Assembly (NCBI GenBank): GCA_021802645.1
Contig: JAJZRO010000008.1
Coordinates: 30,557 to 94,556, forward strand
Length of the DNA: 64,000 nucleotides
Source: Deltaproteobacteria bacterium
GTDB lineage: Bacteria; Desulfobacterota; Desulfobulbia; Desulfobulbales; Desulfurivibrionaceae
Direction of reading: 5' to 3'
The notes under the pieces were generated by a model that saw only the letters and a program-made list of their open reading frames with translations, was not told where the DNA came from and ran no database searches. Below, piece after piece: positions 1-64,000 of the stretch. Each line of letters starts with the position of its first letter. Position 1 is the first letter of the stretch. The position numbers were made by a program, and so were the translations under genes.

Positions 1-313
1 ACGCGCTGGAGCCCAGCTTGTCGAGCTTGGCTTGTTGGTCCGGATCTCCGGGTTTGCCGAGGATCGCGTCCCACAGCACAGCGGTGTCGCGCCCGTGTTG
101 CTTGGCCACATCGAGGAACGAACCCACCTTATCCAGCGAATTCGCCCACGCGCTGGAGCCCAGCTTGTCGAGCTTGGCTTGTTGGTCCGGATCTCCGGGT
201 TTGCCGAGGATCGCGTCCCACAGCACAGCGGTGTCGCGCCCGTGTTGCTTGGCCACATCGAGGAACGAACCCACGGAATCCAGCGAATTCGCCCACGCGC
301 TGGAGCCCAGCTT
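1..313 (-). repeat. 147-bp in-frame tandem repeat (49 codons), two full copies plus the start of a third
   Basis: On the minus strand the unit begins at 313 with KLGSSAWANSLD and ends QQAKLD. Copy 1 spans 313-167, copy 2 spans 166-20, and copy 3 starts at 19 and runs off the window. The two full copies match at 144 of 147 bases; the three differences are adjacent and replace one whole codon (TCC Ser in copy 1, AAG Lys in copy 2). The unit has a helical, TPR-like look and forms the putative sensor region of the SIR2-STAND protein. The number of further copies is unknown. Confidence 0.95.
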
Positions 314-2473
314 GTGTGGTTCTGCTTCAATAGTTTTCCAAAATCGGATAGCTAGTTCTGGTTGGCCGCCGATTTTCGCCAACCGAACCAAATTGGGGAA
401 GTATGGCAGCGGCAAATCCCAAACTTGTTTAACAAGACCATCCGCCTTCGGAGTTATATATTCCCAAAGTCTTATCAATCGGACGGAGTTTCCGTCACGC
501 CGGAGGCGCGCGCTAAGAACGATTGCAGTCTGCAAGTGTCTTGAGGCGGCAGCGAACAGAATTTGTTCCTCATCAACGGACTGCGTCAGTGCCGCGAGAA
601 TCAGCCGCCCCCATCCTGGTTCGCGCAGTTCAAACTGACGATACTGCTTCAATTGTCCTCGCAGCGTTTGAGCGACGAGTCCGAGTTCGAACAGTTTCTT
701 AGTCTTGCCAGGATGTGGAAGCGCGTCGTTTTGGACGAGCATTTCGAGCTCTTGCGCCCCGAAAGCGGCCAAACAAACCGCGTTTTCAAGCTCTGGAGCA
801 TCAAGTCTGTCGAGCCAGTGTTTACGAACCCATGCGGAGGCTCTTGATGGAGGAAGCGGCCACCTGCCATTCTGAAAATCAGCGAGGCTGTCCAAGACTA
901 CGAAGGTGAACGCATTCAGCGCCGCGCGATAGACGGGATGCCATTCGGCGAGAGCTTCCGTCGGCGGTTCTGGCATGGGCGGACATTTTGCACCACCAAC
1001 CCGGTGATAGATATGCTTCGCCAAGCGGCCCAAGTCCTCTGGAGTGGGCTGAAGAAGGATGGCGGGGTTTGCCGGGTGCCTTTCAAAAAATGTCAAATCC
1101 TCCTCCGGAGTGACGACGACAGGCTGGTGAATCCGAGTTGCCACGAGCAGGAGGCGACCCCGGCTGTCGGAAGGCTTGGCAAGCCATTGCTGCCAGAGTT
1201 GGCGAGCGAGTTCCGGCTTGTAATGAACATTATCGAGAATCAGTAGCGTGCCAGGGCGCGCAAGGCGATTGACCGCCGCAACAGGGCTCGCCTCGACATC
1301 GTCTTCTATCTCTCGTTTGAGGTCGAGATAGAACGGGTGCAGTCGCTGCTCGCGAGAGGTTGCTACCCGGAGAGCGAGAGTGGTCTTCCCGACCGAGGCC
1401 ACATCTATGCAGCAAGCCCAACCATGCGCTTGCAGCCGCCTCAGCAGTTCAGCATCGGCAGCAAAGGCCGGCACGATTCCATCGACGTATTCCTGACGGG
1501 ACGGAAATGGGTCACTCGCCCCAGAAACATGGAAAAGCGGAAATTGGTCATCAACCTGAACGAACGGCCAACAGCGAGCCGCCGGAGTAACTGAGCGAAG
1601 CATGACCGGCAACTCGTCGTGCGACGGATAGCCAATGGACCGCAGGTTAGGCGGCTTGTTTGAACGAGCGGCGATTTCCTTAGCCTTGTCATCACGCGCC
1701 AGAAAGAAGTCTGGCAAACCACTTTCTCCCCATCCTTTGCTCCACTCAAGGAGGCGACCAAGATTTGGGTCATCTAACCCGTCACCACAGCCCACGTAAA
1801 TCCACGACCAGTTGAGCCAAAGTGTCCTGAAAAGTTGCTGTAGATCAACATCGGCAACCACGCGGTCGTAGGATGAGCGCCCCAGCACGATTGAGGACGG
1901 GCGCTGCCAGTGGCCGTGGATATGCAGAATGCCTGCCTTCTGCCGTGTCATGACGCGATGGAAATCCGCGTGTTCCTCCCAAGTCACGGGAGGCGCGCCC
2001 GTGATATCACTGAGAAGATTGTCGTAATTGGTCGTCAGCAGAAGCACCCCCGCTTCGTGGAGGTCGCGCAAGGCGTCTAGCGGGGCTTTGGCTTTCTCCT
2101 CATTCCGAGCCTTGAAACTGGCGAATGCGGTTTCGAGCCATTGGGCAAACACCTTTTCATCAGGCGTGTTGAGGACTTGCTCCACGGCTTCTGCGTGCTG
2201 AAGGGCTGTTTGAAGATTGAAGTGTGAAAACGCCGCGTTCAATGACGATTCAAGTCTATCGCCGTGGCTCTTCGTGAAGTAGTTGATAGCGACAAGATGC
2301 CGAATGCCATGCTTCAATAGACCAAGCCAAGAGGCATGAGATAGGCCCGTCGCGTTAATCGCCACTCCTGTGCCAACGACTACCACCACCTGTGGACGCG
2401 ACCTGTCGATCAGTTTGGCAATCTGATTCAGATCGGGCGAAAGGGACAGTGTAATTGTATTCGAGTTGACCAT
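1..2473 (-). CDS. SIR2-like domain / STAND NTPase / repeat protein, 3' end beyond the window
   Basis: The frame is open from ATG at 2473 to the window edge (824 codons visible), with an in-frame stop 9 codons upstream of the ATG and no clear Shine-Dalgarno. Residues 1-295 resemble a SIR2-like NAD-processing domain: VVVGTG at 31-36, TTNYD with N149, HGH with H186, and GCGDGLDDPN near 228-237. Residues 350-495 resemble an NB-ARC/STAND NTPase: Walker A-like DVASVGKTT (357-365), Walker B LLILDN (410-415), and LLLVATR (441-447) at the sensor position. From 721 there is a 49-residue tandem repeat. Known SIR2-STAND proteins (Avs5-like) degrade NAD when a phage protein binds the C-terminal sensor; that role here is inferred. 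Codons use more A/T than the neighbours, which suggests horizontal acquisition. The full length and any partner genes lie to the left. Confidence 0.85.
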   Translation of the reverse strand, partial: MVNSNTITLSLSPDLNQIAKLIDRSRPQVVVVVGTGVAINATGLSHASWLGLLKHGIRHLVAINYFTKSHGDRLESSLNAAFSHFNLQTALQHAEAVEQVLNTPDEKVFAQWLETAFASFKARNEEKAKAPLDALRDLHEAGVLLLTTNYDNLLSDITGAPPVTWEEHADFHRVMTRQKAGILHIHGHWQRPSSIVLGRSSYDRVVADVDLQQLFRTLWLNWSWIYVGCGDGLDDPNLGRLLEWSKGWGESGLPDFFLARDDKAKEIAARSNKPPNLRSIGYPSHDELPVMLRSVTPAARCWPFVQVDDQFPLFHVSGASDPFPSRQEYVDGIVPAFAADAELLRRLQAHGWACCIDVASVGKTTLALRVATSREQRLHPFYLDLKREIEDDVEASPVAAVNRLARPGTLLILDNVHYKPELARQLWQQWLAKPSDSRGRLLLVATRIHQPVVVTPEEDLTFFERHPANPAILLQPTPEDLGRLAKHIYHRVGGAKCPPMPEPPTEALAEWHPVYRAALNAFTFVVLDSLADFQNGRWPLPPSRASAWVRKHWLDRLDAPELENAVCLAAFGAQELEMLVQNDALPHPGKTKKLFELGLVAQTLRGQLKQYRQFELREPGWGRLILAALTQSVDEEQILFAAASRHLQTAIVLSARLRRDGNSVRLIRLWEYITPKADGLVKQVWDLPLPYFPNLVRLAKIGGQPELAIRFWKTIEAEPHKLGSSAWANSLDSVGSFLDVAKQHGRDTAVLWDAILGKPGDPDQQAKLDKLGSSAWANSLDKVGSFLDVAKQHGRDTAVLWDAILGKPGDPDQQAKLDKLGSSA

Positions 2474-2665
2474 AGGAGATCGTGCGTCTTCATTGTCTCA
2501 TCGGCCCCAGCATTAATATCAACTGGTTTTCCGCTTTTTAACCGGACCTGTGCCGTTTGCCTATTTTTCGGGCGCCAAGCGCTTATCTGGTTAGGTGCTT
2601 TGATCGACGGACTCCCGGCAAACTGCCCAAAGCCGAAAGAGTCAGCCGGGCAGTCGAGTTCAAAC

Positions 2666-3451
2666 TCACTTCTTCTTCCCGTTCGCCTCCAGGGCTTCGA
2701 GGTAGGGGCCGAAAAGGTCCTGGTAATCGCGTAATCCTTTCTTCAAGATGGTGGGCATCTGCGTCACCTCATGGTCGTTCACCACCAGGTTGGCGCTGCA
2801 CGAGAGGGCCTCCAGGTCATAGAGGGTGTGGAACGTCGGGCCGACGAGGACGTAGTACAGAGAGCGGCGGGTGGCCATGGGCAGCTCGCACATGTGGCGG
2901 TGGAAGGTGGACTTCTTGAGGTCGCCGCCCTCGAAGCCGACATGAAAGACCACGGCGGCAAAGTGGACAAACCGCATGCGCTCCATGGCCGCACCGCTTG
3001 ATTCCGGAAACTCCGGCTGATAGCCCAGAGTGCTGAAGGCCTCGGCCACGGTGGTGCGGGCCGGACCGGCCGCCATCAGGATCATCACCAGCGGGACATT
3101 TTTCACCACCTCCTGCGCCTGATACTCGCCGGCGGCAAGCCAGGCCACGTCCGGCGGCTTGGGGGCGGTTGGCGGCGGCTTCAGCGGCTGCGGCGCCTTT
3201 TTCACCACCTCGACCATCCTTTCCACCGGCCGGTCCTCGGACCCGGCATGTTCGGCGTAAAGCACATTGCCCATCACCCCGCTCTCTTCCGCGGTACCGT
3301 CCCGGCGCAGGTAGATCGGCTGCTTGCAGAGGGGGCAACCGAGTTTCAAGGTTTTACCCTCGGCCAGCGCGTTCAGCGCCTTCTGCACCTTCTCCTGCTG
3401 CGCCTCGGTAAGATGCAACTCTTTCCGGCAATGGGGGCAATGGGACAACAT
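2666..3451 (-). CDS. Zinc-ribbon protein of unknown function
   Basis: 261 residues. The N-terminus has a CPHC motif at residues 5-8 and a CPLC motif at 39-42, together a four-cysteine zinc ribbon like those at the start of many Desulfobacterota hypotheticals. A Pro/Lys-rich linker (about 85-100) leads to a globular domain (about 105-255) with no motif I recognise. There is no signal peptide, so it is probably cytoplasmic. It lies downstream of pilT/U on the same strand with a 93-bp gap and may be co-transcribed with it. A regulatory or pilus-related role would be guesswork. Confidence 0.7.
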   Translation of the reverse strand: MLSHCPHCRKELHLTEAQQEKVQKALNALAEGKTLKLGCPLCKQPIYLRRDGTAEESGVMGNVLYAEHAGSEDRPVERMVEVVKKAPQPLKPPPTAPKPPDVAWLAAGEYQAQEVVKNVPLVMILMAAGPARTTVAEAFSTLGYQPEFPESSGAAMERMRFVHFAAVVFHVGFEGGDLKKSTFHRHMCELPMATRRSLYYVLVGPTFHTLYDLEALSCSANLVVNDHEVTQMPTILKKGLRDYQDLFGPYLEALEANGKKK

Positions 3452-3544
3452 GCTCTTCCTCCGTTCCCAATCAGACGTTCACGCTGGCGGCCTCGCGGCG
3501 CGGTCCCCTCTGCTTGCGGAACCCGCCAACGCCTGGCAGCCTGG

Positions 3545-4723
3545 TTAATATCCTTTGCGTTTGTGGGGATCTTCCTGCTCTTCCATGCCGAGCCCGGTGA
3601 TCTGGGTGGTCTCCTCGCCGCGCGCCGCCTTGATCCGGTCGAGCCCGCGGCTGATCGTGGTCCGGCGGGTGCAGTAGGCCAGCGCGGTCTCCTCGGTGAC
3701 GATCCCCTGCTCGAAGAGTTCGAGGATATGCTGGTCAAAGGTCTGCCAGCCCATGGCCCTGGCATCGGTGATGATGTCGTAGTAGGTCTTGTCCTCGGAC
3801 TCGCCGTTCATGATGAGTTCCCGCACCCGCAGGTTCATGCCCATGATCTCGAACGCCGCCACCCGGCCGCCGCCGATCTTCGGCAACAGGCGCTGGCAGA
3901 TGATCCAGCGGATGGTGTCCACCAGGCGGTTGCGGACCTGCGCCTGTTCCTCCTGCTCGAACATGCCGAGGATGCGATTGATGGTCTGGCCGGCGTCCAC
4001 GGTATGGAGGGTGGAGAGCACGAGATGGCCGGTCTCTGCCGCGGACATGCCGATCTCCATGGTCTCGCGGTCGCGCATCTCGCCCACCAGGATGATCTTC
4101 GGCGCCTGGCGCAAGGCGGCCCGCAGGCCCGAGGCAAAGGCGTCGAAATCGTTGCCCAGCTCCCGCTGGTTGAAGGTGGCCAGCCGGTGCGGATGCACGA
4201 ACTCGATCGGGTCTTCCAGGGTGACGATGTGTTCGGGTCGTTCGTCGTTGAACTTGTCGAGCAGGGCCGCGAGGCTGGTGGTCTTGCCGGAGCCGGTGGC
4301 GCCGGTCACCAGGATGAAGCCGTTGCGCTCGATGGTCATCTTGTTGAAGATCGGCGGCAGGTTCAACTGGCTGATGGTGGGGATTTGGGTGGGCAACTGG
4401 CGCAGGACGGTGGAGAGGTTGCCCTTCTGGGAGAAGACGTTGACGCGAAACCGCGCCTTGTCGCCCAGCCAGTAGGAAAGGTCGCAGGAGCCGTGGGTTA
4501 CCAGATCGTTGAGCAGCCGCTGGTTGCCGCGGATCAGGTTGAGGGCGAAGACCTCGGTCTGGAAGGGAGTAAGCGCCTCCACGGCCGGCTCTACCTTTAC
4601 CGGCACGAGCTGGCCGCCGGTCTCGACCTGCAACGGCCGCCCCACCGTGATGTTGAGGTCGGAGACGTTGCCGTAGGTCTCCAACATCGCCGAGATCCAG
4701 TAATCCACTTCCGGTTGCTTCAT
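3545..4723 (-). CDS. pilT: Type IV pilus retraction ATPase, PilT/PilU family
   Basis: A hexameric cytoplasmic ATPase that powers pilus retraction. The start chosen is ATG 4723, preceded by a purine-rich AAGGGGGGCG, rather than an ATG six codons upstream; this gives 392 residues, within the family range. It shows Walker A GATGSGKTT, an Asp box after LEDPIEF, Walker B-type IILVGEMRD and the His-box region HLVLSTLHT. The C-terminal AIRNLIRE signature of classical PilT is replaced by RVRELIMNG, so PilU or another paralogue is possible. No other pilus gene is in the window. mltA lies 61 bp upstream on the same strand. Confidence 0.9.
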   Translation of the reverse strand: MKQPEVDYWISAMLETYGNVSDLNITVGRPLQVETGGQLVPVKVEPAVEALTPFQTEVFALNLIRGNQRLLNDLVTHGSCDLSYWLGDKARFRVNVFSQKGNLSTVLRQLPTQIPTISQLNLPPIFNKMTIERNGFILVTGATGSGKTTSLAALLDKFNDERPEHIVTLEDPIEFVHPHRLATFNQRELGNDFDAFASGLRAALRQAPKIILVGEMRDRETMEIGMSAAETGHLVLSTLHTVDAGQTINRILGMFEQEEQAQVRNRLVDTIRWIICQRLLPKIGGGRVAAFEIMGMNLRVRELIMNGESEDKTYYDIITDARAMGWQTFDQHILELFEQGIVTEETALAYCTRRTTISRGLDRIKAARGEETTQITGLGMEEQEDPHKRKGY

Positions 4724-4784
4724 ACGCCCCCCTTGTTGCATCGGCCCTGCGGCTCGTTCCTGCCTTGCCTGCCCACCACCAATC

Positions 4785-6017
4785 CTACCGAATTTCCGCC
4801 GGCCCTGACAACCCTTTCTTTTCGATCAGGAACAACAACGCCGCCGGATGTTTGGCCGCCCCGGCCGCGGCCTGGGCGTATGGCCCATCCCCCCAGAAGA
4901 GATCCGCCCGGCCGCTCCCGACGATGGCCGACCCGCAGTCCTGATTGAGCACGAAGCGACCAAAGGGGTCCCAGCCGATGATCTCGCCTGCCTGGTTGAC
5001 CCGCGGCTTGCGGGCCTGCACCCAGGCCAGGGCGCCGGGCGGGAAACAGCGCTGATCCAGGGCCAGCGAGCGGCCGGCCGTCAGCGGCACCCCGAAACAC
5101 CCGTGCGGCCCGGCTTCGTCATTGTCGCCCCAGCGGAAAAAGACGTAGGACTCGTTGGTCTGTAGAATGCGGTCGCGTTCCGCCGGCGGCAAGGCGCCGA
5201 GATACTGGACCAGGCGGGGCAGGTCTACCTCGGCCCGCCGCAGCCTGCCTTCGTCGATCAGCACCTTGCCGATGCTCCGGTAGGGGCGGCCGTTCTTGCC
5301 GGCAAACTGGACCCGGCGGACGCTGCCGTCCAGCAATCGCACCTTGCCGGAGCCCTGCACCTGAAAAATGAAGGGGGCCAGGGGGTCGGTCAGATAGACC
5401 AGTTCCTGGCCGGCGAGCCGATGGTCGTTTTCGATCTCGGCCCGACTCCAGTACGGCAGGAATCGACCGTCCTGGTCGCGGCCCCATTCCCTGCCATGGG
5501 CGCCTTCGCGTTCGACCAGGTCAGCGGGCCGCCGGTAGAGGGGGTAGCGGTAGAGGCTGTCCGGCGTAAGGCTCCCCTCGGCCAGCGGCTCGAAATAGCC
5601 GGTCAGCAGGATCCGGTCCGGTCTTTCCCGGCTGCCGGCCTGGCAGATGGTGAAACGATCCGCCAAGATCTGCCCGAGGGTCTGACTGTCCGGCGCCTGC
5701 CGCACCAACTGCTGGAAGTCGCGAAGCGATGCCGCCAGCTCCGCCACGGTATACCTCGCGCCGCAGAGGCGATACTCCCGCTCAAGGGGCAACTGTTCCA
5801 GCAGGCGCAGGCTCTGGTCGACCGCCCCGTCAAGGCCGGCGAAATCGAGATCATCCTGGAAGGTCACCAGGCTGCCCGCTGGCAGCCGCGAAACCTCGCA
5901 CTGCCCCTGGGCTTGCGCCACGGCACCCCAGTTGCAGCAACAGCACAAAACGACCAGAGGCAGCAGCGCCCGCGCCAGCGTGGCCAGACCGGCCCTGAGA
6001 GAGACACGACATTCCAT
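4785..6017 (-). CDS. mltA: Membrane-bound lytic murein transglycosylase A
   Basis: Cleaves the peptidoglycan glycan strand to 1,6-anhydro-muropeptides. The start is placed at ATG 6017 (410 residues), because the hydrophobic export segment (LATLARALLPLVVL) then follows a short charged N-terminus; an upstream in-frame extension looks noncoding. The C-terminal 3D domain carries the family signature, with the catalytic Asp in NQDCGSAI followed by GRADLFWG. The signal region contains CCCC, so lipidation at one of these cysteines is possible. It heads a minus-strand run with pilT/U. Confidence 0.9.
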   Translation of the reverse strand: MECRVSLRAGLATLARALLPLVVLCCCCNWGAVAQAQGQCEVSRLPAGSLVTFQDDLDFAGLDGAVDQSLRLLEQLPLEREYRLCGARYTVAELAASLRDFQQLVRQAPDSQTLGQILADRFTICQAGSRERPDRILLTGYFEPLAEGSLTPDSLYRYPLYRRPADLVEREGAHGREWGRDQDGRFLPYWSRAEIENDHRLAGQELVYLTDPLAPFIFQVQGSGKVRLLDGSVRRVQFAGKNGRPYRSIGKVLIDEGRLRRAEVDLPRLVQYLGALPPAERDRILQTNESYVFFRWGDNDEAGPHGCFGVPLTAGRSLALDQRCFPPGALAWVQARKPRVNQAGEIIGWDPFGRFVLNQDCGSAIVGSGRADLFWGDGPYAQAAAGAAKHPAALLFLIEKKGLSGPAEIR

Positions 6018-6192
6018 GGCCAGACTATAGCAGCCGCAACGGAAAAGTACAGCCCTTCTCACGTCGAGCGGACAACCACCTGACACGCCGATGCCCGCCA
6101 GAGCATCCATTTTTCCCTTGTCGCCTTCTCGCCCCATGTGCTAAAGAAAGGGCGGAGGGATGCTTGTTTCCGGCTATTTGTTATGAGAAGGC

Positions 6193-6242
6193 GCATACAC
6201 GTAAGTTCCCAGGGGAGTTTCTCGCCCAAGGCGGGTGTATGC
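6193..6242 (+). promoter_or_regulatory. Inverted repeat in the acs leader
   Basis: GCATACAC at 6193-6200 and GTGTATGC at 6235-6242 are perfect 8-bp inverted arms. Between them sits a small CGCC/GGCG hairpin. The element ends about 20 bp before the acs ribosome-binding site (TAGGAGAGG), so it could be an RNA structure in the leader or an operator. No known family is recognised. Confidence 0.35.
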
Positions 6243-6273
6243 CGTAATTCCAACAACTGCTAGGAGAGGCAAG

Positions 6274-8268
<1,995 letters not shown>

Positions 8269-8295
8269 GCTCCAACGCCATCAAGAGACAAACAA

Positions 8296-8327
8296 AAAAG
8301 GCGCCGGGAAATCCCGGCGCCTTTCTT
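8296..8327. terminator. Bidirectional intrinsic terminator between acs and the autotransporter gene
   Basis: GGCGCCGGGA and TCCCGGCGCC form a perfect 10-bp GC-rich stem with a two-base loop, flanked by an A-tract on the left and TTTCTT on the right. On the minus strand the stem is followed by TTTTTTGTTT. It therefore fits termination of both convergent genes. Confidence 0.9.
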
Positions 8328-8375
8328 GTCTTCTGTCCATCCGGCCAGCCCTGCGGCCCAACAAATACCCTGTCT

Positions 8376-11300
8376 TTAAAACGGTACCTTGAGCTTAAGA
8401 CTGACCACCTGATTCGTGTAATCCTGCCGGCCATCGACATCATAACGGGCCGCGATAGTGGTACCATTGGCGGCCAGCATTTCGAAACCAAGGCCGCCCT
8501 GCATGACGACGGTGGCCGGATCGAGCCCTTTGGTGATAAAGGCCGACCCGCCGCCCGCGAAGGTGGAGGTCACCGAGGACTGGCTGGCCAGGAAATCATA
8601 GCCGATCCCCACATGGCCGGTGAGCTTCGCCCGATCGGTGAGGGCATAGGCCGCCCGGCCGCCCGCGGAGACCACCAGGGAATCCTCGCTGTCGCTATCC
8701 ACATGCAGATTAGCAGCACCGGCGCCGGTTTCGGTATAGTCCTCGGCGTTCACATAGGTATATTGGGCGCGAAGATAGGGGGCGAGGGTAGTTTTCTCGT
8801 TCACCTTGTAACGGTGCTCCAATTCCGCATCGAGCAGGGTGTGCCAGCTCGTATAATCGGCACTGGCGATCCGGTTCAGACCGCCGAACTGGATATCCCG
8901 CGAGGAGTCGTTGTCGTTGAGGCCGAAGGCCGCCTGCAGGTTCAGGCTGGTCGCTTCGCTCAATTCGTCGGTGGCATAGAGACTCACCTGATAGGTGTTG
9001 ATGTCGAGATTCGCGCGGGTGATCGGCGAATCGCCGTCTACATCACCCTTGGCAAAGGAGAGCGCCGCACCGAGCCGCCAAGCCTCGCTCACCTTGCCAT
9101 CCGCGCCCATAGCCAACCCGTAGCTGTTGGCGCTGTAACCCGTCACCCCTTTCCTTTCGCTCTGGTCGGTCCAGGAATAGAAGGGCTGCACCCAAAAAGC
9201 ACGATCTTTGAACAACGGCTCGCCGGAAGAAAGGCCGTGCTCCCCGCTCATCCGTTCATGCACCACCTGCGAGCCGCTGCTGCCCGCAACGCCCATCGCG
9301 ATCTGTCCGCCGTTGCCGGCCAAAGCGGGCATGAGCTGCGAGACGGCCTGACCGACCTCGGTGGCCGTGCCAAGCGAGCCCAGGGCATTGAGCACGGTCT
9401 GCATGTCGCCGGTGGCGCCCGCAGTCTGGATCGCATCCAGGGCGCCGGCCACGCCGGCGGCGGCAGGAAAGGCGCCGCCCCCGCTCACCGCCTGAGTATA
9501 GTTCATTCCCTGTTCGGCGGTCAGATCGATGGCATTGCCGTTCACCGTTGCCGTAAAGTTCCACACGGCACTGTTGTCGGTGACGGTGAGGGCGCCGGCG
9601 TGAAGCGTCCCGGCAGAAAGCACATTGCGCAGCACGTTGCCGTTGGCCAGGGTATCGCCGGAGCTGACCTTGACGTCGATCTTGTTGCTGGCAGTCAGAT
9701 CGGCAGTGCCGGTCACCACCAGTTTGCCATAGTTGCTGGCGCTGGAGGCACCGGTCTGGAAGATGCCGCTCGCGTTCTGGGTATAGTCGCCGGTAATGGT
9801 CACCAGATTTCCGGCCGCCACCGAGAGAGTGCCGCTGTTGTGAACACCGTTCGCAACGGTCACGTCGTGGCCCATGTTGAAGAGACCACCGTTGGCGATG
9901 TTGAACGTCCCCACGTCGAAAGTGCTTTCCGAGGCAAAGGTGCCGTTCACATTGACGGTGCCGGTGCCGGAGACCGCATCTGTGATCCTTGCGGCAGTGC
10001 CGTTGATGTTAAGTGTACCGTTGTCGGTTACGCCGCCGCTGGCAGTAAGGGTGTTCCCAAGATCGAGAGTCCCGCCATTGGCAATGGTGAAAGTGTCGAC
10101 GCTGAAGTTATTCTCTGTGGCGAAGGTGCCGTTCACATTCACCGTACCGGTGCCGGAGACCGCATCTGTGATCCTTGCGGCAGTGCCGTTGATGTTAAGT
10201 GTACCGTTGTCGGTTACGCCGCCGCTGGCAGTAAGGGTGTTCCCAAGATCGAGAGTCCCGCCATTGGCGATGGTGAAAGTGTCGACGCTGAAGTTATTCT
10301 CTGTGGCGAAGGTGCCGTTCACATTCACCGTAGAACCGGCCAGGCCGGTCACCGCACCGGTGACCCGGCCGCTGGCGCCATTGAGGTTCAGGGTGCCATC
10401 GGCCAGCTCCACGGCGCCATCAAGAAGGCCGGTGTTGGTAATGACGACCGGACTGGTCGGATTGGTGATATAAATGGCGTAGTTGCCGCCCTGAATGGTG
10501 CCACTGTTGGTGATCCCGCCGTTTACAGCGCTGCTTTGGACACGAATGCCCGTCCCAGCCCCCTGAATGGTGCCGTTGTTCACGACGGCGCCGGTGATGG
10601 TGCTGTTGTTGACGTAGATGCCCACCGAAGTGGAACCCTTGATGGTGCCGGTATTGGTAATGTCTCCACCAATGGAGCTGTTATTCTGCACCATTATCCC
10701 GAACTGCCGCCCTGAGATGATGCCGGAATTGGTGATGTTGCCGGTAACGGTGCTGCTCGAAAGATAGATACCCGCCGAATTGGTGCCGGTGATGTGGGCG
10801 CCGACGTTGTTGACAATGCTGCCGATGTTGCTGTTGCTTACGGCGTAGATACCTGCCTGACCGGTAATGATACCGGAGTTGGTGATGCTGCCGGAGACGG
10901 TGCCGCCCGAAAGATAGATACCTGCCGTACCGGGGGGAGAACCCGCCTGGATGGTAGCGCCCGCATGGTTGGTGATGGAATCCACCGTGCTGCCGTTGCC
11001 GATATAGATGCCGTAAGAACCGCCAGAAATCGTACCGGAGTTGTCAATGCCCCCGGTGACGGTGCTATTGCTGTTGACGTAGATACCCGCCGAGTTGGTG
11101 CCGGTAATGTGGCCGCCCGTGTTGTTGACGATGCTGCCGTTGATGGTGCTGTTATTACTGATCGAGATGCCGTGCTGGTTGCCGGAAATAGTGCCGCTGT
11201 TCTCGATGGCACTGGCCACGTTGCCGGTGGCGCCGACCGTACTGCTGTTGTTGATGGAGATACCGTCCTGGCCGCCGGAAATGGTACCGGCATTGGTGAT

Positions 11301-11909
11301 CTTACCGGTGACGGTGCTGCTCGAAAGAGAGATGCCCGCCGAATTGGTGCCCTTAATAAGGCTGCTCGCCTGGTTGGTGATCCCTTCCACCGTGCTGTTG
11401 TTGATGATATTTATGCCATCATGTGCGCCCTGGATGGTGCCGCTGTTGGTGATGGTACCCACGGCACTTCCCCAATTGATTACGATACCGCCTGCTGTGG
11501 TGCCGGTGCCTGCACCGGAAATGGTGCCGCTGTTGGTGATATTGCCGGCGGTGGAACCGGAGGTAACATAGATCCCCGCGAAGTTACCGGAAATGGTGCC
11601 GTTGTTGGTGATCGTGCCCGCCGCTACAGGACCGGCGGGAATCAAAACAGCGGTGGCGGTACCAGTGCCGCCACCAACAACCCCGCCGTTTGCCGCAGTA
11701 TCCACAATCAGGCTGCCGCTGTTGCCGAGGATAACTTGGCCTGGATTCCCGCCGCTTGCGGTGTTTACAGTATAGGTAAGGAGGCCGCTTGTGGTTGGGA
11801 CAGTTACACCCCATGCCGGGGTGGCGGTGAGGGCCGGCAAGGCCGTGACCGCCAGGCAGGTGGCGGCGATGGCCTGATGCAGATGCTTGCGATGATATCG
11901 TTTGGCCAT
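8376..11909 (-). CDS. Autotransporter with long repetitive passenger (type Va secretion)
   Basis: 1177 residues. The N-terminus is a cleavable signal peptide (basic start, hydrophobic core, likely processing near TPAWG at 30-34). Residues about 40-540 consist of short glycine/asparagine-rich units such as ITNSGTISG, which predict a right-handed beta-helix; 540-770 hold longer repeats. The last roughly 260 residues look like an autotransporter beta-barrel, ending in an aromatic residue (KLKVPF) as outer-membrane barrels do. No protease or adhesin motif was seen, so the surface function is unknown. It is divergent from the sulfotransferase genes, with 202 bp between them. Confidence 0.9.
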   Translation of the reverse strand: MAKRYHRKHLHQAIAATCLAVTALPALTATPAWGVTVPTTSGLLTYTVNTASGGNPGQVILGNSGSLIVDTAANGGVVGGGTGTATAVLIPAGPVAAGTITNNGTISGNFAGIYVTSGSTAGNITNSGTISGAGTGTTAGGIVINWGSAVGTITNSGTIQGAHDGINIINNSTVEGITNQASSLIKGTNSAGISLSSSTVTGKITNAGTISGGQDGISINNSSTVGATGNVASAIENSGTISGNQHGISISNNSTINGSIVNNTGGHITGTNSAGIYVNSNSTVTGGIDNSGTISGGSYGIYIGNGSTVDSITNHAGATIQAGSPPGTAGIYLSGGTVSGSITNSGIITGQAGIYAVSNSNIGSIVNNVGAHITGTNSAGIYLSSSTVTGNITNSGIISGRQFGIMVQNNSSIGGDITNTGTIKGSTSVGIYVNNSTITGAVVNNGTIQGAGTGIRVQSSAVNGGITNSGTIQGGNYAIYITNPTSPVVITNTGLLDGAVELADGTLNLNGASGRVTGAVTGLAGSTVNVNGTFATENNFSVDTFTIANGGTLDLGNTLTASGGVTDNGTLNINGTAARITDAVSGTGTVNVNGTFATENNFSVDTFTIANGGTLDLGNTLTASGGVTDNGTLNINGTAARITDAVSGTGTVNVNGTFASESTFDVGTFNIANGGLFNMGHDVTVANGVHNSGTLSVAAGNLVTITGDYTQNASGIFQTGASSASNYGKLVVTGTADLTASNKIDVKVSSGDTLANGNVLRNVLSAGTLHAGALTVTDNSAVWNFTATVNGNAIDLTAEQGMNYTQAVSGGGAFPAAAGVAGALDAIQTAGATGDMQTVLNALGSLGTATEVGQAVSQLMPALAGNGGQIAMGVAGSSGSQVVHERMSGEHGLSSGEPLFKDRAFWVQPFYSWTDQSERKGVTGYSANSYGLAMGADGKVSEAWRLGAALSFAKGDVDGDSPITRANLDINTYQVSLYATDELSEATSLNLQAAFGLNDNDSSRDIQFGGLNRIASADYTSWHTLLDAELEHRYKVNEKTTLAPYLRAQYTYVNAEDYTETGAGAANLHVDSDSEDSLVVSAGGRAAYALTDRAKLTGHVGIGYDFLASQSSVTSTFAGGGSAFITKGLDPATVVMQGGLGFEMLAANGTTIAARYDVDGRQDYTNQVVSLKLKVPF
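9940..10311 (-). repeat. 186-bp tandem duplication inside the autotransporter gene
   Basis: Two almost identical units (9940-10125 and 10126-10311) encode the same 62-residue segment, beginning NVNGTFATENN and ending AVSGTGTV. The start of a third unit follows from 10312. A diverged version lies on the C-terminal side (NVNGTFASES). The DNA identity suggests recent duplication or active homogenisation. Confidence 0.9.
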
Positions 11910-12034
11910 GGCGAAACCTCTCGAAAGGAACGGGCCGGCAGCAACGCGACCCGGAAAATTTTGGTTACCTTACAGGATAGGCAGTGTAAAAAAAACAAAA
12001 AAATGAATGACTCATCAGGACGTTGACAAGGGCC

Positions 12035-12063
12035 GCGACAAACCAGGAATCGTGGCGTATGAT
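12035..12063 (+). promoter_or_regulatory. Possible sigma-70-type promoter for the sulfotransferase genes
   Basis: GCGACA at 12035 and TATGAT at 12058 are separated by 17 bp. A GGGAAA/TTTCCC hairpin (12065-12084) follows, before the ATG at 12112. The -35 match is weak, so this is a suggestion only. Confidence 0.35.
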
Positions 12064-12111
12064 AGGGAAAATTTTTAGTTTCCCGCAGCAGAAACTCCTA
12101 CCGGAAAAATA

Positions 12112-13821
12112 ATGGGCGCAGCAGACGAACAATCCCCCGGCCACAGGGCGGCCATGATGGCCGAGGCCGCCCGCCTCCAGGCCCAGGGCAATCTGGCGGC
12201 GGCGGAAGGCATCTATCGGCAGCTTCTCACCGCCGCGCCAGGGTTCCACCCGGCCTGGCACGCCTTGGGGCTGTTGGCGTATGCAGTAGGCAAACTCCCC
12301 CTGGCCGCAGAGCTCATCGCCAAGGCCATCGCGCTGGACGACTCAATAGCCCTCTACCACCGCAACCTCGGCGAGCTCTACCGCCGCCTCGGCCGGTTGC
12401 CCGAGGCCATTGGTGCCGGCGAACAAGCCACCCGACTGGCGCCCGACGATCTGGACGCCCACTACAACCTTGGTCTGGCCTACGCCGACAATGGGCAGCA
12501 ACAGGAGGCAATCCGCCGCTACCGCCATGCCCTGGCGTTCAATCCGCACCACCATCTTTCCTGGAACAATCTCGGTGCCGCCCTGGAAAAGATGGGCGAC
12601 AAGGCTGGCGCCGAGGAGGCGTATGCCCGCGCGGTCGCCATTGCCCCCCAGCATGCCGAGGCCCAGAACAACCTGGGGGCGATCTACAGCGAGCAGGGGA
12701 AACTTGCCGAGGCGCGCCGTTGTTTTGAGGCGGCCATCACCGCCAGGCCCGACTTTGTCGAGGCGCACTACAACCTCTCCTCGCTCAAGACCTATGCGCC
12801 GGGCGACGCGCATCTCGCCAACCTGGAGGCCTTGACCGCGCAGACGTCTTCCCTGCCGACCGCGGCCCGTATCCGTTACAATTTCGCCCTGGGCAAGGCA
12901 CTGGAGGATGTGGGCGAATATGACCGCGCCTTTGCCGCCTATGCCGAAGGCAACCGATTGCAGCATGACCTGTTGCCTTATGATGAGGCCCAGGCAGAGG
13001 CAATGCTTGCGCGGATCAAAGAAACCTTCGGCCAAAGATTCCTGGCAGCCCCCGCCAAGGCAGTATCCTTGAGCAGGACGCAGAGGATGCCGATTTTCAT
13101 CGTCGGCATGCCCCGCTCCGGCACCACGCTCATCGAGCAGATCCTCGCCAGTCACCCGATGGTCTTCGGCGCCGGCGAACTCGTTGCTCTGCATGAGGTG
13201 ATCCATGGCGCCCCCCAGGCGGCAACCGGAGAACCATTCACCGCCTGGGCCAAAAGGCTGACAGAGGAAGAGTTTCTCGCCCTGGGCGAAAACTACCTCG
13301 AACGAGTTTGGCGCCTCTGTCCCGACAGCGCTTGGATCACCGACAAGATGCCGGCCAACTTCTTCTACCTCGGCATGATCCGCCGGATGCTGCCCCAGGC
13401 AAAGATTATCCACGCCCGGCGCGACCCGATGGATTCCTGCTTCTCCTGCTTTGCGCGGCTCTTCAACGACACCATGCCCTTTGCCTACGATCTTGGCACT
13501 CTGGGCCGTTATTATGTGCGGTACATGCAGCTCATGGAGCACTGGCAGACGGTGTTGCCGGTGGACAGCGTGCTCGACGTGCAGTATGAAGAGATGGTGG
13601 CCGATGTGGAGGGCCAGGTCCGGCGGCTGCTCGCCTACCTCGATCTGCCGTGGGACGATGCCTGCCTGGCCTTTTACGAAAACAAGCGACTGGTGAAGAC
13701 TGCCAGCGTGGCCCAAGTGCGCAGGCCGATCTACACCACCTCGGTGGCTCGCTGGCAACGCTTTGCCCCCCACCTGGAACCCTTGCGGGCCATCGTGCAG
13801 CGTTATTGCGTAAACGGCTAG
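12112..13821 (+). CDS. TPR-repeat sulfotransferase, copy 1
   Basis: 569 residues. The N-terminal half (about 10-260) is a run of tetratricopeptide repeats. The C-terminal half is a Sulfotransfer_3-type domain with the 5'-phosphosulfate-binding loop GMPRSGTTLIEQI near residue 333, ITDKMPANFF, and a C-terminal LPWDDACL...YTTSVARW block shared with the next gene. Enzymes of this family move sulfate from PAPS to a hydroxyl of a glycan or peptide; the acceptor here is unknown. No signal peptide is visible. It sits 5 bp before the region of its paralogue and shares the locus with convergent cysC. Confidence 0.88.
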   Translation: MGAADEQSPGHRAAMMAEAARLQAQGNLAAAEGIYRQLLTAAPGFHPAWHALGLLAYAVGKLPLAAELIAKAIALDDSIALYHRNLGELYRRLGRLPEAIGAGEQATRLAPDDLDAHYNLGLAYADNGQQQEAIRRYRHALAFNPHHHLSWNNLGAALEKMGDKAGAEEAYARAVAIAPQHAEAQNNLGAIYSEQGKLAEARRCFEAAITARPDFVEAHYNLSSLKTYAPGDAHLANLEALTAQTSSLPTAARIRYNFALGKALEDVGEYDRAFAAYAEGNRLQHDLLPYDEAQAEAMLARIKETFGQRFLAAPAKAVSLSRTQRMPIFIVGMPRSGTTLIEQILASHPMVFGAGELVALHEVIHGAPQAATGEPFTAWAKRLTEEEFLALGENYLERVWRLCPDSAWITDKMPANFFYLGMIRRMLPQAKIIHARRDPMDSCFSCFARLFNDTMPFAYDLGTLGRYYVRYMQLMEHWQTVLPVDSVLDVQYEEMVADVEGQVRRLLAYLDLPWDDACLAFYENKRLVKTASVAQVRRPIYTTSVARWQRFAPHLEPLRAIVQRYCVNG

Positions 13822-13840
13822 GAGTATGCCCAGGAGAATC

Positions 13841-15994
13841 ATGCCCCCCGACTTCGCTCTTCCCTCCGAACCTATTGTGCTACCGGCTCCGGCCACGCCC
13901 CAGCCGCTTTCGCTGGAGCAGGCCATGGCCCTCGCCGGCCAGCTGCAGGCCCAGGGGAAGCTGGCGGAATCGGAGGCGCTTCTGCGGCAGATTCTGCAGG
14001 CGCAACCACAGCATGCGCCGGCCCTCCATCTGCTGGGGATCATCGCCCACCAGGCCGGCAGGCCGGAACTGGCCATCGAGCTGATCCGCCAGGCCATCGC
14101 CCAGAATGAGCGGGTCGCCTTGTTCCACGCCAATCTCGGCGAAATGTACCGGCAGCTTGGCCGGCTTGACAAGGCGGTGGACCACGGCCAACGGGCGATC
14201 GAGCTCGATCCCATGCTGGCCGTGGGACACAGCAACCTCGGCATCGCCTATTACGACCGGCAGGAATACGACCGGGCCGAGGCCAGCCAGCGACTGGCCT
14301 TGAAAATCGCCCCGAGGCTGGCGTGCGCCCTGAACAACCTGGGCAGCATCATGCGAGAGCGCAAACGCCTGGACGAGGCCATCCGCTCTTATCAGCAAGC
14401 CGCGGCAGCCGATCCCAACTATCTTGAACCCCTTAACAACCTGGGCGCCGTACTGGTCACCGAGGAACGCCCCGAAGAAGCGATGGCCGTTCTGGCCAAG
14501 GCCCTCTCCCTCAACCCCCAGTATGCCGACGCCCACTGCAACATCGGCTTCGCCCTCAAGGCTCTGGAGCAGTACGACCAGGCCTTGCAGCATTTCCAGA
14601 CTGCCCTGCACTTCAAGGCCGACTACCCGGAGGCGTATATCGGCATCGGCAGGATCTACCAGGAAAGGCACCAGCTTTCCGAGGCGGAGCGCGCCGGGTT
14701 GCGGGCAGTCGAACTGGACCAGGAAAATGCCGAGGCCCACAGCATGCTGGGCAGCATCTACACCGAGATGGATCAAACCGAGGCGGCGCTCCAGAGCTTC
14801 GACCGGGCCCTGGCCCTTGAGCCAACGCTCGCCTCCGCCCTACTCGGCAGAGGACATCTGGCCATGGAACTGGGGGAGATGCAGCGGGCCGAACAATTTT
14901 TCCGGAAGGCCCTGGCGGAATCCCCGACCGACGACCTGGCAGCCCGTTTCCACCTCAGCCAGGCCAAGAAGGTACGCCCAGGCGACGAGAACATGACGGC
15001 GCTGATGGCCGCTGCCGCCAACGCCACGGCTCTGCCGGAGCACAAACAGCTCTCGCTCCACTTTGCCCTGGGCAAATGCTATGACGACACCGGCGAGAAA
15101 GACCAGGCCATGCATCACTTCCTGGAGGGATGCCGGCTCAAACGAAAAAAAATCTCCTACGACCCGGCGGCCCAGGAACGCACCTTCCAGGAGATCATGG
15201 CCGCCCTGGCTGGCCCGGCCCTCGCTGCCCTGCGCGGTGGCGGCAACCCATCCTCCTTGCCGATCTTCGTACTGGGCATGCCGCGCTCCGGCACCACCCT
15301 GACCGAGCAGATCATTGCCAGCCATCCCGAGGTACACGGCGCCGGTGAACTGCCCTATCTGTTGGATATCGTCTCACGGCCCCTGACGGTGGACGGCCAC
15401 GTTCTCAACTTCCCTTACCTCCTGCAACGGCTCGACCCCGCCCTGCTTGCCGCCTGGGGCAATGAATATGTGACCCGCCTCCAGACCAAGGCGCCGACAG
15501 CCCGGCGCATCACCGACAAGATGCCGGGTAACTCTCTGCTGGTCGGGTTGCTCCACGTCATGCTCCCCAATGCCAAGATCGTGCATGTGCGCCGCAACCC
15601 GGTGGATACCTGCCTCTCCTGCTTCACGCGGCTTTTCCACCATGGCCAGGAATATACCTACGATCTGGCCGAACTCGGCCGCTACTACGCGGGCTACAGC
15701 CGGGTGATGGAGCACTGGCGCCAAGTGCTGCCGGCCGGCGCCTTCTACGAAATCCGGTACGAACAACTGGTGGCCGACACGGAGGGTGAGACACGAAAAC
15801 TCATCGACTACTGCGGCCTGCCGTGGGACGATGCCTGTCTGACCTTCCACACCAATGAACGGAAGGTGCGGACCGCCAGTATCACCCAGGTGCGCCAGCC
15901 CATCTACACCACCTCGGTGGAACGCTGGCGGCCGTATGCGGCTTATCTTGGCCCGCTGCTCGATGCTCTGGGCGAGTTGGTGCCGGATCGATGA
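13841..15994 (+). CDS. TPR-repeat sulfotransferase, copy 2
   Basis: A paralogue of the upstream gene with a longer TPR array (about 25-390) and a C-terminal sulfotransferase domain (GMPRSGTTLTEQI, ITDKMPGNSL, LPWDDACL and YTTSVERW). The start is placed at ATG 13841 because AGGAGA lies 6 bases before it; ATG 13826 has its only AGGAG one base away, too close. This gives 717 residues. The stop overlaps the next ATG (ATGA), so translation of the lipoprotein is probably coupled. The duplicated pair suggests two acceptors or two sites on one acceptor. Confidence 0.88.
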   Translation: MPPDFALPSEPIVLPAPATPQPLSLEQAMALAGQLQAQGKLAESEALLRQILQAQPQHAPALHLLGIIAHQAGRPELAIELIRQAIAQNERVALFHANLGEMYRQLGRLDKAVDHGQRAIELDPMLAVGHSNLGIAYYDRQEYDRAEASQRLALKIAPRLACALNNLGSIMRERKRLDEAIRSYQQAAAADPNYLEPLNNLGAVLVTEERPEEAMAVLAKALSLNPQYADAHCNIGFALKALEQYDQALQHFQTALHFKADYPEAYIGIGRIYQERHQLSEAERAGLRAVELDQENAEAHSMLGSIYTEMDQTEAALQSFDRALALEPTLASALLGRGHLAMELGEMQRAEQFFRKALAESPTDDLAARFHLSQAKKVRPGDENMTALMAAAANATALPEHKQLSLHFALGKCYDDTGEKDQAMHHFLEGCRLKRKKISYDPAAQERTFQEIMAALAGPALAALRGGGNPSSLPIFVLGMPRSGTTLTEQIIASHPEVHGAGELPYLLDIVSRPLTVDGHVLNFPYLLQRLDPALLAAWGNEYVTRLQTKAPTARRITDKMPGNSLLVGLLHVMLPNAKIVHVRRNPVDTCLSCFTRLFHHGQEYTYDLAELGRYYAGYSRVMEHWRQVLPAGAFYEIRYEQLVADTEGETRKLIDYCGLPWDDACLTFHTNERKVRTASITQVRQPIYTTSVERWRPYAAYLGPLLDALGELVPDR

Positions 15995-16833
15995 AGAGAG
16001 GCCGCCTGCTGCTCCTGTTGGGTTGCCTGCTCCTCGCCGTGACCGGCTGTGTCGTCCTCTCGCCGGAACAGCGCCGGGAAAATGCCCGGCAACTGGCGGC
16101 CACCGCCGGCTGGCAGGAGATTCGGCTTCCCACCGATGCCTTTGTCCTGGCCGGATTCGTGCCGCAACCTGTTGGCCGCAACAACAAAACCCTGACCATC
16201 TACATCGAAGGCGATGGCCTGGCGTGGCTCAATGGCTCCACCATTTCCCCCGATCCCACGCCGATCCACCCCATTGCCTTGCAACTGGCCTTGCGCCAGG
16301 CGCAAGGCGCGGTCGCCTACCTGGCGCGGCCCTGCCAGTACGTGGGGAACGAAGAACGACGCGGCTGCTCCCGCCGGTATTGGACAGACCGGCGCTTTGC
16401 CCCGGAGGTGATAAAGGCCGCCAACCAGGCGATCGATCTGCTCAAGGAACGCTTCGGGGCGCAACAACTGGTGCTGGTGGGGTATTCAGGCGGCGGCGCG
16501 GTGGCGGCGCTGGCAGCCGCCCGCAGGCACGATGTGGCGCTGCTCGTTACCGTGGCCGGCAATCTCGACCACCAGCAATGGACCAAACAACATCAGGCTT
16601 CCCCCTTGACCGGCTCGCTCAATCCGGCGGACGCCTGGCATGACCTGCAAGGGGTGCCGCAACTGCATTTTGTCGGCGGCAGGGATACGGTGGTGGGCAG
16701 AGGGGTGGCCGAGGCGTTCGCCGCCCGCTTTCCTCCAGATCGGCGGCCGGAGATACGATTGCTCCCGGATGCGGACCACGTCGCCGGTTGGGTGGAGCAA
16801 TGGCCAGCCCTCAGCGCCGAATGGGCGAAGTAA
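15991..16833 (+). CDS. Alpha/beta-hydrolase-fold lipoprotein
   Basis: 280 residues. The N-terminus is a lipoprotein signal with lipobox AVTGC (Cys20), so the protein is probably membrane-anchored in the envelope. The mature part has the nucleophile elbow GYSGGG, a GGRDTVVG segment and a late DADHV, which fit a Ser-Asp-His triad. The substrate is unknown. It overlaps the second sulfotransferase by 4 bp (ATGA), so the three plus-strand genes form an operon. An esterase acting on the sulfated or related envelope product is possible but unsupported. Confidence 0.8.
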   Translation: MKRGRLLLLLGCLLLAVTGCVVLSPEQRRENARQLAATAGWQEIRLPTDAFVLAGFVPQPVGRNNKTLTIYIEGDGLAWLNGSTISPDPTPIHPIALQLALRQAQGAVAYLARPCQYVGNEERRGCSRRYWTDRRFAPEVIKAANQAIDLLKERFGAQQLVLVGYSGGGAVAALAAARRHDVALLVTVAGNLDHQQWTKQHQASPLTGSLNPADAWHDLQGVPQLHFVGGRDTVVGRGVAEAFAARFPPDRRPEIRLLPDADHVAGWVEQWPALSAEWAK

Positions 16834-16846
16834 GCGCCGGTGCGGC

Positions 16847-17458
16847 TTACCTCTTGGCGTATCCCATGGATGCCAACCCTTCCCGCACCAAGCGTTCGTC
16901 TTCCTCGGTGTAGTCGCACAGGATACAGGCACTGGCGGGTGGAACCACGCCTCGCCGTTCCAGTTCGGCCACAATACGGCCAGCACTCGCATCCGGGGTT
17001 TCCTGATCGGTATGCACGACAATCTCCGGCGCCGTCGGCTCTTCGTAAGGGTCGCTGATGCCGGTGAAGTTGGCAACCTGCCCGGCCCGTGCCCTGGCAT
17101 AGAGCCCCTTGACGTCCCGTGCCTCCAACACCTCCAGAGGACACGCACAGAACACCTCCAGGTACGTGCCGATCAACTGCCGGTTGTTTTGTCGGGCCTC
17201 GGCATAGGGGGCAATGGCCGCCACCACGCTGATCACCCGATTTTTGGTCAACAGATGGGAGACAAACCCAATGCGCCGCACGTTGATGTCGCGGTCGCGC
17301 TTGCTGAACCCCAGTTCCTGGCTGAAATTGGCGCGGATGATGTCGCCGTCGATCCACTCCGCCGCCAGACTGCGCCGCTTCAGTTCCAGATAGACCAGGC
17401 TCGACAACGTCGACTTGCCGGAACCCGACAGCCCGGTAAACCACAGGGTAAAACTCAT
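16847..17458 (-). CDS. cysC: Adenylylsulfate (APS) kinase
   Basis: Phosphorylates APS to PAPS. 203 residues from ATG 17458. Motifs: P-loop GLSGSGKST, DGDIIRANFS with LGFSKRDRD, and the FTGISDPYE-APE segment conserved in APS kinases. A roughly 40-residue C-terminal tail with CILCDYTEEDE is slightly unusual. It is the last gene of the ilvD-lptD-DHH-mltB-cysC run, 8 bp behind mltB, and converges on the sulfotransferase operon, whose enzymes need PAPS. Dissimilatory sulfate reduction uses APS directly, so PAPS production here probably serves sulfation (inference). Confidence 0.93.
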   Translation of the reverse strand: MSFTLWFTGLSGSGKSTLSSLVYLELKRRSLAAEWIDGDIIRANFSQELGFSKRDRDINVRRIGFVSHLLTKNRVISVVAAIAPYAEARQNNRQLIGTYLEVFCACPLEVLEARDVKGLYARARAGQVANFTGISDPYEEPTAPEIVVHTDQETPDASAGRIVAELERRGVVPPASACILCDYTEEDERLVREGLASMGYAKR

Positions 17459-17466
17459 AACGGCCC

Positions 17467-18600
17467 CTATTCCCCGCCGCTGCTCGTGAGCGGACTCGGC
17501 ATGGCCAGCGGCTCCCGGAATTTCTCCGCCAGTTCGGAGACCGCCATGGCATACCGGTTGGAGTTGTTCCACCTGGTGATCGCCTGGAAATTGGGGTAGC
17601 CGGCCACATAGCGCATGCCGCCATGCTCCAGCTCCAGGCCGACGATGGTGAGCGGTTTCCCGTCCACCGGCCTGGGCAGCGCCACTCCCTGCGCCTCCTG
17701 CACCACGTCCCACGGCACCAACCCCCGCCGGCCGGCCTCGTACGCCGTCACCAACCGCTCATCCTTCAGTGCATCGCCCAGCTCCCAATAGACCGGGGCT
17801 CCGAGGGCCCAGCCGGATTTCTTCAGGTAGTTGGCGATACTGGCCAGCACGTCCGGCACCGAATGCCAGACATCCCGGCGGCCGTCGCCATCGAAGTCCA
17901 CGGCATAGGTGCGGAAGCTCGATGGGATGAACTGGGTCTGGCCAAAGGCCCCGCCATAGGAACCGGTCACCTGCCGCGGGTCCATCCCGTTTTCCCGGCA
18001 AAGCAGCAGGAACTCGATGAGCTGCTGGCGGTAAAACTTGCTGCGGCGGGGATAGGCGTCGAAGAGGGTATTGAGGGTCTGAAAGAGCGGGAAGGACCCT
18101 TCCTGGGTGCCGTACTGGGTCTCGATCCCCCAGATTGCCACCACGACCTCCCGCTCGACGCCGATTTCCGCCTCGATGCGGTCCAGGGTTGCCTTGTGTT
18201 CTTGCAGGAGCTTTTTGCCCTTGCTGATCATGCCCAGGGTGACGAAGCGGGGATAGTAGAGATAGTAGGGTTTGGCCTCCCACTGCATGTCCATCAGCTC
18301 AAGCACCCGCTTCCTGATGGCCACCCCGGCAAAGAGGTTGGCCAATTCCGCGTCGCTGAAGCCATACTGCGTCCGCAGCTCCGTAAACAGCGCCTGATAG
18401 CGTTCGCTGGCCAGATCAATGGGTTGACCATCCTGGACCAGATCGGCGGCCTTAGGGGGGGGGACCGGCATGACTTGGGGCGCGGCCACCGGCGGGACCG
18501 GGGGCACCTCAACCGGCTCAGGTGGAGGCTGCGTTACGGCACAGCCGGAACAGAGAAGGAGAAAAGAGAGCAGCGGCAGGCCGCGGCGAGACATCTTCAT
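17467..18600 (-). CDS. mltB: Lytic murein transglycosylase B, lipoprotein
   Basis: 377 residues from ATG 18600, which overlaps the stop of the DHH gene (ATGA). A lipobox (LLCSGC) lies about 20 residues in, followed by a Pro-rich linker that spans to the peptidoglycan. The catalytic domain shows the MltB glutamate in WGIETQYG, GAFGQTQFIPSS and DFDGDGRRD (calcium-binding-like). It cleaves glycan strands to anhydromuropeptides. The longer open frame upstream is antisense-like and rejected. Confidence 0.93.
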   Translation of the reverse strand: MKMSRRGLPLLSFLLLCSGCAVTQPPPEPVEVPPVPPVAAPQVMPVPPPKAADLVQDGQPIDLASERYQALFTELRTQYGFSDAELANLFAGVAIRKRVLELMDMQWEAKPYYLYYPRFVTLGMISKGKKLLQEHKATLDRIEAEIGVEREVVVAIWGIETQYGTQEGSFPLFQTLNTLFDAYPRRSKFYRQQLIEFLLLCRENGMDPRQVTGSYGGAFGQTQFIPSSFRTYAVDFDGDGRRDVWHSVPDVLASIANYLKKSGWALGAPVYWELGDALKDERLVTAYEAGRRGLVPWDVVQEAQGVALPRPVDGKPLTIVGLELEHGGMRYVAGYPNFQAITRWNNSNRYAMAVSELAEKFREPLAMPSPLTSSGGE

Positions 18601-19565
18601 GACGCAAAAACCTCCTGGAATGACTTCAGGAACTGGTCGATCAGCTGATTGGGCAAAGCATTGATGCCGGCAGCCGCCACCCGCCCACCGCCGGTGGGGA
18701 AGGCACGGCACAAGATATCCGCCCCCTTTTTCGTGGCAAGCGGTGCCCGCACACTCACCAGGCTCGTGTTGTCGCCGTTGTCCACCAGTAGGGCGTGGGC
18801 CTGTTGCGGCCGCTCCCGCGCCCGGTCGTTGCTGAAAACCCCGGCCACCCGCCGCGCCCATGGCGCGTCCGGAAAGGCGTAAACCCGGCCGACCGCGTTG
18901 TCGAGCAACGGCGCAATCGCCTGGGCCTGGGCCATATCGGCACGGTAGCCCTCCCGCAACCGCGGCAGGAGCGGCGACTCACGAATAAAAGCCAACGGCT
19001 CGGCAAAGGGGTGCACCGCCTCATACAAGGCGGCCGGATGGCAGAAAAGATCCTCCACCGTGCGGCCATAGCCATTGTAATTCATCAGCTCGCCCAACTC
19101 CCTGAGGCTCGCAATCTCCGGCTCGGCAAGACCACAGGTCAGCGCCGTCCGCCTGGCCACCTCGTGCAGGTTGTCGCCAAAGGCGCCGACCACGGCCCAG
19201 GGGCGAAAACGGCCGCCGACCAGACGATCGACGATCAACGAGGTGCAGACCTCGGGATTGGGATCGATGTGCGCGGTGAGCTTCGCCGCCACGGGAAGAT
19301 CGCCGGCGAAGTGATGATCCGCGTAGAAGATCGTGCAGGTATCAAGGAGCGGCAGCAGATAGTCGCGGTTGCGGTCGAGCGAGATGTCGAGCACCGTGAT
19401 GTGCGCCTGCGTGACGCCGACCAGATGGCGGAGCAGGGTATTGTCCCGTTTCACGCCGGTAATGAGGTGCGCCGCCGGCCGTGGCTCCTGCAACCGCAAC
19501 TGGTGCAGGGCGCAGATGCCATCGGCGTCGCCGTTGAAAAGATCGAAGGACTCAACCACGCTCAT
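18597..19565 (-). CDS. DHH-family phosphoesterase
   Basis: 322 residues. The N-terminal DHH domain has FNGDADGICAL (metal ligands in GDADG) and ADHHFAG; the C-terminal DHHA1-like part has PTGGGRVAAAG. These are the marks of NrnA/RecJ-like phosphodiesterases that act on short oligonucleotides or cyclic dinucleotides, but this subfamily is not precisely recognised. It lies 18 bp after lptD and overlaps mltB by 4 bp, so it is inside an envelope-related operon without an obvious functional link. Confidence 0.85.
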   Translation of the reverse strand: MSVVESFDLFNGDADGICALHQLRLQEPRPAAHLITGVKRDNTLLRHLVGVTQAHITVLDISLDRNRDYLLPLLDTCTIFYADHHFAGDLPVAAKLTAHIDPNPEVCTSLIVDRLVGGRFRPWAVVGAFGDNLHEVARRTALTCGLAEPEIASLRELGELMNYNGYGRTVEDLFCHPAALYEAVHPFAEPLAFIRESPLLPRLREGYRADMAQAQAIAPLLDNAVGRVYAFPDAPWARRVAGVFSNDRARERPQQAHALLVDNGDNTSLVSVRAPLATKKGADILCRAFPTGGGRVAAAGINALPNQLIDQFLKSFQEVFAS

Positions 19566-19583
19566 TGATGCGACAGCGCCCCA

Positions 19584-21923
19584 TTAGACCCCATGGCCCC
19601 AGTTGAAGGCCCGGCCAATGCCATCCAGGGAGAAGATGAACATGAGAGTCTGATCCCCGCCGACGGAACGCTGCACCTGCACCTCCAGCATCCAGCAGGC
19701 CGGCTTGTAGATGAGCTCCAAGGAAGAATAGGAGGTATGGCTGGTGGAAAAGGACTTGGTGATGGAGCCCTTGGCGGTGAGCATCGCGGTGAGCGGGGTG
19801 GAAAAGCTGGCCTGGAGATCGCTCTGCGAATCACCGGTGGTGGTGTAGAAATAGGGCTCCAGCATGGAGCTGTGCTGGAGGTAGCGATAATTCAGGGAAA
19901 CACTCGACTGCCAGGGCGAGGTATAGCTGCCGGTGAGTTCGTAGCGGGTCACCCCTTGGCCATAGACGCTCAGGTTGGTCTGGTAGCGGATCGAAAGCGG
20001 CGCCAACGGGTAGAATTGCAGATCGAAGAGCAGGTCGGAGAATTCCCGGCGCTCGTCGCCCGGCGTTGTCAGCTCGATCTGGTGCTCGCGTAAATCATAG
20101 GTCTGGTAAATTTTGAACTGGCCGAGCTGGCGGTTCCAAAACTTCTCTCCGCCCTCGTCGCCGCCGATATCGACATAGTTGTTCCACTCATAGGTCAGCC
20201 AGTTCTTGATGGTGTTGCGGGGGCCGTAGGCGAGCCGGTCGACGCTGTCAAGGCTGGGCAACTCCTTTTCCTGGGTGCGGGTCACGTAGGAATAGATGAG
20301 GTTGGGCCGCATGGTGTGCTCCAGCCAGTGCAGCGAACCCAGCGAAAGATCGAAATCGCGCATGAGCAGGGTGGCGAGGTTGCCCTCGAAATCAAAGGCG
20401 GTCCGCTTCTGAAAGCGGTCATACGCCCAGTTGGCGTCCTTGTTGGTCTGCATCTCGTAGGCGGTTTCGCGGATGCCGGTGGTGAGCTTGCCCTCCAGCC
20501 AACCGCCGCGCGGCAGCGGAGTGACGATCTGCGGATGGAGGTCGACGCGATGGGCGCCGAGGCCACTGTCGCGCCAATAATTCACATACTCCGTATCCCA
20601 GGCGAAACTGACCCCCTGCACCCCGGTCGGCACCCGGCCGGTGAAATCAAGCCGCGGCAGGGCCTGGAGCGGGCTGGTACTCTTGTCGATGCTCACGACC
20701 TCGCCCGGCTCCAGCACGCCGTCGCCATTGTTGGCCACCAGTCGCAGGTCGTTCCGCACATCCTGGTTCGTCCGCAGTTCGCCGCTCAGCACCATGTTCG
20801 ACCAGCTTTTGATCAACTGGGCCGTGGACTCCCGGGTAGTGAGGCTGGGATCCTGGAGGTCGCGCCGGAAGAGGTTGTTGAATTCGGCCCGGTTCTTGTC
20901 ATAACCGATCGAACCGGTCCGGAACTCCTGAAGAAAATCCTGGTCCGAGGTGAGGTCGAGGTCGAGCCGCCCCACCAGGCCGTCGCCGAAGTCGTGGTCC
21001 GCCTTGCCACGTAACCAGTAACGACTCTGCACGGTGCGGATCAGGCCGTCGCTCCGGTATTCATCCTTGTCGGTATCAGCCAGGTCATCCCGCAGATAAC
21101 TGAGCCAGAAGAGCCCCTGGGAACGGGGACCGGCGGCATACCGGAATTCACCGCCATACAGCATGCCCCGCTTGGCCATGTAGTCGGGATAGAGGGTGAT
21201 GTCCGCACTGGGGGAGAGCGCCCAGAAGAACGGGGTCATGATGGTCGTGCCGTTGCGGGTGGAGGTTCCCCATTCCGGAAAGAGGAAACCGCTGTCGCGC
21301 GTGGTCTTGGTCGGCACCGCCAGATAGGGGGAGTAGGCCACCGGCACGTCTTTCACCTCCAGCCGGGGATTAAACAGATGACTGATGCCGTCCACGGTGA
21401 TCTTGGTAAGCGTGCTCTCGATGGCCCAGGGTTGCTTCTGGCCCTTGACCGGCTCGCAGGCAGAGATCCGGCTCCCGTGCAGGGTATAAGTCTGCTCGCC
21501 GGTCTTCTCGACCTCCTTGCCCTCGATATACAGATGGTTCTCCGCCGTGAAGATGGTGGCGTTTTCCATGGTGCCGGTCTGGGTATTGAGGTCGAGCTTG
21601 GCCGCCTCGGCCCTGACCTCGTCGCCGCCCTGCGATTCGACGAAGACATGGCCGCGGGCCTTGACCAGCCCCAGTTCCACATCGTAGCGCATCCAGTCCG
21701 CGGTGATGGTCAAGGGCGGCCCGGCCTCCTTGGGGCGGACCAGCACCACGTTGCCTTCGGCAAAGATGGACTTGGGGTTTTCGTAATGGATCAGGGTATC
21801 GGCGGTGATTTCCCACGGCACCGACTTGGCGGCCCATCCGGCGGCCGGGCAGAGAAAGGCCAAGAGCCCCACCAGCGCGGCCAACTGCCCTGCCCATCTT
21901 TCCCTTGCCGCGCGTCGGTGCAT
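19584..21923 (-). CDS. lptD: LPS-assembly protein LptD
   Basis: Outer-membrane barrel that inserts lipopolysaccharide at the cell surface together with LptE. The start is ATG 21923, followed by a signal peptide (LVGLLAFLCPAAGWAA) and giving 779 residues. Residues about 40-180 are the periplasmic OstA/LptA-like jellyroll (TADTLIHYENPK, FAEGNVVL); the rest is the beta-barrel, rich in aromatic-ended strands. The upstream open extension runs inside ilvD and is not coding. It lies 23 bp after ilvD on the same strand. Confidence 0.93.
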   Translation of the reverse strand: MHRRAARERWAGQLAALVGLLAFLCPAAGWAAKSVPWEITADTLIHYENPKSIFAEGNVVLVRPKEAGPPLTITADWMRYDVELGLVKARGHVFVESQGGDEVRAEAAKLDLNTQTGTMENATIFTAENHLYIEGKEVEKTGEQTYTLHGSRISACEPVKGQKQPWAIESTLTKITVDGISHLFNPRLEVKDVPVAYSPYLAVPTKTTRDSGFLFPEWGTSTRNGTTIMTPFFWALSPSADITLYPDYMAKRGMLYGGEFRYAAGPRSQGLFWLSYLRDDLADTDKDEYRSDGLIRTVQSRYWLRGKADHDFGDGLVGRLDLDLTSDQDFLQEFRTGSIGYDKNRAEFNNLFRRDLQDPSLTTRESTAQLIKSWSNMVLSGELRTNQDVRNDLRLVANNGDGVLEPGEVVSIDKSTSPLQALPRLDFTGRVPTGVQGVSFAWDTEYVNYWRDSGLGAHRVDLHPQIVTPLPRGGWLEGKLTTGIRETAYEMQTNKDANWAYDRFQKRTAFDFEGNLATLLMRDFDLSLGSLHWLEHTMRPNLIYSYVTRTQEKELPSLDSVDRLAYGPRNTIKNWLTYEWNNYVDIGGDEGGEKFWNRQLGQFKIYQTYDLREHQIELTTPGDERREFSDLLFDLQFYPLAPLSIRYQTNLSVYGQGVTRYELTGSYTSPWQSSVSLNYRYLQHSSMLEPYFYTTTGDSQSDLQASFSTPLTAMLTAKGSITKSFSTSHTSYSSLELIYKPACWMLEVQVQRSVGGDQTLMFIFSLDGIGRAFNWGHGV

Positions 21924-21946
21924 TCTCGATCGCCCGTACGTCGTGC

Positions 21947-23617
21947 CTAGAAGGAATCCTTGAGCACTGCGCCGGTGCTGCCGGAGGTCACCAGCCGGGC
22001 GTAGCGGGCGGCATAGCCGCTGGTGATCCGTGGCGCGGGCGGCTGCCATTTCTCCCGCCGCTTTTCCAACTCCGCCGGCGCCACCTTCAACTCCAGCTTG
22101 TGCTTGGGGATGTCGATGCTGATCTTGTCGCCCTCTTTGACCAGGGCGATGGGGCCGCCCTCCGCCGCCTCCGGCGAGACATGGCCGATGCAGGCTCCCT
22201 GGGTGCCGCCGCTGAAACGGCCGTCGGTGATAAGGGCCACGTTTTTGCCCAGCCCCATGCCGATGATCGCCGCGGTCGGCGAGAGCATCTCCGGCATGCC
22301 CGGTCCGCCCTTGGGACCGCAATAGCGAATGACCACCACGTCGCCGGCATTGATCTTGCCGTCCAGGATGGCGGCATGGGCTTCGGCTTCGGAATCGAAG
22401 ACCCGCGCCGGGCCGGTGTGGGTGAGCATCTCCTCGGCCACCGCCGACTGTTTGACCACTCCCCCCTCCGGCGCCAGGTTGCCGTAAAGCACCGCGATGC
22501 CGCCGACCTCATGGTAGGCCTCGTCCACCGGCCGGATGACATCGGCATCCAGCACCTTGACCTCCGCCAGGTTCTCCCGCAGGGTCTTGCCGGTAACCGT
22601 CACCACGTCGAGGTTGAGTCCCTCGTCGGTATTGAGCAGTTCGGCCATCACCGCCGGGATGCCGCCGGCTTCGTCGAGCTGCTGCATGCTGTGGCTGCCG
22701 CCGGGGATCAGGCTACAGATGTGCGGGACCTTGCCGCTGACCTCGTTGAAGAGCGCCAACGGCAGCTCGACGTCCGCCTCCTTGGCAATGGCCGGCACAT
22801 GCAGCACTGTATTGGTGGAGCAGCCCAGGGCCATATCCACCGCCATGGCATTTTCAAAGGCCTCGCGGGTCGCAATGTCACGCGGCCGGATGTTCTCCTG
22901 TAAAAGATGCATGACCGCCATGCCGGCCTGCTTGGCCAGCCGGATACGGGCGCCGGCCACCGCCGGGATGGTGCCGTTGCCGGGCAACGCCAAACCGATG
23001 GCCTCGGCCAGGCAGTTCATGGAGTTGGCGGTAAACATGCCGGCGCAGGAACCGCAACCGGGGCAGGCTTTTTCCTCCAGCTCGCAGAGTTCTTCATAGC
23101 TCATGGTTTCGGCCTTGACCCGGCCGACCCCCTCGAAGACGCTGATCAGGTTCACGTCCTTGCCGCGGAAGCGGCCGGTGAGCATGGGACCACCACTCAC
23201 CATCACCGCCGGAATGTTGACCCGCAACATGGCCATCAGCATGCCCGGCGTCACCTTGTCGCAGTTGGGGACGAGCACCAGCCCGTCAAAGGGATGGGCC
23301 ATGGCCATGATCTCCACCGAATCGGCGATGACCTCGCGGCTGGCCAGGGAATACTTCATGCCGGCGTGGTTCATGGCCAGACCGTCGCAGACGCCGATGG
23401 TGCCAAAGGCCACCGGCGTGCCGCCGGCCATGCGCACCCCGGCCTTGACCGCCTCGACCAGTTTATCGAGATGGACATGGCCGGGAATGATTTCGTTGTG
23501 GGCGTGGCAGATGCCGATGAGCGGCCGGTTGATCTCCTCGTCGGTATAGCCCATGGCCTTCAGCAGTGACCGATGAGGCGCCCGTTCCAATCCTTTCCGC
23601 AATGCATCGCTGCGCAT
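21947..23617 (-). CDS. ilvD: Dihydroxy-acid dehydratase
   Basis: Fe-S enzyme of branched-chain amino acid synthesis that converts dihydroxyisovalerate and its homologue to the 2-keto acids. 556 residues, the usual length. It contains the cluster cysteines in NCDKVTPG and [12 protein letters not shown] and the substrate-loop FSGGTQG. It begins the ilvD-lptD-DHH-mltB-cysC run. No leader peptide or T-box was recognised in the upstream region. Confidence 0.97.
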
Positions 23618-24078
23618 GGTGTCGTCCTGTGGCTTGCCTTCAAAGTTGACGGCTTCGCAAAAAAACGCGCCGCCGACTGGCCGCGAAATGCAGCTCGTTG
23701 CCTTCCCGTTCCCGCCCGCCGGGATTGAGTGCTCGTGTGAGTTCTTACCAGATTCAGCGGTACCGCCTGCCTCTCCGCTTCGAATCTACGCAGTGCAGCA
23801 CCCAGGTGTCAAGGCAAAAGTCATGCACAATTGGGCTTGCCAATTGGCAGGATGTGATTTAATTTAAAAATCAGCCAATTAGATTGTGATGGATTCATTA
23901 CCATGCTCCGCCCCCGCGAATCCATCGGCAAACGGCAAAGGCCATACCGCACGAACCCGCTGGCGGAGCGGGTGATGGCGATGCTGCCATGAGGCCCGGG
24001 CTTTTCCACGGTGCGGGCACCGTGTGTTCCATAGCCCCCAACTTTCGACGAACGCCCCACGCAGGCACTGTTATCCGC
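23618..24078. other. 461-bp intergenic region between divergent ilvD and radical SAM gene
   Basis: No convincing gene. An AT-rich core (about 23820-23890) contains repeated CCAATT motifs, including CAATTGGGCTTGCCAATTGG. A perfect 9-bp inverted repeat, GATGGATTC (23888-23896) and GAATCCATC (23918-23926), is separated by 21 bp. These may be operators or promoter elements for the divergent genes. Confidence 0.5.
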
Positions 24079-25014
24079 ATGAAGCATATCTTTGGCCCGG
24101 TGAATTCCCGGCGGCTCGGTCTGTCGCTGGGGATTGACCTCCTGCCCCCGAAAATCTGCAACTTCAACTGCATCTATTGCGAAATCGGGCCGACCACCGA
24201 GTTTACCTGCGACCGCAAAGAATACGTGCCGACCCGTGAGATCATCGCGGAGATCGACCGCTTTCTGGCCGACCCCGAGGCACTCCGGCGCCTCGACGTC
24301 TGCACCATCACCGCCTCGGGCGAGCCGACGCTCCACACCGGCATTGGCGCCATCATCCGTCATCTCAAGGACCGCACCACCAAACCCGTGGCCGTGCTCA
24401 CCAACGGCTCCCTGTTCCACGACCCGACGGTGCGCCGCGACCTGCTGGCGGCCGACATTGTCATCCCCTCGCTGGATGCCGCCCTTGAGGCGAGCTACCG
24501 CAAGATCAACCGACCGGCCAACTGCGCGCCGCTCGCGCTGGTGATCGAGGGGCTGATCCGCTTCCGCAAGGAGTTCGCCGGCCAGTACTGGCTCGAAATC
24601 CTGCTGGCCAAGGGGATCAACGACCGCCCTGAGGATCTCACGGCCTTGCGCGAGACCGTGGCCCGAATCCAGCCAACCAAGGTGCAACTGAACACCGTCG
24701 CGCGGCCGCCGCTGGAATCCTTTGCCTTACCGCTTTCCCAGCCGGAACTCACCGCCGCGGCCAGCCACTTCACGGTGCCGGTGGAAATCCTCGTCGATTT
24801 CACCACCCGTGAACGGGAAAAATTTCAACCGGCCGATGCATCGGCCATCCTCGCCATGCTGCGGCGACGCCCCTGCACCGCCGCCGACGTGGCCGAGGCC
24901 CTGAACCTGGAAACCGCTCCGGCCACCGCGGCCTTGGAGCAGCTGGTGACCCACGGACAGCTCATCAAGACCGTCCACCACCACAAAGAATATTACCAAC
25001 CGAAAAAGGCGTGA
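24079..25014 (+). CDS. Radical SAM protein
   Basis: 311 residues from ATG 24079, chosen because relatives begin with the block KHIFGPVNSRRLG; an in-frame ATG at 23989 is possible. The iron-sulfur cluster cysteines are in CNFNCIYC (CxxxCxxC), followed by a SAM-binding ASGEPTLH segment. The last 70 residues look like a winged helix (DVAEALNLETAPATAALEQL). The substrate is unknown. It ends in a GTGA overlap with the RNase gene, so the two are probably coupled. Confidence 0.85.
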   Translation: MKHIFGPVNSRRLGLSLGIDLLPPKICNFNCIYCEIGPTTEFTCDRKEYVPTREIIAEIDRFLADPEALRRLDVCTITASGEPTLHTGIGAIIRHLKDRTTKPVAVLTNGSLFHDPTVRRDLLAADIVIPSLDAALEASYRKINRPANCAPLALVIEGLIRFRKEFAGQYWLEILLAKGINDRPEDLTALRETVARIQPTKVQLNTVARPPLESFALPLSQPELTAAASHFTVPVEILVDFTTREREKFQPADASAILAMLRRRPCTAADVAEALNLETAPATAALEQLVTHGQLIKTVHHHKEYYQPKKA

Positions 25015-26861
25015 AACGTACCATGCAAGATGACCAGTCCCCCTCCATGCTCAGCCGCGTCAGTCAATGGCTGATGCCCAAAAGGACCGCGACGGAAGAA
25101 ACCCCCAACCCCATCGGCGCTGCCGAACAATCCGAGGCCCATACCACCATGCCCAAGGAACAACCGCCCACCCCAGCCGCTCCTGCCGGCAACGAACCGC
25201 CGCCAGCGGACGACACCCAGCCGCGCAGCCGCTCCTCGCGTTCCCGCCGTTCCTCCCGGCGCGGTGGCCGCTCCCGCCGCGGCAAGGGACAGCCTCCCGA
25301 ACCGCCGGTGCAAACGGAATCGGTGGAGCCGCCGACCGAGGCCACGCCGCCAACCGCTTCCATCGCCAAGGGCGGCTGCAAACTCCTGATCAACACCGAT
25401 GAACCCGAGGAATGCCGCCTGGCAGTGGTCGAGAACGGCAAGGTCGAATCCTTCCACATCGAGACGGTGAGCCAGGCCCTGGTCAAGGGCAACATCTACA
25501 AAGGCCGGATCACCGCGGTGGAGGCCAACCTGCAGGCTGCATTCGTGGATATCGGCCACATGAAAAACGGCTTTCTGCCCTTCAGCGACATCCACCCCGA
25601 ATACTATGCGGTGGACGTCGCCCCCGACACCCACTGGAAGGATCTGCGCATCCAGGACGTGGTCAGAAAAGGGCAGGAGGTGCTGGTGGAGGTAGTGAAG
25701 GAAGCCACCGGCAACAAGGGCGCCATGCTCACCACCTATCTCTCGCTGCCGGGTCGCTATATTGTCCTGATGCCGGGCAGCGACAGCGCCGGCATCTCGC
25801 GCAAGATCGACAACGAGGCGGAACGGCGCGAACTGCGGGCGCTGATGGAGAGCCTCAATATTCCGGAAGGCATCGGCTACATCGTCCGCACCGCGAGCCA
25901 GGAGATCACCAAAACCTCGCTGGCCCAGGATCTGCGCTATCTACTGAACCTGTGGGAGGAAATCAAGAAACGCGGCCAAACCCAGCCGTCGCCCTCGCTG
26001 GTCTACAAGGAGCAGAACATCATCTCCCGCTTCCTCCGGGACCACTACACTCCGGAGATCCGCGAGATTCTGGTGGACAACCCGGAGGCCTTGGAGCAGG
26101 TCAAGGCCTTCCTCCAACTGCTGCCCGCCACCCAGCGCAACAAGACCACGGCCCGGCTCCATCAGGGAGCCCAGCCCCTCTTCCACCAGTACCACGTGGA
26201 AAAGCAGGTGGAGCAGATGTTCCAGCCCACAGTGCCGCTGCCCTCGGGCGGTTCCATCGTCATCAACCCCACCGAGGCGCTGGTGGCCATCGACGTCAAC
26301 TCCGGCCGCACCTCGAAGGACAAGGACTTCGAGGAGTCCATCTTCCTCGCCAACATGGAGGCGGCGGAGGAGCTCGCTCGCCAACTCAGGATGCGCGACC
26401 TTGGCGGCCTCATCGTCGTGGATTTCATCGATATGCGGGAGGCCCGCCACATCCGCGAGGTGGAAAAAAAGGTCCGCGAGTGCATGAAGCGCGACAAGGC
26501 CAAGGTGGATTTCTCCAAGATCTCCAAGTTCGGCCTCATGCAGATCTCGCGACAGAAGATGGCGGCGCCCATCCACACCGGCGCCTACAAGACCTGCCCC
26601 CACTGCGAGGGACGCGGCGTGATCCGCTCGGTGGAGGCCTTGGCGCTCATGCATCTGCGCCAGATCCAGACCGGCATGAGCCGCCGGCAGGCGAAGAAAG
26701 TGCTCTGCCGGCTGCCGATCGAGGTGGCGCAGTACATCCTCAACAAGAAGCGCGCCGACCTGATGGAACTGGAAACCCGTCACCAGGCCGAGGTCATCGT
26801 CGAGGCGGACCCGACCATGCCGCCGGAGGCCAGCAAGATCGAGTTCATCAAGGGCGAATAA
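25011..26861 (+). CDS. rng: Ribonuclease E/G family
   Basis: 616 residues from GTG 25011 (ATG 25023 is an alternative). Residues 1-120 are a low-complexity extension rich in Pro, Arg and Ser. An S1 domain follows (GNIYKGRITAVE...AFVDIG). The catalytic core has AIDVNSGR and VVDFIDM, whose aspartates bind Mg, and TCPHCEGRG forms the zinc link of the dimer. It processes rRNA, tRNA and mRNA 5' ends. There is no long C-terminal degradosome scaffold as in E. coli RNase E; the disordered part is N-terminal. Confidence 0.93.
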   Translation: MKRTMQDDQSPSMLSRVSQWLMPKRTATEETPNPIGAAEQSEAHTTMPKEQPPTPAAPAGNEPPPADDTQPRSRSSRSRRSSRRGGRSRRGKGQPPEPPVQTESVEPPTEATPPTASIAKGGCKLLINTDEPEECRLAVVENGKVESFHIETVSQALVKGNIYKGRITAVEANLQAAFVDIGHMKNGFLPFSDIHPEYYAVDVAPDTHWKDLRIQDVVRKGQEVLVEVVKEATGNKGAMLTTYLSLPGRYIVLMPGSDSAGISRKIDNEAERRELRALMESLNIPEGIGYIVRTASQEITKTSLAQDLRYLLNLWEEIKKRGQTQPSPSLVYKEQNIISRFLRDHYTPEIREILVDNPEALEQVKAFLQLLPATQRNKTTARLHQGAQPLFHQYHVEKQVEQMFQPTVPLPSGGSIVINPTEALVAIDVNSGRTSKDKDFEESIFLANMEAAEELARQLRMRDLGGLIVVDFIDMREARHIREVEKKVRECMKRDKAKVDFSKISKFGLMQISRQKMAAPIHTGAYKTCPHCEGRGVIRSVEALALMHLRQIQTGMSRRQAKKVLCRLPIEVAQYILNKKRADLMELETRHQAEVIVEADPTMPPEASKIEFIKGE

Positions 26862-26993
26862 GGCGTTGGCACCGCAGGCGCGGGGGAGCGCAATGCCGCC
26901 CTCCGCCTCTCCACCTGCCAATCCCCTTGACGCCGTTTCCACGGCTCTGCCAAAATAACGGCAGAGCCACTCCTACCCCGGAGGCCCATCGGC

Positions 26994-28163
26994 ATGCCGA
27001 CCGCTCGACGTTACACCTTCCTCGTGGTTGAAGACAATCTCGCCATGGCGCAGATGCTGAGCCACATGCTGGGTAATCTCGGCCATGACTCCGTGGTGAT
27101 GGCCAGAAACGGCAAAGAGGCCTGGGAGAAGATCGAGCTCTCCCATCCGCCCATCGATATCGTTCTCTCGGACCTGTTGATGCCGAAGATGGACGGCCTG
27201 CAATTGCTCCAGCGCATCCGCCAATCGGAGCATTACTGGTATCTGCCCTTCATCATGATCACGGTGGTGGATGACCTGGACCGGATCATGTCGGTCACCG
27301 AAGAGCACATCGACGGCTATCTGGTCAAGCCCGTGACCCTGGAGGCGTTGCGGCAGAAGATCACCATCGCCCTCAAGAAGGTCTACGATCCCGATCCCTA
27401 CCACCGCGCCCTCTATGCCGGCAAACGGCATTTCTATGAAGGGCGCCTCGACGAGGCCATACAGGCGCTCACCGAGGCGAAAAATCTCCAGCCCGGCCAG
27501 TCCGCCACCTACTATTACCTGGGGCATCTCCTGGAACAACAAGGGCGGCTCGACGAGGCGGCGGCCAATTACCAGCACTGCAAGGACTGCAGCAACGACC
27601 TGTGGGTGAAATCCCTCGATGGCCTCGCCCGAATCTTTATCCGCCAGCATAACCATGCCGCGGCCGTGACCGCCCTGCAAAAGGGGATCGATCTGTCGCC
27701 GAACAACGCGGAACGCTACGTGGACCTGTCGTTGGAACAGAGTCGGCTGGGCAAAGGCGAGGCCGCCAAGGAGGCGCTGAACGCTGCATTGAAGCTCAGC
27801 AAAAAGGCCAGCAACCTGCCGCAAAAATTCATCGAGGCCTGTCTCAACTGCGGGATGGATCAAGAGGCCGAGGAAATCATGCAAAACAACCTCGGCGCCA
27901 CCGTCGAGGAGATCGTCACCCTGAACCACATGGGCATCATCTGCCGGAAACGCCAGGAATACGAGCGGGCCAGGAAATATTACGAACGGGCGCTCAAGAT
28001 CACCCCGAGCAACGACCTCGTCAATTACAACTATGCGGTGTTGTTGGCGGAAATGAAAGACTACGCCGCGGCCCGCAGCGCGCTGGACCGCGTCCTCAAG
28101 CACAACCCCGAGTTCGACAAAGCCTGGACGCTGCTGGCAAAAATGGACAGCCTCGGCGTTTAG
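26994..28163 (+). CDS. Response-regulator receiver domain fused to TPR repeats
   Basis: 389 residues after a GGAGG site. The REC domain (about 8-125) has the acidic pair in VVEDN, the phospho-acceptor Asp in VLSDLLMPKMDG and the Lys in LVKPVT. Residues 140-389 are TPR repeats. Such proteins signal through protein contacts rather than DNA. No histidine kinase is nearby. Upstream, GGCTCTGCC/GGCAGAGCC at 26943-26968 forms a perfect 9-bp hairpin. Its stop overlaps that of convergent mltG by 4 bp. Confidence 0.88.
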   Translation: MPTARRYTFLVVEDNLAMAQMLSHMLGNLGHDSVVMARNGKEAWEKIELSHPPIDIVLSDLLMPKMDGLQLLQRIRQSEHYWYLPFIMITVVDDLDRIMSVTEEHIDGYLVKPVTLEALRQKITIALKKVYDPDPYHRALYAGKRHFYEGRLDEAIQALTEAKNLQPGQSATYYYLGHLLEQQGRLDEAAANYQHCKDCSNDLWVKSLDGLARIFIRQHNHAAAVTALQKGIDLSPNNAERYVDLSLEQSRLGKGEAAKEALNAALKLSKKASNLPQKFIEACLNCGMDQEAEEIMQNNLGATVEEIVTLNHMGIICRKRQEYERARKYYERALKITPSNDLVNYNYAVLLAEMKDYAAARSALDRVLKHNPEFDKAWTLLAKMDSLGV

Positions 28164-29221
28164 CCCGATGAACGGCGGGCCGGCGCCGATCGCTTCGGCT
28201 GATAGATGCCCACTGCCCGGTTGTGTTCGGCCAGGGTGGTGGAGAAATAATGCGAGCCGTCGTTGCGGGAAACGAAATAGAGATAGGATTCCGACGCCGG
28301 GTGAAGAACCGCGGCAATGGAGGCTTGACCGGGGCTGGCGATGGGTCCGGGGGGCAACCCCGCATTCATGTAGGTGTTATACGGCGTATCGGTTCTGAGA
28401 TCGGCCTTGGTCAGATTGCCGTTGAAGTTGGCAAGGCCGTAGATCACGGTGGGGTCGGCCTGCAAGCGCATTCCCAGCCGGAGTCGATTCAGGTAGACAC
28501 TGGCGATCAGCGGCCGTTCCGTGGGCTGGCCCGTTTCCTTCTCGACGATCGAGGCCAGGGTCAGCACCTGGTGCGGCGTGAGTCCGTAATTGGGCGGGGC
28601 CGCGGCCATCAGCGCCTTAAGTTCTTTAATCCCCCGCTCCGCCATGATCCTGATGATTTCGGCGGCTGTCTGGTTGCGCGTGAAATAATAGGTGTCGGGG
28701 TAGAGATACCCCTCCAGGCCGTCCGCCTCGATCCCCAACTGCCTGGCGGTTTGCGGATCCTTGGCCAGGGCGATGAACTCCTCGCGGCTGGCCAGCCCCT
28801 CCGCCGCCACCAGACCAGCGATCTGGGCGATGGAATACCCTTCCGGCACGGTGATCTTGTGCCGGATGCCCTTGCCCGAAGCCAGGAGTTGCAGCACATC
28901 CTCCGGCGTCTGGCCGGCCCGGAAGACGTATTCGCCGGCCTGGAGGCGGGAGGCCACCCCCCGCAGGCGCGCGTACCAACGGAAGCGGCCATCGGGCGGA
29001 ATGACCCGCGCCGCCTGAAGATTTCTCTCAATGGCGGCAAGCGACGAGCCTGGCGGGATCATGACCACCACGTCGCCGCCGGTCAGCGGGCCGGGCGTAT
29101 GGCCATAGAGCCACAACACCCCCCCTGCCGACAACAGCAGCAGCAATAAAAAACCGGCAAACCACGAAAACGGGTTGCCGGTTTTCTGCTTTCCGCGCCT
29201 CGGGCGGGCGTCAAGGACCAT
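28160..29221 (-). CDS. mltG: Endolytic murein transglycosylase MltG
   Basis: Inner-membrane enzyme that cuts nascent glycan strands and is thought to set chain length. 353 residues. A single N-terminal membrane helix (WFAGFLLLLLLSAGGVLWLY) is followed by a LysM-like region and the YceG domain, with the catalytic glutamate in ASIVEKETG and the QADPTVIYG and DTPYNTY blocks. It lies 39 bp downstream of lon on the same strand. Confidence 0.95.
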   Translation of the reverse strand: MVLDARPRRGKQKTGNPFSWFAGFLLLLLLSAGGVLWLYGHTPGPLTGGDVVVMIPPGSSLAAIERNLQAARVIPPDGRFRWYARLRGVASRLQAGEYVFRAGQTPEDVLQLLASGKGIRHKITVPEGYSIAQIAGLVAAEGLASREEFIALAKDPQTARQLGIEADGLEGYLYPDTYYFTRNQTAAEIIRIMAERGIKELKALMAAAPPNYGLTPHQVLTLASIVEKETGQPTERPLIASVYLNRLRLGMRLQADPTVIYGLANFNGNLTKADLRTDTPYNTYMNAGLPPGPIASPGQASIAAVLHPASESYLYFVSRNDGSHYFSTTLAEHNRAVGIYQPKRSAPARRSSG

Positions 29222-29260
29222 GGTCTCACACCGACGGGTTGCGGCCCAAAGGCCAGGGGG

Positions 29261-31639
<2,379 letters not shown>

Positions 31640-31952
31640 GGACTTCCTCCTTGGCATGTTATAGAAAACGGCGGCCGCATCATCCGGCGCCGCTGTTGGC
31701 CAGATCCGCACCCTGCGCTTCCAGAGTGGCAACACTAAGCACTTCGTCAGGCGAAGTCAACCTGCTTTCTCGTCGTAGTCCGACGGCCCGGTGCCGCCCC
31801 CAATGCCACGTCCCTCCAGCTGTTGACGCGCGTGCAAATTTCCTTGCGTAACGCCCTGCTTTGCACCATAGTGGGCCAAGCAAGGCCGGCCATGCCTGCT
31901 TCCCATCATGCCATGGCCTCCGTCAAAACACAATGCCCGCGAGGTGGCCGCT
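31640..31952. other. Intergenic region between divergent lon and beta-helix gene
   Basis: About 310 bp with no convincing gene. ACTTCG-TCAGG-CGAAGT at 31741-31757 is a 6-bp hairpin in the presumed lon promoter region, and GGCCATG...CATGGCC lies near 31890-31920. No heat-shock (CIRCE) element was found. Confidence 0.4.
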
Positions 31953-32753
31953 GTGTCCCTGCCCCCATCCCTCTTTTTCGACCTGGCCGCCTGGGGCCAT
32001 CTGCCGTTGTTCGACGAAGCCAGGCCGGTGTGGCAGGCGCTGAGCGAACTCAAGGGGTACATGGACCGCCAGGCGTATCCGGCCTGCTTTGCCGCCCTCG
32101 CCGCCAGCGGGCCACTGGCCAGGACCCTGGTCCTCCATGAAGGGGCCTTGCTCGACGGCACCGAATGCGTTATCGAATTCGGCGACGCCACCAAGGGCCA
32201 ACTGCGGGTCAGCCGGGGCGGCGTGCCACTCGACGGCGCCAGCGTGCTCATGGGCGGGGCGGTGCTGGTCGGCAGCCGCTTCCGTTTTGGTCAGGGGGTG
32301 CTGGTGGAATCGGGCGCCTTCCTCAAGGAGCCGGCCATCATCGGCGACCAGACCGAGGTGCGGCAGGGCGCCTATCTGCGCGGCTACTGCCTGGTGGGTA
32401 AACGCTGCGTGGTGGGCCATGCCACCGAGGTGAAGCATTCCATCCTGCTCGACGACGCCAAGGCTGGCCATTTCGCCTACCTGGGCGACAGCATCCTCGG
32501 CAACGACGTCAACCTCGGCGCCGGCACCAAGCTCGCCAACCTGCGTTTCCAGAGCGGCGAGGTGGAAGTGAAGACCGCCGACGGCCCCATGGCCACCGGT
32601 CTCAAAAAAATGGGCTGCATCTTCGGCGATCGCTGCCAGACCGGCTGCAACTCGGTAACCAATCCGGGCACCCTGTTGGGCAAAAGATGTGTGTTGATGC
32701 CCAACACCACCGCGCCCTCCGGCTACCACCCGGCCAGCACGCTGCTTCGTTAG
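31953..32753 (+). CDS. Left-handed beta-helix (hexapeptide-repeat) acyltransferase-like protein
   Basis: 266 residues from GTG 31953, which follows GAGGTGG at suitable spacing; ATG 31908 is an alternative. Hexapeptide repeats from about residue 100 (LKEPAIIG, VVGHATEV, VNLGAGTKLAN) resemble the GlmU acetyltransferase half, including its HFAYLGDS segment, but there is no pyrophosphorylase domain. It may acylate or bind a sugar nucleotide; the substrate is unknown. The stop overlaps that of the convergent membrane protein (TTAG). Confidence 0.75.
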   Translation: MSLPPSLFFDLAAWGHLPLFDEARPVWQALSELKGYMDRQAYPACFAALAASGPLARTLVLHEGALLDGTECVIEFGDATKGQLRVSRGGVPLDGASVLMGGAVLVGSRFRFGQGVLVESGAFLKEPAIIGDQTEVRQGAYLRGYCLVGKRCVVGHATEVKHSILLDDAKAGHFAYLGDSILGNDVNLGAGTKLANLRFQSGEVEVKTADGPMATGLKKMGCIFGDRCQTGCNSVTNPGTLLGKRCVLMPNTTAPSGYHPASTLLR

Positions 32754-33049
32754 AGCGCGGCGAGACCACCGCCAAGATAGTGATAGAGGGCAAAGAGGAA
32801 CTCGTAGCACAGCCCGATGGTGAGGAAGAAGCGAAGCCGGCGCGACCAAGGCAACGGCGCCCCGGCCATGCCCTGCACCGTCGAAACGACGACCAGAGTC
32901 AACCCCACGGTGAAGGGAGCCGAACGCAGCAGATGCATGCCGGTTGCCGCCAGCGAATCCAGGGGCCGGCCGGGGAAGTAGCGGTAACTCGCCAGCAGGT
33001 AGAGGGCGAGGAGCAGAACAAAACCAACAATCTGGCGCACTTTATCCAT
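32750..33049 (-). CDS. Small membrane protein of unknown function
   Basis: 99 residues with three predicted hydrophobic segments: about 8-21 (IVGFVLLLALYLLA), 45-60 (FTVGLTLVVVSTVQ) and 73-92 (FFLTIGLCYEFLFALYHYL). The loop between the last two is basic. No family is recognised. It is convergent with the beta-helix gene (4-bp overlap) and divergent from the 33184 gene. Confidence 0.65.
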   Translation of the reverse strand: MDKVRQIVGFVLLLALYLLASYRYFPGRPLDSLAATGMHLLRSAPFTVGLTLVVVSTVQGMAGAPLPWSRRLRFFLTIGLCYEFLFALYHYLGGGLAAL

Positions 33050-33183
33050 CGTTGCAGTATCCCTTGGGTGGATCCCAGGCGCCCTACTCTAGTCGATTTG
33101 TCGCGAAATGGAAAGATGATGCCCACGCAACCGTACCACCCCCCGAACGGTCGAACCAGGATGGCTCCGGCAGGAGGGCAGCC

Positions 33184-34233
33184 ATGAGCCCTTTCCCTGC
33201 CTTGCTCTGCCCCGACACCCAGCCTGCGGCCGCCGACTGCCGCCCCCTGCTTCTGCTGGCGGACACCCTCGCCTACTACCGTCTCCTGGCTGACGACCCA
33301 ACGCCTTCCGAATTGGCGCCGCTGACCGAAGCAGGTCTTTGCCAGGGCCATACCCCGGTCGCGCTGGGCGAGCACCTGCCCCGCTTCCGGCAACTGCTGC
33401 ACGAACTCGGCCGGGCCGGCAACGAATTTTACGGCGGCTCTCTGAACGCCTTGGCCCGCGCTGGCCAGCCCCATCCGGACGAAGCGGCGGTGTGGTCGCT
33501 GGTGACGAACCTGCGCCGGCAGGGGAAAGGGACACCGACGGCGGAACAGGAACTGGAAACGGTCTGGAATGCCCTGCTGCTCCTCAAGCTGGCGGAACAG
33601 TACCAGGCCGAGGAACGGGAGATCGCCGCCGAACTCGCGGCATTCGAACGCAAGCAGGCGGCGATCTTCGAGGAATTGAAGGGCGACGAGGAATTCGCCG
33701 CGCAACTGGCGGCCATCCAGGCCGAGGAGCACGCCGCCACCGGCTGCAACCAGGAACGACTCACCCGGGCCTGGGGTCAGCTCTTCCTGCGGGACAGCCA
33801 GGAATTTCCGCTGCTGGCGATGCCCCACCCTGGCCCGGCCCTGCTGCTCCTCGATCTGGCCGCGGCTTTAAGCGACGCCCGGCCCGTGGCGCTCTGCTCC
33901 CTGTCGGTGCCGGAAGTGGCGGAAAGCCTGTTCGCCGAGGCCCGCCAACACTGGCGAACCAGCGAGGCCGATCTCATCGCCCGACTCCACTCCCTGCTCT
34001 TCACCTTCGCCCGCGACGGGGTGGCCGAGCCGGCAACGTACGAGACCCTTAGTCACCAATGGGAGCAGGCCGTGGGACGCCACTTCGCCGGCCAACCGCA
34101 GCGGCTGGTCACCCTCACCGCCCTGCCCGGCGCTTCGCTACCGAGCCTTTTTGCCCGGCTGACCAGGGGCAACAAAAAAGGCCATGGGGCCTTCCCCCAT
34201 GGCCTCATCGCGCATTTTGCGGAGCCGGCCTAA
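33184..34233 (+). CDS. Uncharacterised protein
   Basis: 349 residues with a good ribosome-binding site (GGAGGGCAGCC before ATG 33184). It is alpha-helical and Glu/Ala/Leu-rich, with a likely coiled-coil stretch at about 130-185 (YQAEEREIAAELAAFERKQA). No signal peptide, membrane segment or catalytic motif was seen, and I do not recognise the family. Its last roughly 20 codons coincide with the terminator hairpin of the convergent uspA gene, and the stop codons overlap by 4 bp. Confidence 0.7.
   Translation: MSPFPALLCPDTQPAAADCRPLLLLADTLAYYRLLADDPTPSELAPLTEAGLCQGHTPVALGEHLPRFRQLLHELGRAGNEFYGGSLNALARAGQPHPDEAAVWSLVTNLRRQGKGTPTAEQELETVWNALLLLKLAEQYQAEEREIAAELAAFERKQAAIFEELKGDEEFAAQLAAIQAEEHAATGCNQERLTRAWGQLFLRDSQEFPLLAMPHPGPALLLLDLAAALSDARPVALCSLSVPEVAESLFAEARQHWRTSEADLIARLHSLLFTFARDGVAEPATYETLSHQWEQAVGRHFAGQPQRLVTLTALPGASLPSLFARLTRGNKKGHGAFPHGLIAHFAEPA
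34173..34204 (-). terminator. Intrinsic terminator of uspA, inside the 3' end of the convergent gene
   Basis: Minus-strand stem GGCCATGGGG/CCCCATGGCC (34204-34195 and 34189-34180) is followed by TTTTTTGTT (34179-34171). The hairpin lies within the coding sequence of the plus-strand gene, where it encodes part of its C-terminal tail. Confidence 0.85.
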
Positions 34234-34676
34234 CGGTACGGGTTGATGGTCAACACCGGACAAGACGCCATCTTCACCACCTTCTCGGCCACGCTGCCGA
34301 ACAACACCTTCTCCAGCCCCTTGTAGCCGTGGGTGCCCATGACAATGAGGTCGATCTTGGCCTCCTCGGCGTAGCGCAGGATCTCGTTGGCCACATCGCC
34401 CTGCAGCACCTTGGCGTCGTAGGGCACGGCGGCAGTCAGATTCTCGGCCACAAAGGCGGTCATCTTCCGCTGGGCCGCCTGCAGCATCTCCTCCTCGAAC
34501 TGGGAAATAGGGATGTGCGGCACGAAAAAGCCGGAATAGTCGTCAAAGCTCTGCACCACAAAGACCACGCTGAGCCGTGCCTGGAATTTACCGGCCAGCA
34601 TTACGGCAGATTGGAGGATCTTCTGGGAGTTCCCGGAAAAATCGACCGGGACCATGATTTTTTTGACCTCGTTCAT
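34230..34676 (-). CDS. Universal stress protein, UspA family
   Basis: 148 residues, one Usp domain. The ATP-binding signature G-2x-G-9x-G-S is present (GTHGYKGLEKVLFGS), so it is likely the nucleotide-binding type. Cytoplasmic, dimeric by family knowledge, with a role in stress tolerance that is not specified by the sequence. It is divergent from dinG and ends at an intrinsic terminator. Confidence 0.93.
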   Translation of the reverse strand: MNEVKKIMVPVDFSGNSQKILQSAVMLAGKFQARLSVVFVVQSFDDYSGFFVPHIPISQFEEEMLQAAQRKMTAFVAENLTAAVPYDAKVLQGDVANEILRYAEEAKIDLIVMGTHGYKGLEKVLFGSVAEKVVKMASCPVLTINPYR

Positions 34677-34845
34677 AACGCCTCCTTATGGTATAGATCC
34701 GTGGCCATCATCGGATACGATGGCCTCTCTTTTTTGTAGCAATTCGCCGCTCCTCCTGTCAAGGCGGGTAACAAAAAATTACAAATATTTCTAGCAAGAT
34801 AACCTGACTCATGCCACGATCCTTCCTCCCCCTCCTGCCCGGCCC

Positions 34846-36798
<1,953 letters not shown>

Positions 36799-36799
36799 G

Positions 36800-37777
36800 A
36801 TGGACCCAACCCTGCGCGACATCCTGAAAACCGAGGCCGCCGCCATCGACGCGGCCATGCAGGCCGACCTGGCAACGGTCGCAAGCCCGCTCCTGCGCGA
36901 GATGATCCACCACGCCCTCTTCCAGGGCGGCAAGCGCATCCGCCCCCTCTTGGTACGCTACAGCGCCAGCCTCGTCGCCGAGCCCCCTGCGCACTGCAAC
37001 ACCCTGGCCAGCGTCTTTGAATACCTCCATGCCGCGAGCCTCCTCCACGACGATGTCGTCGATCATGCCGACCTGCGGCGCGGCAAGGCGACCGCCCACC
37101 AACTCTGGGGCAATGCGCCGGTCATCCTGGCCGGCGACTATCTCCTCGCCCGGGCCATGGAGCTGGTCGCCGCCGTCGGGGGAGTCGAATGCCAGCGTTT
37201 GGTCAGCGAGGCGATCCGGGCGATGGTGGAAGGGGAGTTTCTCCAGATGCGGGTCGCGGAGACCCAGGACCGCTCCGAGGCAAGCTACTTCGCGATCCTG
37301 CACGGCAAGACCGCGGCCCTCATCAGCGCGGCCTGCGAGGTGGGCATTGTTTTTGCCGGCGGCACCGCCGCCCAGCGCCAGGCCATGCGCACCTACGGTA
37401 CCAACCTCGGCCTGGCCTTCCAGATCATCGACGATCTCCTCGACTACCAAGGCGACTCGGCCGAGACCGGCAAGGCGGTGGGTAACGACTTTCAGGAGGG
37501 CAAGATGACCCTGCCGCTCTTGATCGCGCTGGCCACCACCGAGGGCACCGACCGCGCCCGCCTGCTGGAACTGCTCGCCGGCTCGACCGAGATACGGCGG
37601 GCGGCGGTGCAGGAGGCGCAACACCTCCTCGCCGCAAGCGGCGCCTTGCAGCAAGCCCGCGCCAAGGCGGCATCCCTCATCAGCGAGGCGATCGCCGCCC
37701 TCAACCTCTTCCCGGACAGCGCCGCCCGCCAAGTGTTGCGCGGGCTGGCCGGCTACGTCCTCACCCGCACCAAGTAG
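36800..37777 (+). CDS. ispB: Polyprenyl diphosphate synthase (octaprenyl type)
   Basis: 325 residues from ATG 36800. The two Asp-rich motifs, LLHDDVVDHAD (first, DDxxD) and IIDDLLDY (second), and GGKRIRPLL mark a trans-prenyltransferase. It extends allylic diphosphates to the isoprenoid side chain of quinones. Chain length cannot be read with certainty; small residues before the first motif (YLHAASLL) favour long products. Start is 1 bp past the dinG stop. Confidence 0.9.
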   Translation: MDPTLRDILKTEAAAIDAAMQADLATVASPLLREMIHHALFQGGKRIRPLLVRYSASLVAEPPAHCNTLASVFEYLHAASLLHDDVVDHADLRRGKATAHQLWGNAPVILAGDYLLARAMELVAAVGGVECQRLVSEAIRAMVEGEFLQMRVAETQDRSEASYFAILHGKTAALISAACEVGIVFAGGTAAQRQAMRTYGTNLGLAFQIIDDLLDYQGDSAETGKAVGNDFQEGKMTLPLLIALATTEGTDRARLLELLAGSTEIRRAAVQEAQHLLAASGALQQARAKAASLISEAIAALNLFPDSAARQVLRGLAGYVLTRTK

Positions 37778-37782
37778 GCGCC

Positions 37783-38772
37783 ATGGCGACCAAAAAGGCC
37801 CGCACCCGCCAGAAAAAGACCAAATCCCGGCCGCAAGGCCGGTTGTTGTTCATCCTGCTGGCGTTGGCCAGCCTCGCCGGCTTCGGCTATTTCCTCTATC
37901 TTCACGCGCCCTCGGCCACGCCCCAACCGCCTGCCGAAGAGCCGTTGACCACCCCGTCGCCCCCTGCATCACTGCCGCCCAAGTCGACGCCGCCTCCGGC
38001 GGCAACCATCCCCCCGCCGGAGGCCGCTCCAGCCACGCCTGCTGAGTTGACGGCCGACAGGGCAGTTGCCACGCCACCGGCGTCGGCCCCCCGCGCGCAC
38101 AAGAAACCGATGGTGGCCATCATCATCGACGACATGGGCTATCAACCGGCTGCCGACCAGAAGATGCTCAACCTGCCGCTCAACCTCTCCTTCGCCTTCC
38201 TGCCCTTTGGGCCGCACACCAAAGATATGGCCGCAGCCGCCCAGCGCAAAAAACGTGATATCCTCCTGCACCTGCCCCTGGAGGCCACGAACCACAAGAT
38301 CAATCCCGGCCCCGGCACCCTCACCGTGGCCATGGCCGAGCAGGAACTGCAAAAAAAATTCGCCGAGGATCTGGCCGCCGTCCCCATGGCGATCGGCGTC
38401 AACAACCACATGGGCTCCCTGTTCACCGAACAGCGGCCGGCGATGACCACCCTGCTCAAAGAGGTCAAGCAGCGCGGGCTCTTCTTCCTCGATAGCCGCA
38501 CCTCGGCCAACAGCGTGGCCTGTGCCGTGGCAAAAGAGCTGGATGTGCCCTGTCTCTCCCGCCAGGTCTTCCTCGACAACGACCAGACCCAGGCCGCCGT
38601 CGGCAAACAGCTCGACACCCTGCTCGCCCTGGCCAGGAAAAAGGGGTGGGCGATCGGCATCGGTCACCCCCATCCCGCCACCCTGGCCGCCCTGGCGGCC
38701 CGGCAGCAAACGCTCACCAAGCAGGTCGAGCTGGTGGGCATTGGCGCCCTCACTCGCACCCATGCCCGCTGA
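37783..38772 (+). CDS. Divergent polysaccharide deacetylase, YibQ family
   Basis: 329 residues. Basic N-terminus (KKARTRQKKTK), one membrane helix (LLFILLALASLAGFGYFLYL), a Pro-rich linker (40-110), then a NodB-like fold with IIIDDMG and HLPLEA that matches the divergent polysaccharide deacetylase family. It is anchored in the inner membrane and faces the periplasm. Its substrate is unproven. Its last codons overlap the start of the SAM hydrolase gene. Confidence 0.88.
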   Translation: MATKKARTRQKKTKSRPQGRLLFILLALASLAGFGYFLYLHAPSATPQPPAEEPLTTPSPPASLPPKSTPPPAATIPPPEAAPATPAELTADRAVATPPASAPRAHKKPMVAIIIDDMGYQPAADQKMLNLPLNLSFAFLPFGPHTKDMAAAAQRKKRDILLHLPLEATNHKINPGPGTLTVAMAEQELQKKFAEDLAAVPMAIGVNNHMGSLFTEQRPAMTTLLKEVKQRGLFFLDSRTSANSVACAVAKELDVPCLSRQVFLDNDQTQAAVGKQLDTLLALARKKGWAIGIGHPHPATLAALAARQQTLTKQVELVGIGALTRTHAR

Positions 38773-39580
38773 CCCGCCGCTCATCGCCCTCACCACCGAT
38801 TTCGGCCTGGCCGACGAATATGTCGGGGTCATGAAGGGGGTGATTGCCGGCCGCGCCCCCCAGGCCCGCATCACCGACCTCTGCCATGCGATACCGCCTC
38901 AGGATGTCCGCCATGCCGCCTACCTCCTTGACGCGTCCTGGCCTTATTTCCCGCCCTCCACCCTCCACGTGGTGGTGGTGGATCCGGGGGTGGGAACTGC
39001 ACGGCGGATCATCCTGCTCGACACCGACCACGGCCGCTTTCTCGCACCGGACAACGGCGTCCTCACCCTGCTTCTGGACAGGCCGGGCAGGCAGCACGTC
39101 CATGCCGTCACCAACCAGGAGTTCTTTCTGCACACCGTCAGCGCCACCTTCCAGGGGCGCGACCTCTTCGCGCCGGTCGCGGCCGCCCTGGCCAATGGCA
39201 CCGACCCGGCCGACCTCGGGCCAACCCTCGACCCGGCCGCCCTTACCCGCCTGGCCTTGCCGCAGCCACAGATCGATGCCGCCACCGGCAGCGCCATGGG
39301 CGCGGTGGTGGCCATCGATCATTTCGGCAACCTGCTCACCAACCTCTCCGCCCTCCACCTGACCGCTCTCAATGTTCCTCTCGACCGGCTCATGGTGCAG
39401 TTGGAGGGTGTGGCGGTGGGGGGAATCCGCGACACCTATGCTGCCGTTGGTCCCAACGCGGTGGTGGCCCTGATCGGCAGCCGGGGCACCCTGGAAATCG
39501 CGGTAAATCAGGGCAATGCCGCTCTGCGGCTCCGGGCCTCCATCGGCAGTCGGGTGCTGCTGACGCCGGTCAGCGGGTAA
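38762..39580 (+). CDS. S-adenosylmethionine hydrolase (adenosine-forming), DUF62 family
   Basis: 272 residues from ATG 38762, overlapping the previous stop by 11 bp. Motifs of the DUF62/SAM hydrolase family: TTDFGLADEYVG, VVVDPGVGT and APDNGVLT near the nucleoside site, and IDHFGNLLTN. Family members hydrolyse SAM to adenosine and methionine, or are halogenating relatives in a few taxa. It ends the dinG-ispB-yibQ run. Confidence 0.9.
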   Translation: MPADPPLIALTTDFGLADEYVGVMKGVIAGRAPQARITDLCHAIPPQDVRHAAYLLDASWPYFPPSTLHVVVVDPGVGTARRIILLDTDHGRFLAPDNGVLTLLLDRPGRQHVHAVTNQEFFLHTVSATFQGRDLFAPVAAALANGTDPADLGPTLDPAALTRLALPQPQIDAATGSAMGAVVAIDHFGNLLTNLSALHLTALNVPLDRLMVQLEGVAVGGIRDTYAAVGPNAVVALIGSRGTLEIAVNQGNAALRLRASIGSRVLLTPVSG

Positions 39581-39660
39581 AATAATTTTCTTTACAAAAC
39601 CTCGGGCGCTCAGTATTAAAGTAAGTTCTTAACAATTGCGGCACGACACGAGGGACACGA

Positions 39661-39948
39661 ATGGAAGAAAGCCAGATTGAGGACATCGCCAAACTGCTCA
39701 AAACCATGTCCCATCCCATTCGGCTCAAGATTCTCTGCCTGTTGCAGGACCGGGAACTGACCGTCGGCGATCTCCACAAGGAAGTGCAGACCACCAACGC
39801 CAATGTGTCGCAGCACCTCTCCATCCTCCGGAACCAGGGGATCATCACCTACCGCAAGGATGCCAACTTCATCTACAACCGCATTACCGAAGGCCGGGTC
39901 ACCGAGCTGATCCGCACCATGCGCGAGCTGTTCTGCGAGAATCACTGA
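39661..39948 (+). CDS. ArsR-family regulator, SqrR/BigR/YgaV-like
   Basis: 95-residue winged helix with recognition helix TNANVSQHLSILR. The metal-binding ELCVCD motif of SmtB/ArsR is replaced by ELTVGD. Instead, Cys26 in RLKILCLL and Cys92 in ELFCENH sit in helices 2 and 5, the positions of the persulfide-sensing pair in SqrR and BigR. It is therefore a candidate repressor relieved by reactive sulfur. The neighbouring YgaP-like gene is the expected target. AT-rich sequence before the start (about 39590-39650) may hold the operator. Confidence 0.8.
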   Translation: MEESQIEDIAKLLKTMSHPIRLKILCLLQDRELTVGDLHKEVQTTNANVSQHLSILRNQGIITYRKDANFIYNRITEGRVTELIRTMRELFCENH

Positions 39949-40098
39949 TCCCGTCTCGGCCCGCCCCGGGCCTCCCGCAAGACACCGCTCGCCCTTGCCC
40001 ACCATGGCAGTCATGCTTATTTTTATTTCTAACGAATCAGCGAGGGTCCTCAACGGACCTGGCGCGAGAAGCCAACCATCGCAAGGAGAATTCCTACC

Positions 40099-40317
40099 AT
40101 GATAGTCAACGACTGGGTTCATGTCTTCGCCGGCTCCTTTATCCTCATCAGCCTGGCGCTCGGCACGTGGGTGCATCCCTACTGGTATTTCTTCACCGCC
40201 TTTGTCGGCGCCAACCTCTTCCAGTACGGGTTCACCAAGTTCTGCCCCTTGGGCCTCATCCTCAAAAAACTGGGCGTCCCGGAAACCCGGGCAAACAAGG
40301 GCTGTTGCGGCTGCTGA
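40099..40317 (+). CDS. YgaP-like (DUF2892) membrane protein
   Basis: 72 residues after a clear AAGGAG site. Two hydrophobic segments (about 7-24 and 28-44) are followed by FCPLGLILKKLG, matching the membrane domain of E. coli YgaP, which has a rhodanese domain in addition. The tail ends in CCGC, so three cysteines plus that of FCPL are available for sulfur or metal chemistry. It is preceded by the SqrR-like gene on the same strand with a 150-bp gap. Confidence 0.8.
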   Translation: MIVNDWVHVFAGSFILISLALGTWVHPYWYFFTAFVGANLFQYGFTKFCPLGLILKKLGVPETRANKGCCGC

Positions 40318-40415
40318 CCCGACCTCGCCCAGCCTGCCTCCCCACGAGGGAGACGGTGACGGCGTCATGAGGCGAAGCCGCAGCACCTTTCGCCTCCGCC
40401 CTTGGGTTGCAATGA

Positions 40416-40449
40416 AAACGGGGCATCACGGCCTTGCCGTGATGCCCCG
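40416..40449 (-). terminator. Intrinsic terminator downstream of the Cu/Ag efflux operon
   Basis: GGGGCATCACGGC/GCCGTGATGCCCC is a perfect 13-bp stem with a short loop. On the minus strand it is followed by GTTTTCATT. It lies 28 bp after the last gene of the minus-strand cus operon. Confidence 0.8.
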
Positions 40450-40477
40450 CACGCTTTCGCCGTCCCAACGGAACAGG

Positions 40478-40957
40478 TCAGGGTTTGGTGTACTGGAAGG
40501 AAAATTGACGCTTCACGCCGTTGGCAAACTTGGCACCGACCTCGAAACGATAGGTGCCCTTCTGGCTCAAGGCGACATCGGCGCCGAAACTGCCATCCAT
40601 GGCCATCAGCTTAACCGCTTCATGCTTCTTGCCGGAAGGATCGACCACCTTCACCGCCACCAGACCGTCACTCAGGTCCTTGCCCGAGGCCATGTCCTTG
40701 AACATCACCATGAAATGGTGGGTCTTGTCCATGCCCAGCTTGGCCATGGCGGCCTGGATGTCGCGGAGATGGGCCATGGCCGTGATGCCCTCCTGGGTGT
40801 CGTTCCCCAGCACGATCATCGTGCCGCCCATTTCCATGCCGTTTTGCGCGCTGCTCTGGTGGGCACCATGATCCATGCCCTCCATGCCCTGGGCAACCGC
40901 CGCCGTCGTGGTCAGAAAGAACAGGGCTACTGCCCATCCCAAGATCCGTCGCTTCAT
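40478..40957 (-). CDS. Exported Met/His-rich protein of the metal-efflux operon
   Basis: 159 residues from ATG 40957, preceded by AAAGGAGGTAGCA. A signal peptide (AVALFFLTTTAAVAQG) leads to a Met/His-rich start of the mature protein (MEGMDHGAHQ) and a domain with HHFMVMFKDMASGK and many methionines. It resembles periplasmic copper-binding partners of Cus systems in composition, but it is not CusF by motif. Gap to cusA is 45 bp. A copper/silver chaperone role is inferred from position and composition. Confidence 0.75.
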   Translation of the reverse strand: MKRRILGWAVALFFLTTTAAVAQGMEGMDHGAHQSSAQNGMEMGGTMIVLGNDTQEGITAMAHLRDIQAAMAKLGMDKTHHFMVMFKDMASGKDLSDGLVAVKVVDPSGKKHEAVKLMAMDGSFGADVALSQKGTYRFEVGAKFANGVKRQFSFQYTKP

Positions 40958-41002
40958 TGCTACCTCCTTTGACATTGTCTGCGAAGACCAGTCCAGCAAG
41001 GG

Positions 41003-44000
41003 CTAGGCGGTCTCCTCGTTGATCTCCCCCTGGGCGGTTGGAATCATGCTCGTATCGAGCCGCCATCCCCGCCAGAGGAAATAAATAACCGGATACACCA
41101 ACAGTTCCATCAGTCCCGAGGCCACCACGCCGCCGACCATGGGCGCGGCGATCCGCTTCATCACGTCGGCGCCGGCGCCGTGGCTCCACATGATGGGCAA
41201 CAGCCCCGCGATGATGACCGAGATGGTCATCACCTTGGGCCGGATGCGCTTGACCGCGCCGTGGTGGATGGCCTGCACCAGGTCGCCGCGGGTCCGCATG
41301 CGGCCCTGCTCGCTCCAGAGACGGTGGGAGAGATCGAGGTAAAGCAGCATGATGACCCCGGTTTCCGCATCGAGCCCGGCCAGCGCGATCAGCCCCACCC
41401 AGACGGCCACCGAGGTGTGATAGCCGAGCAGGTAGAGGAACCAGAAGGCCCCCACCAGGGAAAAGGGTACCGCCAGAAAGACGATGGCGGTCTTGATCAT
41501 GGATTTGGTGTTCATGTAGATGATGACGAAGATGAGCAGCAGGGTAAGCGGAATGATCACCACCAGCCGCTTATGCGCCGCCTCCATGTATTCGAACTGT
41601 CCGCTCCACACCAGGGAGTACCCCGACGGCAGCTTGACCGCCGCCGCCACCGCCTGCTGCGCCCGCTTGACATAGGTACCGATGTCGATCCCCCGGATAT
41701 CGACATAGACCCAGGCGGTGCGCCGGGCATTCTCGCTCTTGATGGAAGGTGGTCCCTTCTTGATGGTGATGGCGGCCAGGGCGGCGATCGGCACGTGGGT
41801 GCCGTCGCGCAGCGGCACCAGCACCCGCGCGAGCGAGGTCAGGTCGTCGCGGTAATCCCGCAGGTAGCGGATGTTGACCGGATAACGTTCCAGCCCCTCC
41901 ACGGTCTGGGTCACATTCATGCCGCCGATGGCCGACTGGATGATATCCTCCACCTCGCCCACGGTCAGGCCATAGCGGGCCGCCGCTGCCCGGTCGATGG
42001 TGAAATCGAGGTAGTTGCCGCCCACCACCCGCTCGGCATAGGCGCTCATGGTGCCGGGCAGGGTGCTCACCACCGCCTCGATCTGCTCGCCCAGGCGACT
42101 CAATACCTCAAGGTCCGTGCCCATCACCTTGATCCCCACCGGGGTCTTGATGCCGGTGGAGAGCATGTCGATGCGGGTCTTGATCGGCATGGTCCAGGCA
42201 TTGGTCAAGCCGGGGAACTGGATGGCATTGTTCAGCCGGTCGATGAGGTCATCGGGGGTCATGGCCCGCTGGTCGGGCAGGATCAGGCGCGGCAGCACCT
42301 GAAGCCACTCGGGCCAGCTGCTGTAAAAGCGGTGCACCTTGATCGTGCGCCACTCCTTCTCGGGCTTGAGTGTGATGGTGGTCTCCAGCATGGAGAGCGG
42401 CGCCGGATCGGTGGCGGTCTCCGCCCGGCCCACCTTGCCGAAAACGCTCTCTACCTCCGGGAAGGTGGCGATGATGCGGTCGGTCTGCTGCAGCAGTTCC
42501 TTGGCCTTGGTGATGGACACCCCCGGCAGGGTGGTGGGCATGTAGAGCAGGTCGCCCTCGTAGAGCGGCGGCATGAACTCCGAGCCCATGCGGCTGATGG
42601 GCCAGGCGATGGAGAGGACGAGCAGCCCCCCCACCACCAGGATGGCCAGCCGGTAGCGGAGGGCGAAATCCACCACCGGATGGTAGAGGCGGATCAAGAC
42701 CCGGTTCACCGGATTGGCCTCTTCCGGCTGGATCTTGCCGCGGATGAACCAGCCCATGAGGATCGGCACCACGGTGACGGAAAGCAGGGCCGCCGCGCCC
42801 ATGGCGTAGGTCTTGGTGAAGGCGAGCGGCTTGAACATGCGGCCCGACTGTTCCTGCAGGGTGAAGACCGGCAAGAAGGAGACGGTGATCACCAGCAGCG
42901 AATAGAAGAGCGACGGCCCCACCTCCTTGGCCGCATCGCGGATGATCTCCCAATGGGGCTTCTTGCCGCGATCCCGTTCCAGGTGCTTGTGGGCGTTCTC
43001 GATCATGATGATGGCGGCGTCGATCATGGCGCCGATGGCAATGGCGATGCCGCCCAAACTCATGATGTTGGCGTTGATGCCCTGGCCGTGCATGATGACA
43101 AAGGCCATGAGGATGGCGATGGGCAGGGTGACGATGGCTACCAGGGCGCTGGGCAGGTGGAGCAGAAAGAGGGCGGTGACCACCGCCACCACCACGCTCT
43201 CCTCCACCAGCTTCTCTTTGAGGGTGGCGACGGCGCGTTCGATGAGGCCGGAACGGTCATAGACCGGCTTGATCCGCACCCCGGCCGGCAACCCGGCCTG
43301 GAGGCTGCGTAATTTCTCCTTGACCCGGTCGATCACCGCCAGGGCGTTCTCGCCGAAGCGCATGACCACGATGCCGCCCACCGCCTCGCCCTTGCCGTCC
43401 AGCTCCGCCGCCCCGCGCCGCAGTTCAGGGCCGATGGTGACCTGGGCCAGGTCGCGGAGCAGAATCGGCGTTCCCTGCCGGTCGGTGCCGACCACCACCT
43501 GTTCGAGATCCTTGGCCGACTTGATGTAACCGAGCCCGCGCACCATGAACTCGGTCTCGCCCATCTCCACCACCCGGCCACCCACGTCGTTGTTGCTCTG
43601 ACGGATCGCCTGGCGGAGCTGCGGGATGGTGATGTGGTAGGCAAGAAGGCGAACCGGATCCACCGAGACCTGATACTGCTTCACATAACCGCCGATGCTC
43701 GCCACCTCGGCCACGCCCTCGACCCCGGTCAGTTCGTAGCGGAGGTACCAGTCCTGGATGGAGCGCAGCTGCTGGAGATCGTGGTTGTCGCTCTCCAGGA
43801 CGTATTCATACACCCAGCCCACCCCGGTGGCATCCGGTCCCAGGCTGGGGGTCACCCCGGCCGGCAGCCGTTTGGCGGCATAGTTGAGATACTCCAGCAC
43901 CCGGGAGCGGGCCCAGTAGATGTCGGTGCCATCCTCGAAGATCACATAGACGAAGGAATAGCCGAAGAAGGAATACCCGCGCACCACCTTGGCGTGGGGT

Positions 44001-44227
44001 ACGGCCAGCATCTGGGTGGTGAGCGGATAGGTGACCTGATCCTCCACCACCTGCGGCGCCTGACCGGGATACTCGGTGAGGATGATCACCTGCACGTCGG
44101 AGAGATCGGGGATGGCGTCGATGGGGGTGTTCTTCAGGGAGTAGCCGCCGGCGACGATCAGAAAGACCGTCAGCATGACCACCAGAAACTTGTTGCGGAT
44201 CGACCACTCGATGATCTTTTCCAGCAT
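41003..44227 (-). CDS. cusA: Heavy-metal RND efflux pump, CusA-like
   Basis: 1074 residues, the normal length. Proton-driven inner-membrane pump. It begins LEKIIEWSIRNKF, as CusA/CzcA do, has two large periplasmic loops and about 12 membrane helices. The block IKTRIDMLSTGIKTPVGIKV matches the CusA region containing a Met ligand, which favours Cu(I)/Ag(I) over Zn/Co/Cd. It is followed by the exported Met/His-rich gene and preceded by the adaptor gene. Confidence 0.93.
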   Translation of the reverse strand: MLEKIIEWSIRNKFLVVMLTVFLIVAGGYSLKNTPIDAIPDLSDVQVIILTEYPGQAPQVVEDQVTYPLTTQMLAVPHAKVVRGYSFFGYSFVYVIFEDGTDIYWARSRVLEYLNYAAKRLPAGVTPSLGPDATGVGWVYEYVLESDNHDLQQLRSIQDWYLRYELTGVEGVAEVASIGGYVKQYQVSVDPVRLLAYHITIPQLRQAIRQSNNDVGGRVVEMGETEFMVRGLGYIKSAKDLEQVVVGTDRQGTPILLRDLAQVTIGPELRRGAAELDGKGEAVGGIVVMRFGENALAVIDRVKEKLRSLQAGLPAGVRIKPVYDRSGLIERAVATLKEKLVEESVVVAVVTALFLLHLPSALVAIVTLPIAILMAFVIMHGQGINANIMSLGGIAIAIGAMIDAAIIMIENAHKHLERDRGKKPHWEIIRDAAKEVGPSLFYSLLVITVSFLPVFTLQEQSGRMFKPLAFTKTYAMGAAALLSVTVVPILMGWFIRGKIQPEEANPVNRVLIRLYHPVVDFALRYRLAILVVGGLLVLSIAWPISRMGSEFMPPLYEGDLLYMPTTLPGVSITKAKELLQQTDRIIATFPEVESVFGKVGRAETATDPAPLSMLETTITLKPEKEWRTIKVHRFYSSWPEWLQVLPRLILPDQRAMTPDDLIDRLNNAIQFPGLTNAWTMPIKTRIDMLSTGIKTPVGIKVMGTDLEVLSRLGEQIEAVVSTLPGTMSAYAERVVGGNYLDFTIDRAAAARYGLTVGEVEDIIQSAIGGMNVTQTVEGLERYPVNIRYLRDYRDDLTSLARVLVPLRDGTHVPIAALAAITIKKGPPSIKSENARRTAWVYVDIRGIDIGTYVKRAQQAVAAAVKLPSGYSLVWSGQFEYMEAAHKRLVVIIPLTLLLIFVIIYMNTKSMIKTAIVFLAVPFSLVGAFWFLYLLGYHTSVAVWVGLIALAGLDAETGVIMLLYLDLSHRLWSEQGRMRTRGDLVQAIHHGAVKRIRPKVMTISVIIAGLLPIMWSHGAGADVMKRIAAPMVGGVVASGLMELLVYPVIYFLWRGWRLDTSMIPTAQGEINEETA

Positions 44228-44292
44228 CTGCCTAGCCCCTGTCGTCCTGGCCTTTCCTGCCGACCCTTCTTGCCGCCATGGCCACCACGCCC

Positions 44293-45660
44293 CTACTTGA
44301 ACAGATCCTCGAGATTTTCATCCTTCTTGCCCGGGACCGGTGGTGCTGGCGGCGGTTTGGGCGCCGACATCTTCTGGAACGCCCCCCGCAGGGTGCTTTC
44401 CGAATCCAGCATGAACTGGGCCGAGGTCACCACCACTTCGTCGGCCTTGAGTCCGGAACGGACCTCCACCAGCCCATGGTCGTCCTGCAGTCCCAGGGTG
44501 ACCGGTCGGGGCTCGAACTTGCCGCCGCCCAGGGCGACGAAAACCGTGGTCTTCTCGCCGCTGTACAGTACCGCTTCCGCCGGGACGACCAGGACATCCT
44601 TGACCGTGCTGGCGGCCAGCCGCACCGTGACGTACATATCCGGCTTCAATTGCAGGCTGCGGTTGTCGAGGCTGATCCGCGCCTTGACGGTGCGGGTCTT
44701 CGACTCCACGTAGGGATAGACCTTGTCCACCGTGCCGGTGAGCTGGGGCGCCCCATAGGGCAGCTCGATGCGGACCGTCTGTCCCACTTTCACCCAGGGC
44801 AGCTCGTATTCATAAACATCGGCATAGACCCAGACGCGGGAGATGTCGGAGAGCTGGAAGAGTTCCATGCCGGCCTTGACATACATGCCCTGCTCGACCC
44901 GCTTGGCGGTCACGATGCCGTTGTAGGGGGCGTAGAGCACCAGGTTTTTGGCAACGGTGCCGCTCCGCGCCAGGGCGGCGATCTGGGCCTCGCTGATATC
45001 CCAGTAGCGCAGCCGCTTCCGCGATGATTCCAGCAGCTGCTTAGCGCCCTCGGCAATCTCCGGCAGCATGTTGTTCTTGAGGGCGTCGTTGTTCCGCCGC
45101 GCCAAGAGGAATTCCTCCTGGGCGGTCACCAGGTCGGGGCTGTAGATGGAAAGGAGCGGCTGCCCCTTCTTGACCGTGCCGCCGGTCTCGTTGACGTAGA
45201 GTCGCTCGACCCAGCCATCCACCTTGGCGTTGATGGAATACTGGCGCGGCTCCTCGTAGCCGACCACCCCGACGGTGCGGATGGCGCGCTGCAACTCCTT
45301 CCGCACCACCTTGGCCGTGCGGATCCCCATGCTCTGCTGGGTGGCGGGGTCAACGGTGATCACCCCCGTGTTGCCGCCACCACCGCCCGCGCCAGTGGTG
45401 GACGGCTTCACCGGCACCAAGGCCATGCCGCAGATGGGGCAGTTGCCCGGATGATCCCTGATGATGAAGGGATGCATGCTGCACGTGTACTTCTGGACCG
45501 CCGCGGCCCAGGCCTGGCCGAGTTCGCCCTGACGCAGAGACTCCCAGATGCCCGGCTCCCCGGGATGGTCATGGCCGCCATCGGGGCCATACCCCACGAA
45601 AAAGAGACCACCCATGACCACGATCAGCAGCCACCTGATTCCGCGTCTCCATCTTGGCAT
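44293..45660 (-). CDS. cusB: Membrane-fusion (adaptor) subunit with N-terminal metal-binding domain, CusB-like
   Basis: About 455 residues from ATG 45660; ATG 45666 is only one base from the GGAG and less likely. The membrane anchor (WLLIVVMGGLFFVGYG) is followed by a YHS-like heavy-metal-binding motif, YTCSMHP plus CPICGMAL. The rest is the HlyD/CusB hairpin, lipoyl (SINAKVDGWVERLYV) and beta-barrel domains. It links CusA to the outer-membrane channel in the periplasm and may hand over metal. Confidence 0.92.
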   Translation of the reverse strand: MPRWRRGIRWLLIVVMGGLFFVGYGPDGGHDHPGEPGIWESLRQGELGQAWAAAVQKYTCSMHPFIIRDHPGNCPICGMALVPVKPSTTGAGGGGGNTGVITVDPATQQSMGIRTAKVVRKELQRAIRTVGVVGYEEPRQYSINAKVDGWVERLYVNETGGTVKKGQPLLSIYSPDLVTAQEEFLLARRNNDALKNNMLPEIAEGAKQLLESSRKRLRYWDISEAQIAALARSGTVAKNLVLYAPYNGIVTAKRVEQGMYVKAGMELFQLSDISRVWVYADVYEYELPWVKVGQTVRIELPYGAPQLTGTVDKVYPYVESKTRTVKARISLDNRSLQLKPDMYVTVRLAASTVKDVLVVPAEAVLYSGEKTTVFVALGGGKFEPRPVTLGLQDDHGLVEVRSGLKADEVVVTSAQFMLDSESTLRGAFQKMSAPKPPPAPPVPGKKDENLEDLFK

Positions 45661-45684
45661 TCGCATTCTCCCTGATCGCTTCGC

Positions 45685-46980
45685 TTATGGTAGGGGGGCG
45701 CCGGCCGGCAAGGCGAAATCGACCCCGCTTTCCGCCTCCAGCTTGGCCAGGCTCCGCTGCCCATCGGTCAACCGCCGGAAATACTCGATCTCGAGCCCCT
45801 GCAGGGTGAGCAGGCTGTCGAGCAGGGGCAGGAAACCGACCTTGCCGACCCGGTAGCCGCTCAAGGCCGCCTCGAAGCTCTGCGCCGCCTGCGGCATCAG
45901 GCCGCTGCGGTACAGCCGCGCCTGCTCGCGATTCTGCTGCAGGCTGCTGTACGCCTCCTGGATATTGAAGAGTACCTTGTTGCGGAAATCCCGATACTGT
46001 TCGAGCACCATGGTCAGGCCGGCATTCGACTCCTCGCTCGCCTCTTTGCGTTTGCCCCAGGCCAGCGGCAGGTTGATGCCGAGTTCCAGGCTGGCGAAAT
46101 CGGTACCGTTGTCCGCGGCGGTAGGCTCCCGGAAGGTATAGGCCACTCCCACCTTAAAATCCGGCAGATAGTTGAGCCGCGCCAGCCGCTGTTTGGCCTT
46201 GTAGCTTTCGGCCAAGGATTTATAGGCGGCGTAGAGAGGGCGGTTGGTGGCCGCCTTTTCCTGCAACGCCTCCACCGACTCCTGCGGCTCCGGCAAACCG
46301 AAATCCTCCAGCCGGGCCAGCGGGGTGGCCGGCGGCTTATCCAGCAGGCGGTTCAACTCGGCCAGGGCCGTCTCCCGTTTCTGCTGCAAGCCATAGCGGG
46401 TGTCGGTCAGCTTGGAATATTCCACCTGCGCCTTGAGCACATCCTGCTGCAACCCCTTGCCCACCTCGTAGTTGGTCTCGGTAAGGCGGATGAAGTCCTT
46501 GAGGAGCCGCAGGTTGCGGTCGGTAACCGCCACGGCCTTCTCGTAAAAGTAGAACGAGAAATAGGCCTGTTTCACCTGGCGGACCAGTTGCCGCTGGTTG
46601 TCTTCCCACACCCCTTTGTACCAGCGGGCCTCGGCCGCAGCCGCCTCCTCGCGCGCCCCGAGCTTGCCGGGAAAGGGGAACTCCTGGAAAAGGCGCACGA
46701 TGTTGCCGGTCATGGGGGTGTTGCCGGCGGAAAAGGTGTCCACTGGGTAGTTGCTGAAGGCGAAAGAGAGGGCGGGGTCGGCGAGGGAGGCGGCGGGCAC
46801 CACCTTGTGCTCGTAAAGGTGCCAGCGGGCCTGCGCCGCCTTGAGTTCGGGATTGTCGGCCAGGGCCACGGCCACCAGCTCGTCGAGCACCGAATGGGGC
46901 GGGGCGTCTTCGGCCCTGGCCGATCCCGCCAGCAACCACAGGAGCACCACGAGGAGCAACAGAGAGGGAATTTTTTTCAT
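45685..46980 (-). CDS. cusC: Outer-membrane efflux channel, CusC/TolC-like
   Basis: 431 residues. A signal peptide (LLLLVVLLWLLAGSARA) precedes two repeats of the OEP fold, long amphipathic helices with heptads (VRQVKQAYFSFYFYEKAV; LFNIQEAYSSLQQNREQ). It forms the trimeric exit duct of the tripartite pump. It is the first gene of the operon cusC-cusB-cusA-exported protein. The upstream region (46981-47157) holds the promoter, but I saw no regulator gene or palindromic cue there. Confidence 0.9.
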   Translation of the reverse strand: MKKIPSLLLLVVLLWLLAGSARAEDAPPHSVLDELVAVALADNPELKAAQARWHLYEHKVVPAASLADPALSFAFSNYPVDTFSAGNTPMTGNIVRLFQEFPFPGKLGAREEAAAAEARWYKGVWEDNQRQLVRQVKQAYFSFYFYEKAVAVTDRNLRLLKDFIRLTETNYEVGKGLQQDVLKAQVEYSKLTDTRYGLQQKRETALAELNRLLDKPPATPLARLEDFGLPEPQESVEALQEKAATNRPLYAAYKSLAESYKAKQRLARLNYLPDFKVGVAYTFREPTAADNGTDFASLELGINLPLAWGKRKEASEESNAGLTMVLEQYRDFRNKVLFNIQEAYSSLQQNREQARLYRSGLMPQAAQSFEAALSGYRVGKVGFLPLLDSLLTLQGLEIEYFRRLTDGQRSLAKLEAESGVDFALPAGAPLP

Positions 46981-47157
46981 CCACCAACCTCCTCGCCAGA
47001 GCGGCAGCCGCTTCGCCTTGCACTGCTCCCACTCTAGCCACTCTCACGGAATCGGGCAAGCGGGATCGAATAATTCGGCCGCGGCAAGGGCGGGTGCCAA
47101 AGGTCCCGGCGGGGACGCCGCTGCCGCCGCCCGGTCCCTTATCCGCCGGTCGGTGGA

Positions 47158-47505
47158 TTAGCCATTTTCCTGCCGGTGAGTGTAACGGATCACCGTGGCC
47201 TTCTCCAGGGTGATCATGCCGCTCTCCATAATTGCATCCACCTTGGGCAGGACGGCGTCAATCTTCTCCTGACTCTCCACCACCTCGATCACCATCGGCA
47301 TGTCGGCCGAAAGCTCGAGGAGCTTGTGGGTGTGGTAGACCCGATGCGCCCCGAAGCCCATGACGCCTTTGAGGACCGTGGCCCCGGCAAACCCCTCGGC
47401 GAGGAACAGCTCCACCAGCGCCTCATACAGGGGGCGATGGCCGTGCTGCTTGGCCTCGCCGACAAATATCCGCATCAGAACCTTTTCTCCAATGAACTTG
47501 GACAT
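47158..47505 (-). CDS. DUF190 (PII-like fold) protein of the fluoride operon
   Basis: 115 residues. The family sequence (LMRIFVGEAKQHGHRPLY, GATVLKGVMGFG) is clear. DUF190 proteins are often found beside or fused to CrcB, and their fold resembles PII regulators, so a regulatory role in fluoride export is likely. It lies 12 bp behind crcB, in an operon under the fluoride riboswitch. Confidence 0.9.
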   Translation of the reverse strand: MSKFIGEKVLMRIFVGEAKQHGHRPLYEALVELFLAEGFAGATVLKGVMGFGAHRVYHTHKLLELSADMPMVIEVVESQEKIDAVLPKVDAIMESGMITLEKATVIRYTHRQENG

Positions 47506-47517
47506 GGCTGGCGCCTC

Positions 47518-47895
47518 CTATGCGAGTTGCCGGGCAACGAGAATGCCGAGCCACGTGCAGGCGAGACAGACCACCACACTGACCAGGACGTTACCCACTG
47601 CCGTCATAAGCTGACCATCCTCCACCAGCTTGAAGGTCTCGTAGCTGAAGGTGGAAAAGGTGGTCAACCCCCCCATAAAGCCGATTGTGAGGCCAATGCG
47701 CAGATTGGGCGAGATGAGGGTGCTGCGCAAACTGTATTCTAGCACCAAACCGATGCAAAAGGCGCCGACAATGTTCACCGCCAGAGTCCCATAGGGGAAA
47801 GCGCGCCCCAACTGGCCATAGACCCAGGCCGAGAGATAATAGCGGGCAAGGCAGCCCAGGGCTCCGAATCCCGCAATCAAAAGAACCGTCGTCAT
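47518..47895 (-). CDS. crcB: Fluoride ion channel CrcB/Fluc
   Basis: 125 residues with four membrane helices, as a dual-topology fluoride channel. Conserved features include GALGCLARYYLS, PYGTLAVNIVGAF (Asn of the pore region) and FMGGLTTFSTFSYE (the Phe box and Na-binding GLTTFST). It expels fluoride passively. Its start overlaps the stop of the MFS gene by 4 bp, and DUF190 follows. Confidence 0.95.
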   Translation of the reverse strand: MTTVLLIAGFGALGCLARYYLSAWVYGQLGRAFPYGTLAVNIVGAFCIGLVLEYSLRSTLISPNLRIGLTIGFMGGLTTFSTFSYETFKLVEDGQLMTAVGNVLVSVVVCLACTWLGILVARQLA

Positions 47896-49109
47896 CTCTC
47901 CACCTCCTGCAGATTTCCCCCTGGCCCTCTCCTCGCCATGATAGTCAGCAAAGCGATAAACAACAACGCGGCCAGGCTAGCGGTGGCCGTCCCGAAATAA
48001 AAGGTTGCCGCCGGCGAAACGCGGTCCCACAACAGCCCGCCGATCAGGCTGGCGGGCAACGCGGCCATGCCGACGGCAGTGGCATAGACCCCGAAGGCCG
48101 TTGCCTTGAAATCAGGAGGGATGATGGTCGCCAGGAAGGCCTTCTGAATCCCTTCGGTCAGCCCCATGAAGACGCCATAGGCGCCGAACAATACCCAGAT
48201 CATCCGCGGAGTGGCGGCGATGGCGAAGCCGTAATATAGCCCGGCAAAGAGAAGGAAGCCAAGGAGAAGGAGCCGTTTCTTGCCGAACCGATCGGCCGCC
48301 ATGCCCGCCGGGATGGCGGCCAGGGAGTAAATGAGATTGAAGGTCAGGTAGAGGGCCGGGATCAGCATGGCGGGCACCCCGAGTTGTTCGGCCCGCAGAA
48401 TCAGGAAGGCGTCACTGGAGTTGCCCAGGGCGAAGAGGGCGGCAATCAGAATGAAGGCGGTTACCCGCCAGTCGAAGCAGCGCAAGGTACACCGGGGTTG
48501 TGCTACCCCGGGGCGACGCGGCGGTGTTTTTTCCCGGATGAACAGCACGATGATAAGGACGGCAAAAATTCCGGGAATCATGGAGAGCCAGAAAACCGTC
48601 TGGTAGGCCCCGCTCTGCCAGCGCAGAATCAGGAGGGCAACGGCCGGCCCGACCACCGCGCCCATGGTGTCCATGGCCCGATGAAGGCTGAAGGCGCGGC
48701 CCAGATGGGTGGCGGCGGTCGCTTCCACGATGATGGCATCCCGAGGCGCGCTGCGGATCCCCTTGCCCAGGCGATCCACAAAACGAAAGGCCAGAACCGG
48801 TTGCCAAGCCTGGGCGAGGGCGATGAGCGGGCGGCTCAGGGTCGAGATGGCATAGCCGGCGAGCATCAGCTGCTTGCGACGGCCGAGCCGGTCGGAAAAC
48901 CAGCCGGAAAAGGCCTTGAGCAGACTGGCGGTGGCTTCGGCCACCCCCTCGATCAGGCCGATCATCGACTTGTTCACCCCCAGCACCGAGGCCAGAAAGA
49001 GTGGCACCAACGGGTAGATCATCTCGGAACTGGCATCCATGCAGAAGCTGACCAGGCCGGAGAAGAAGACATTGCTGCCGAAGCCGAAATAGCTTTTTTG
49101 CTCTCCCAT
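47892..49109 (-). CDS. MFS transporter, first gene of the fluoride operon
   Basis: 405 residues from ATG 49109, preceded by GGAAGGGG; an upstream GTG 49157 is less likely. It has about 12 membrane helices and the MFS loop motif GWFSDRLGRRKQLML after helix 2. The substrate is not evident; in this operon it might export a fluorinated compound, or a toxin made during fluoride stress, or serve fluoride tolerance indirectly (inference). Its 3' end overlaps crcB, so translation is coupled. Confidence 0.85.
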   Translation of the reverse strand: MGEQKSYFGFGSNVFFSGLVSFCMDASSEMIYPLVPLFLASVLGVNKSMIGLIEGVAEATASLLKAFSGWFSDRLGRRKQLMLAGYAISTLSRPLIALAQAWQPVLAFRFVDRLGKGIRSAPRDAIIVEATAATHLGRAFSLHRAMDTMGAVVGPAVALLILRWQSGAYQTVFWLSMIPGIFAVLIIVLFIREKTPPRRPGVAQPRCTLRCFDWRVTAFILIAALFALGNSSDAFLILRAEQLGVPAMLIPALYLTFNLIYSLAAIPAGMAADRFGKKRLLLLGFLLFAGLYYGFAIAATPRMIWVLFGAYGVFMGLTEGIQKAFLATIIPPDFKATAFGVYATAVGMAALPASLIGGLLWDRVSPAATFYFGTATASLAALLFIALLTIMARRGPGGNLQEVER

Positions 49110-49183
49110 GGCCGGCCCCTTCCGGGCAACGTTGTGGCGGGCTCCCCGATAGTTCACGACGCAGGCGCCCTGACGCCCAAAAC

Positions 49184-49262
49184 AAAAAAACTCCTACCTC
49201 GACGCAAGGTAGGAGTCATTAGCTTCCTTACGGAAGCGGACCAGGGCGAACTCCATCGCCAA
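49184..49262 (-). promoter_or_regulatory. Fluoride riboswitch with terminator expression platform
   Basis: Reading the minus strand from 49262, the aptamer signature is GGCGAUGGAGUUCGCC, then a GCUUCC-GUAA-GGAAGC stem and AAUGACUCCUACC. The last segment is also the 5' arm of a perfect 9-bp terminator stem (GGTAGGAGT at 49208-49216 pairs with ACTCCTACC at 49190-49198) followed by TTTTTTT (49190-49184). Fluoride binding would therefore compete with termination and switch on the MFS-crcB-DUF190 operon. The A/U versus G/C details of the core differ slightly from the consensus. Confidence 0.92.
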
Positions 49263-49322
49263 CGGATGTTGCTCAATGTTGCTAACCGTCGCCAGCCGCC
49301 TTTTCCGTAACTTGTTGTAATT

Positions 49323-49399
49323 TGGTCGGGATGAGAGGATTCGAACCTCCGGCCCCCTGAACCCCATTCAGGTGCGCTACCAGACTGCGCTACATCCCG
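49323..49399 (-). tRNA. tRNA-Pro (anticodon GGG)
   Basis: 77 nt. Acceptor CGGGATG pairs with CATCCCG, with discriminator A and an encoded CCA. The anticodon arm is CCTGA-ATGGGGT-TCAGG (anticodon GGG), and the T-loop is TTCGAAT. It lies downstream of merR and about 60 nt upstream of the fluoride riboswitch on the same strand. Confidence 0.97.
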
Positions 49400-49485
49400 A
49401 CCCTCTATCTTCTTTGCCGCGGGAACGCGGCGAAAGGTCTATTTACCCCCTTGCCCACCGCCTGTCAAGAGCGGCTGCCCTGCGG

Positions 49486-49890
49486 CTAATCTTCCAGCAG
49501 CCGTTTGAGCTCCTGCAACTCCTGGCGGATGCCCTGCATCACCGTGGCCACCGAAGGGAGTTCACCGGCCTCCACCGCAACCTCCTCCGGCTCACCACGC
49601 TGCTCGCGGGCCAGCAGTTTTTTGGCGCCGCCGATGGTAAAACCCTCTTCTTTCAGCAGCCGCTTGATCCGCAGGATGTTCTCCACGTCGCTGCGGCGGT
49701 AGAGCCGTTGCCGGGAGCTGGCGCGCTGGGGATGGAGGAGGGGAAACTCGGTCTCCCAGTAGCGCAGCACGTGCTGCTTGATGCCGGTCAGTTCGCAGAC
49801 CTCGCCGATCTTGAAGTAAAGCTTGTCGGGAATGGTTACCTGATCCGGCGCCGTCCCTTGCGGGGTGCGCGGCTGCGTCTCCCTGGTCAC
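49486..49890 (-). CDS. MerR-family transcriptional regulator
   Basis: 134 residues from GTG 49890, 10 bp after ihfA. The N-terminal winged helix reads [22 protein letters not shown], a MerR signature, and the C-terminal part ([11 protein letters not shown]) suggests a dimerising coiled coil. There are no conserved metal cysteines, so it is not a mercury-type sensor. In Desulfobacterota a gene like this often follows ihfA/himA; its targets are unknown. Confidence 0.85.
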
Positions 49891-49900
49891 ACGGCCTCGT

Positions 49901-50194
49901 TCAGCTCTGGTTGATCTTCTCCCGCACGATCTTGCTGGGACGGAAGGAGATCATGCTGCGCTTCGAGATCTCCATGGCCGCGCCGGTGCGGGGGTTCCGC
50001 CCTTTGCGGGGGGCCTTTTTCCGGACGTTGAAGGTGCCGAACTGCACGAGCTTCACCGCCTCTTCCGCCAGCAATGCCTTTTTCAGGGTGTCAAACACCG
50101 CGTCCACCAGATCGCCGGAGCCACGCTGGGAAAATCCCATCTTCTCGTTGATGGCCTTGGCCAAATCCTTGCGGGTCAGATTCGAACGTTTCAT
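49901..50194 (-). CDS. ihfA: Integration host factor alpha / HU-like DNA-bending protein
   Basis: 97 residues from ATG 50194. It has the HU/IHF core [21 protein letters not shown], with a conserved proline at the tip that intercalates DNA. Position behind pheT is the classic one for ihfA (himA), so this assignment is preferred to plain HU. It bends DNA in replication, recombination and transcription control. Stop precedes merR by 10 bp. Confidence 0.93.
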
Positions 50195-50197
50195 CAC

Positions 50198-52618
50198 TCA
50201 TGCCTCGCGAAGCTGCCCCTCGAAGCGGGACAGCAGCAATTCGATAATTTTCTGGTGGACCTTCCCCACGGTTGCATCGTCCAGGGTGCGGTCCGCAGCC
50301 CGGTAGGTCAGGGCGAGGGCCACACTCTTGAGCCCCGGCCCGATGTTCTTGCCTTGGAATACGTCGAAGAGTTCGACCTCTTCCAGATACTCGGCGCCAC
50401 AGCCGGTGATCGCCGCCACCATCTCGCCGGCCGCCACGCGCTCCGGCACCACCACGGCCACATCCCAGCGCACCGCCGGGAATTTGGGCAGTTGGACAAA
50501 GGCCCGCGGCGCCGCCGCCAGCGCCAACAGGGCGCGGCAGCTCACATCGAGATAGAAGAGTTCCTGCTTGAGGCCGAAGCCCTTCTGCACGGCGGCATTG
50601 ATGCGGCCCAGTTCGCCGATCACCTGGCCATCGGCTACCATGGCCATGGCCAGCTCCGGATCGGCATAGGGTTGCGCGACGGTTGCGGCCACCATCTCCA
50701 GTTGCGGCAAACGCAGCCGGTCACGGAGCTCCTCGACCACGCCCTTGAGATCGAAGAGATCGACCTTGGCCTCGCCCTCATGGAGTAACGGCGCGCCTGG
50801 ATGGCGCCGGCCGGTCAACACCGCGGCCAGTCGTTCTTCCTCCTCGGGCTGCTCATGGGCCTCCTTGCGGTAGAAGACCTTGCCCAACTCGAAGAGCCGC
50901 ACATCGGGCTGCTGATGGTAGATGTTGCGGCGGGCATTCTCCAGGAGCCCCGGCAGCAGGGTGGTGCGCATGACGCTCTGGTCTTCGGCCAACGGGTTCA
51001 ACAGGCTGACCGTCCGCCGCCGCGCATCGTCCGGCGGTAAAGCGAGCAAATCTGCATGCTGCGGGGCGACAAAGCTGTAATTCACCGCTTCGTGGAAGCC
51101 GAGGGCCGTCATCACCGCGGCCAGCTCCTGGCGCAGGGTGCGCACCGCCTCCCGCTCCGGGAAACGCATCGGCACCTGCGGCAGGGTGGTGGGAATCTCG
51201 TTGTAGCCGATGAGGCGCGCCACCTCTTCGATCAGGTCGATCTCCCGCTCCAGGTCGACGCGGAAGGAGGGCACCGCAACGGCGATGGTCCCAGGGTCGC
51301 GAACCGTACACCGGATTTCGATACTCTCCAGGGTCTTGGCGATGGTGGCTGCCTCGAGTTGCATGCCAAGCACATCGCAGGTGCGGCCCACCCGCAGGGT
51401 GAGGGCAAGCGGCGGCTTGACCCCCTCGCAGCAATCGATCCCATCGGCCACGATCTCGCCGCCGGCCAGTGCGGCGATGAGCTGTATCGCCCGTTCCATG
51501 GCCACCGGCGCGCCCTGGGGGTCCACCCCGCGCTCGAAGCGGTAGGAGGCATCGGTGTTCATGTTGAGCCGGCCGGCGGTGCGGCGGGTGGTCACCGGGT
51601 TGAAACAGGCGCTTTCCAAGAGGATGGTGGTGGTGTCGTTTCCCACCTCGGAGTTGGCCCCGCCCATGACGCCAGCCACGGCCACCGGCCGTTCGGCGTC
51701 GCAGATGCAGAGCATCTCAGGGTCAAGCGTGCGGCGGGTGCCGTCCAGGGTTTCGATGACCTCGCCGGGCCTGGCCTTGCGCACCACGATGCAGCCACCC
51801 TGGAGTTTGTCGAAGTCAAAGGCGTGGAGCGGCTGACCATACTCCAGCATGACGAAGTTGGTGACATCGACCACGTTGTTGATCGGCCTTAAGCCCACGG
51901 CCAGCAACCGTTGCCGCAGCCAGGCGGGCGAGGGGCCAATCTTCACATTGCGCACCATGCGGGCAACGTAGCGGGGGCAGTCGTCCACCGCTTCGACCTG
52001 CACGCGGAAAGGCAGCCCCTGGCCGGTGAGCGGCGGTACGTTCTGCACCGGCGTCTTGAGGGTACCGCCGGCAAAGGCCGCCACCTCGCGGGCCAGGCCG
52101 ATGACGCTGGCGCAGTCGGGCCGGTTGGGAGTGAGATCGACCTCGATCAGGGTGTCGTCGAGCCCCAACGCCGCCACGATCGGCTGCCCCGGCATCACGT
52201 CGGCGGTGATCTCCATGATGCCGGCATGGTCGTCGCTCATCCCCAGTTCCTTGGCCGAGCAGAGCATGCCCTCCGAGGCCTCGCCGCGGATCTTGGTCGG
52301 CTTGATGGTGAAGCCGCCGGGCAGCACCGCCCCTGGTAGGGCCATGGCGGTGACGAGGCCGGCCCGCACATTGGGCGCGCCGCAGACCACCCGCTTCAAT
52401 TCACTGCCGCCCGCTAAGACATCGCAGAGGGTGAGCTTGTCGGCATTGGGATGGCGCTGCACGTTCTCCACCCGCGCCACCACCACGCCGGGAAGCGCAG
52501 GTGCCAGCGGCTGCACCGCATCGACCTCGAGCCCCAGCATGGAGAGCCGCGCCGCAATGGTGGCCGCATCAAGGTCGGTGGGCAGATATTCGCGGAGCCA
52601 GTTCAGGGTAAACTTCAT
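50198..52618 (-). CDS. pheT: Phenylalanyl-tRNA synthetase beta subunit
   Basis: 806 residues, usual for PheT. Order: tRNA-binding EMAP-like domain (VVVARVENVQRHPNADKL), B3/B4 editing domain (GLRPINNVVDVTNFVMLE), B5 (core), catalytic-like domain and the C-terminal FDX-ACB anticodon-binding domain. It pairs with PheS to form the alpha2beta2 enzyme. Overlap with ihfA is minimal (3 bp gap) and PheS lies 11 bp upstream. Confidence 0.97.
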   Translation of the reverse strand: MKFTLNWLREYLPTDLDAATIAARLSMLGLEVDAVQPLAPALPGVVVARVENVQRHPNADKLTLCDVLAGGSELKRVVCGAPNVRAGLVTAMALPGAVLPGGFTIKPTKIRGEASEGMLCSAKELGMSDDHAGIMEITADVMPGQPIVAALGLDDTLIEVDLTPNRPDCASVIGLAREVAAFAGGTLKTPVQNVPPLTGQGLPFRVQVEAVDDCPRYVARMVRNVKIGPSPAWLRQRLLAVGLRPINNVVDVTNFVMLEYGQPLHAFDFDKLQGGCIVVRKARPGEVIETLDGTRRTLDPEMLCICDAERPVAVAGVMGGANSEVGNDTTTILLESACFNPVTTRRTAGRLNMNTDASYRFERGVDPQGAPVAMERAIQLIAALAGGEIVADGIDCCEGVKPPLALTLRVGRTCDVLGMQLEAATIAKTLESIEIRCTVRDPGTIAVAVPSFRVDLEREIDLIEEVARLIGYNEIPTTLPQVPMRFPEREAVRTLRQELAAVMTALGFHEAVNYSFVAPQHADLLALPPDDARRRTVSLLNPLAEDQSVMRTTLLPGLLENARRNIYHQQPDVRLFELGKVFYRKEAHEQPEEEERLAAVLTGRRHPGAPLLHEGEAKVDLFDLKGVVEELRDRLRLPQLEMVAATVAQPYADPELAMAMVADGQVIGELGRINAAVQKGFGLKQELFYLDVSCRALLALAAAPRAFVQLPKFPAVRWDVAVVVPERVAAGEMVAAITGCGAEYLEEVELFDVFQGKNIGPGLKSVALALTYRAADRTLDDATVGKVHQKIIELLLSRFEGQLREA

Positions 52619-52629
52619 GGCCAGTTGCC

Positions 52630-53640
52630 TCAGAACTGCGCGAGAAAACGCAGATCGTTTTCATAGAAGAGGCGGATATCGGTGATGCCGAACTTGAGCA
52701 TGGCAATCCGCTCGATGCCGAGGCCAAAGGCAAAGCCGGTGTACTCCTCGGGATCGTAGCCCACCTTCTTGAAGACCTCGGGGTCGATCATGCCGGCGCC
52801 TAAGATTTCCAGCCAGCCGGTATGTTTACAGACCCGGCAGCCGCTGCCGCCGCAGATCACGCAGCCGATGTCCACCTCGGCGCTCGGCTCGGTGAAGGGG
52901 AAAAAGCTGGGGCGAAAACGGATGGCGGTCTTGGGGTCGAACATCCTCCCGATGAAGAGCGACAGCACCCCCTTGAGGTCGGCAAAGGAAACCTTGCGGT
53001 CCACCAGGAAGCCCTCCACCTGATGGAACATGGGGGTATGGGTGATGTCGGAATCGCAACGGTAGACCTTGCCCGGCGCGATCAGGCGCAGGGGCGGCTG
53101 CTGCGCCTGCATGGTCCGGATCTGCATGGGCGAGGTGTGGGTACGGAGCAGCAGGGTGTCGTTGACGTAGAAGGTGTCGTGCATGGCCCGCGCCGGATGG
53201 TGGGGCGGGATGTTGAGCGCCTCGAAGTTGTAGAAGTCGGTCTCGACGTCCGGCCCTTCGGCCACGGCAAAACCGAGTCCCTCGAAGATGGCGCACACCT
53301 CGGCCATCACCTGGGTGACCGGATGGAGGCGGCCAAAGGGCTGGCGCCGGCCGGGCAGGGTGAGATCCGCTCCGGCCTTGGCGGTCGTGCCGGAGCCTGC
53401 GCCGAACTCCGCCTCCTTCGCGGCGAGAACGCCCTCCAATTCGACCTTGAGATCGTTGGCAAGCTTGCCGAGCCGAGGGCGCTCCGCGGCCGAGACCTGG
53501 CCGAGCTGCCGCATGAGCAGGGTGAACTGCCCCTTGCGGCCCAGATATTTGACGCGGAATGGCTCTAAATCCTGAGGCGCACGGATGGCGGCAAGCGCCT
53601 CGTGCGCCTCGGCATGCAGCCGACGCAGATCCTCTTCCAT
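52630..53640 (-). CDS. pheS: Phenylalanyl-tRNA synthetase alpha subunit
   Basis: 336 residues. N-terminal coiled coil (1-85), then a class II catalytic core with motif 2 (GKVYRCDSDITHTPMFHQ) and motif 3 (GFAFGLGIERIAML). The CVICGGSGCRVC segment is a four-cysteine insertion, a variant seen in some bacteria that may bind zinc. It charges tRNA-Phe with PheT. Confidence 0.97.
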   Translation of the reverse strand: MEEDLRRLHAEAHEALAAIRAPQDLEPFRVKYLGRKGQFTLLMRQLGQVSAAERPRLGKLANDLKVELEGVLAAKEAEFGAGSGTTAKAGADLTLPGRRQPFGRLHPVTQVMAEVCAIFEGLGFAVAEGPDVETDFYNFEALNIPPHHPARAMHDTFYVNDTLLLRTHTSPMQIRTMQAQQPPLRLIAPGKVYRCDSDITHTPMFHQVEGFLVDRKVSFADLKGVLSLFIGRMFDPKTAIRFRPSFFPFTEPSAEVDIGCVICGGSGCRVCKHTGWLEILGAGMIDPEVFKKVGYDPEEYTGFAFGLGIERIAMLKFGITDIRLFYENDLRFLAQF

Positions 53641-53664
53641 GGCGGACGGCGGATCAGCGGGCGA

Positions 53665-54018
53665 TCAGTTGGTGCTGGATGCGACCTTGACCACCTGCGC
53701 GAAGGCCGCCGGATCCATCAGGGCCATATAAGCCAGCGCCTTGCGGTCGAGGTCCACGTTGGCCTTCTTGAGCCCGCCCATCAGCCGGCTGTAAGAAAGG
53801 CCGTGCACCTCGGCAGCGGCGCCGATGCGCACGATCCACAGCTGGCGGAAATCCCGCTTCTTCTGGCGCCGATCGCGATACGCGTAGCACAGCGCCCGGT
53901 CCACGGCCTCGGCGGCCGAACGGAACAGACGGCTCTTCCCGCCCACATAACCGCTGGCCAGGTTGAGAATCTTCTTCCGACGGCGACGTGCCTTGAAACC
54001 ACGTGTTACCCTAGGCAT
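53665..54018 (-). CDS. rplT: 50S ribosomal protein L20
   Basis: 117 residues after AAGGAGAGATACC. Typical basic N-terminus ([16 protein letters not shown]) and the [15 protein letters not shown] helix. It binds 23S rRNA early in assembly and, by family knowledge, can repress the infC-rpmI-rplT transcript. It is followed by pheS at 24 bp. Confidence 0.98.
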
Positions 54019-54101
54019 GGTATCTCTCCTTGTTGCGTATGAGCACCGGAGCCAGCGTGCCGGCCCGGTGTTTTTTCTTCTTCCGTCGTACCGCGACGTC
54101 C

Positions 54102-54299
54102 TTACATATACGGCAGCAGGCGCTTCAACGACTTGACGTTGGCAGCATCGACCGTGGTCCCCTGCCGCAGCTGGCGTTTGCGCTTGGTGGTCTTCTTGGT
54201 GAGAATATGGCTGGTAAAGGCCTTACTCCGGGCGATCTTGCCCGACCCCGTGCACTTGAACCGCTTGGCAGCGCCTCTGTTGCTCTTCATCTTCGGCAT
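54102..54299 (-). CDS. rpmI: 50S ribosomal protein L35
   Basis: 65 residues from ATG 54299, placed after AAGGAGTGAAAGCC. Basic small protein starting [14 protein letters not shown], the normal L35 start. In the canonical order infC-rpmI-rplT. The open frame continues three codons upstream, but those lie in the ribosome-binding site. Confidence 0.97.
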
Positions 54300-54366
54300 G
54301 GCTTTCACTCCTTACTCTGGAAAACGAAAGACAACACAGCCACCTGTGCCGTCCTGTGACCCGCTA

Positions 54367-54903
54367 TCACTTCGGCCCGATAAACATGGACATCTGCCGG
54401 CCCTCAATCTTGGGAGCCTGCAATACCACGCCATCCTCGGCCAATTCCTCAATCAGCTTGTTCAGCACCTCCACCCCCAGGGTATCGGCATAAACGATCT
54501 CACGACCGCGGAAGCGCAGGGTCACCTTCACCTTGTTCTTCTGCTGCAGGAACTTCTTGATGCTCCGGACCTTGAAGTCGAGATCGTGCTTTTCGGTCTT
54601 GGGTCGCAGCTTGATCTCCTTGACCTCGACCACCGCCTGCTTCTTCTTGGCTTCCTGCTGCTTCTTGCTCAGTTCGTAGCGGTATTTGCCGTAATCCATG
54701 ATCCGGCATACCGGTGGAACTGCTGTGGGCGACACCTCAACCAGATCAAGCCCGGCCTGTTGCGCCTTGGCAAGGGCCAGGGCAGCGGGAACCACCCCCG
54801 CCTGCTGACCATTTTCGTCGATGAGTCGAACCTCGCCGTTGATCTGATCGTTTACCCGCGCCCGGACCTCTTTGCCGGCCGGCGCCTTCTTCTGGGGTTT
54901 GAT
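54367..54903 (-). CDS. infC: Translation initiation factor IF-3, AUC start codon
   Basis: 178 residues. No ATG, GTG or TTG lies near the expected N-terminus. The frame starts at ATC 54903, six bases after GGAGG, and runs KPQKKAPAGKEVRARVNDQI, a normal IF-3 start with the conserved VNDQI...VRLID. IF-3 genes in E. coli use AUU and are repressed by IF-3, which rejects non-canonical starts; the AUC here should give the same autoregulation. The body has CRIMDYGKYRYE and LRFRGREI. Fidelity and subunit dissociation factor. Confidence 0.93.
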   Translation of the reverse strand: MKPQKKAPAGKEVRARVNDQINGEVRLIDENGQQAGVVPAALALAKAQQAGLDLVEVSPTAVPPVCRIMDYGKYRYELSKKQQEAKKKQAVVEVKEIKLRPKTEKHDLDFKVRSIKKFLQQKNKVKVTLRFRGREIVYADTLGVEVLNKLIEELAEDGVVLQAPKIEGRQMSMFIGPK

Positions 54904-54988
54904 AAGGTGCCTCCTTCGTTAAGTGTCTCTTCGCCACCGCGTCGGGTAGCATACCATATCCGGAGCCGTTTTCGCCAACCTTCTCGTC

Positions 54989-56929
54989 TTAGGCGGCCGG
55001 ATAGGGCTTCCGGTGTGCGGCGGTCTCCTGTGCCACCAGGGCGACAAAATCAGCCACCGGCATGGCCGGCAGGTTCTGACCGTCACGGAGTCGCACGGTC
55101 ACCATCCGCTCCGCCACCTCTTTATCGCCCACCACCAGCATGTACGGGATCTTCTGGACCTGGGCCTCGCGAATCTTGTAGTTGAGCTTCTCGTTGCGCG
55201 TATCCTTCTCGACCCGCACCCCGGCCCGGCGCAGCTCCTGGAAAAGTTCCTCCACATAGCCGAGCTGGGCATCGGTGATGTTGAGGATGCGCGCCTGCAC
55301 CGGCGCCAGCCAGACCGGGAAGGCGCCGGCATAATGCTCGATGAGCACGCCGAAGAAACGCTCCAGCGAGCCCATCAGGGCCCGGTGGATCATGATCGGC
55401 TGGTGCTCCTTGCCGTCCTCGCCGGTATAGGTAATGGCAAAGCGCTCCGGCAGGTTGAAGTCCACCTGGATGGTGGAGCACTGCCAGGCGCGGTTCAGCA
55501 TGTCCTTGATCTTGATGTCGATCTTGGGGCCGTAGAAAACGCCCTCGCCCGGATCGAGCTGATAGCTGAGCCCCTTCTTCTCCAGCGCCATCTTGAGGGC
55601 GTTGGTGGCCTGCTCCCAGTGCTCGTCGCTGCCCACGTACTTCTCCGGCCGGGTGGAGAGGTAGATGTCGTACCGCTCGAAGCCGAAGGTCCGCAGGATG
55701 TGGAGATTGAGATCGAGGATATGGAAAATCTCCTCCTCCAACTGGTCCGGCCGGCAAAAGATATGGGCGTCGTCCTGGGTGAAGCCGCGCACCCGCATGA
55801 GGCCGTGGAGCGCGCCGGTCTTCTCGAAGCGGTAGACCGTGCCCAGTTCGCACCAGCGCAGGGGGAACTGCCGATAGCTGCGCTTGTCCGACTTGTAGAT
55901 GGCGATATGGAAGGGGCAGTTCATGGGTTTCAACTGATACTGCACCTCTTCGATATCCATGGAGGAGAACATGTTCTCCCCGTAAAAATCAAGGTGGCCG
56001 CTGGTCTTCCACAGGTCGCGGCGGGCGATGTGCGGGGTGTAGAGGAGCTCGTAGCCGTTGCGGTAATGCTCCTCGCGCCAGTAATCCTCGATGACCCGGC
56101 GCATGAGCGCACCCTTGGGCTGCCAGAGAATGAGCCCCGGCCCGATCTGATCCTGGATGGTGAAGAGCTCCAGCTCCTTGCCGAGCTTGCGGTGGTCGCG
56201 CTTCTTGGCCTCTTCCAGCTGATTGAGGTAGGCCTTGAGGGCCTTGCTGTCAAAGAACGCGGTGCCGTAAAGGCGCTGCAGCATCTGCCGCTTTTCGTCG
56301 CCGCGCCAGTAAGCGCCGGCCAGTTTCACGATCTTGAAGGCCTTGAGCCAGCCGGTATTGGGCAGATGCGGCCCACGACAGAGGTCGACAAAGTTGCCCT
56401 GTTCATAGAGCGATACGGTCTCCGCCGCGATTTCCTGCAACAGTTCGACCTTGTACTTCTGACCCTTGGCCGTAAAGAGCGCAATGGCCTCGGCCTTGGG
56501 CATCTCCTTGCGAACAAAGGGGGCATTGGCCGCGACGATGGCGGCCATCCGCTGCTCGATCTTCTCGAAATCCTCCGGCGTGAAGGCAATGGCCCGGTCG
56601 AAATCGTAGTAAAAGCCATCCTCGATCGCCGGGCCGATGGCCACCTGCACCTCCTGGCCAAAGAGGTCGAGCACGGCCTCGGCCATGATATGGGCCGCGC
56701 TGTGGCGCAGAATCTCAAGCCCCTCGGGGCTCTCCGCCGCCACCGGCGCCAGCTCGCAATCAGTGGCGAGCACGGTGGAGAGATCGCGCAGTTCACCCTG
56801 CACCCGCACGGCCAGCGTCTGCTTGCGCTCCTTGTTGGAGAGCAGCTCCTTGAGCGCCTCCGCCGCGGTGATCCCGACCGGAAGTTGTTTGGCTTCGCCC
56901 CCTGTGAGGGACACGGCTATCGTTGCCAT
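54989..56929 (-). CDS. thrS: Threonyl-tRNA synthetase
   Basis: 646 residues from ATG 56929 after GTAAGGTGCG. Order: N-terminal TGS domain (1-65), editing domain with HSAAHIMAEAV (zinc-like HxxxH), class II catalytic core (KPMNCPFHIAIYK, with zinc-binding Cys, and RYEFEKTGALHGLMRVRGF region), and a C-terminal anticodon-binding domain. It is 85 bp upstream of infC, the usual thrS-infC order. Confidence 0.97.
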   Translation of the reverse strand: MATIAVSLTGGEAKQLPVGITAAEALKELLSNKERKQTLAVRVQGELRDLSTVLATDCELAPVAAESPEGLEILRHSAAHIMAEAVLDLFGQEVQVAIGPAIEDGFYYDFDRAIAFTPEDFEKIEQRMAAIVAANAPFVRKEMPKAEAIALFTAKGQKYKVELLQEIAAETVSLYEQGNFVDLCRGPHLPNTGWLKAFKIVKLAGAYWRGDEKRQMLQRLYGTAFFDSKALKAYLNQLEEAKKRDHRKLGKELELFTIQDQIGPGLILWQPKGALMRRVIEDYWREEHYRNGYELLYTPHIARRDLWKTSGHLDFYGENMFSSMDIEEVQYQLKPMNCPFHIAIYKSDKRSYRQFPLRWCELGTVYRFEKTGALHGLMRVRGFTQDDAHIFCRPDQLEEEIFHILDLNLHILRTFGFERYDIYLSTRPEKYVGSDEHWEQATNALKMALEKKGLSYQLDPGEGVFYGPKIDIKIKDMLNRAWQCSTIQVDFNLPERFAITYTGEDGKEHQPIMIHRALMGSLERFFGVLIEHYAGAFPVWLAPVQARILNITDAQLGYVEELFQELRRAGVRVEKDTRNEKLNYKIREAQVQKIPYMLVVGDKEVAERMVTVRLRDGQNLPAMPVADFVALVAQETAAHRKPYPAA

Positions 56930-56960
56930 CGCACCTTACCGCACTGAAGCGGCCCCAAAA

Positions 56961-56987
56961 CAAAAAAGCACATTGACGCCGTCAATC
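56961..56987 (-). terminator. Candidate intrinsic terminator between tRNA-Val and thrS
   Basis: On the minus strand ATTGACG/CGTCAAT forms a short stem, followed by GTGCTTTTTTG. A second, longer hairpin, GGCTTCGCA...TGCGAAGCC at 57002-57030, lies between it and the tRNA. Together they would end the tRNA-Val transcript. Confidence 0.5.
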
Positions 56988-57042
56988 TGCCCGAATAACG
57001 AGGCTTCGCAAGGGCTCGCCCTGCGAAGCCTTTATTGTCGGA

Positions 57043-57119
57043 TGGTAGGCACGGGCGGATTCGAACCGTCGACCTCTTGCGTGTCGAGCAAGCGCTCTAA
57101 CCAACTGAGCTACGCGCCT
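57043..57119 (-). tRNA. tRNA-Val (anticodon GAC), atypical anticodon loop
   Basis: 77 nt with encoded CCA. Acceptor AGGCGCG pairs with CGTGCCT, the D-arm is GCTC/GAGC and the T-loop is TTCGAAT. The anticodon arm CTTGC-TCGACAC-GCAAG places C, not U, at position 33, and the T-stem GACGG/CCGCC has an A-C mismatch at 50-64. It is otherwise intact, so it is a tRNA gene with unusual features or an incipient pseudogene. Confidence 0.85.
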
Positions 57120-57252
57120 ATCTGTCAAAAACGGGCCGCCGTCACTCGCCTCAAGACCGGCGCCCTAAACGGCAACCAATTACCAATAAACCGATAGAGT
57201 GTCAAGGAGAAAAGCGGCCGAGGCGACCACCCCATGCCGCCCGTCCTCCCTC

Positions 57253-57870
57253 TTATCGGCGACTCCGATTCGTCTCCTGGCGGGCTTCGATGGCATGCAC
57301 CAGGGTCAATTCGTCGGCGTGCTTGATGTCCATGCCCATGGGGATGCCGTAGGCAAGCCGGGTCACCTTCGCCTGGGTCCGTTCCTGCAGGAGCTTGATG
57401 AGATAGGCCGCAGTGGCCTCACCCGGCACGGTGGAGCTGGTGGCGATGAGCACCTCCCGCACCTGCTGGCGGTTGATCCGGCCCACCAGGGCCTCCACCT
57501 TCAACTCCTCGGGGCCGATACCGTCCATGGGCGAAAGCACGCCGTGCAGGATGTGGTAGGTTCCTTTGTAGGCCGCGGTCTTCTCGATGGCCATCAGGTC
57601 GTCCGGCTCCTCCACCACGCAGACCATGGCACGGTCGCGGGCCGGGTCCTGACAGAGGGCGCAAGGATCGGTCTCGGAAAAGGCGAAGCAATTGGCGCAG
57701 AGGGTGATGAGTTTGTGGAGTTCCACCAGATCACGCGCCAAGGCCTGTGCCTCGGTGGCTGGCCGCCGCAGGAGATGCAGCGCCAGCCGGGTCGCGGTCT
57801 TCTTGCCGATCCCGGGCAGGCGATTGAGGTCGGCGATGAGCCGGGCTAAGGGCTGCGGCACCACGGCCAT
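57253..57870 (-). CDS. recR: Recombination mediator RecR
   Basis: 205 residues. Helix-hairpin-helix (LNRLPGIGKKTATRLA), a four-cysteine zinc finger (CANC...CALC), and a Toprim domain (CVVEEPDDLMAIE). RecR loads RecA with RecO in gap repair. It follows ebfC by 9 bp in the classic dnaX-ebfC-recR order. Confidence 0.97.
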   Translation of the reverse strand: MAVVPQPLARLIADLNRLPGIGKKTATRLALHLLRRPATEAQALARDLVELHKLITLCANCFAFSETDPCALCQDPARDRAMVCVVEEPDDLMAIEKTAAYKGTYHILHGVLSPMDGIGPEELKVEALVGRINRQQVREVLIATSSTVPGEATAAYLIKLLQERTQAKVTRLAYGIPMGMDIKHADELTLVHAIEARQETNRSRR

Positions 57871-57879
57871 GGAAAACCT

Positions 57880-58188
57880 CTAGAAGAGTCCGGGAATCTT
57901 CATGCCGCCGGTGAGCTTGCCCATCTCGGCCTGGATCATGGCCTCGGCCTTCTTCATGGCATCGTTCACCGCAGCCACGATCAGGTCCTGCAGCATGGTC
58001 GGATCATTGGGGTCGATGGCCTCCTTCTCGATGGTAAGCTCCACCAGTTCGTGGCGACCATTCACCGTGGCCTGCACCATGCCGCCGCCCACTGAGGAGG
58101 AGGCGGTACGGCTCGCCAGTTCCTCCTGCATCTGGGCCATCTTTTTCTGGAACTGCTGCGCCTGCTGCATCAGTTGATTCATATTCAT
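57880..58188 (-). CDS. ebfC: YbaB/EbfC nucleoid-associated protein
   Basis: 102 residues. It starts MNMNQLMQQAQQFQKKMAQM and has the VQATVNGRHELVEL and TMLQDLIVAAVNDAM blocks of the family. A small DNA-binding dimer of uncertain role, always next to dnaX and recR in most bacteria. Here 21 bp behind dnaX. Confidence 0.96.
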   Translation of the reverse strand: MNMNQLMQQAQQFQKKMAQMQEELASRTASSSVGGGMVQATVNGRHELVELTIEKEAIDPNDPTMLQDLIVAAVNDAMKKAEAMIQAEMGKLTGGMKIPGLF

Positions 58189-58209
58189 GGCATGTTCCTC
58201 GTGGTCTCG

Positions 58210-59913
58210 TTATCGGCGCGGAGCGCCGGGCCGGACGCCGGTCACCTGGCCGCCGAATATCTCGGCCACCATCTGCACCAGGGGGTCATTGGCCAGGGCG
58301 CGCCGCTCTTCCTGCGGGGTCGAATCGTCCTCTCCGTTGTCCGTGCTGTGGCTGCGGCTCTCGATTCGAATCGCCAGCGTCCGTTGGAAGAACTCCTGGG
58401 CCAGCTCGCCGAGCAGCTTCAGGTTCTCGGACTCCTGGAGCATCTTGCCGTCACCGGCGTCGCCGAAGGTGATGCGTACCTTTGCCCCTTCCGTCTCTAT
58501 GCCGTCGGCCAGGGCCAGCATCTGGCCCATCCACAGCTTGCGTTCCTTGACGTAGCGGAGGAATTCGTCCCAGTGAGGGCGAATATCGCGGGCGGGCTGG
58601 GCGGCGGGCACTGCCACCGCCGCGGCCTGTGTCGGCGCCGGCGGTTCTAGCGGGTCGGCATGTTCAGTTTTTTTTTCCGCTGCCGGTGCGGTTGCAAAGG
58701 CGGCGGGTTCCGGCTCCCGCACCACAGCGGCAGAAATCGCAACGGGAGCCACCGCCTTCGCCGGCAACGCCGCCCCCTGGAGCAGGCCATCGAGCCGACT
58801 CAGGAGCTCCGTGGCCGGCACCACCTGGCCTGCCTGCACCGCCTTGACCAGGGCCATCTCCATGGTCAGCCGCGGCCGCGAGGAGTATTGCAGCTCCTCG
58901 ATCCCCTTGACCAGCAGGTTGAAATACTGGAACAGGGTTTCGGCGCTGTGGCCGGCGGCAATCTCCTGGAGAGTGGCGAGCTCACGGTCGGAGAGGTCGA
59001 GGAGCGGGCCTGGCTCCTGCACCGCCCGCACGATGGCCAGGGCACGGAAGTAGTGGAGCAGATCGCCAGCAAAACGCTTGAGATCGATGCCGGCACTGTA
59101 GCTCTGATCAAAGAGGGCCAGGCTCGTTGCCAGGTCACCGGCCAGCAAGGCGCGGGCCAGCCGTTCGAAGACCGTACGGTCCACCAGCCCCAGCACCTGG
59201 GTCACCTCGGCCACCCCGATCTGGCTGCCGCCGTAGGAGAAGATCTGGTCCAAGAGACTCAGCCCGTCGCGCACGCTGCCCTCGGCCTCGCGGGCGATCA
59301 TTTCCAGGGCCTCATCGGCGATCTCCACCCCCTCGGCCCCTGCCACCTTCTTGAAGAAGGCGAAGAGCTCGGCAAAGGCCACCCTTTTGAGCTCATAGCG
59401 CTGGCAGCGGGAGAGGATGGTGATGGGAATCTTGTGCAGCTCGGTGGTGGCGAACATGAAGTAGACATGGGCCGGCGGCTCCTCAAGGGTCTTCAACAGG
59501 GCGTTGAAGGCCTCCACCGTGAGCATGTGCACTTCGTCGATGATGATGATCTTGTACTTGGCCTGGCTGGGGAGAAAACGGATGTTTTCCTTGAGTTCGC
59601 GGATCTCCTGGATGCCGCGGTTGCTGGCGCCGTCGATCTCGTGCAGGTCGATGGCACGGCCTTCGGTGATCTCCCGGCAGGATTCGCACTGGTTGCAGGG
59701 TTGATCCGGCGCGCCGACTTCGCAGTTGATCGCCTTGGCCATCAGTCGAGCCAAGGTAGTCTTGCCGGTGCCGCGCACCCCGGAAAAGAGCATGGCATGG
59801 GCGACCCGGTTCAGACGCAGGGCGTTCTGCAGGGTGCGCACCACCGGTTGCTGGCCCACTACCTCGTCAAAGGTCTGGGGCCGCCATTTTCGCGCAAGGA
59901 CAAGGTAGGACAT
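58210..59913 (-). CDS. dnaX: DNA polymerase III clamp-loader subunit tau (gamma by slippage)
   Basis: 567 residues. AAA+ module with Walker A GVRGTGKTT, the zinc module CNQCESCREI, Walker B IIIDEVHML and sensor FMFATTE. Domain III follows to about residue 380. Then a low-complexity Ala/Pro linker with EKKTEH (about 413-418) leads to the C-terminal tau part. The nine-A run at this site could give a short gamma-like protein. It heads the dnaX-ebfC-recR operon and follows 4.5S RNA by 64 bp. Confidence 0.96.
   Translation of the reverse strand: MSYLVLARKWRPQTFDEVVGQQPVVRTLQNALRLNRVAHAMLFSGVRGTGKTTLARLMAKAINCEVGAPDQPCNQCESCREITEGRAIDLHEIDGASNRGIQEIRELKENIRFLPSQAKYKIIIIDEVHMLTVEAFNALLKTLEEPPAHVYFMFATTELHKIPITILSRCQRYELKRVAFAELFAFFKKVAGAEGVEIADEALEMIAREAEGSVRDGLSLLDQIFSYGGSQIGVAEVTQVLGLVDRTVFERLARALLAGDLATSLALFDQSYSAGIDLKRFAGDLLHYFRALAIVRAVQEPGPLLDLSDRELATLQEIAAGHSAETLFQYFNLLVKGIEELQYSSRPRLTMEMALVKAVQAGQVVPATELLSRLDGLLQGAALPAKAVAPVAISAAVVREPEPAAFATAPAAEKKTEHADPLEPPAPTQAAAVAVPAAQPARDIRPHWDEFLRYVKERKLWMGQMLALADGIETEGAKVRITFGDAGDGKMLQESENLKLLGELAQEFFQRTLAIRIESRSHSTDNGEDDSTPQEERRALANDPLVQMVAEIFGGQVTGVRPGAPRR
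58668..58676 (-). promoter_or_regulatory. A9 slippery run in dnaX, candidate frameshift site
   Basis: Minus-strand GCGGAAAAAAAAACTGAAC. In frame it reads GAA AAA AAA ACT. A -1 shift, or one extra A, gives AAC then TGA at once, so a product of about 416 residues ends just after domain III, close to E. coli gamma (431). A GC-rich stem ACCGCCG/CGGCGGT lies about 30 nt downstream. Comparable runs in other dnaX genes cause transcriptional slippage or ribosomal frameshifting. Confidence 0.7.
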
Positions 59914-59977
59914 GGTCTAAAAGGAGACGGCCTGGTCATGCCGGCGGATCACCCGGCGGCCGGTATCTTCAAAAAAG

Positions 59978-60079
59978 GATAGCCAGGCACCCCTGCGGCA
60001 CACAGAGAATCCCGCTACCGTTGCTTCCTTCCGGACCTGGCGGGGTTTGCGAGCCTCTGTTGCACAGGACCCGGCTATC
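59978..60079 (-). ncRNA. ffs: 4.5S signal recognition particle RNA (small bacterial type)
   Basis: About 102 nt on the minus strand. GATAGCCGGG pairs with CCTGGCTATC at the ends. The conserved Ffh-binding tip GTCCGGAAGGAAGCAACGGTAGC is present, along with the CCTGTGC and GCCGCAGG arm elements. A T6 run follows at 59976-59971. The position upstream of dnaX is the typical one. Confidence 0.93.
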
Positions 60080-60094
60080 ACACTCACAATCGGT

Positions 60095-60182
60095 TGGCGG
60101 AGAAGGTGGGATTCGAACCCACGGTACGTTGCCGTACACACGCGTTCCAGGCGTGCACCTTCAACCACTCGGTCACCTCTCC
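60095..60182 (-). tRNA. tRNA-Ser (anticodon GGA)
   Basis: 88 nt with a long variable arm (GTACGGCAACGTAC) and encoded CCA. Acceptor GGAGAGG pairs with CCTTCTCC, with discriminator G. The anticodon arm is CACGC-CTGGAAC-GCGTG. Confidence 0.97.
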
Positions 60183-60298
60183 CCGTTGTTCGCACATGGA
60201 GTTACAGCCATTGTCACCGTGACAATGTACAATCAATGCTGGCTATTTAAAAGAACAAAATGGCAGCGGCCAGGAGACCTGGCGGCCACCCAATATCG

Positions 60299-60388
<90 letters not shown>

Positions 60389-60394
60389 TCTATG

Positions 60395-60508
60395 TTCAAA
60401 AAGCCCTCCTGGCTTTTTGAAGTCACGCACCCGCCGAAATAAATTCCGCGGGTGCTCACAATTTCGGCAAACAATACGTGCCGAAATTGACGATCCCTCC
60501 CTGGATCG
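60395..60508. repeat. Cluster of four stem-loops between tadA and tRNA-Ser
   Basis: Four inverted repeats in 114 bp: TTCAAAAAGCC/GGCTTTTTGAA (60395-60421, 11 bp, also a good terminator), CACCCGC/GCGGGTG (from 60428), CAATTTCGGC/GCCGAAATTG (60459-60489, 10 bp) and CGATCC/GGATCG (60491-60508). The first ends the tadA transcript or precedes the tRNA. The remaining ones have no assigned role. Confidence 0.8.
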
Positions 60509-60532
60509 CGGGCAACCTGCCCAGCCCTGCTG

Positions 60533-61000
60533 TCAAAGAGACTGGCCGTCACGCCGCTGCCGGAAAAAGTCCCGCAGCAGCCCGCCGCAAGCCTCGGCCA
60601 ATACCCCGCCGTCGGCCACGAAGCGGTGGTTGAGCCGCCGGTCGTCCCCCAGTTGCATGAGGGAATGGACCGCCCCGCTCTTGGGGTCGGCGGCGCCGTA
60701 CACCAGGCGGGCAATGCGGGCGTGAATCATGGCCCCGGCGCACATGGCGCACGGTTCCAGAGTCACGAAAAGCGTGGTGCCCGGCAGCCGGTAATTGGCC
60801 TGCCGCAAGGCCGCCTCCCGCAGCACCACCATTTCGGCGTGTCCGGCCGGGTCGCAGCGTTCGATTACCCGATTGCCATCCTGGGCGAGGATATTGCCTA
60901 AGTCGTCGACCAGCACCGCACCCACCGGCACCTCGCCGCGGACCGCGGCGGCATGCGCCTCGGCCAAAGCCACTTCCATATAGACACGATCGCGTTCCAC
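60533..61000 (-). CDS. tadA: tRNA-specific adenosine deaminase
   Basis: Converts A34 to inosine in tRNA-Arg(ACG). 155 residues from GTG 61000 (ATG 60979 is the alternative; the ribosome-binding site is weak for both). Zinc-site motifs HAEM (His plus catalytic Glu) and PCAMC are present, with GDDRRLNH and a final helix. It is upstream of the tRNA-Ser pair on the same strand. Confidence 0.92.
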   Translation of the reverse strand: MERDRVYMEVALAEAHAAAVRGEVPVGAVLVDDLGNILAQDGNRVIERCDPAGHAEMVVLREAALRQANYRLPGTTLFVTLEPCAMCAGAMIHARIARLVYGAADPKSGAVHSLMQLGDDRRLNHRFVADGGVLAEACGGLLRDFFRQRRDGQSL

Positions 61001-61046
61001 GGGCCGAAGTGTGCCTCTATAGCATAAAGGTGGCTCGGTTGGCAAC

Positions 61047-61973
61047 CTAATCCTGCCCGGCCTCGCGCTTTTGCCGGTTGGCGTAATTGGCCGCCTCCCA
61101 GCCCGCGACGCAGCCATCGCCCACCGCCTTGGCCATCTGCCAGGGCGGCCCGGCGATGTCGCCGGCCGCGTAGATACCGGGGATATTGGTCTCCTGTTGC
61201 TTGTTGGTCTCGATGTAGGAGAAGGTCTCGCTGTCGAGCATGACCCCGAGGATGGCGGCCAGCCCCATGGCGCCCTTGGCGCCCAGTTCGATAAAGACCC
61301 CGTCCACCGCCAGCCTTTCGCCCTGGTCGAGCAGGAGGCCGGTGACCGCGTTCTCGCCCTCGATCTCGCTCACCCAGGCGCCCTCATGGAGCTGCACCGG
61401 ACTTGCGGCCAGCTTCTCGCGCAGGACCGGCGAGATCTCCAGGGCCTTGGCCACCAGATGGACCTCGGCGGCATACTTGGTCAGGGTCAAGGCGCCGTCC
61501 ACCGCGGCAGACTCGTTGCCCACCACCGCCACCTTGGCCCCCCGGTAAAAGTTGGCGTCGCAATCGACGCAGTAGCTGACGCCGCGGCCGGTAAGTTCCT
61601 TTTCGCCCTTGACCTTGAGCTTCTTGCGCGAGGTGCCGGTGGCCAGGATCAGGGTCCGGGCCAGGAGTTCCCGGCCGGACTCGATCCGCACCCGGAAGCC
61701 GCCCCCCTCCGCCTCGGCGATATGGAGGACATCCTCCTCGATGAGCTCCGCGCCGAACCGCTTCACCTGCTTGAGCGCCACCGCCAGCAGCTCCTTGCCC
61801 TCGACCACCCCGTCCACACAGAGGTAGTTCTCCACATGGGCGCGCCAGATGCTGCTCTGGCCCGGCTTGCCCAGCACCACCACGCTCGCCTTCTTGCGTA
61901 CCGCATGCACCGCCGCCTGCAACCCCGCCGGACCGGCGCCGACAATCACCACATCAATCGGTTGTTCCGTCAT
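61047..61973 (-). CDS. Thioredoxin-reductase-like flavoprotein
   Basis: 308 residues, one FAD and one NAD(P)H domain. FAD site VVIVGAGPAGLQAA, central redox motif YCVDCDANF (CxxC, as in TrxB's CATC but with VD), and the NADPH-domain VVGNESAAVDGA, in which the usual GGGNSA is altered. AAGDIAGPPWQ is the C-terminal FAD motif. It may reduce thioredoxin, glutaredoxin or another dithiol; it could be ferredoxin-dependent. Not clearly paired with a thioredoxin in the window. Confidence 0.82.
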   Translation of the reverse strand: MTEQPIDVVIVGAGPAGLQAAVHAVRKKASVVVLGKPGQSSIWRAHVENYLCVDGVVEGKELLAVALKQVKRFGAELIEEDVLHIAEAEGGGFRVRIESGRELLARTLILATGTSRKKLKVKGEKELTGRGVSYCVDCDANFYRGAKVAVVGNESAAVDGALTLTKYAAEVHLVAKALEISPVLREKLAASPVQLHEGAWVSEIEGENAVTGLLLDQGERLAVDGVFIELGAKGAMGLAAILGVMLDSETFSYIETNKQQETNIPGIYAAGDIAGPPWQMAKAVGDGCVAGWEAANYANRQKREAGQD

Positions 61974-62144
61974 GACTCTTCTCCTGGTTCAAAATCCCTG
62001 CGCCACTATAGCGGATTTTTCCCATTCCCACCACCTTTCGCTGCCCGGACGCCGGCGGGGCCGGCCACTGATTCTCCCGTGGACACGGCCAGGCAAAGGG
62101 GCTAAGATGAGTCGCACCATCCGACCGATCAGCCACGGAACGCC

Positions 62145-64000
62145 ATGCGCTATATCGCCGATCTGCACATCCATTCCCCTTACTCGCGGGCCACCAGCCC
62201 GGCGGGCAATCTGGCCGGCCTCGCGGCCTGGGCGCAGGCCAAGGGCATCCACGTGCTCGGCACCGGCGACTGCACCCACCCTGCCTGGTTCAGCCAGATC
62301 TGCGACCAGCTGGTGCCGGCGGAACCCGGTTTTTTCAGGCTCAAGGCGGAACGAGTCGCCCCGGCCCTGCCGGGGGTGACGCCGGCGGCCATTCCCGTCC
62401 GCTTCGTGCTCTCCACCGAGATCAGCAGCATCTACAAACGCCACGGCCAGGTGCGCAAGGTCCACAACGTCCTCTACCTGCCGGACCTCGCCAGCGCGGC
62501 CCGGCTCAATGCCAAACTCGCGGCCATCGGCAACATCGAGTCGGATGGCCGCCCCATCCTCGGCCTCGACTCCCGCGACCTGCTGGAGATCCTGCTTGAG
62601 GTGGCGCCGGAGGGCTTTCTGGTGCCGGCCCACATCTGGACCCCCTGGTTCTCGCTCTTCGGCTCCAAATCGGGCTTCGATGCGGTGGAGGAATGCTTCG
62701 GCGACCTGAGCCAGCACGTCTTTGCCCTCGAAACCGGCCTCTCCTCCGACCCGGCCATGAACCGCCGGGTCTCGGCCCTGGACCGCTTTACCCTCATCTC
62801 CAACTCCGACTGCCACTCGCCCAACAAACTCGGCCGCGAGGCCAACATCTTTACGACCGGCTTCGACTACTTTTCCCTGCGCGAGGCCCTGAAGAATCCC
62901 AACGGCGGGGGGCTGGCCGCCACGGTGGAATTCTTCCCCGAGGAGGGCAAATACCACGCCGACGGCCACCGCGCCTGCCAGGTCTGCCTCGAACCCCACG
63001 AGACCCGCGACCTGAACGCCCTCTGCCCGGCCTGCGGCAAACCGCTTACCGTCGGGGTGCTCCACCGGCTGCTGGAACTGGCCGACCGCGACCACCCCCT
63101 CTTTCCGCCCGGAGCGCCGGCGGTGCACAGCATCATCCCCTTGCCCGAAATCCTGGGCGAGCTCCTCGACGCCGGTCCGGCCACCAAGGGAGCCATGGCC
63201 CTCTACGCCAAGACCATCGCCCGCTTCGGGTCGGAGTTCAATCTGCTGCTCACCACGCCGCTCGACGAGATCAAGGAGGTGTCGCCACTCTTGGCCGAGG
63301 CCGTGGCCCGCGTCCGCGCCGGCAACGTTATCCGCAAACCCGGCTATGACGGCGAGTTCGGGGTGATCCGCGTCTTTGCCGAGGGCGAACGCCAGCGGTT
63401 GGCGGGCCAAGGCGACCTCTTTGCCGCCAAACCGTCCCGTAAAAAAAAAGCGCCCCGCGCCGCTGACGCGCCCCTCCTGACAAAAACGCCCACGGCTGCG
63501 GCCGTTCCCGCGGCTCCTCCCGCCAGAGACGCCAATCCCGAGCAAGAGGCGGCGATCACCGCCTCTGCCCGGCGCCTGCTCATCACCGCCGGCCCCGGCA
63601 CCGGCAAGACCTTCACCCTGGTGGCCCGTCTCGCCCACCTTTTACAGCAAGGCGTTCCGGCGGCCCACTGCGTCGTCATCACCTTCACCAACCGGGCGGC
63701 GGCCGAGGTCCATACCCGGCTTGATCGCGCCATCGGCCCAGCCGCGACCGCGGTCTTTGTCGGCACCTTCCACCGCTTCTGCCTCGATTGGCTGCGCCAA
63801 GAGGCGCCGGAACTCGCCCTGGTCGGCGACGAGGAACGCCAGCGGTTGCTGCAGCGTCTCTTCCCGGACCTCGACCGCCAGGGCCACACGGAACTGAGCC
63901 GCACCATCCGCGAGTATAGCGAGCAACTGGCCAGCGACGCGGCTGCTTCGCCCCCGGCGGCGGTACAGCGCTATCTGGCCGAACTCGCACAGCGCCAGGC
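62145..64000 (+). CDS. Endonuclease Q-like PHP nuclease fused to UvrD-type helicase, 3' end beyond the window
   Basis: 618 codons visible from ATG 62145. Residues 1-420 match the EndoQ/TIGR00375 type: DLHIHSPYS (H8, H10), GTGD (D42), E92, H107, H163 and D222-H224 as metal ligands, a four-Cys zinc finger (278, 281, 294, 297), and GYDGEFGVIR at 400-409. A basic, Pro/Ala-rich linker (430-462) leads to the helicase: NPEQEAA (Q motif), GPGTGKT (483-489, Walker A) and TFTNRAA. EndoQ cuts DNA 5' of deaminated bases; fusion suggests cut-and-unwind repair (inference). The rest of the helicase lies to the right. Confidence 0.9.
   Translation, partial: MRYIADLHIHSPYSRATSPAGNLAGLAAWAQAKGIHVLGTGDCTHPAWFSQICDQLVPAEPGFFRLKAERVAPALPGVTPAAIPVRFVLSTEISSIYKRHGQVRKVHNVLYLPDLASAARLNAKLAAIGNIESDGRPILGLDSRDLLEILLEVAPEGFLVPAHIWTPWFSLFGSKSGFDAVEECFGDLSQHVFALETGLSSDPAMNRRVSALDRFTLISNSDCHSPNKLGREANIFTTGFDYFSLREALKNPNGGGLAATVEFFPEEGKYHADGHRACQVCLEPHETRDLNALCPACGKPLTVGVLHRLLELADRDHPLFPPGAPAVHSIIPLPEILGELLDAGPATKGAMALYAKTIARFGSEFNLLLTTPLDEIKEVSPLLAEAVARVRAGNVIRKPGYDGEFGVIRVFAEGERQRLAGQGDLFAAKPSRKKKAPRAADAPLLTKTPTAAAVPAAPPARDANPEQEAAITASARRLLITAGPGTGKTFTLVARLAHLLQQGVPAAHCVVITFTNRAAAEVHTRLDRAIGPAATAVFVGTFHRFCLDWLRQEAPELALVGDEERQRLLQRLFPDLDRQGHTELSRTIREYSEQLASDAAASPPAAVQRYLAELAQRQ

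Follow-up and report, generated by a model that had tools for sequence, protein, structure and literature searches.

The window analysed here is a stretch of 64,000 nucleotides, and at its left edge a minus-strand open reading frame (positions 2–2473), of 824 codons counted from its ATG, runs off the end of the sequence. The window starts at position 30557 of contig C19, directly after exactly 100 consecutive N, and this scaffold gap sits inside the repeat array of a gene for a putative SIR2-STAND receptor, whose features are collected in Table 1. Left of the gap the frame goes on for 441 codons in the same repeat phase, through further repeats and a C-terminal domain, to its stop codon. The unbroken frame described in a sequence-only reading of this DNA is real and extends beyond the edge, and the additional repeats envisaged to the left are present as in-phase units across the gap. 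A single frame across the gap requires an in-phase closure of 20 + 147k bases. The protein would have 1,272 residues if the gap were 20 bases, and must have at least about 1,223 (721 + 3 × 49 + 355), the minimum allowed by one mismatch between the contig ends; these are otherwise identical (273 of 274 bases), and the mismatch suggests that they are different DNA. Because it abuts the gap inside the array, the window edge is an assembly break, a point that the sequence-only reading had missed.

Table 1. Features of the receptor gene, with positions in the window
Feature	Position	Strand	Evidence or remark
SIR2-STAND-repeat receptor gene, N-terminal 824 codons	1..2473	-	continues left of the window past the 100-N gap to the stop at C19:29131 (L004:13131)
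SIR2-like effector domain, residues 1-300	1574..2473	-	Pfam SIR2_2, active-site residues, FAM118B match
Predicted catalytic N149	2027-2029	-	invariant in 15 proteins
Predicted catalytic H186	1916-1918	-	invariant in 15 proteins
STAND-like NTPase, residues 310-560	794..1546	-	P-loop DVASVGKTT, Walker B LLILDN; alignment with relatives
Helical region before array, residues 561-721	311..793	-	75-78% identical to L014; helical in AF2 model from residue 640
Repeat unit N1, 49 aa, residues 722-770	164..310	-	unit comparison, AF2
Repeat unit N2, 49 aa, residues 771-819	17..163	-	DNA identical to unit C1 beyond the gap
Unit N3, first 16 bp, cut by the assembly gap	1..16	-	repeat phase

The N-terminal part matches the Pfam family SIR2_2 (PF13289) at 3e-14, with 53.7 bits against a cut-off of 24.5, and the effector motifs TTNYD (N149) and HGH (H186) had been placed at the right positions; N149, Y150, D151, H186 and G187 are invariant across 15 aligned SIR2-STAND and SIR2 proteins. 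The closest PDB sequence to this part, by phmmer, is human FAM118B (2e-16), a vertebrate sirtuin reported to be kin of antiphage sirtuins (PMC12700824). PADLOC matched the receptor to LmuA, PDC-S25, Dsr1, ThsA, PDC-S01 and SIR2. At the level of sequence, a SIR2 NADase-like domain with a complete predicted active site is confirmed.

The NTPase that follows gives weak, sub-threshold matches, which point to a divergent, STAND-like domain: the match to AAA_14 in Pfam (0.0016) lies below the cut-off, as does that of a distant relative (L063, 29% identical) to nSTAND_NTPase5 (7.8e-4), and Pfam gave no match to nSTAND3 (PF20720) up to E 1. The GKTT (residues 362–365) and LLILDN motifs noted earlier are present; the domain is described here as STAND-like, and NB-ARC is unmatched in Pfam. 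The P-loop is without the usual first glycine, which counts against the present reading of the receptor; the whole motif is the same in the close relative described below. The proposed architecture of SIR2 domain, STAND-type NTPase and helical repeat sensor is supported, with the NTPase matched at sub-threshold level only.

The highly uniform short repeats reported for the sensor are likewise real. Each unit comprises 49 residues (147 bp), LGSSAWANSLDKVGSFLDVAKQHGRDTAVLWDAILGKPGDPDQQAKLDK, and units within the gene share 98–100% DNA identity. Units N1 and N2, both complete inside the window, agree at 144 of 147 nucleotides, the three differing bases making up one codon, at position 12; N2 and its counterpart C1 across the gap agree at 147 of 147. 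The final unit of the array is half degenerate, and ahead of that last half-unit the changes within the array are at unit positions 2 and 12. In an AF2 model of residues 640–824 (mean pLDDT 72) each unit forms three helices. For the whole 824-residue protein, modelled from three sequences, mean pLDDT was 40, and therefore no structural claim is made for the SIR2 domain or the NTPase. When the repeat model was compared with known folds nothing significant emerged (best Foldseek E 0.009; VIA Z up to 8.5, the usual level for helical repeats), and the predicted fold may be called an alpha-solenoid in general only. TPR-like entries, among them the near-identical TPR-like repeat of Podospora, came up at E 0.03 and are no evidence of kinship, and weak matches of the repeats to RtxA and LcrE were taken as chance. 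Elsewhere in the window, an autotransporter-like protein (8376–11909, minus strand, identified by eye) has two or more near-identical internal copies of the repeat FATENNFSVDTFTIANGGTLDLGN....

Six short peptide patterns, run against 84,980 species represented by a single genome each, revealed only one close relative (L014), 79% identical, on a contig of a Verrucomicrobiales MAG that likewise stops inside its repeat array. The unit of this homologue is FVKATRETSLENVGSFLGVAKEHKRDTAPLWDALLGKPGEPDQPTKLAE, and its second copy is identical to the first at all 63 available bases. Between the two genes dS is about 0.3–1.2, and the backbone shows 75–86% identity with dN/dS of 0.11–0.34; the values for the NTPase (0.16) and the SIR2 part (0.19) indicate that the receptor gene has been kept by selection. 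The repeats show 55% identity and dN/dS of 0.56, and unit positions 1–12 show 17% identity and dN/dS of 1.15, on 12 codons only, a value that one block replacement could also produce. Over one unit 29 of 49 residues agree, the backbone figure being about 82% (Fisher p 0.0006), and 10 of the 20 differences fall in positions 1–12 (p 0.0014); both p values come from one gene pair, the 1–12 boundary was picked after viewing the data, and neighbouring positions are perhaps non-independent. It is this behaviour of the repeats between genes that is the unusual point of the receptor, and units that are uniform within and different between two genes match what concerted evolution together with diversification would produce.

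The homologue is split between two contigs, C181 and C577, which we infer to carry the halves of one gene. C577 opens with a homologous C-terminal tail, 70% identical, followed by a TIR-APAZ gene (3e-61) and a short pAgo gene (6.5e-168), and a SoFic-like gene lies upstream of the homologue on its N-terminal contig. The SIR2 part of the homologue is without about 97 residues through a deletion and frameshift at L014:8440-8500, which counts against the present reading of the receptor and represents either a pseudogene or an error in assembly of the MAG.

More distant searches returned no relative of the receptor from IMG/VR by peptide patterns, the four matches to the repeat pattern there all being unrelated proteins, and plasmids gave distant SIR2 domains only, with no match to the C-terminal part. 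A hit to that part in G505 has, by eye, the look of a glycan-branching-type enzyme and was set aside as a chance match. SIR2-STAND proteins with SIR2 domains 30–40% identical to that of the receptor recur in Verrucomicrobia with NACHT and HEAT or FGE-sulfatase domains. In an Azotobacter protein (L012) adjacent HEAT units are 82–88% identical, and uniform sensors may therefore recur in the SIR2-STAND class. A SIR2 and FGE-sulfatase protein at L067:742-2610 has two 34-residue units that are 94% identical.

The receptor gene lies within a 5.06-kb block, both flanks of which align at 82–86% to a genome of the same genus (G001) that has 2.3 kb of other genes at this site, with HigBA-like, transposase-like and nucleotidyltransferase-like frames as named from their translations. 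The low GC content remarked on earlier was borne out (0.54–0.58 in the block against mostly 0.61–0.69 in the left flank), and no close match to the receptor was present in 57 genomes of the same order or in about 297 of the phylum. A match of 79% in another (inferred) phylum, with dS non-saturated in several regions, makes horizontal transfer the simplest reading, and the gene was apparently acquired from unrelated bacteria; the proposal of recent acquisition is supported, and the block is absent from G001. The companion proposal of a defence island to the left failed, no defence genes being found there beyond one VapBC-type pair, a MazE-like antitoxin and PIN-domain toxin that adjoin the receptor in the same block (L004:12092-12885; C19:28092-28885). 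Another block, spanning about 3.2 kb (L004:3062-6271; C19:19062-22271) and encoding FMN reductase, Lcl-domain and 4Fe-4S proteins, has no match in G001, where 46 bases separate the flanks.

The receptor is probably a single-protein, NLR-like and NAD+-destroying anti-invader system, most likely antiphage, whose recognition array is homogenised by recombination. The architecture, together with the SPARTA neighbour of the homologue, makes an antiphage role plausible. The repeat array and C-terminal domain would bind an invader-derived or invader-altered molecule; as in other members of its class, the STAND-type NTPase would then be free to oligomerise, driven by NTP, and the clustered SIR2 domains, to judge from their invariant catalytic residues, would hydrolyse NAD+, so that the infected cell stops growing in what would be an abortive defence. 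Identical DNA within a gene and different units between genes suggest that recombination between 147-bp units homogenises the array, and one change in the variable segment could in this way spread to all units and alter recognition.

Another explanation, which we regard as rather unlikely, is that this is an ordinary SIR2-STAND defence protein with recently duplicated repeats, whose uniformity is neutral and plays no part in changing recognition. Few units have been seen, and tandem duplication alone yields identical copies; set against this, two genes separated by the dS given above are both uniform within yet different between, and their divergence is concentrated in one segment of the unit. 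It is less probable still that the protein serves allorecognition or acts as an internal stress switch. Heterokaryon incompatibility is indeed governed by fungal NLRs whose repeats behave in this way (PMC12222747, PMC4986451), but the receptor lies at a variable site alongside toxin-antitoxin genes, its homologue adjoins a SPARTA operon, and Avs5, the SIR2-STAND protein tested so far, acts on phage (PMC12931631). That the uniform repeats are an artefact of scaffolding which joined halves of different genes, as the 100-N gap and the near-identity of the contig ends might suggest, is highly improbable when both sides share repeat phase and frame, the ends differ at one base, N1 and N2 are both complete in the window, and the homologue's genome has both the N-terminal part and the C-terminal tail, with its contig broken at the same array.

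If the preferred reading of an antiphage receptor with a recombining array is extended, it is possible, though we put this only tentatively, that there are bacterial SIR2-STAND receptors with a self-homogenising array of hitherto undescribed three-helix, 49-residue units, which move between phyla and whose recognition is quickly rewritten by recombination rather than by diversity-generating retroelements, in convergence with fungal NLRs. A uniform array that recombines would offer a bacterial innate immune receptor a simple means of keeping pace with changing phages; it would also explain breakage in short-read and metagenome assemblies, and hence why such genes have been overlooked.

The SIR2 NADase ThsA needs a signal molecule. 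DSR1, DSR2 and ThsA have the active-site N and H in common with the receptor (PMC11087589), with weak PADLOC matches, and match it in the SIR2 domain only, their regulatory parts being different. The SIR2-NACHT-HEAT proteins L058 (Verrucomicrobia) and L012 (Azotobacter) combine SIR2_2 (37% and 30% identical, respectively) and a repeat sensor with a STAND NTPase, where the receptor has a STAND-like one, but their NTPase is of the NACHT type, their repeats are HEAT repeats, and the match is confined to the SIR2 part. Avs5, a SIR2-STAND protein that hydrolyses NAD+ upon phage sensing and whose C-terminal repeats are essential, is the nearest functional analogue: it shares with the receptor SIR2_2 (PF13289), C-terminal helical repeats, TTNxD and predicted NADase activity, and has a STAND-type NTPase where that of the receptor is STAND-like (PMC12931631). 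Membership of Avs5 itself is not supported, since nSTAND3 is unmatched and the Avs5 model of the defence library is absent among the PADLOC matches; the receptor has the canonical HG where about half of Avs5 proteins have NG, its C-terminal part is longer, and its near-identical 49-residue units are a further difference, in line with the earlier remark on the sensor.

In the repeats the closer parallel is with fungal NLRs of high internal conservation, whose uniform repeats recombine and carry a few hypervariable sites (PMC4986451, PMC12222747). Bacterial WD40 proteins with high internal conservation are already known, as cited in PMC12222747; for a SIR2-STAND protein with a 49-residue repeat no such report was found in the literature within reach, which excludes most subscription papers. 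Two features of high internal conservation are seen here, as near-identical repeats within a gene (144–147 of 147 nucleotides; 63 of 63 in L014) and as units that differ between homologues at a subset of positions, in one gene pair only. The receptor has another effector, a three-helix repeat of 49 residues against 24–42 in the fungal proteins, and a bacterial host, and is represented by that one pair. Illumina data do not assemble the fungal near-identical arrays (PMC12222747), which matches the breaks in the arrays of both genomes here. Like het-d/het-e and the NB-ARC/TPR and NACHT/ANK proteins of Podospora, the receptor is tripartite with a near-identical repeat sensor, and it appears to share with them concerted evolution, a few variable positions and repeats that break short-read assemblies (PMC12222747, PMC4986451).

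Follow-up and report, generated by a model that had tools for sequence, protein, structure and literature searches.

Near-identical 49-residue helical repeats within a SIR2-like, NLR-like protein of a Desulfobulbales bacterium

The window, a 64,000-nucleotide stretch of contig JAJZRO010000008.1 from a Deltaproteobacteria bacterium (Desulfobulbales, Desulfurivibrionaceae; assembly GCA_021802645.1), begins inside a leftwards-transcribed gene. A single 824-codon open frame starts at position 2473 on the minus strand and is cut at the window start by a 100-N assembly gap (G000:C19:30457-30556) lying directly before the window; across this gap, at G000:C19:29131-30456 (L004:4575-5900, minus strand), are the C-terminal 441 residues of the protein and its stop codon. 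The features of the gene within the window are collected in Table 1. The gene is 57% G+C and the window 63%, and this low G+C content, together with the absence of a close copy among the searched genomes of its own phylum, fits acquisition by lateral transfer. Pfam recognizes a MazE/PIN pair and an XdhC-family protein among the neighbors, and one 261-residue protein has no match; the remaining neighbors look like housekeeping genes, as judged from reading their translations. The MazE-like antitoxin and the PIN-domain toxin of this pair are encoded directly past the 3' end of the gene (L004:3707-4329), and apart from them no defense genes are seen beside the gene in this genome. We also note an unrelated autotransporter-like frame in the window (8376-11909, minus strand) with a 186-base repeat present in 2.2 copies that are 97% alike (9933-10332); this is a second recently amplified repeat in the window.

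Table 1. Features of the gene at the start of the window, in window coordinates.
Feature	Position	Strand	Basis or remark
N-terminal 824 codons (SIR2-like, P-loop NTPase, helical region, repeats)	2..2473	-	open frame, translation
SIR2-like NADase domain, aa 26-268	1670..2398	-	Pfam SIR2_2, FAM118B match
P-loop SVGKTT, aa 360-365	1379..1396	-	sequence; GKTT present
LLILDN, aa 410-415	1229..1246	-	sequence
Helical region aa 600-720, including a degenerate unit right before the array	314..676	-	AlphaFold2 model; alignment
Repeat R1	167..313	-	49 codons, first copy of the array
Codons 1-13 of R1, segment replaced between species	275..313	-	2/13 residues in common with the relative
Codon 13 of R1, TCC (Ser), replaced codon	275..277	-	
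Repeat R2	20..166	-	49 codons, identical to interior copies beyond the gap
Codon 13 of R2, AAG (Lys)	128..130	-	
Part of repeat R3	1..19	-	truncated by the assembly gap

The N-terminal domain belongs to the Pfam family SIR2_2 (E 3e-14; 53.7 bits against a curated cut-off of 24.5) and matches human FAM118B (E 2e-16). Counted along that alignment, N149, H186 and D235 fall opposite FAM118B N163, H206 and D255, which are active-site or NAD-binding residues according to the available text of PMC12700824, and the Asn, His and Asp are thus all kept. The domain is also matched by the defense sirtuin models of PADLOC (LmuA, 4e-9; PDC-S25, 4e-7; Dsr1; ThsA). The P-loop that follows is degenerate, with an Asp replacing the first Gly of the Walker A pattern GxxxxGK[ST], and the LLILDN motif downstream is Walker-B-like. 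An AAA_14 match over residues 361-426 (E 0.0016) lies under Pfam's cut-off, and NACHT, NB-ARC and nSTAND models are all absent from the Pfam matches at E up to 1. The layout of effector, P-loop and C-terminal repeats that a STAND NTPase would have is seen, with Asp as the first Walker A residue, and the order along the gene of a SIR2 NADase-like part, a P-loop NTPase and a repeat alpha-solenoid is an NLR-like layout.

The repeat array itself begins with R1 and R2, which match at 144 of 147 bases; as the sequence-only reading reported, all three differences fall in a single codon, which is codon 13 of the unit. The coordinates given there were correct but incomplete, in that the array extends past the window start and resumes across the gap (L004:5559-5900) with the copies Rx (36 codons), Ry (49 codons) and Rz, in which homology ends at codon 30. 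The 19 bases of R3, Rx and Ry show no differences from R2 at any readable base, and Rz has one non-synonymous change, from Gly to Asp at codon 3. Random synonymous changes in further copies, which the sequence-only reading had named as an outcome that would refute it, are not seen in the identical copies that can be read. Codon 13 is readable in R1, R2, Ry and Rz and encodes Lys in the latter three and Ser only in R1; the suggestion of a hypervariable codon within the array is not supported by this single codon of one edge copy. At the residue level R1 and R2 differ at one of 49 positions, and the far side has one difference over 114 residues (36 of Rx, 49 of Ry and 29 of Rz). The array thereby shows more than 85% repeat identity over at least 100 residues, which is the criterion used for fungal NLRs in the accessible part of PMC4986451.

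Three random independent changes would share a single in-frame codon with a probability of 9.4e-5, and would fall in any adjacent triplet with a probability of 2.8e-4. The in-codon fit alone is modest evidence, since one event that changes several bases at once has roughly a one-in-three chance of falling in frame. We note that Ser13 of R1 and Asp3 of Rz are both in edge copies, where homogenization is expected to be weakest, and both within codons 1-13, a coincidence of two differences that may be due to chance.

Assemblies often use a run of 100 N as a stand-in, whatever the true length of the gap. Even if the two contig ends overlap, there must be a minimum of four copies because R3 has Gly and Rz has Asp at codon 3. 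It is very improbable that the array is an artefact in which the assembler collapsed or duplicated repeats. The gap does split the array, and the far contig breaks off in Rx immediately before codon 13, exactly as at a graph branch, but both edges of the array are anchored in unique in-frame sequence, the codon 3 difference itself demands the four or more copies, and the contig of the closest relative (see below) also ends inside its array, such that the difficulty looks like the effect of a real repeat.

An AlphaFold2 model of residues 600-824 is an all-helical solenoid (mean pLDDT 79, mostly 79-89 at about residues 640-819 and mostly 79-88 in the array), in which each 49-residue unit forms three helices; WD40 has no Pfam match at E up to 1. 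Codons 1-13 span the second half of one modelled helix, a turn and the first residues of the next helix, with codon 13 near the start of the second of these. The model of the whole protein is poor (mean pLDDT 40) and was used solely to see the helices in the array. Foldseek gives no match to the array-region model with E up to 0.001, and the Z values of up to 7.9 with helical proteins are below 8, as is common for such helical models, so no family is assigned on fold. Neither the C-terminal half of the protein nor the repeat profile matches PDB sequences, and matches to PF07634 (RtxA) and TIGR02568 (LcrE) were discarded as below cut-off. Judged by its title, the TPR-like class with high internal sequence identity that Marold et al. 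2015 reportedly described is similar in having helical repeats that are closely alike internally.

TALE and PUF proteins are repeat proteins in which each unit reads one element. A modular code of this kind, in which each unit would use codon 13 to recognize one element of a nucleic acid or a repetitive ligand, would suit the near-identical helical units and a difference restricted to a single codon, wholly replaced and close to a turn between helices. The array model also weakly resembles, among other folds, organellar-ribosome helical proteins (Z up to 7.6) and PUF proteins (Z about 5). We nevertheless consider it most unlikely, in that Z below 8 is common for such models, the interior copies seen are invariant, and the relative differs across codons 1-13 and not at one site.

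The sole close relative that was found is in an uncultured Verrucomicrobiales genome (L011), with 79% residue identity over 534 aligned codons. Its contig breaks off in the array, having covered one full unit and part of a second, and the two copies are identical over all 65 comparable bases. The helical region of residues 600-720 is collinear with the relative's protein, and the gene is collinear without gaps on either side of codons 1-13, the segment in which the two proteins part. Here 11 of 13 residues differ between R1 and the relative, compared with 9 in the other 36 residues of the unit and 82 of 463 upstream; put as shared residues, these are 2/13 versus 27/36 for the rest of the unit (Fisher p 5e-4) and 381/463 upstream (Fisher p 5e-7). 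The segment was picked after viewing the data, and a circular permutation of the 13-codon choice, which allows for its position and not its length, gives p 0.008; no upstream 13-codon window has five or fewer matches (0/451). Codons changed at all three bases number 4/13 in the segment, 0/36 in the rest of R1 and 6/463 upstream. The Ser/Lys codon falls inside this replaced segment, whose variability is seen in one comparison, as only two genes carry the repeat. In codons 1-13 dN is 1.04 and dS 1.06, values that come from one gene pair and 13 codons at high dS; with dN/dS close to 1, they therefore reflect relaxed constraint or fast change and are not evidence of positive selection. About 97 residues are missing from the SIR2 part of the relative, among them the aligned His and Asp, and a short sequence is shared at the junction (L011:6450-6500), in keeping with either a real deletion or an assembly error.

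Two other histories could give rise to near-identical copies. In the first, the array is simply a recent tandem amplification, by slippage or unequal crossing-over, within a helical scaffold; the copies are young, the Ser/Lys difference is one multi-base mutation in an edge copy, and there is no role in recognition. Only two coding differences are present among the copies before Rz loses homology, both in edge copies, and the 186-base repeat in the autotransporter-like frame indicates that amplification is not rare here. However, this leaves unexplained both the concentration of divergence in codons 1-13 and the identical copies with a different segment in the relative, and we regard it as unlikely. 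In the second, the two lineages amplified different founder units, or the segment was swapped in by conversion from elsewhere, and codons 1-13 differ by history and not through fast change at a binding surface. The segment does look block-replaced, probably including buried positions (A6/T and W7/R), with 44% base identity to the relative. Codons 14-49, in contrast, have diverged to about the same degree as the orthologous flanks (80% base identity; dS 0.53 versus 0.43-1.09), and the gene is gapless and collinear on both sides, which makes this history distinctly unlikely.

Further members were sought in several genome sets, whose draws overlapped and of which four are even samples of larger groups (395, 387, 387 and 390 genomes). 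Among relatives of the window's genome 3/97 genomes matched, these being the genome itself and G007 and G039, which match in the SIR2 part only. In the relative's order 8/320 genomes matched, with repeats in the relative alone, and a pattern search of genome contigs yielded 15 pattern stretches with one confirmed locus. The repeat profile matched 2/395 genomes in the window's phylum and 1/387 in the relative's phylum; the second match in the window's phylum (G441) is antisense to another long frame and contains a stop, and was taken as chance. The NTPase profile matched 1/387 genomes in the relative's phylum and 2/390 in the window's phylum, where the second match has E 4.9e-4 over 113 positions. 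Searches of phages and of viral contigs gave no match, and among plasmids four records weakly match the N-terminal 824 residues and none matches the repeat query.

Nine SIR2-bearing loci from the relative's order were checked for internal repeats; both rows of G097 were left aside, as were those of G182 and G205 with the NTPase only. The best has 66% residue identity at a period of 34 (L029), followed by 36% in L031 and at most 22% in the remaining seven; four of the nine loci end at a contig edge, and sensors may be missing from them. Near-identical repeats are thus not general among SIR2 sensors. The L029 protein (L029:443-4486) combines a SIR2 domain and a P-loop region in its center with a run of HEAT-like units of 34 residues, which reach 66% identity over 100 residues, and is a milder case of internal conservation. 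From reading the translations, the SIR2 proteins of L031, L032, L033 and L035 have C-terminal ends resembling formylglycine-generating-enzyme type domains, and appear to be another sensor type on a SIR2 effector.

In the relative's genome another contig, L039, opens with a frame matching the protein's C-terminal end (48/64 residues). Its stop overlaps the start of a TIR-APAZ-like gene (PADLOC Aga_TIR, 3e-61; Pfam TIR_2, 1e-22), which is followed by a short pAgo (PADLOC, 7e-169), and this pair (L039:294-3129) looks like SPARTA; neither short pAgo nor TIR_2 was found in the window's genome (0/1 each). We infer that the relative's N-terminal piece and this C-terminal piece form one gene whose contigs (C181 and C577) are unjoined in the assembly, because each is the only such piece found in that genome.

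We consider it probable that the array serves as the sensor solenoid in a bacterial defense protein with an NLR-like layout, because of the SIR2_2, PADLOC and FAM118B matches, the identical copies, the replaced segment, the TIR-APAZ and pAgo neighbors in the relative, and the G+C content. Counting against a defense sensor are the degenerate P-loop, the absence of a NACHT, NB-ARC or nSTAND model, a dN/dS of about 1, variability that is seen in one pair of genes, the unjoined contigs and the loss of the SIR2 His and Asp region in the relative, and, in the window's genome, a neighborhood with no defense gene other than the MazE/PIN pair. As a defense sensor, the solenoid would bind a protein of the invader that probably carries repeated sites, and binding would free the NTPase to oligomerize; the oligomer would then switch on NAD+ hydrolysis by the SIR2 domain and abort infection. 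Unequal crossing-over or gene conversion would keep the copies alike, and the same process would spread a changed recognition segment into all of them, with the Ser13 (first) and Asp3 (last) edge copies having perhaps missed the latest sweep or newly mutated. A more specific scenario, which we put forward tentatively and hold to be rather doubtful, is that specificity is changed wholesale: a new 13-codon segment arises in one unit and is swept through the copies by concerted evolution, giving each lineage a uniform and multivalent sensor with a reading face of its own. The edge copy with Ser for Lys could then be a snapshot of a sweep starting or ending. A diversity-generating retroelement was also considered, prompted by PMC10907252.

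The sequence-only reading had likened the array to fungal NLRs, and the likeness is borne out in part, by the homogenized copies, the fast-changing segment and the NLR-like layout; a dN about equal to dS does not show positive selection on the variable codons. Fungal NLRs have near-identical sensor repeats with few variable sites, and in Podospora HET-D/HET-E and the HNWD family the repeats are hard to reconstruct without long reads (PMC12222747, PMC1805685, PMC4986451, as far as these are available). The present protein resembles HET-D/HET-E and HNWD in its repeats, near-identical within the gene and with few variable sites, in its layout and in the difficulty of assembling the array. It differs in that the fungal proteins carry WD40, ANK or TPR repeats behind NACHT or NB-ARC, whereas here an unnamed 49-residue alpha-solenoid unit is joined to a SIR2 effector in a bacterium, and in that four codons are under positive selection over 69 fungal repeats, whereas dN is close to dS in the single gene pair available here.

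Parallels are also known in prokaryotes. WRAP proteins have recently amplified near-identical repeats fused to a STAND ATPase, for which a part in innate immunity is proposed (PMC9218822), and the Highly-Repetitive WD40 proteins of bacteria have conserved units with diverse hotspot sites (PMC5587647); from the accessible portions of these reports, both are similar to the present array in having near-identical, recently amplified repeats, but are built from beta-propeller blades of about 40 residues with other effector domains, unlike the alpha-solenoid and SIR2 domain seen here. Avs5 (AVAST type 5) is a SIR2-STAND protein with helical repeats that acts against phages and hydrolyzes NAD+ on jumbo phage infection (PMC12931631, available in part, where near-identical repeats are not mentioned). 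It shares the SIR2 effector, central NTPase and C-terminal helical repeats with the present protein but has nSTAND3, and here neither the Pfam matches at E up to 1 include nSTAND3 (PF20720) nor the PADLOC matches an Avs5 model. A keyword search of the open-licence literature, with terms that did not name the unit itself, found no paper on the 49-residue unit, and the available parts of PMC7159879 and PMC12881547 hold nothing on a 49-residue repeat. As to the proposal that such an array would be notable in a prokaryotic immune sensor, bacterial STAND proteins whose sensor repeats are nearly identical have been described before, and what differs here is the repeat fold together with the SIR2 effector.

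If the array is indeed a defense sensor, then a bacterium would share the evolutionary device of fungal recognition genes while using another repeat fold and a NADase as effector, and the variable segment would mark the ligand-binding face. Contigs in both genomes end inside the array; assemblies would thus break such genes, and sensors of this kind may be under-counted.
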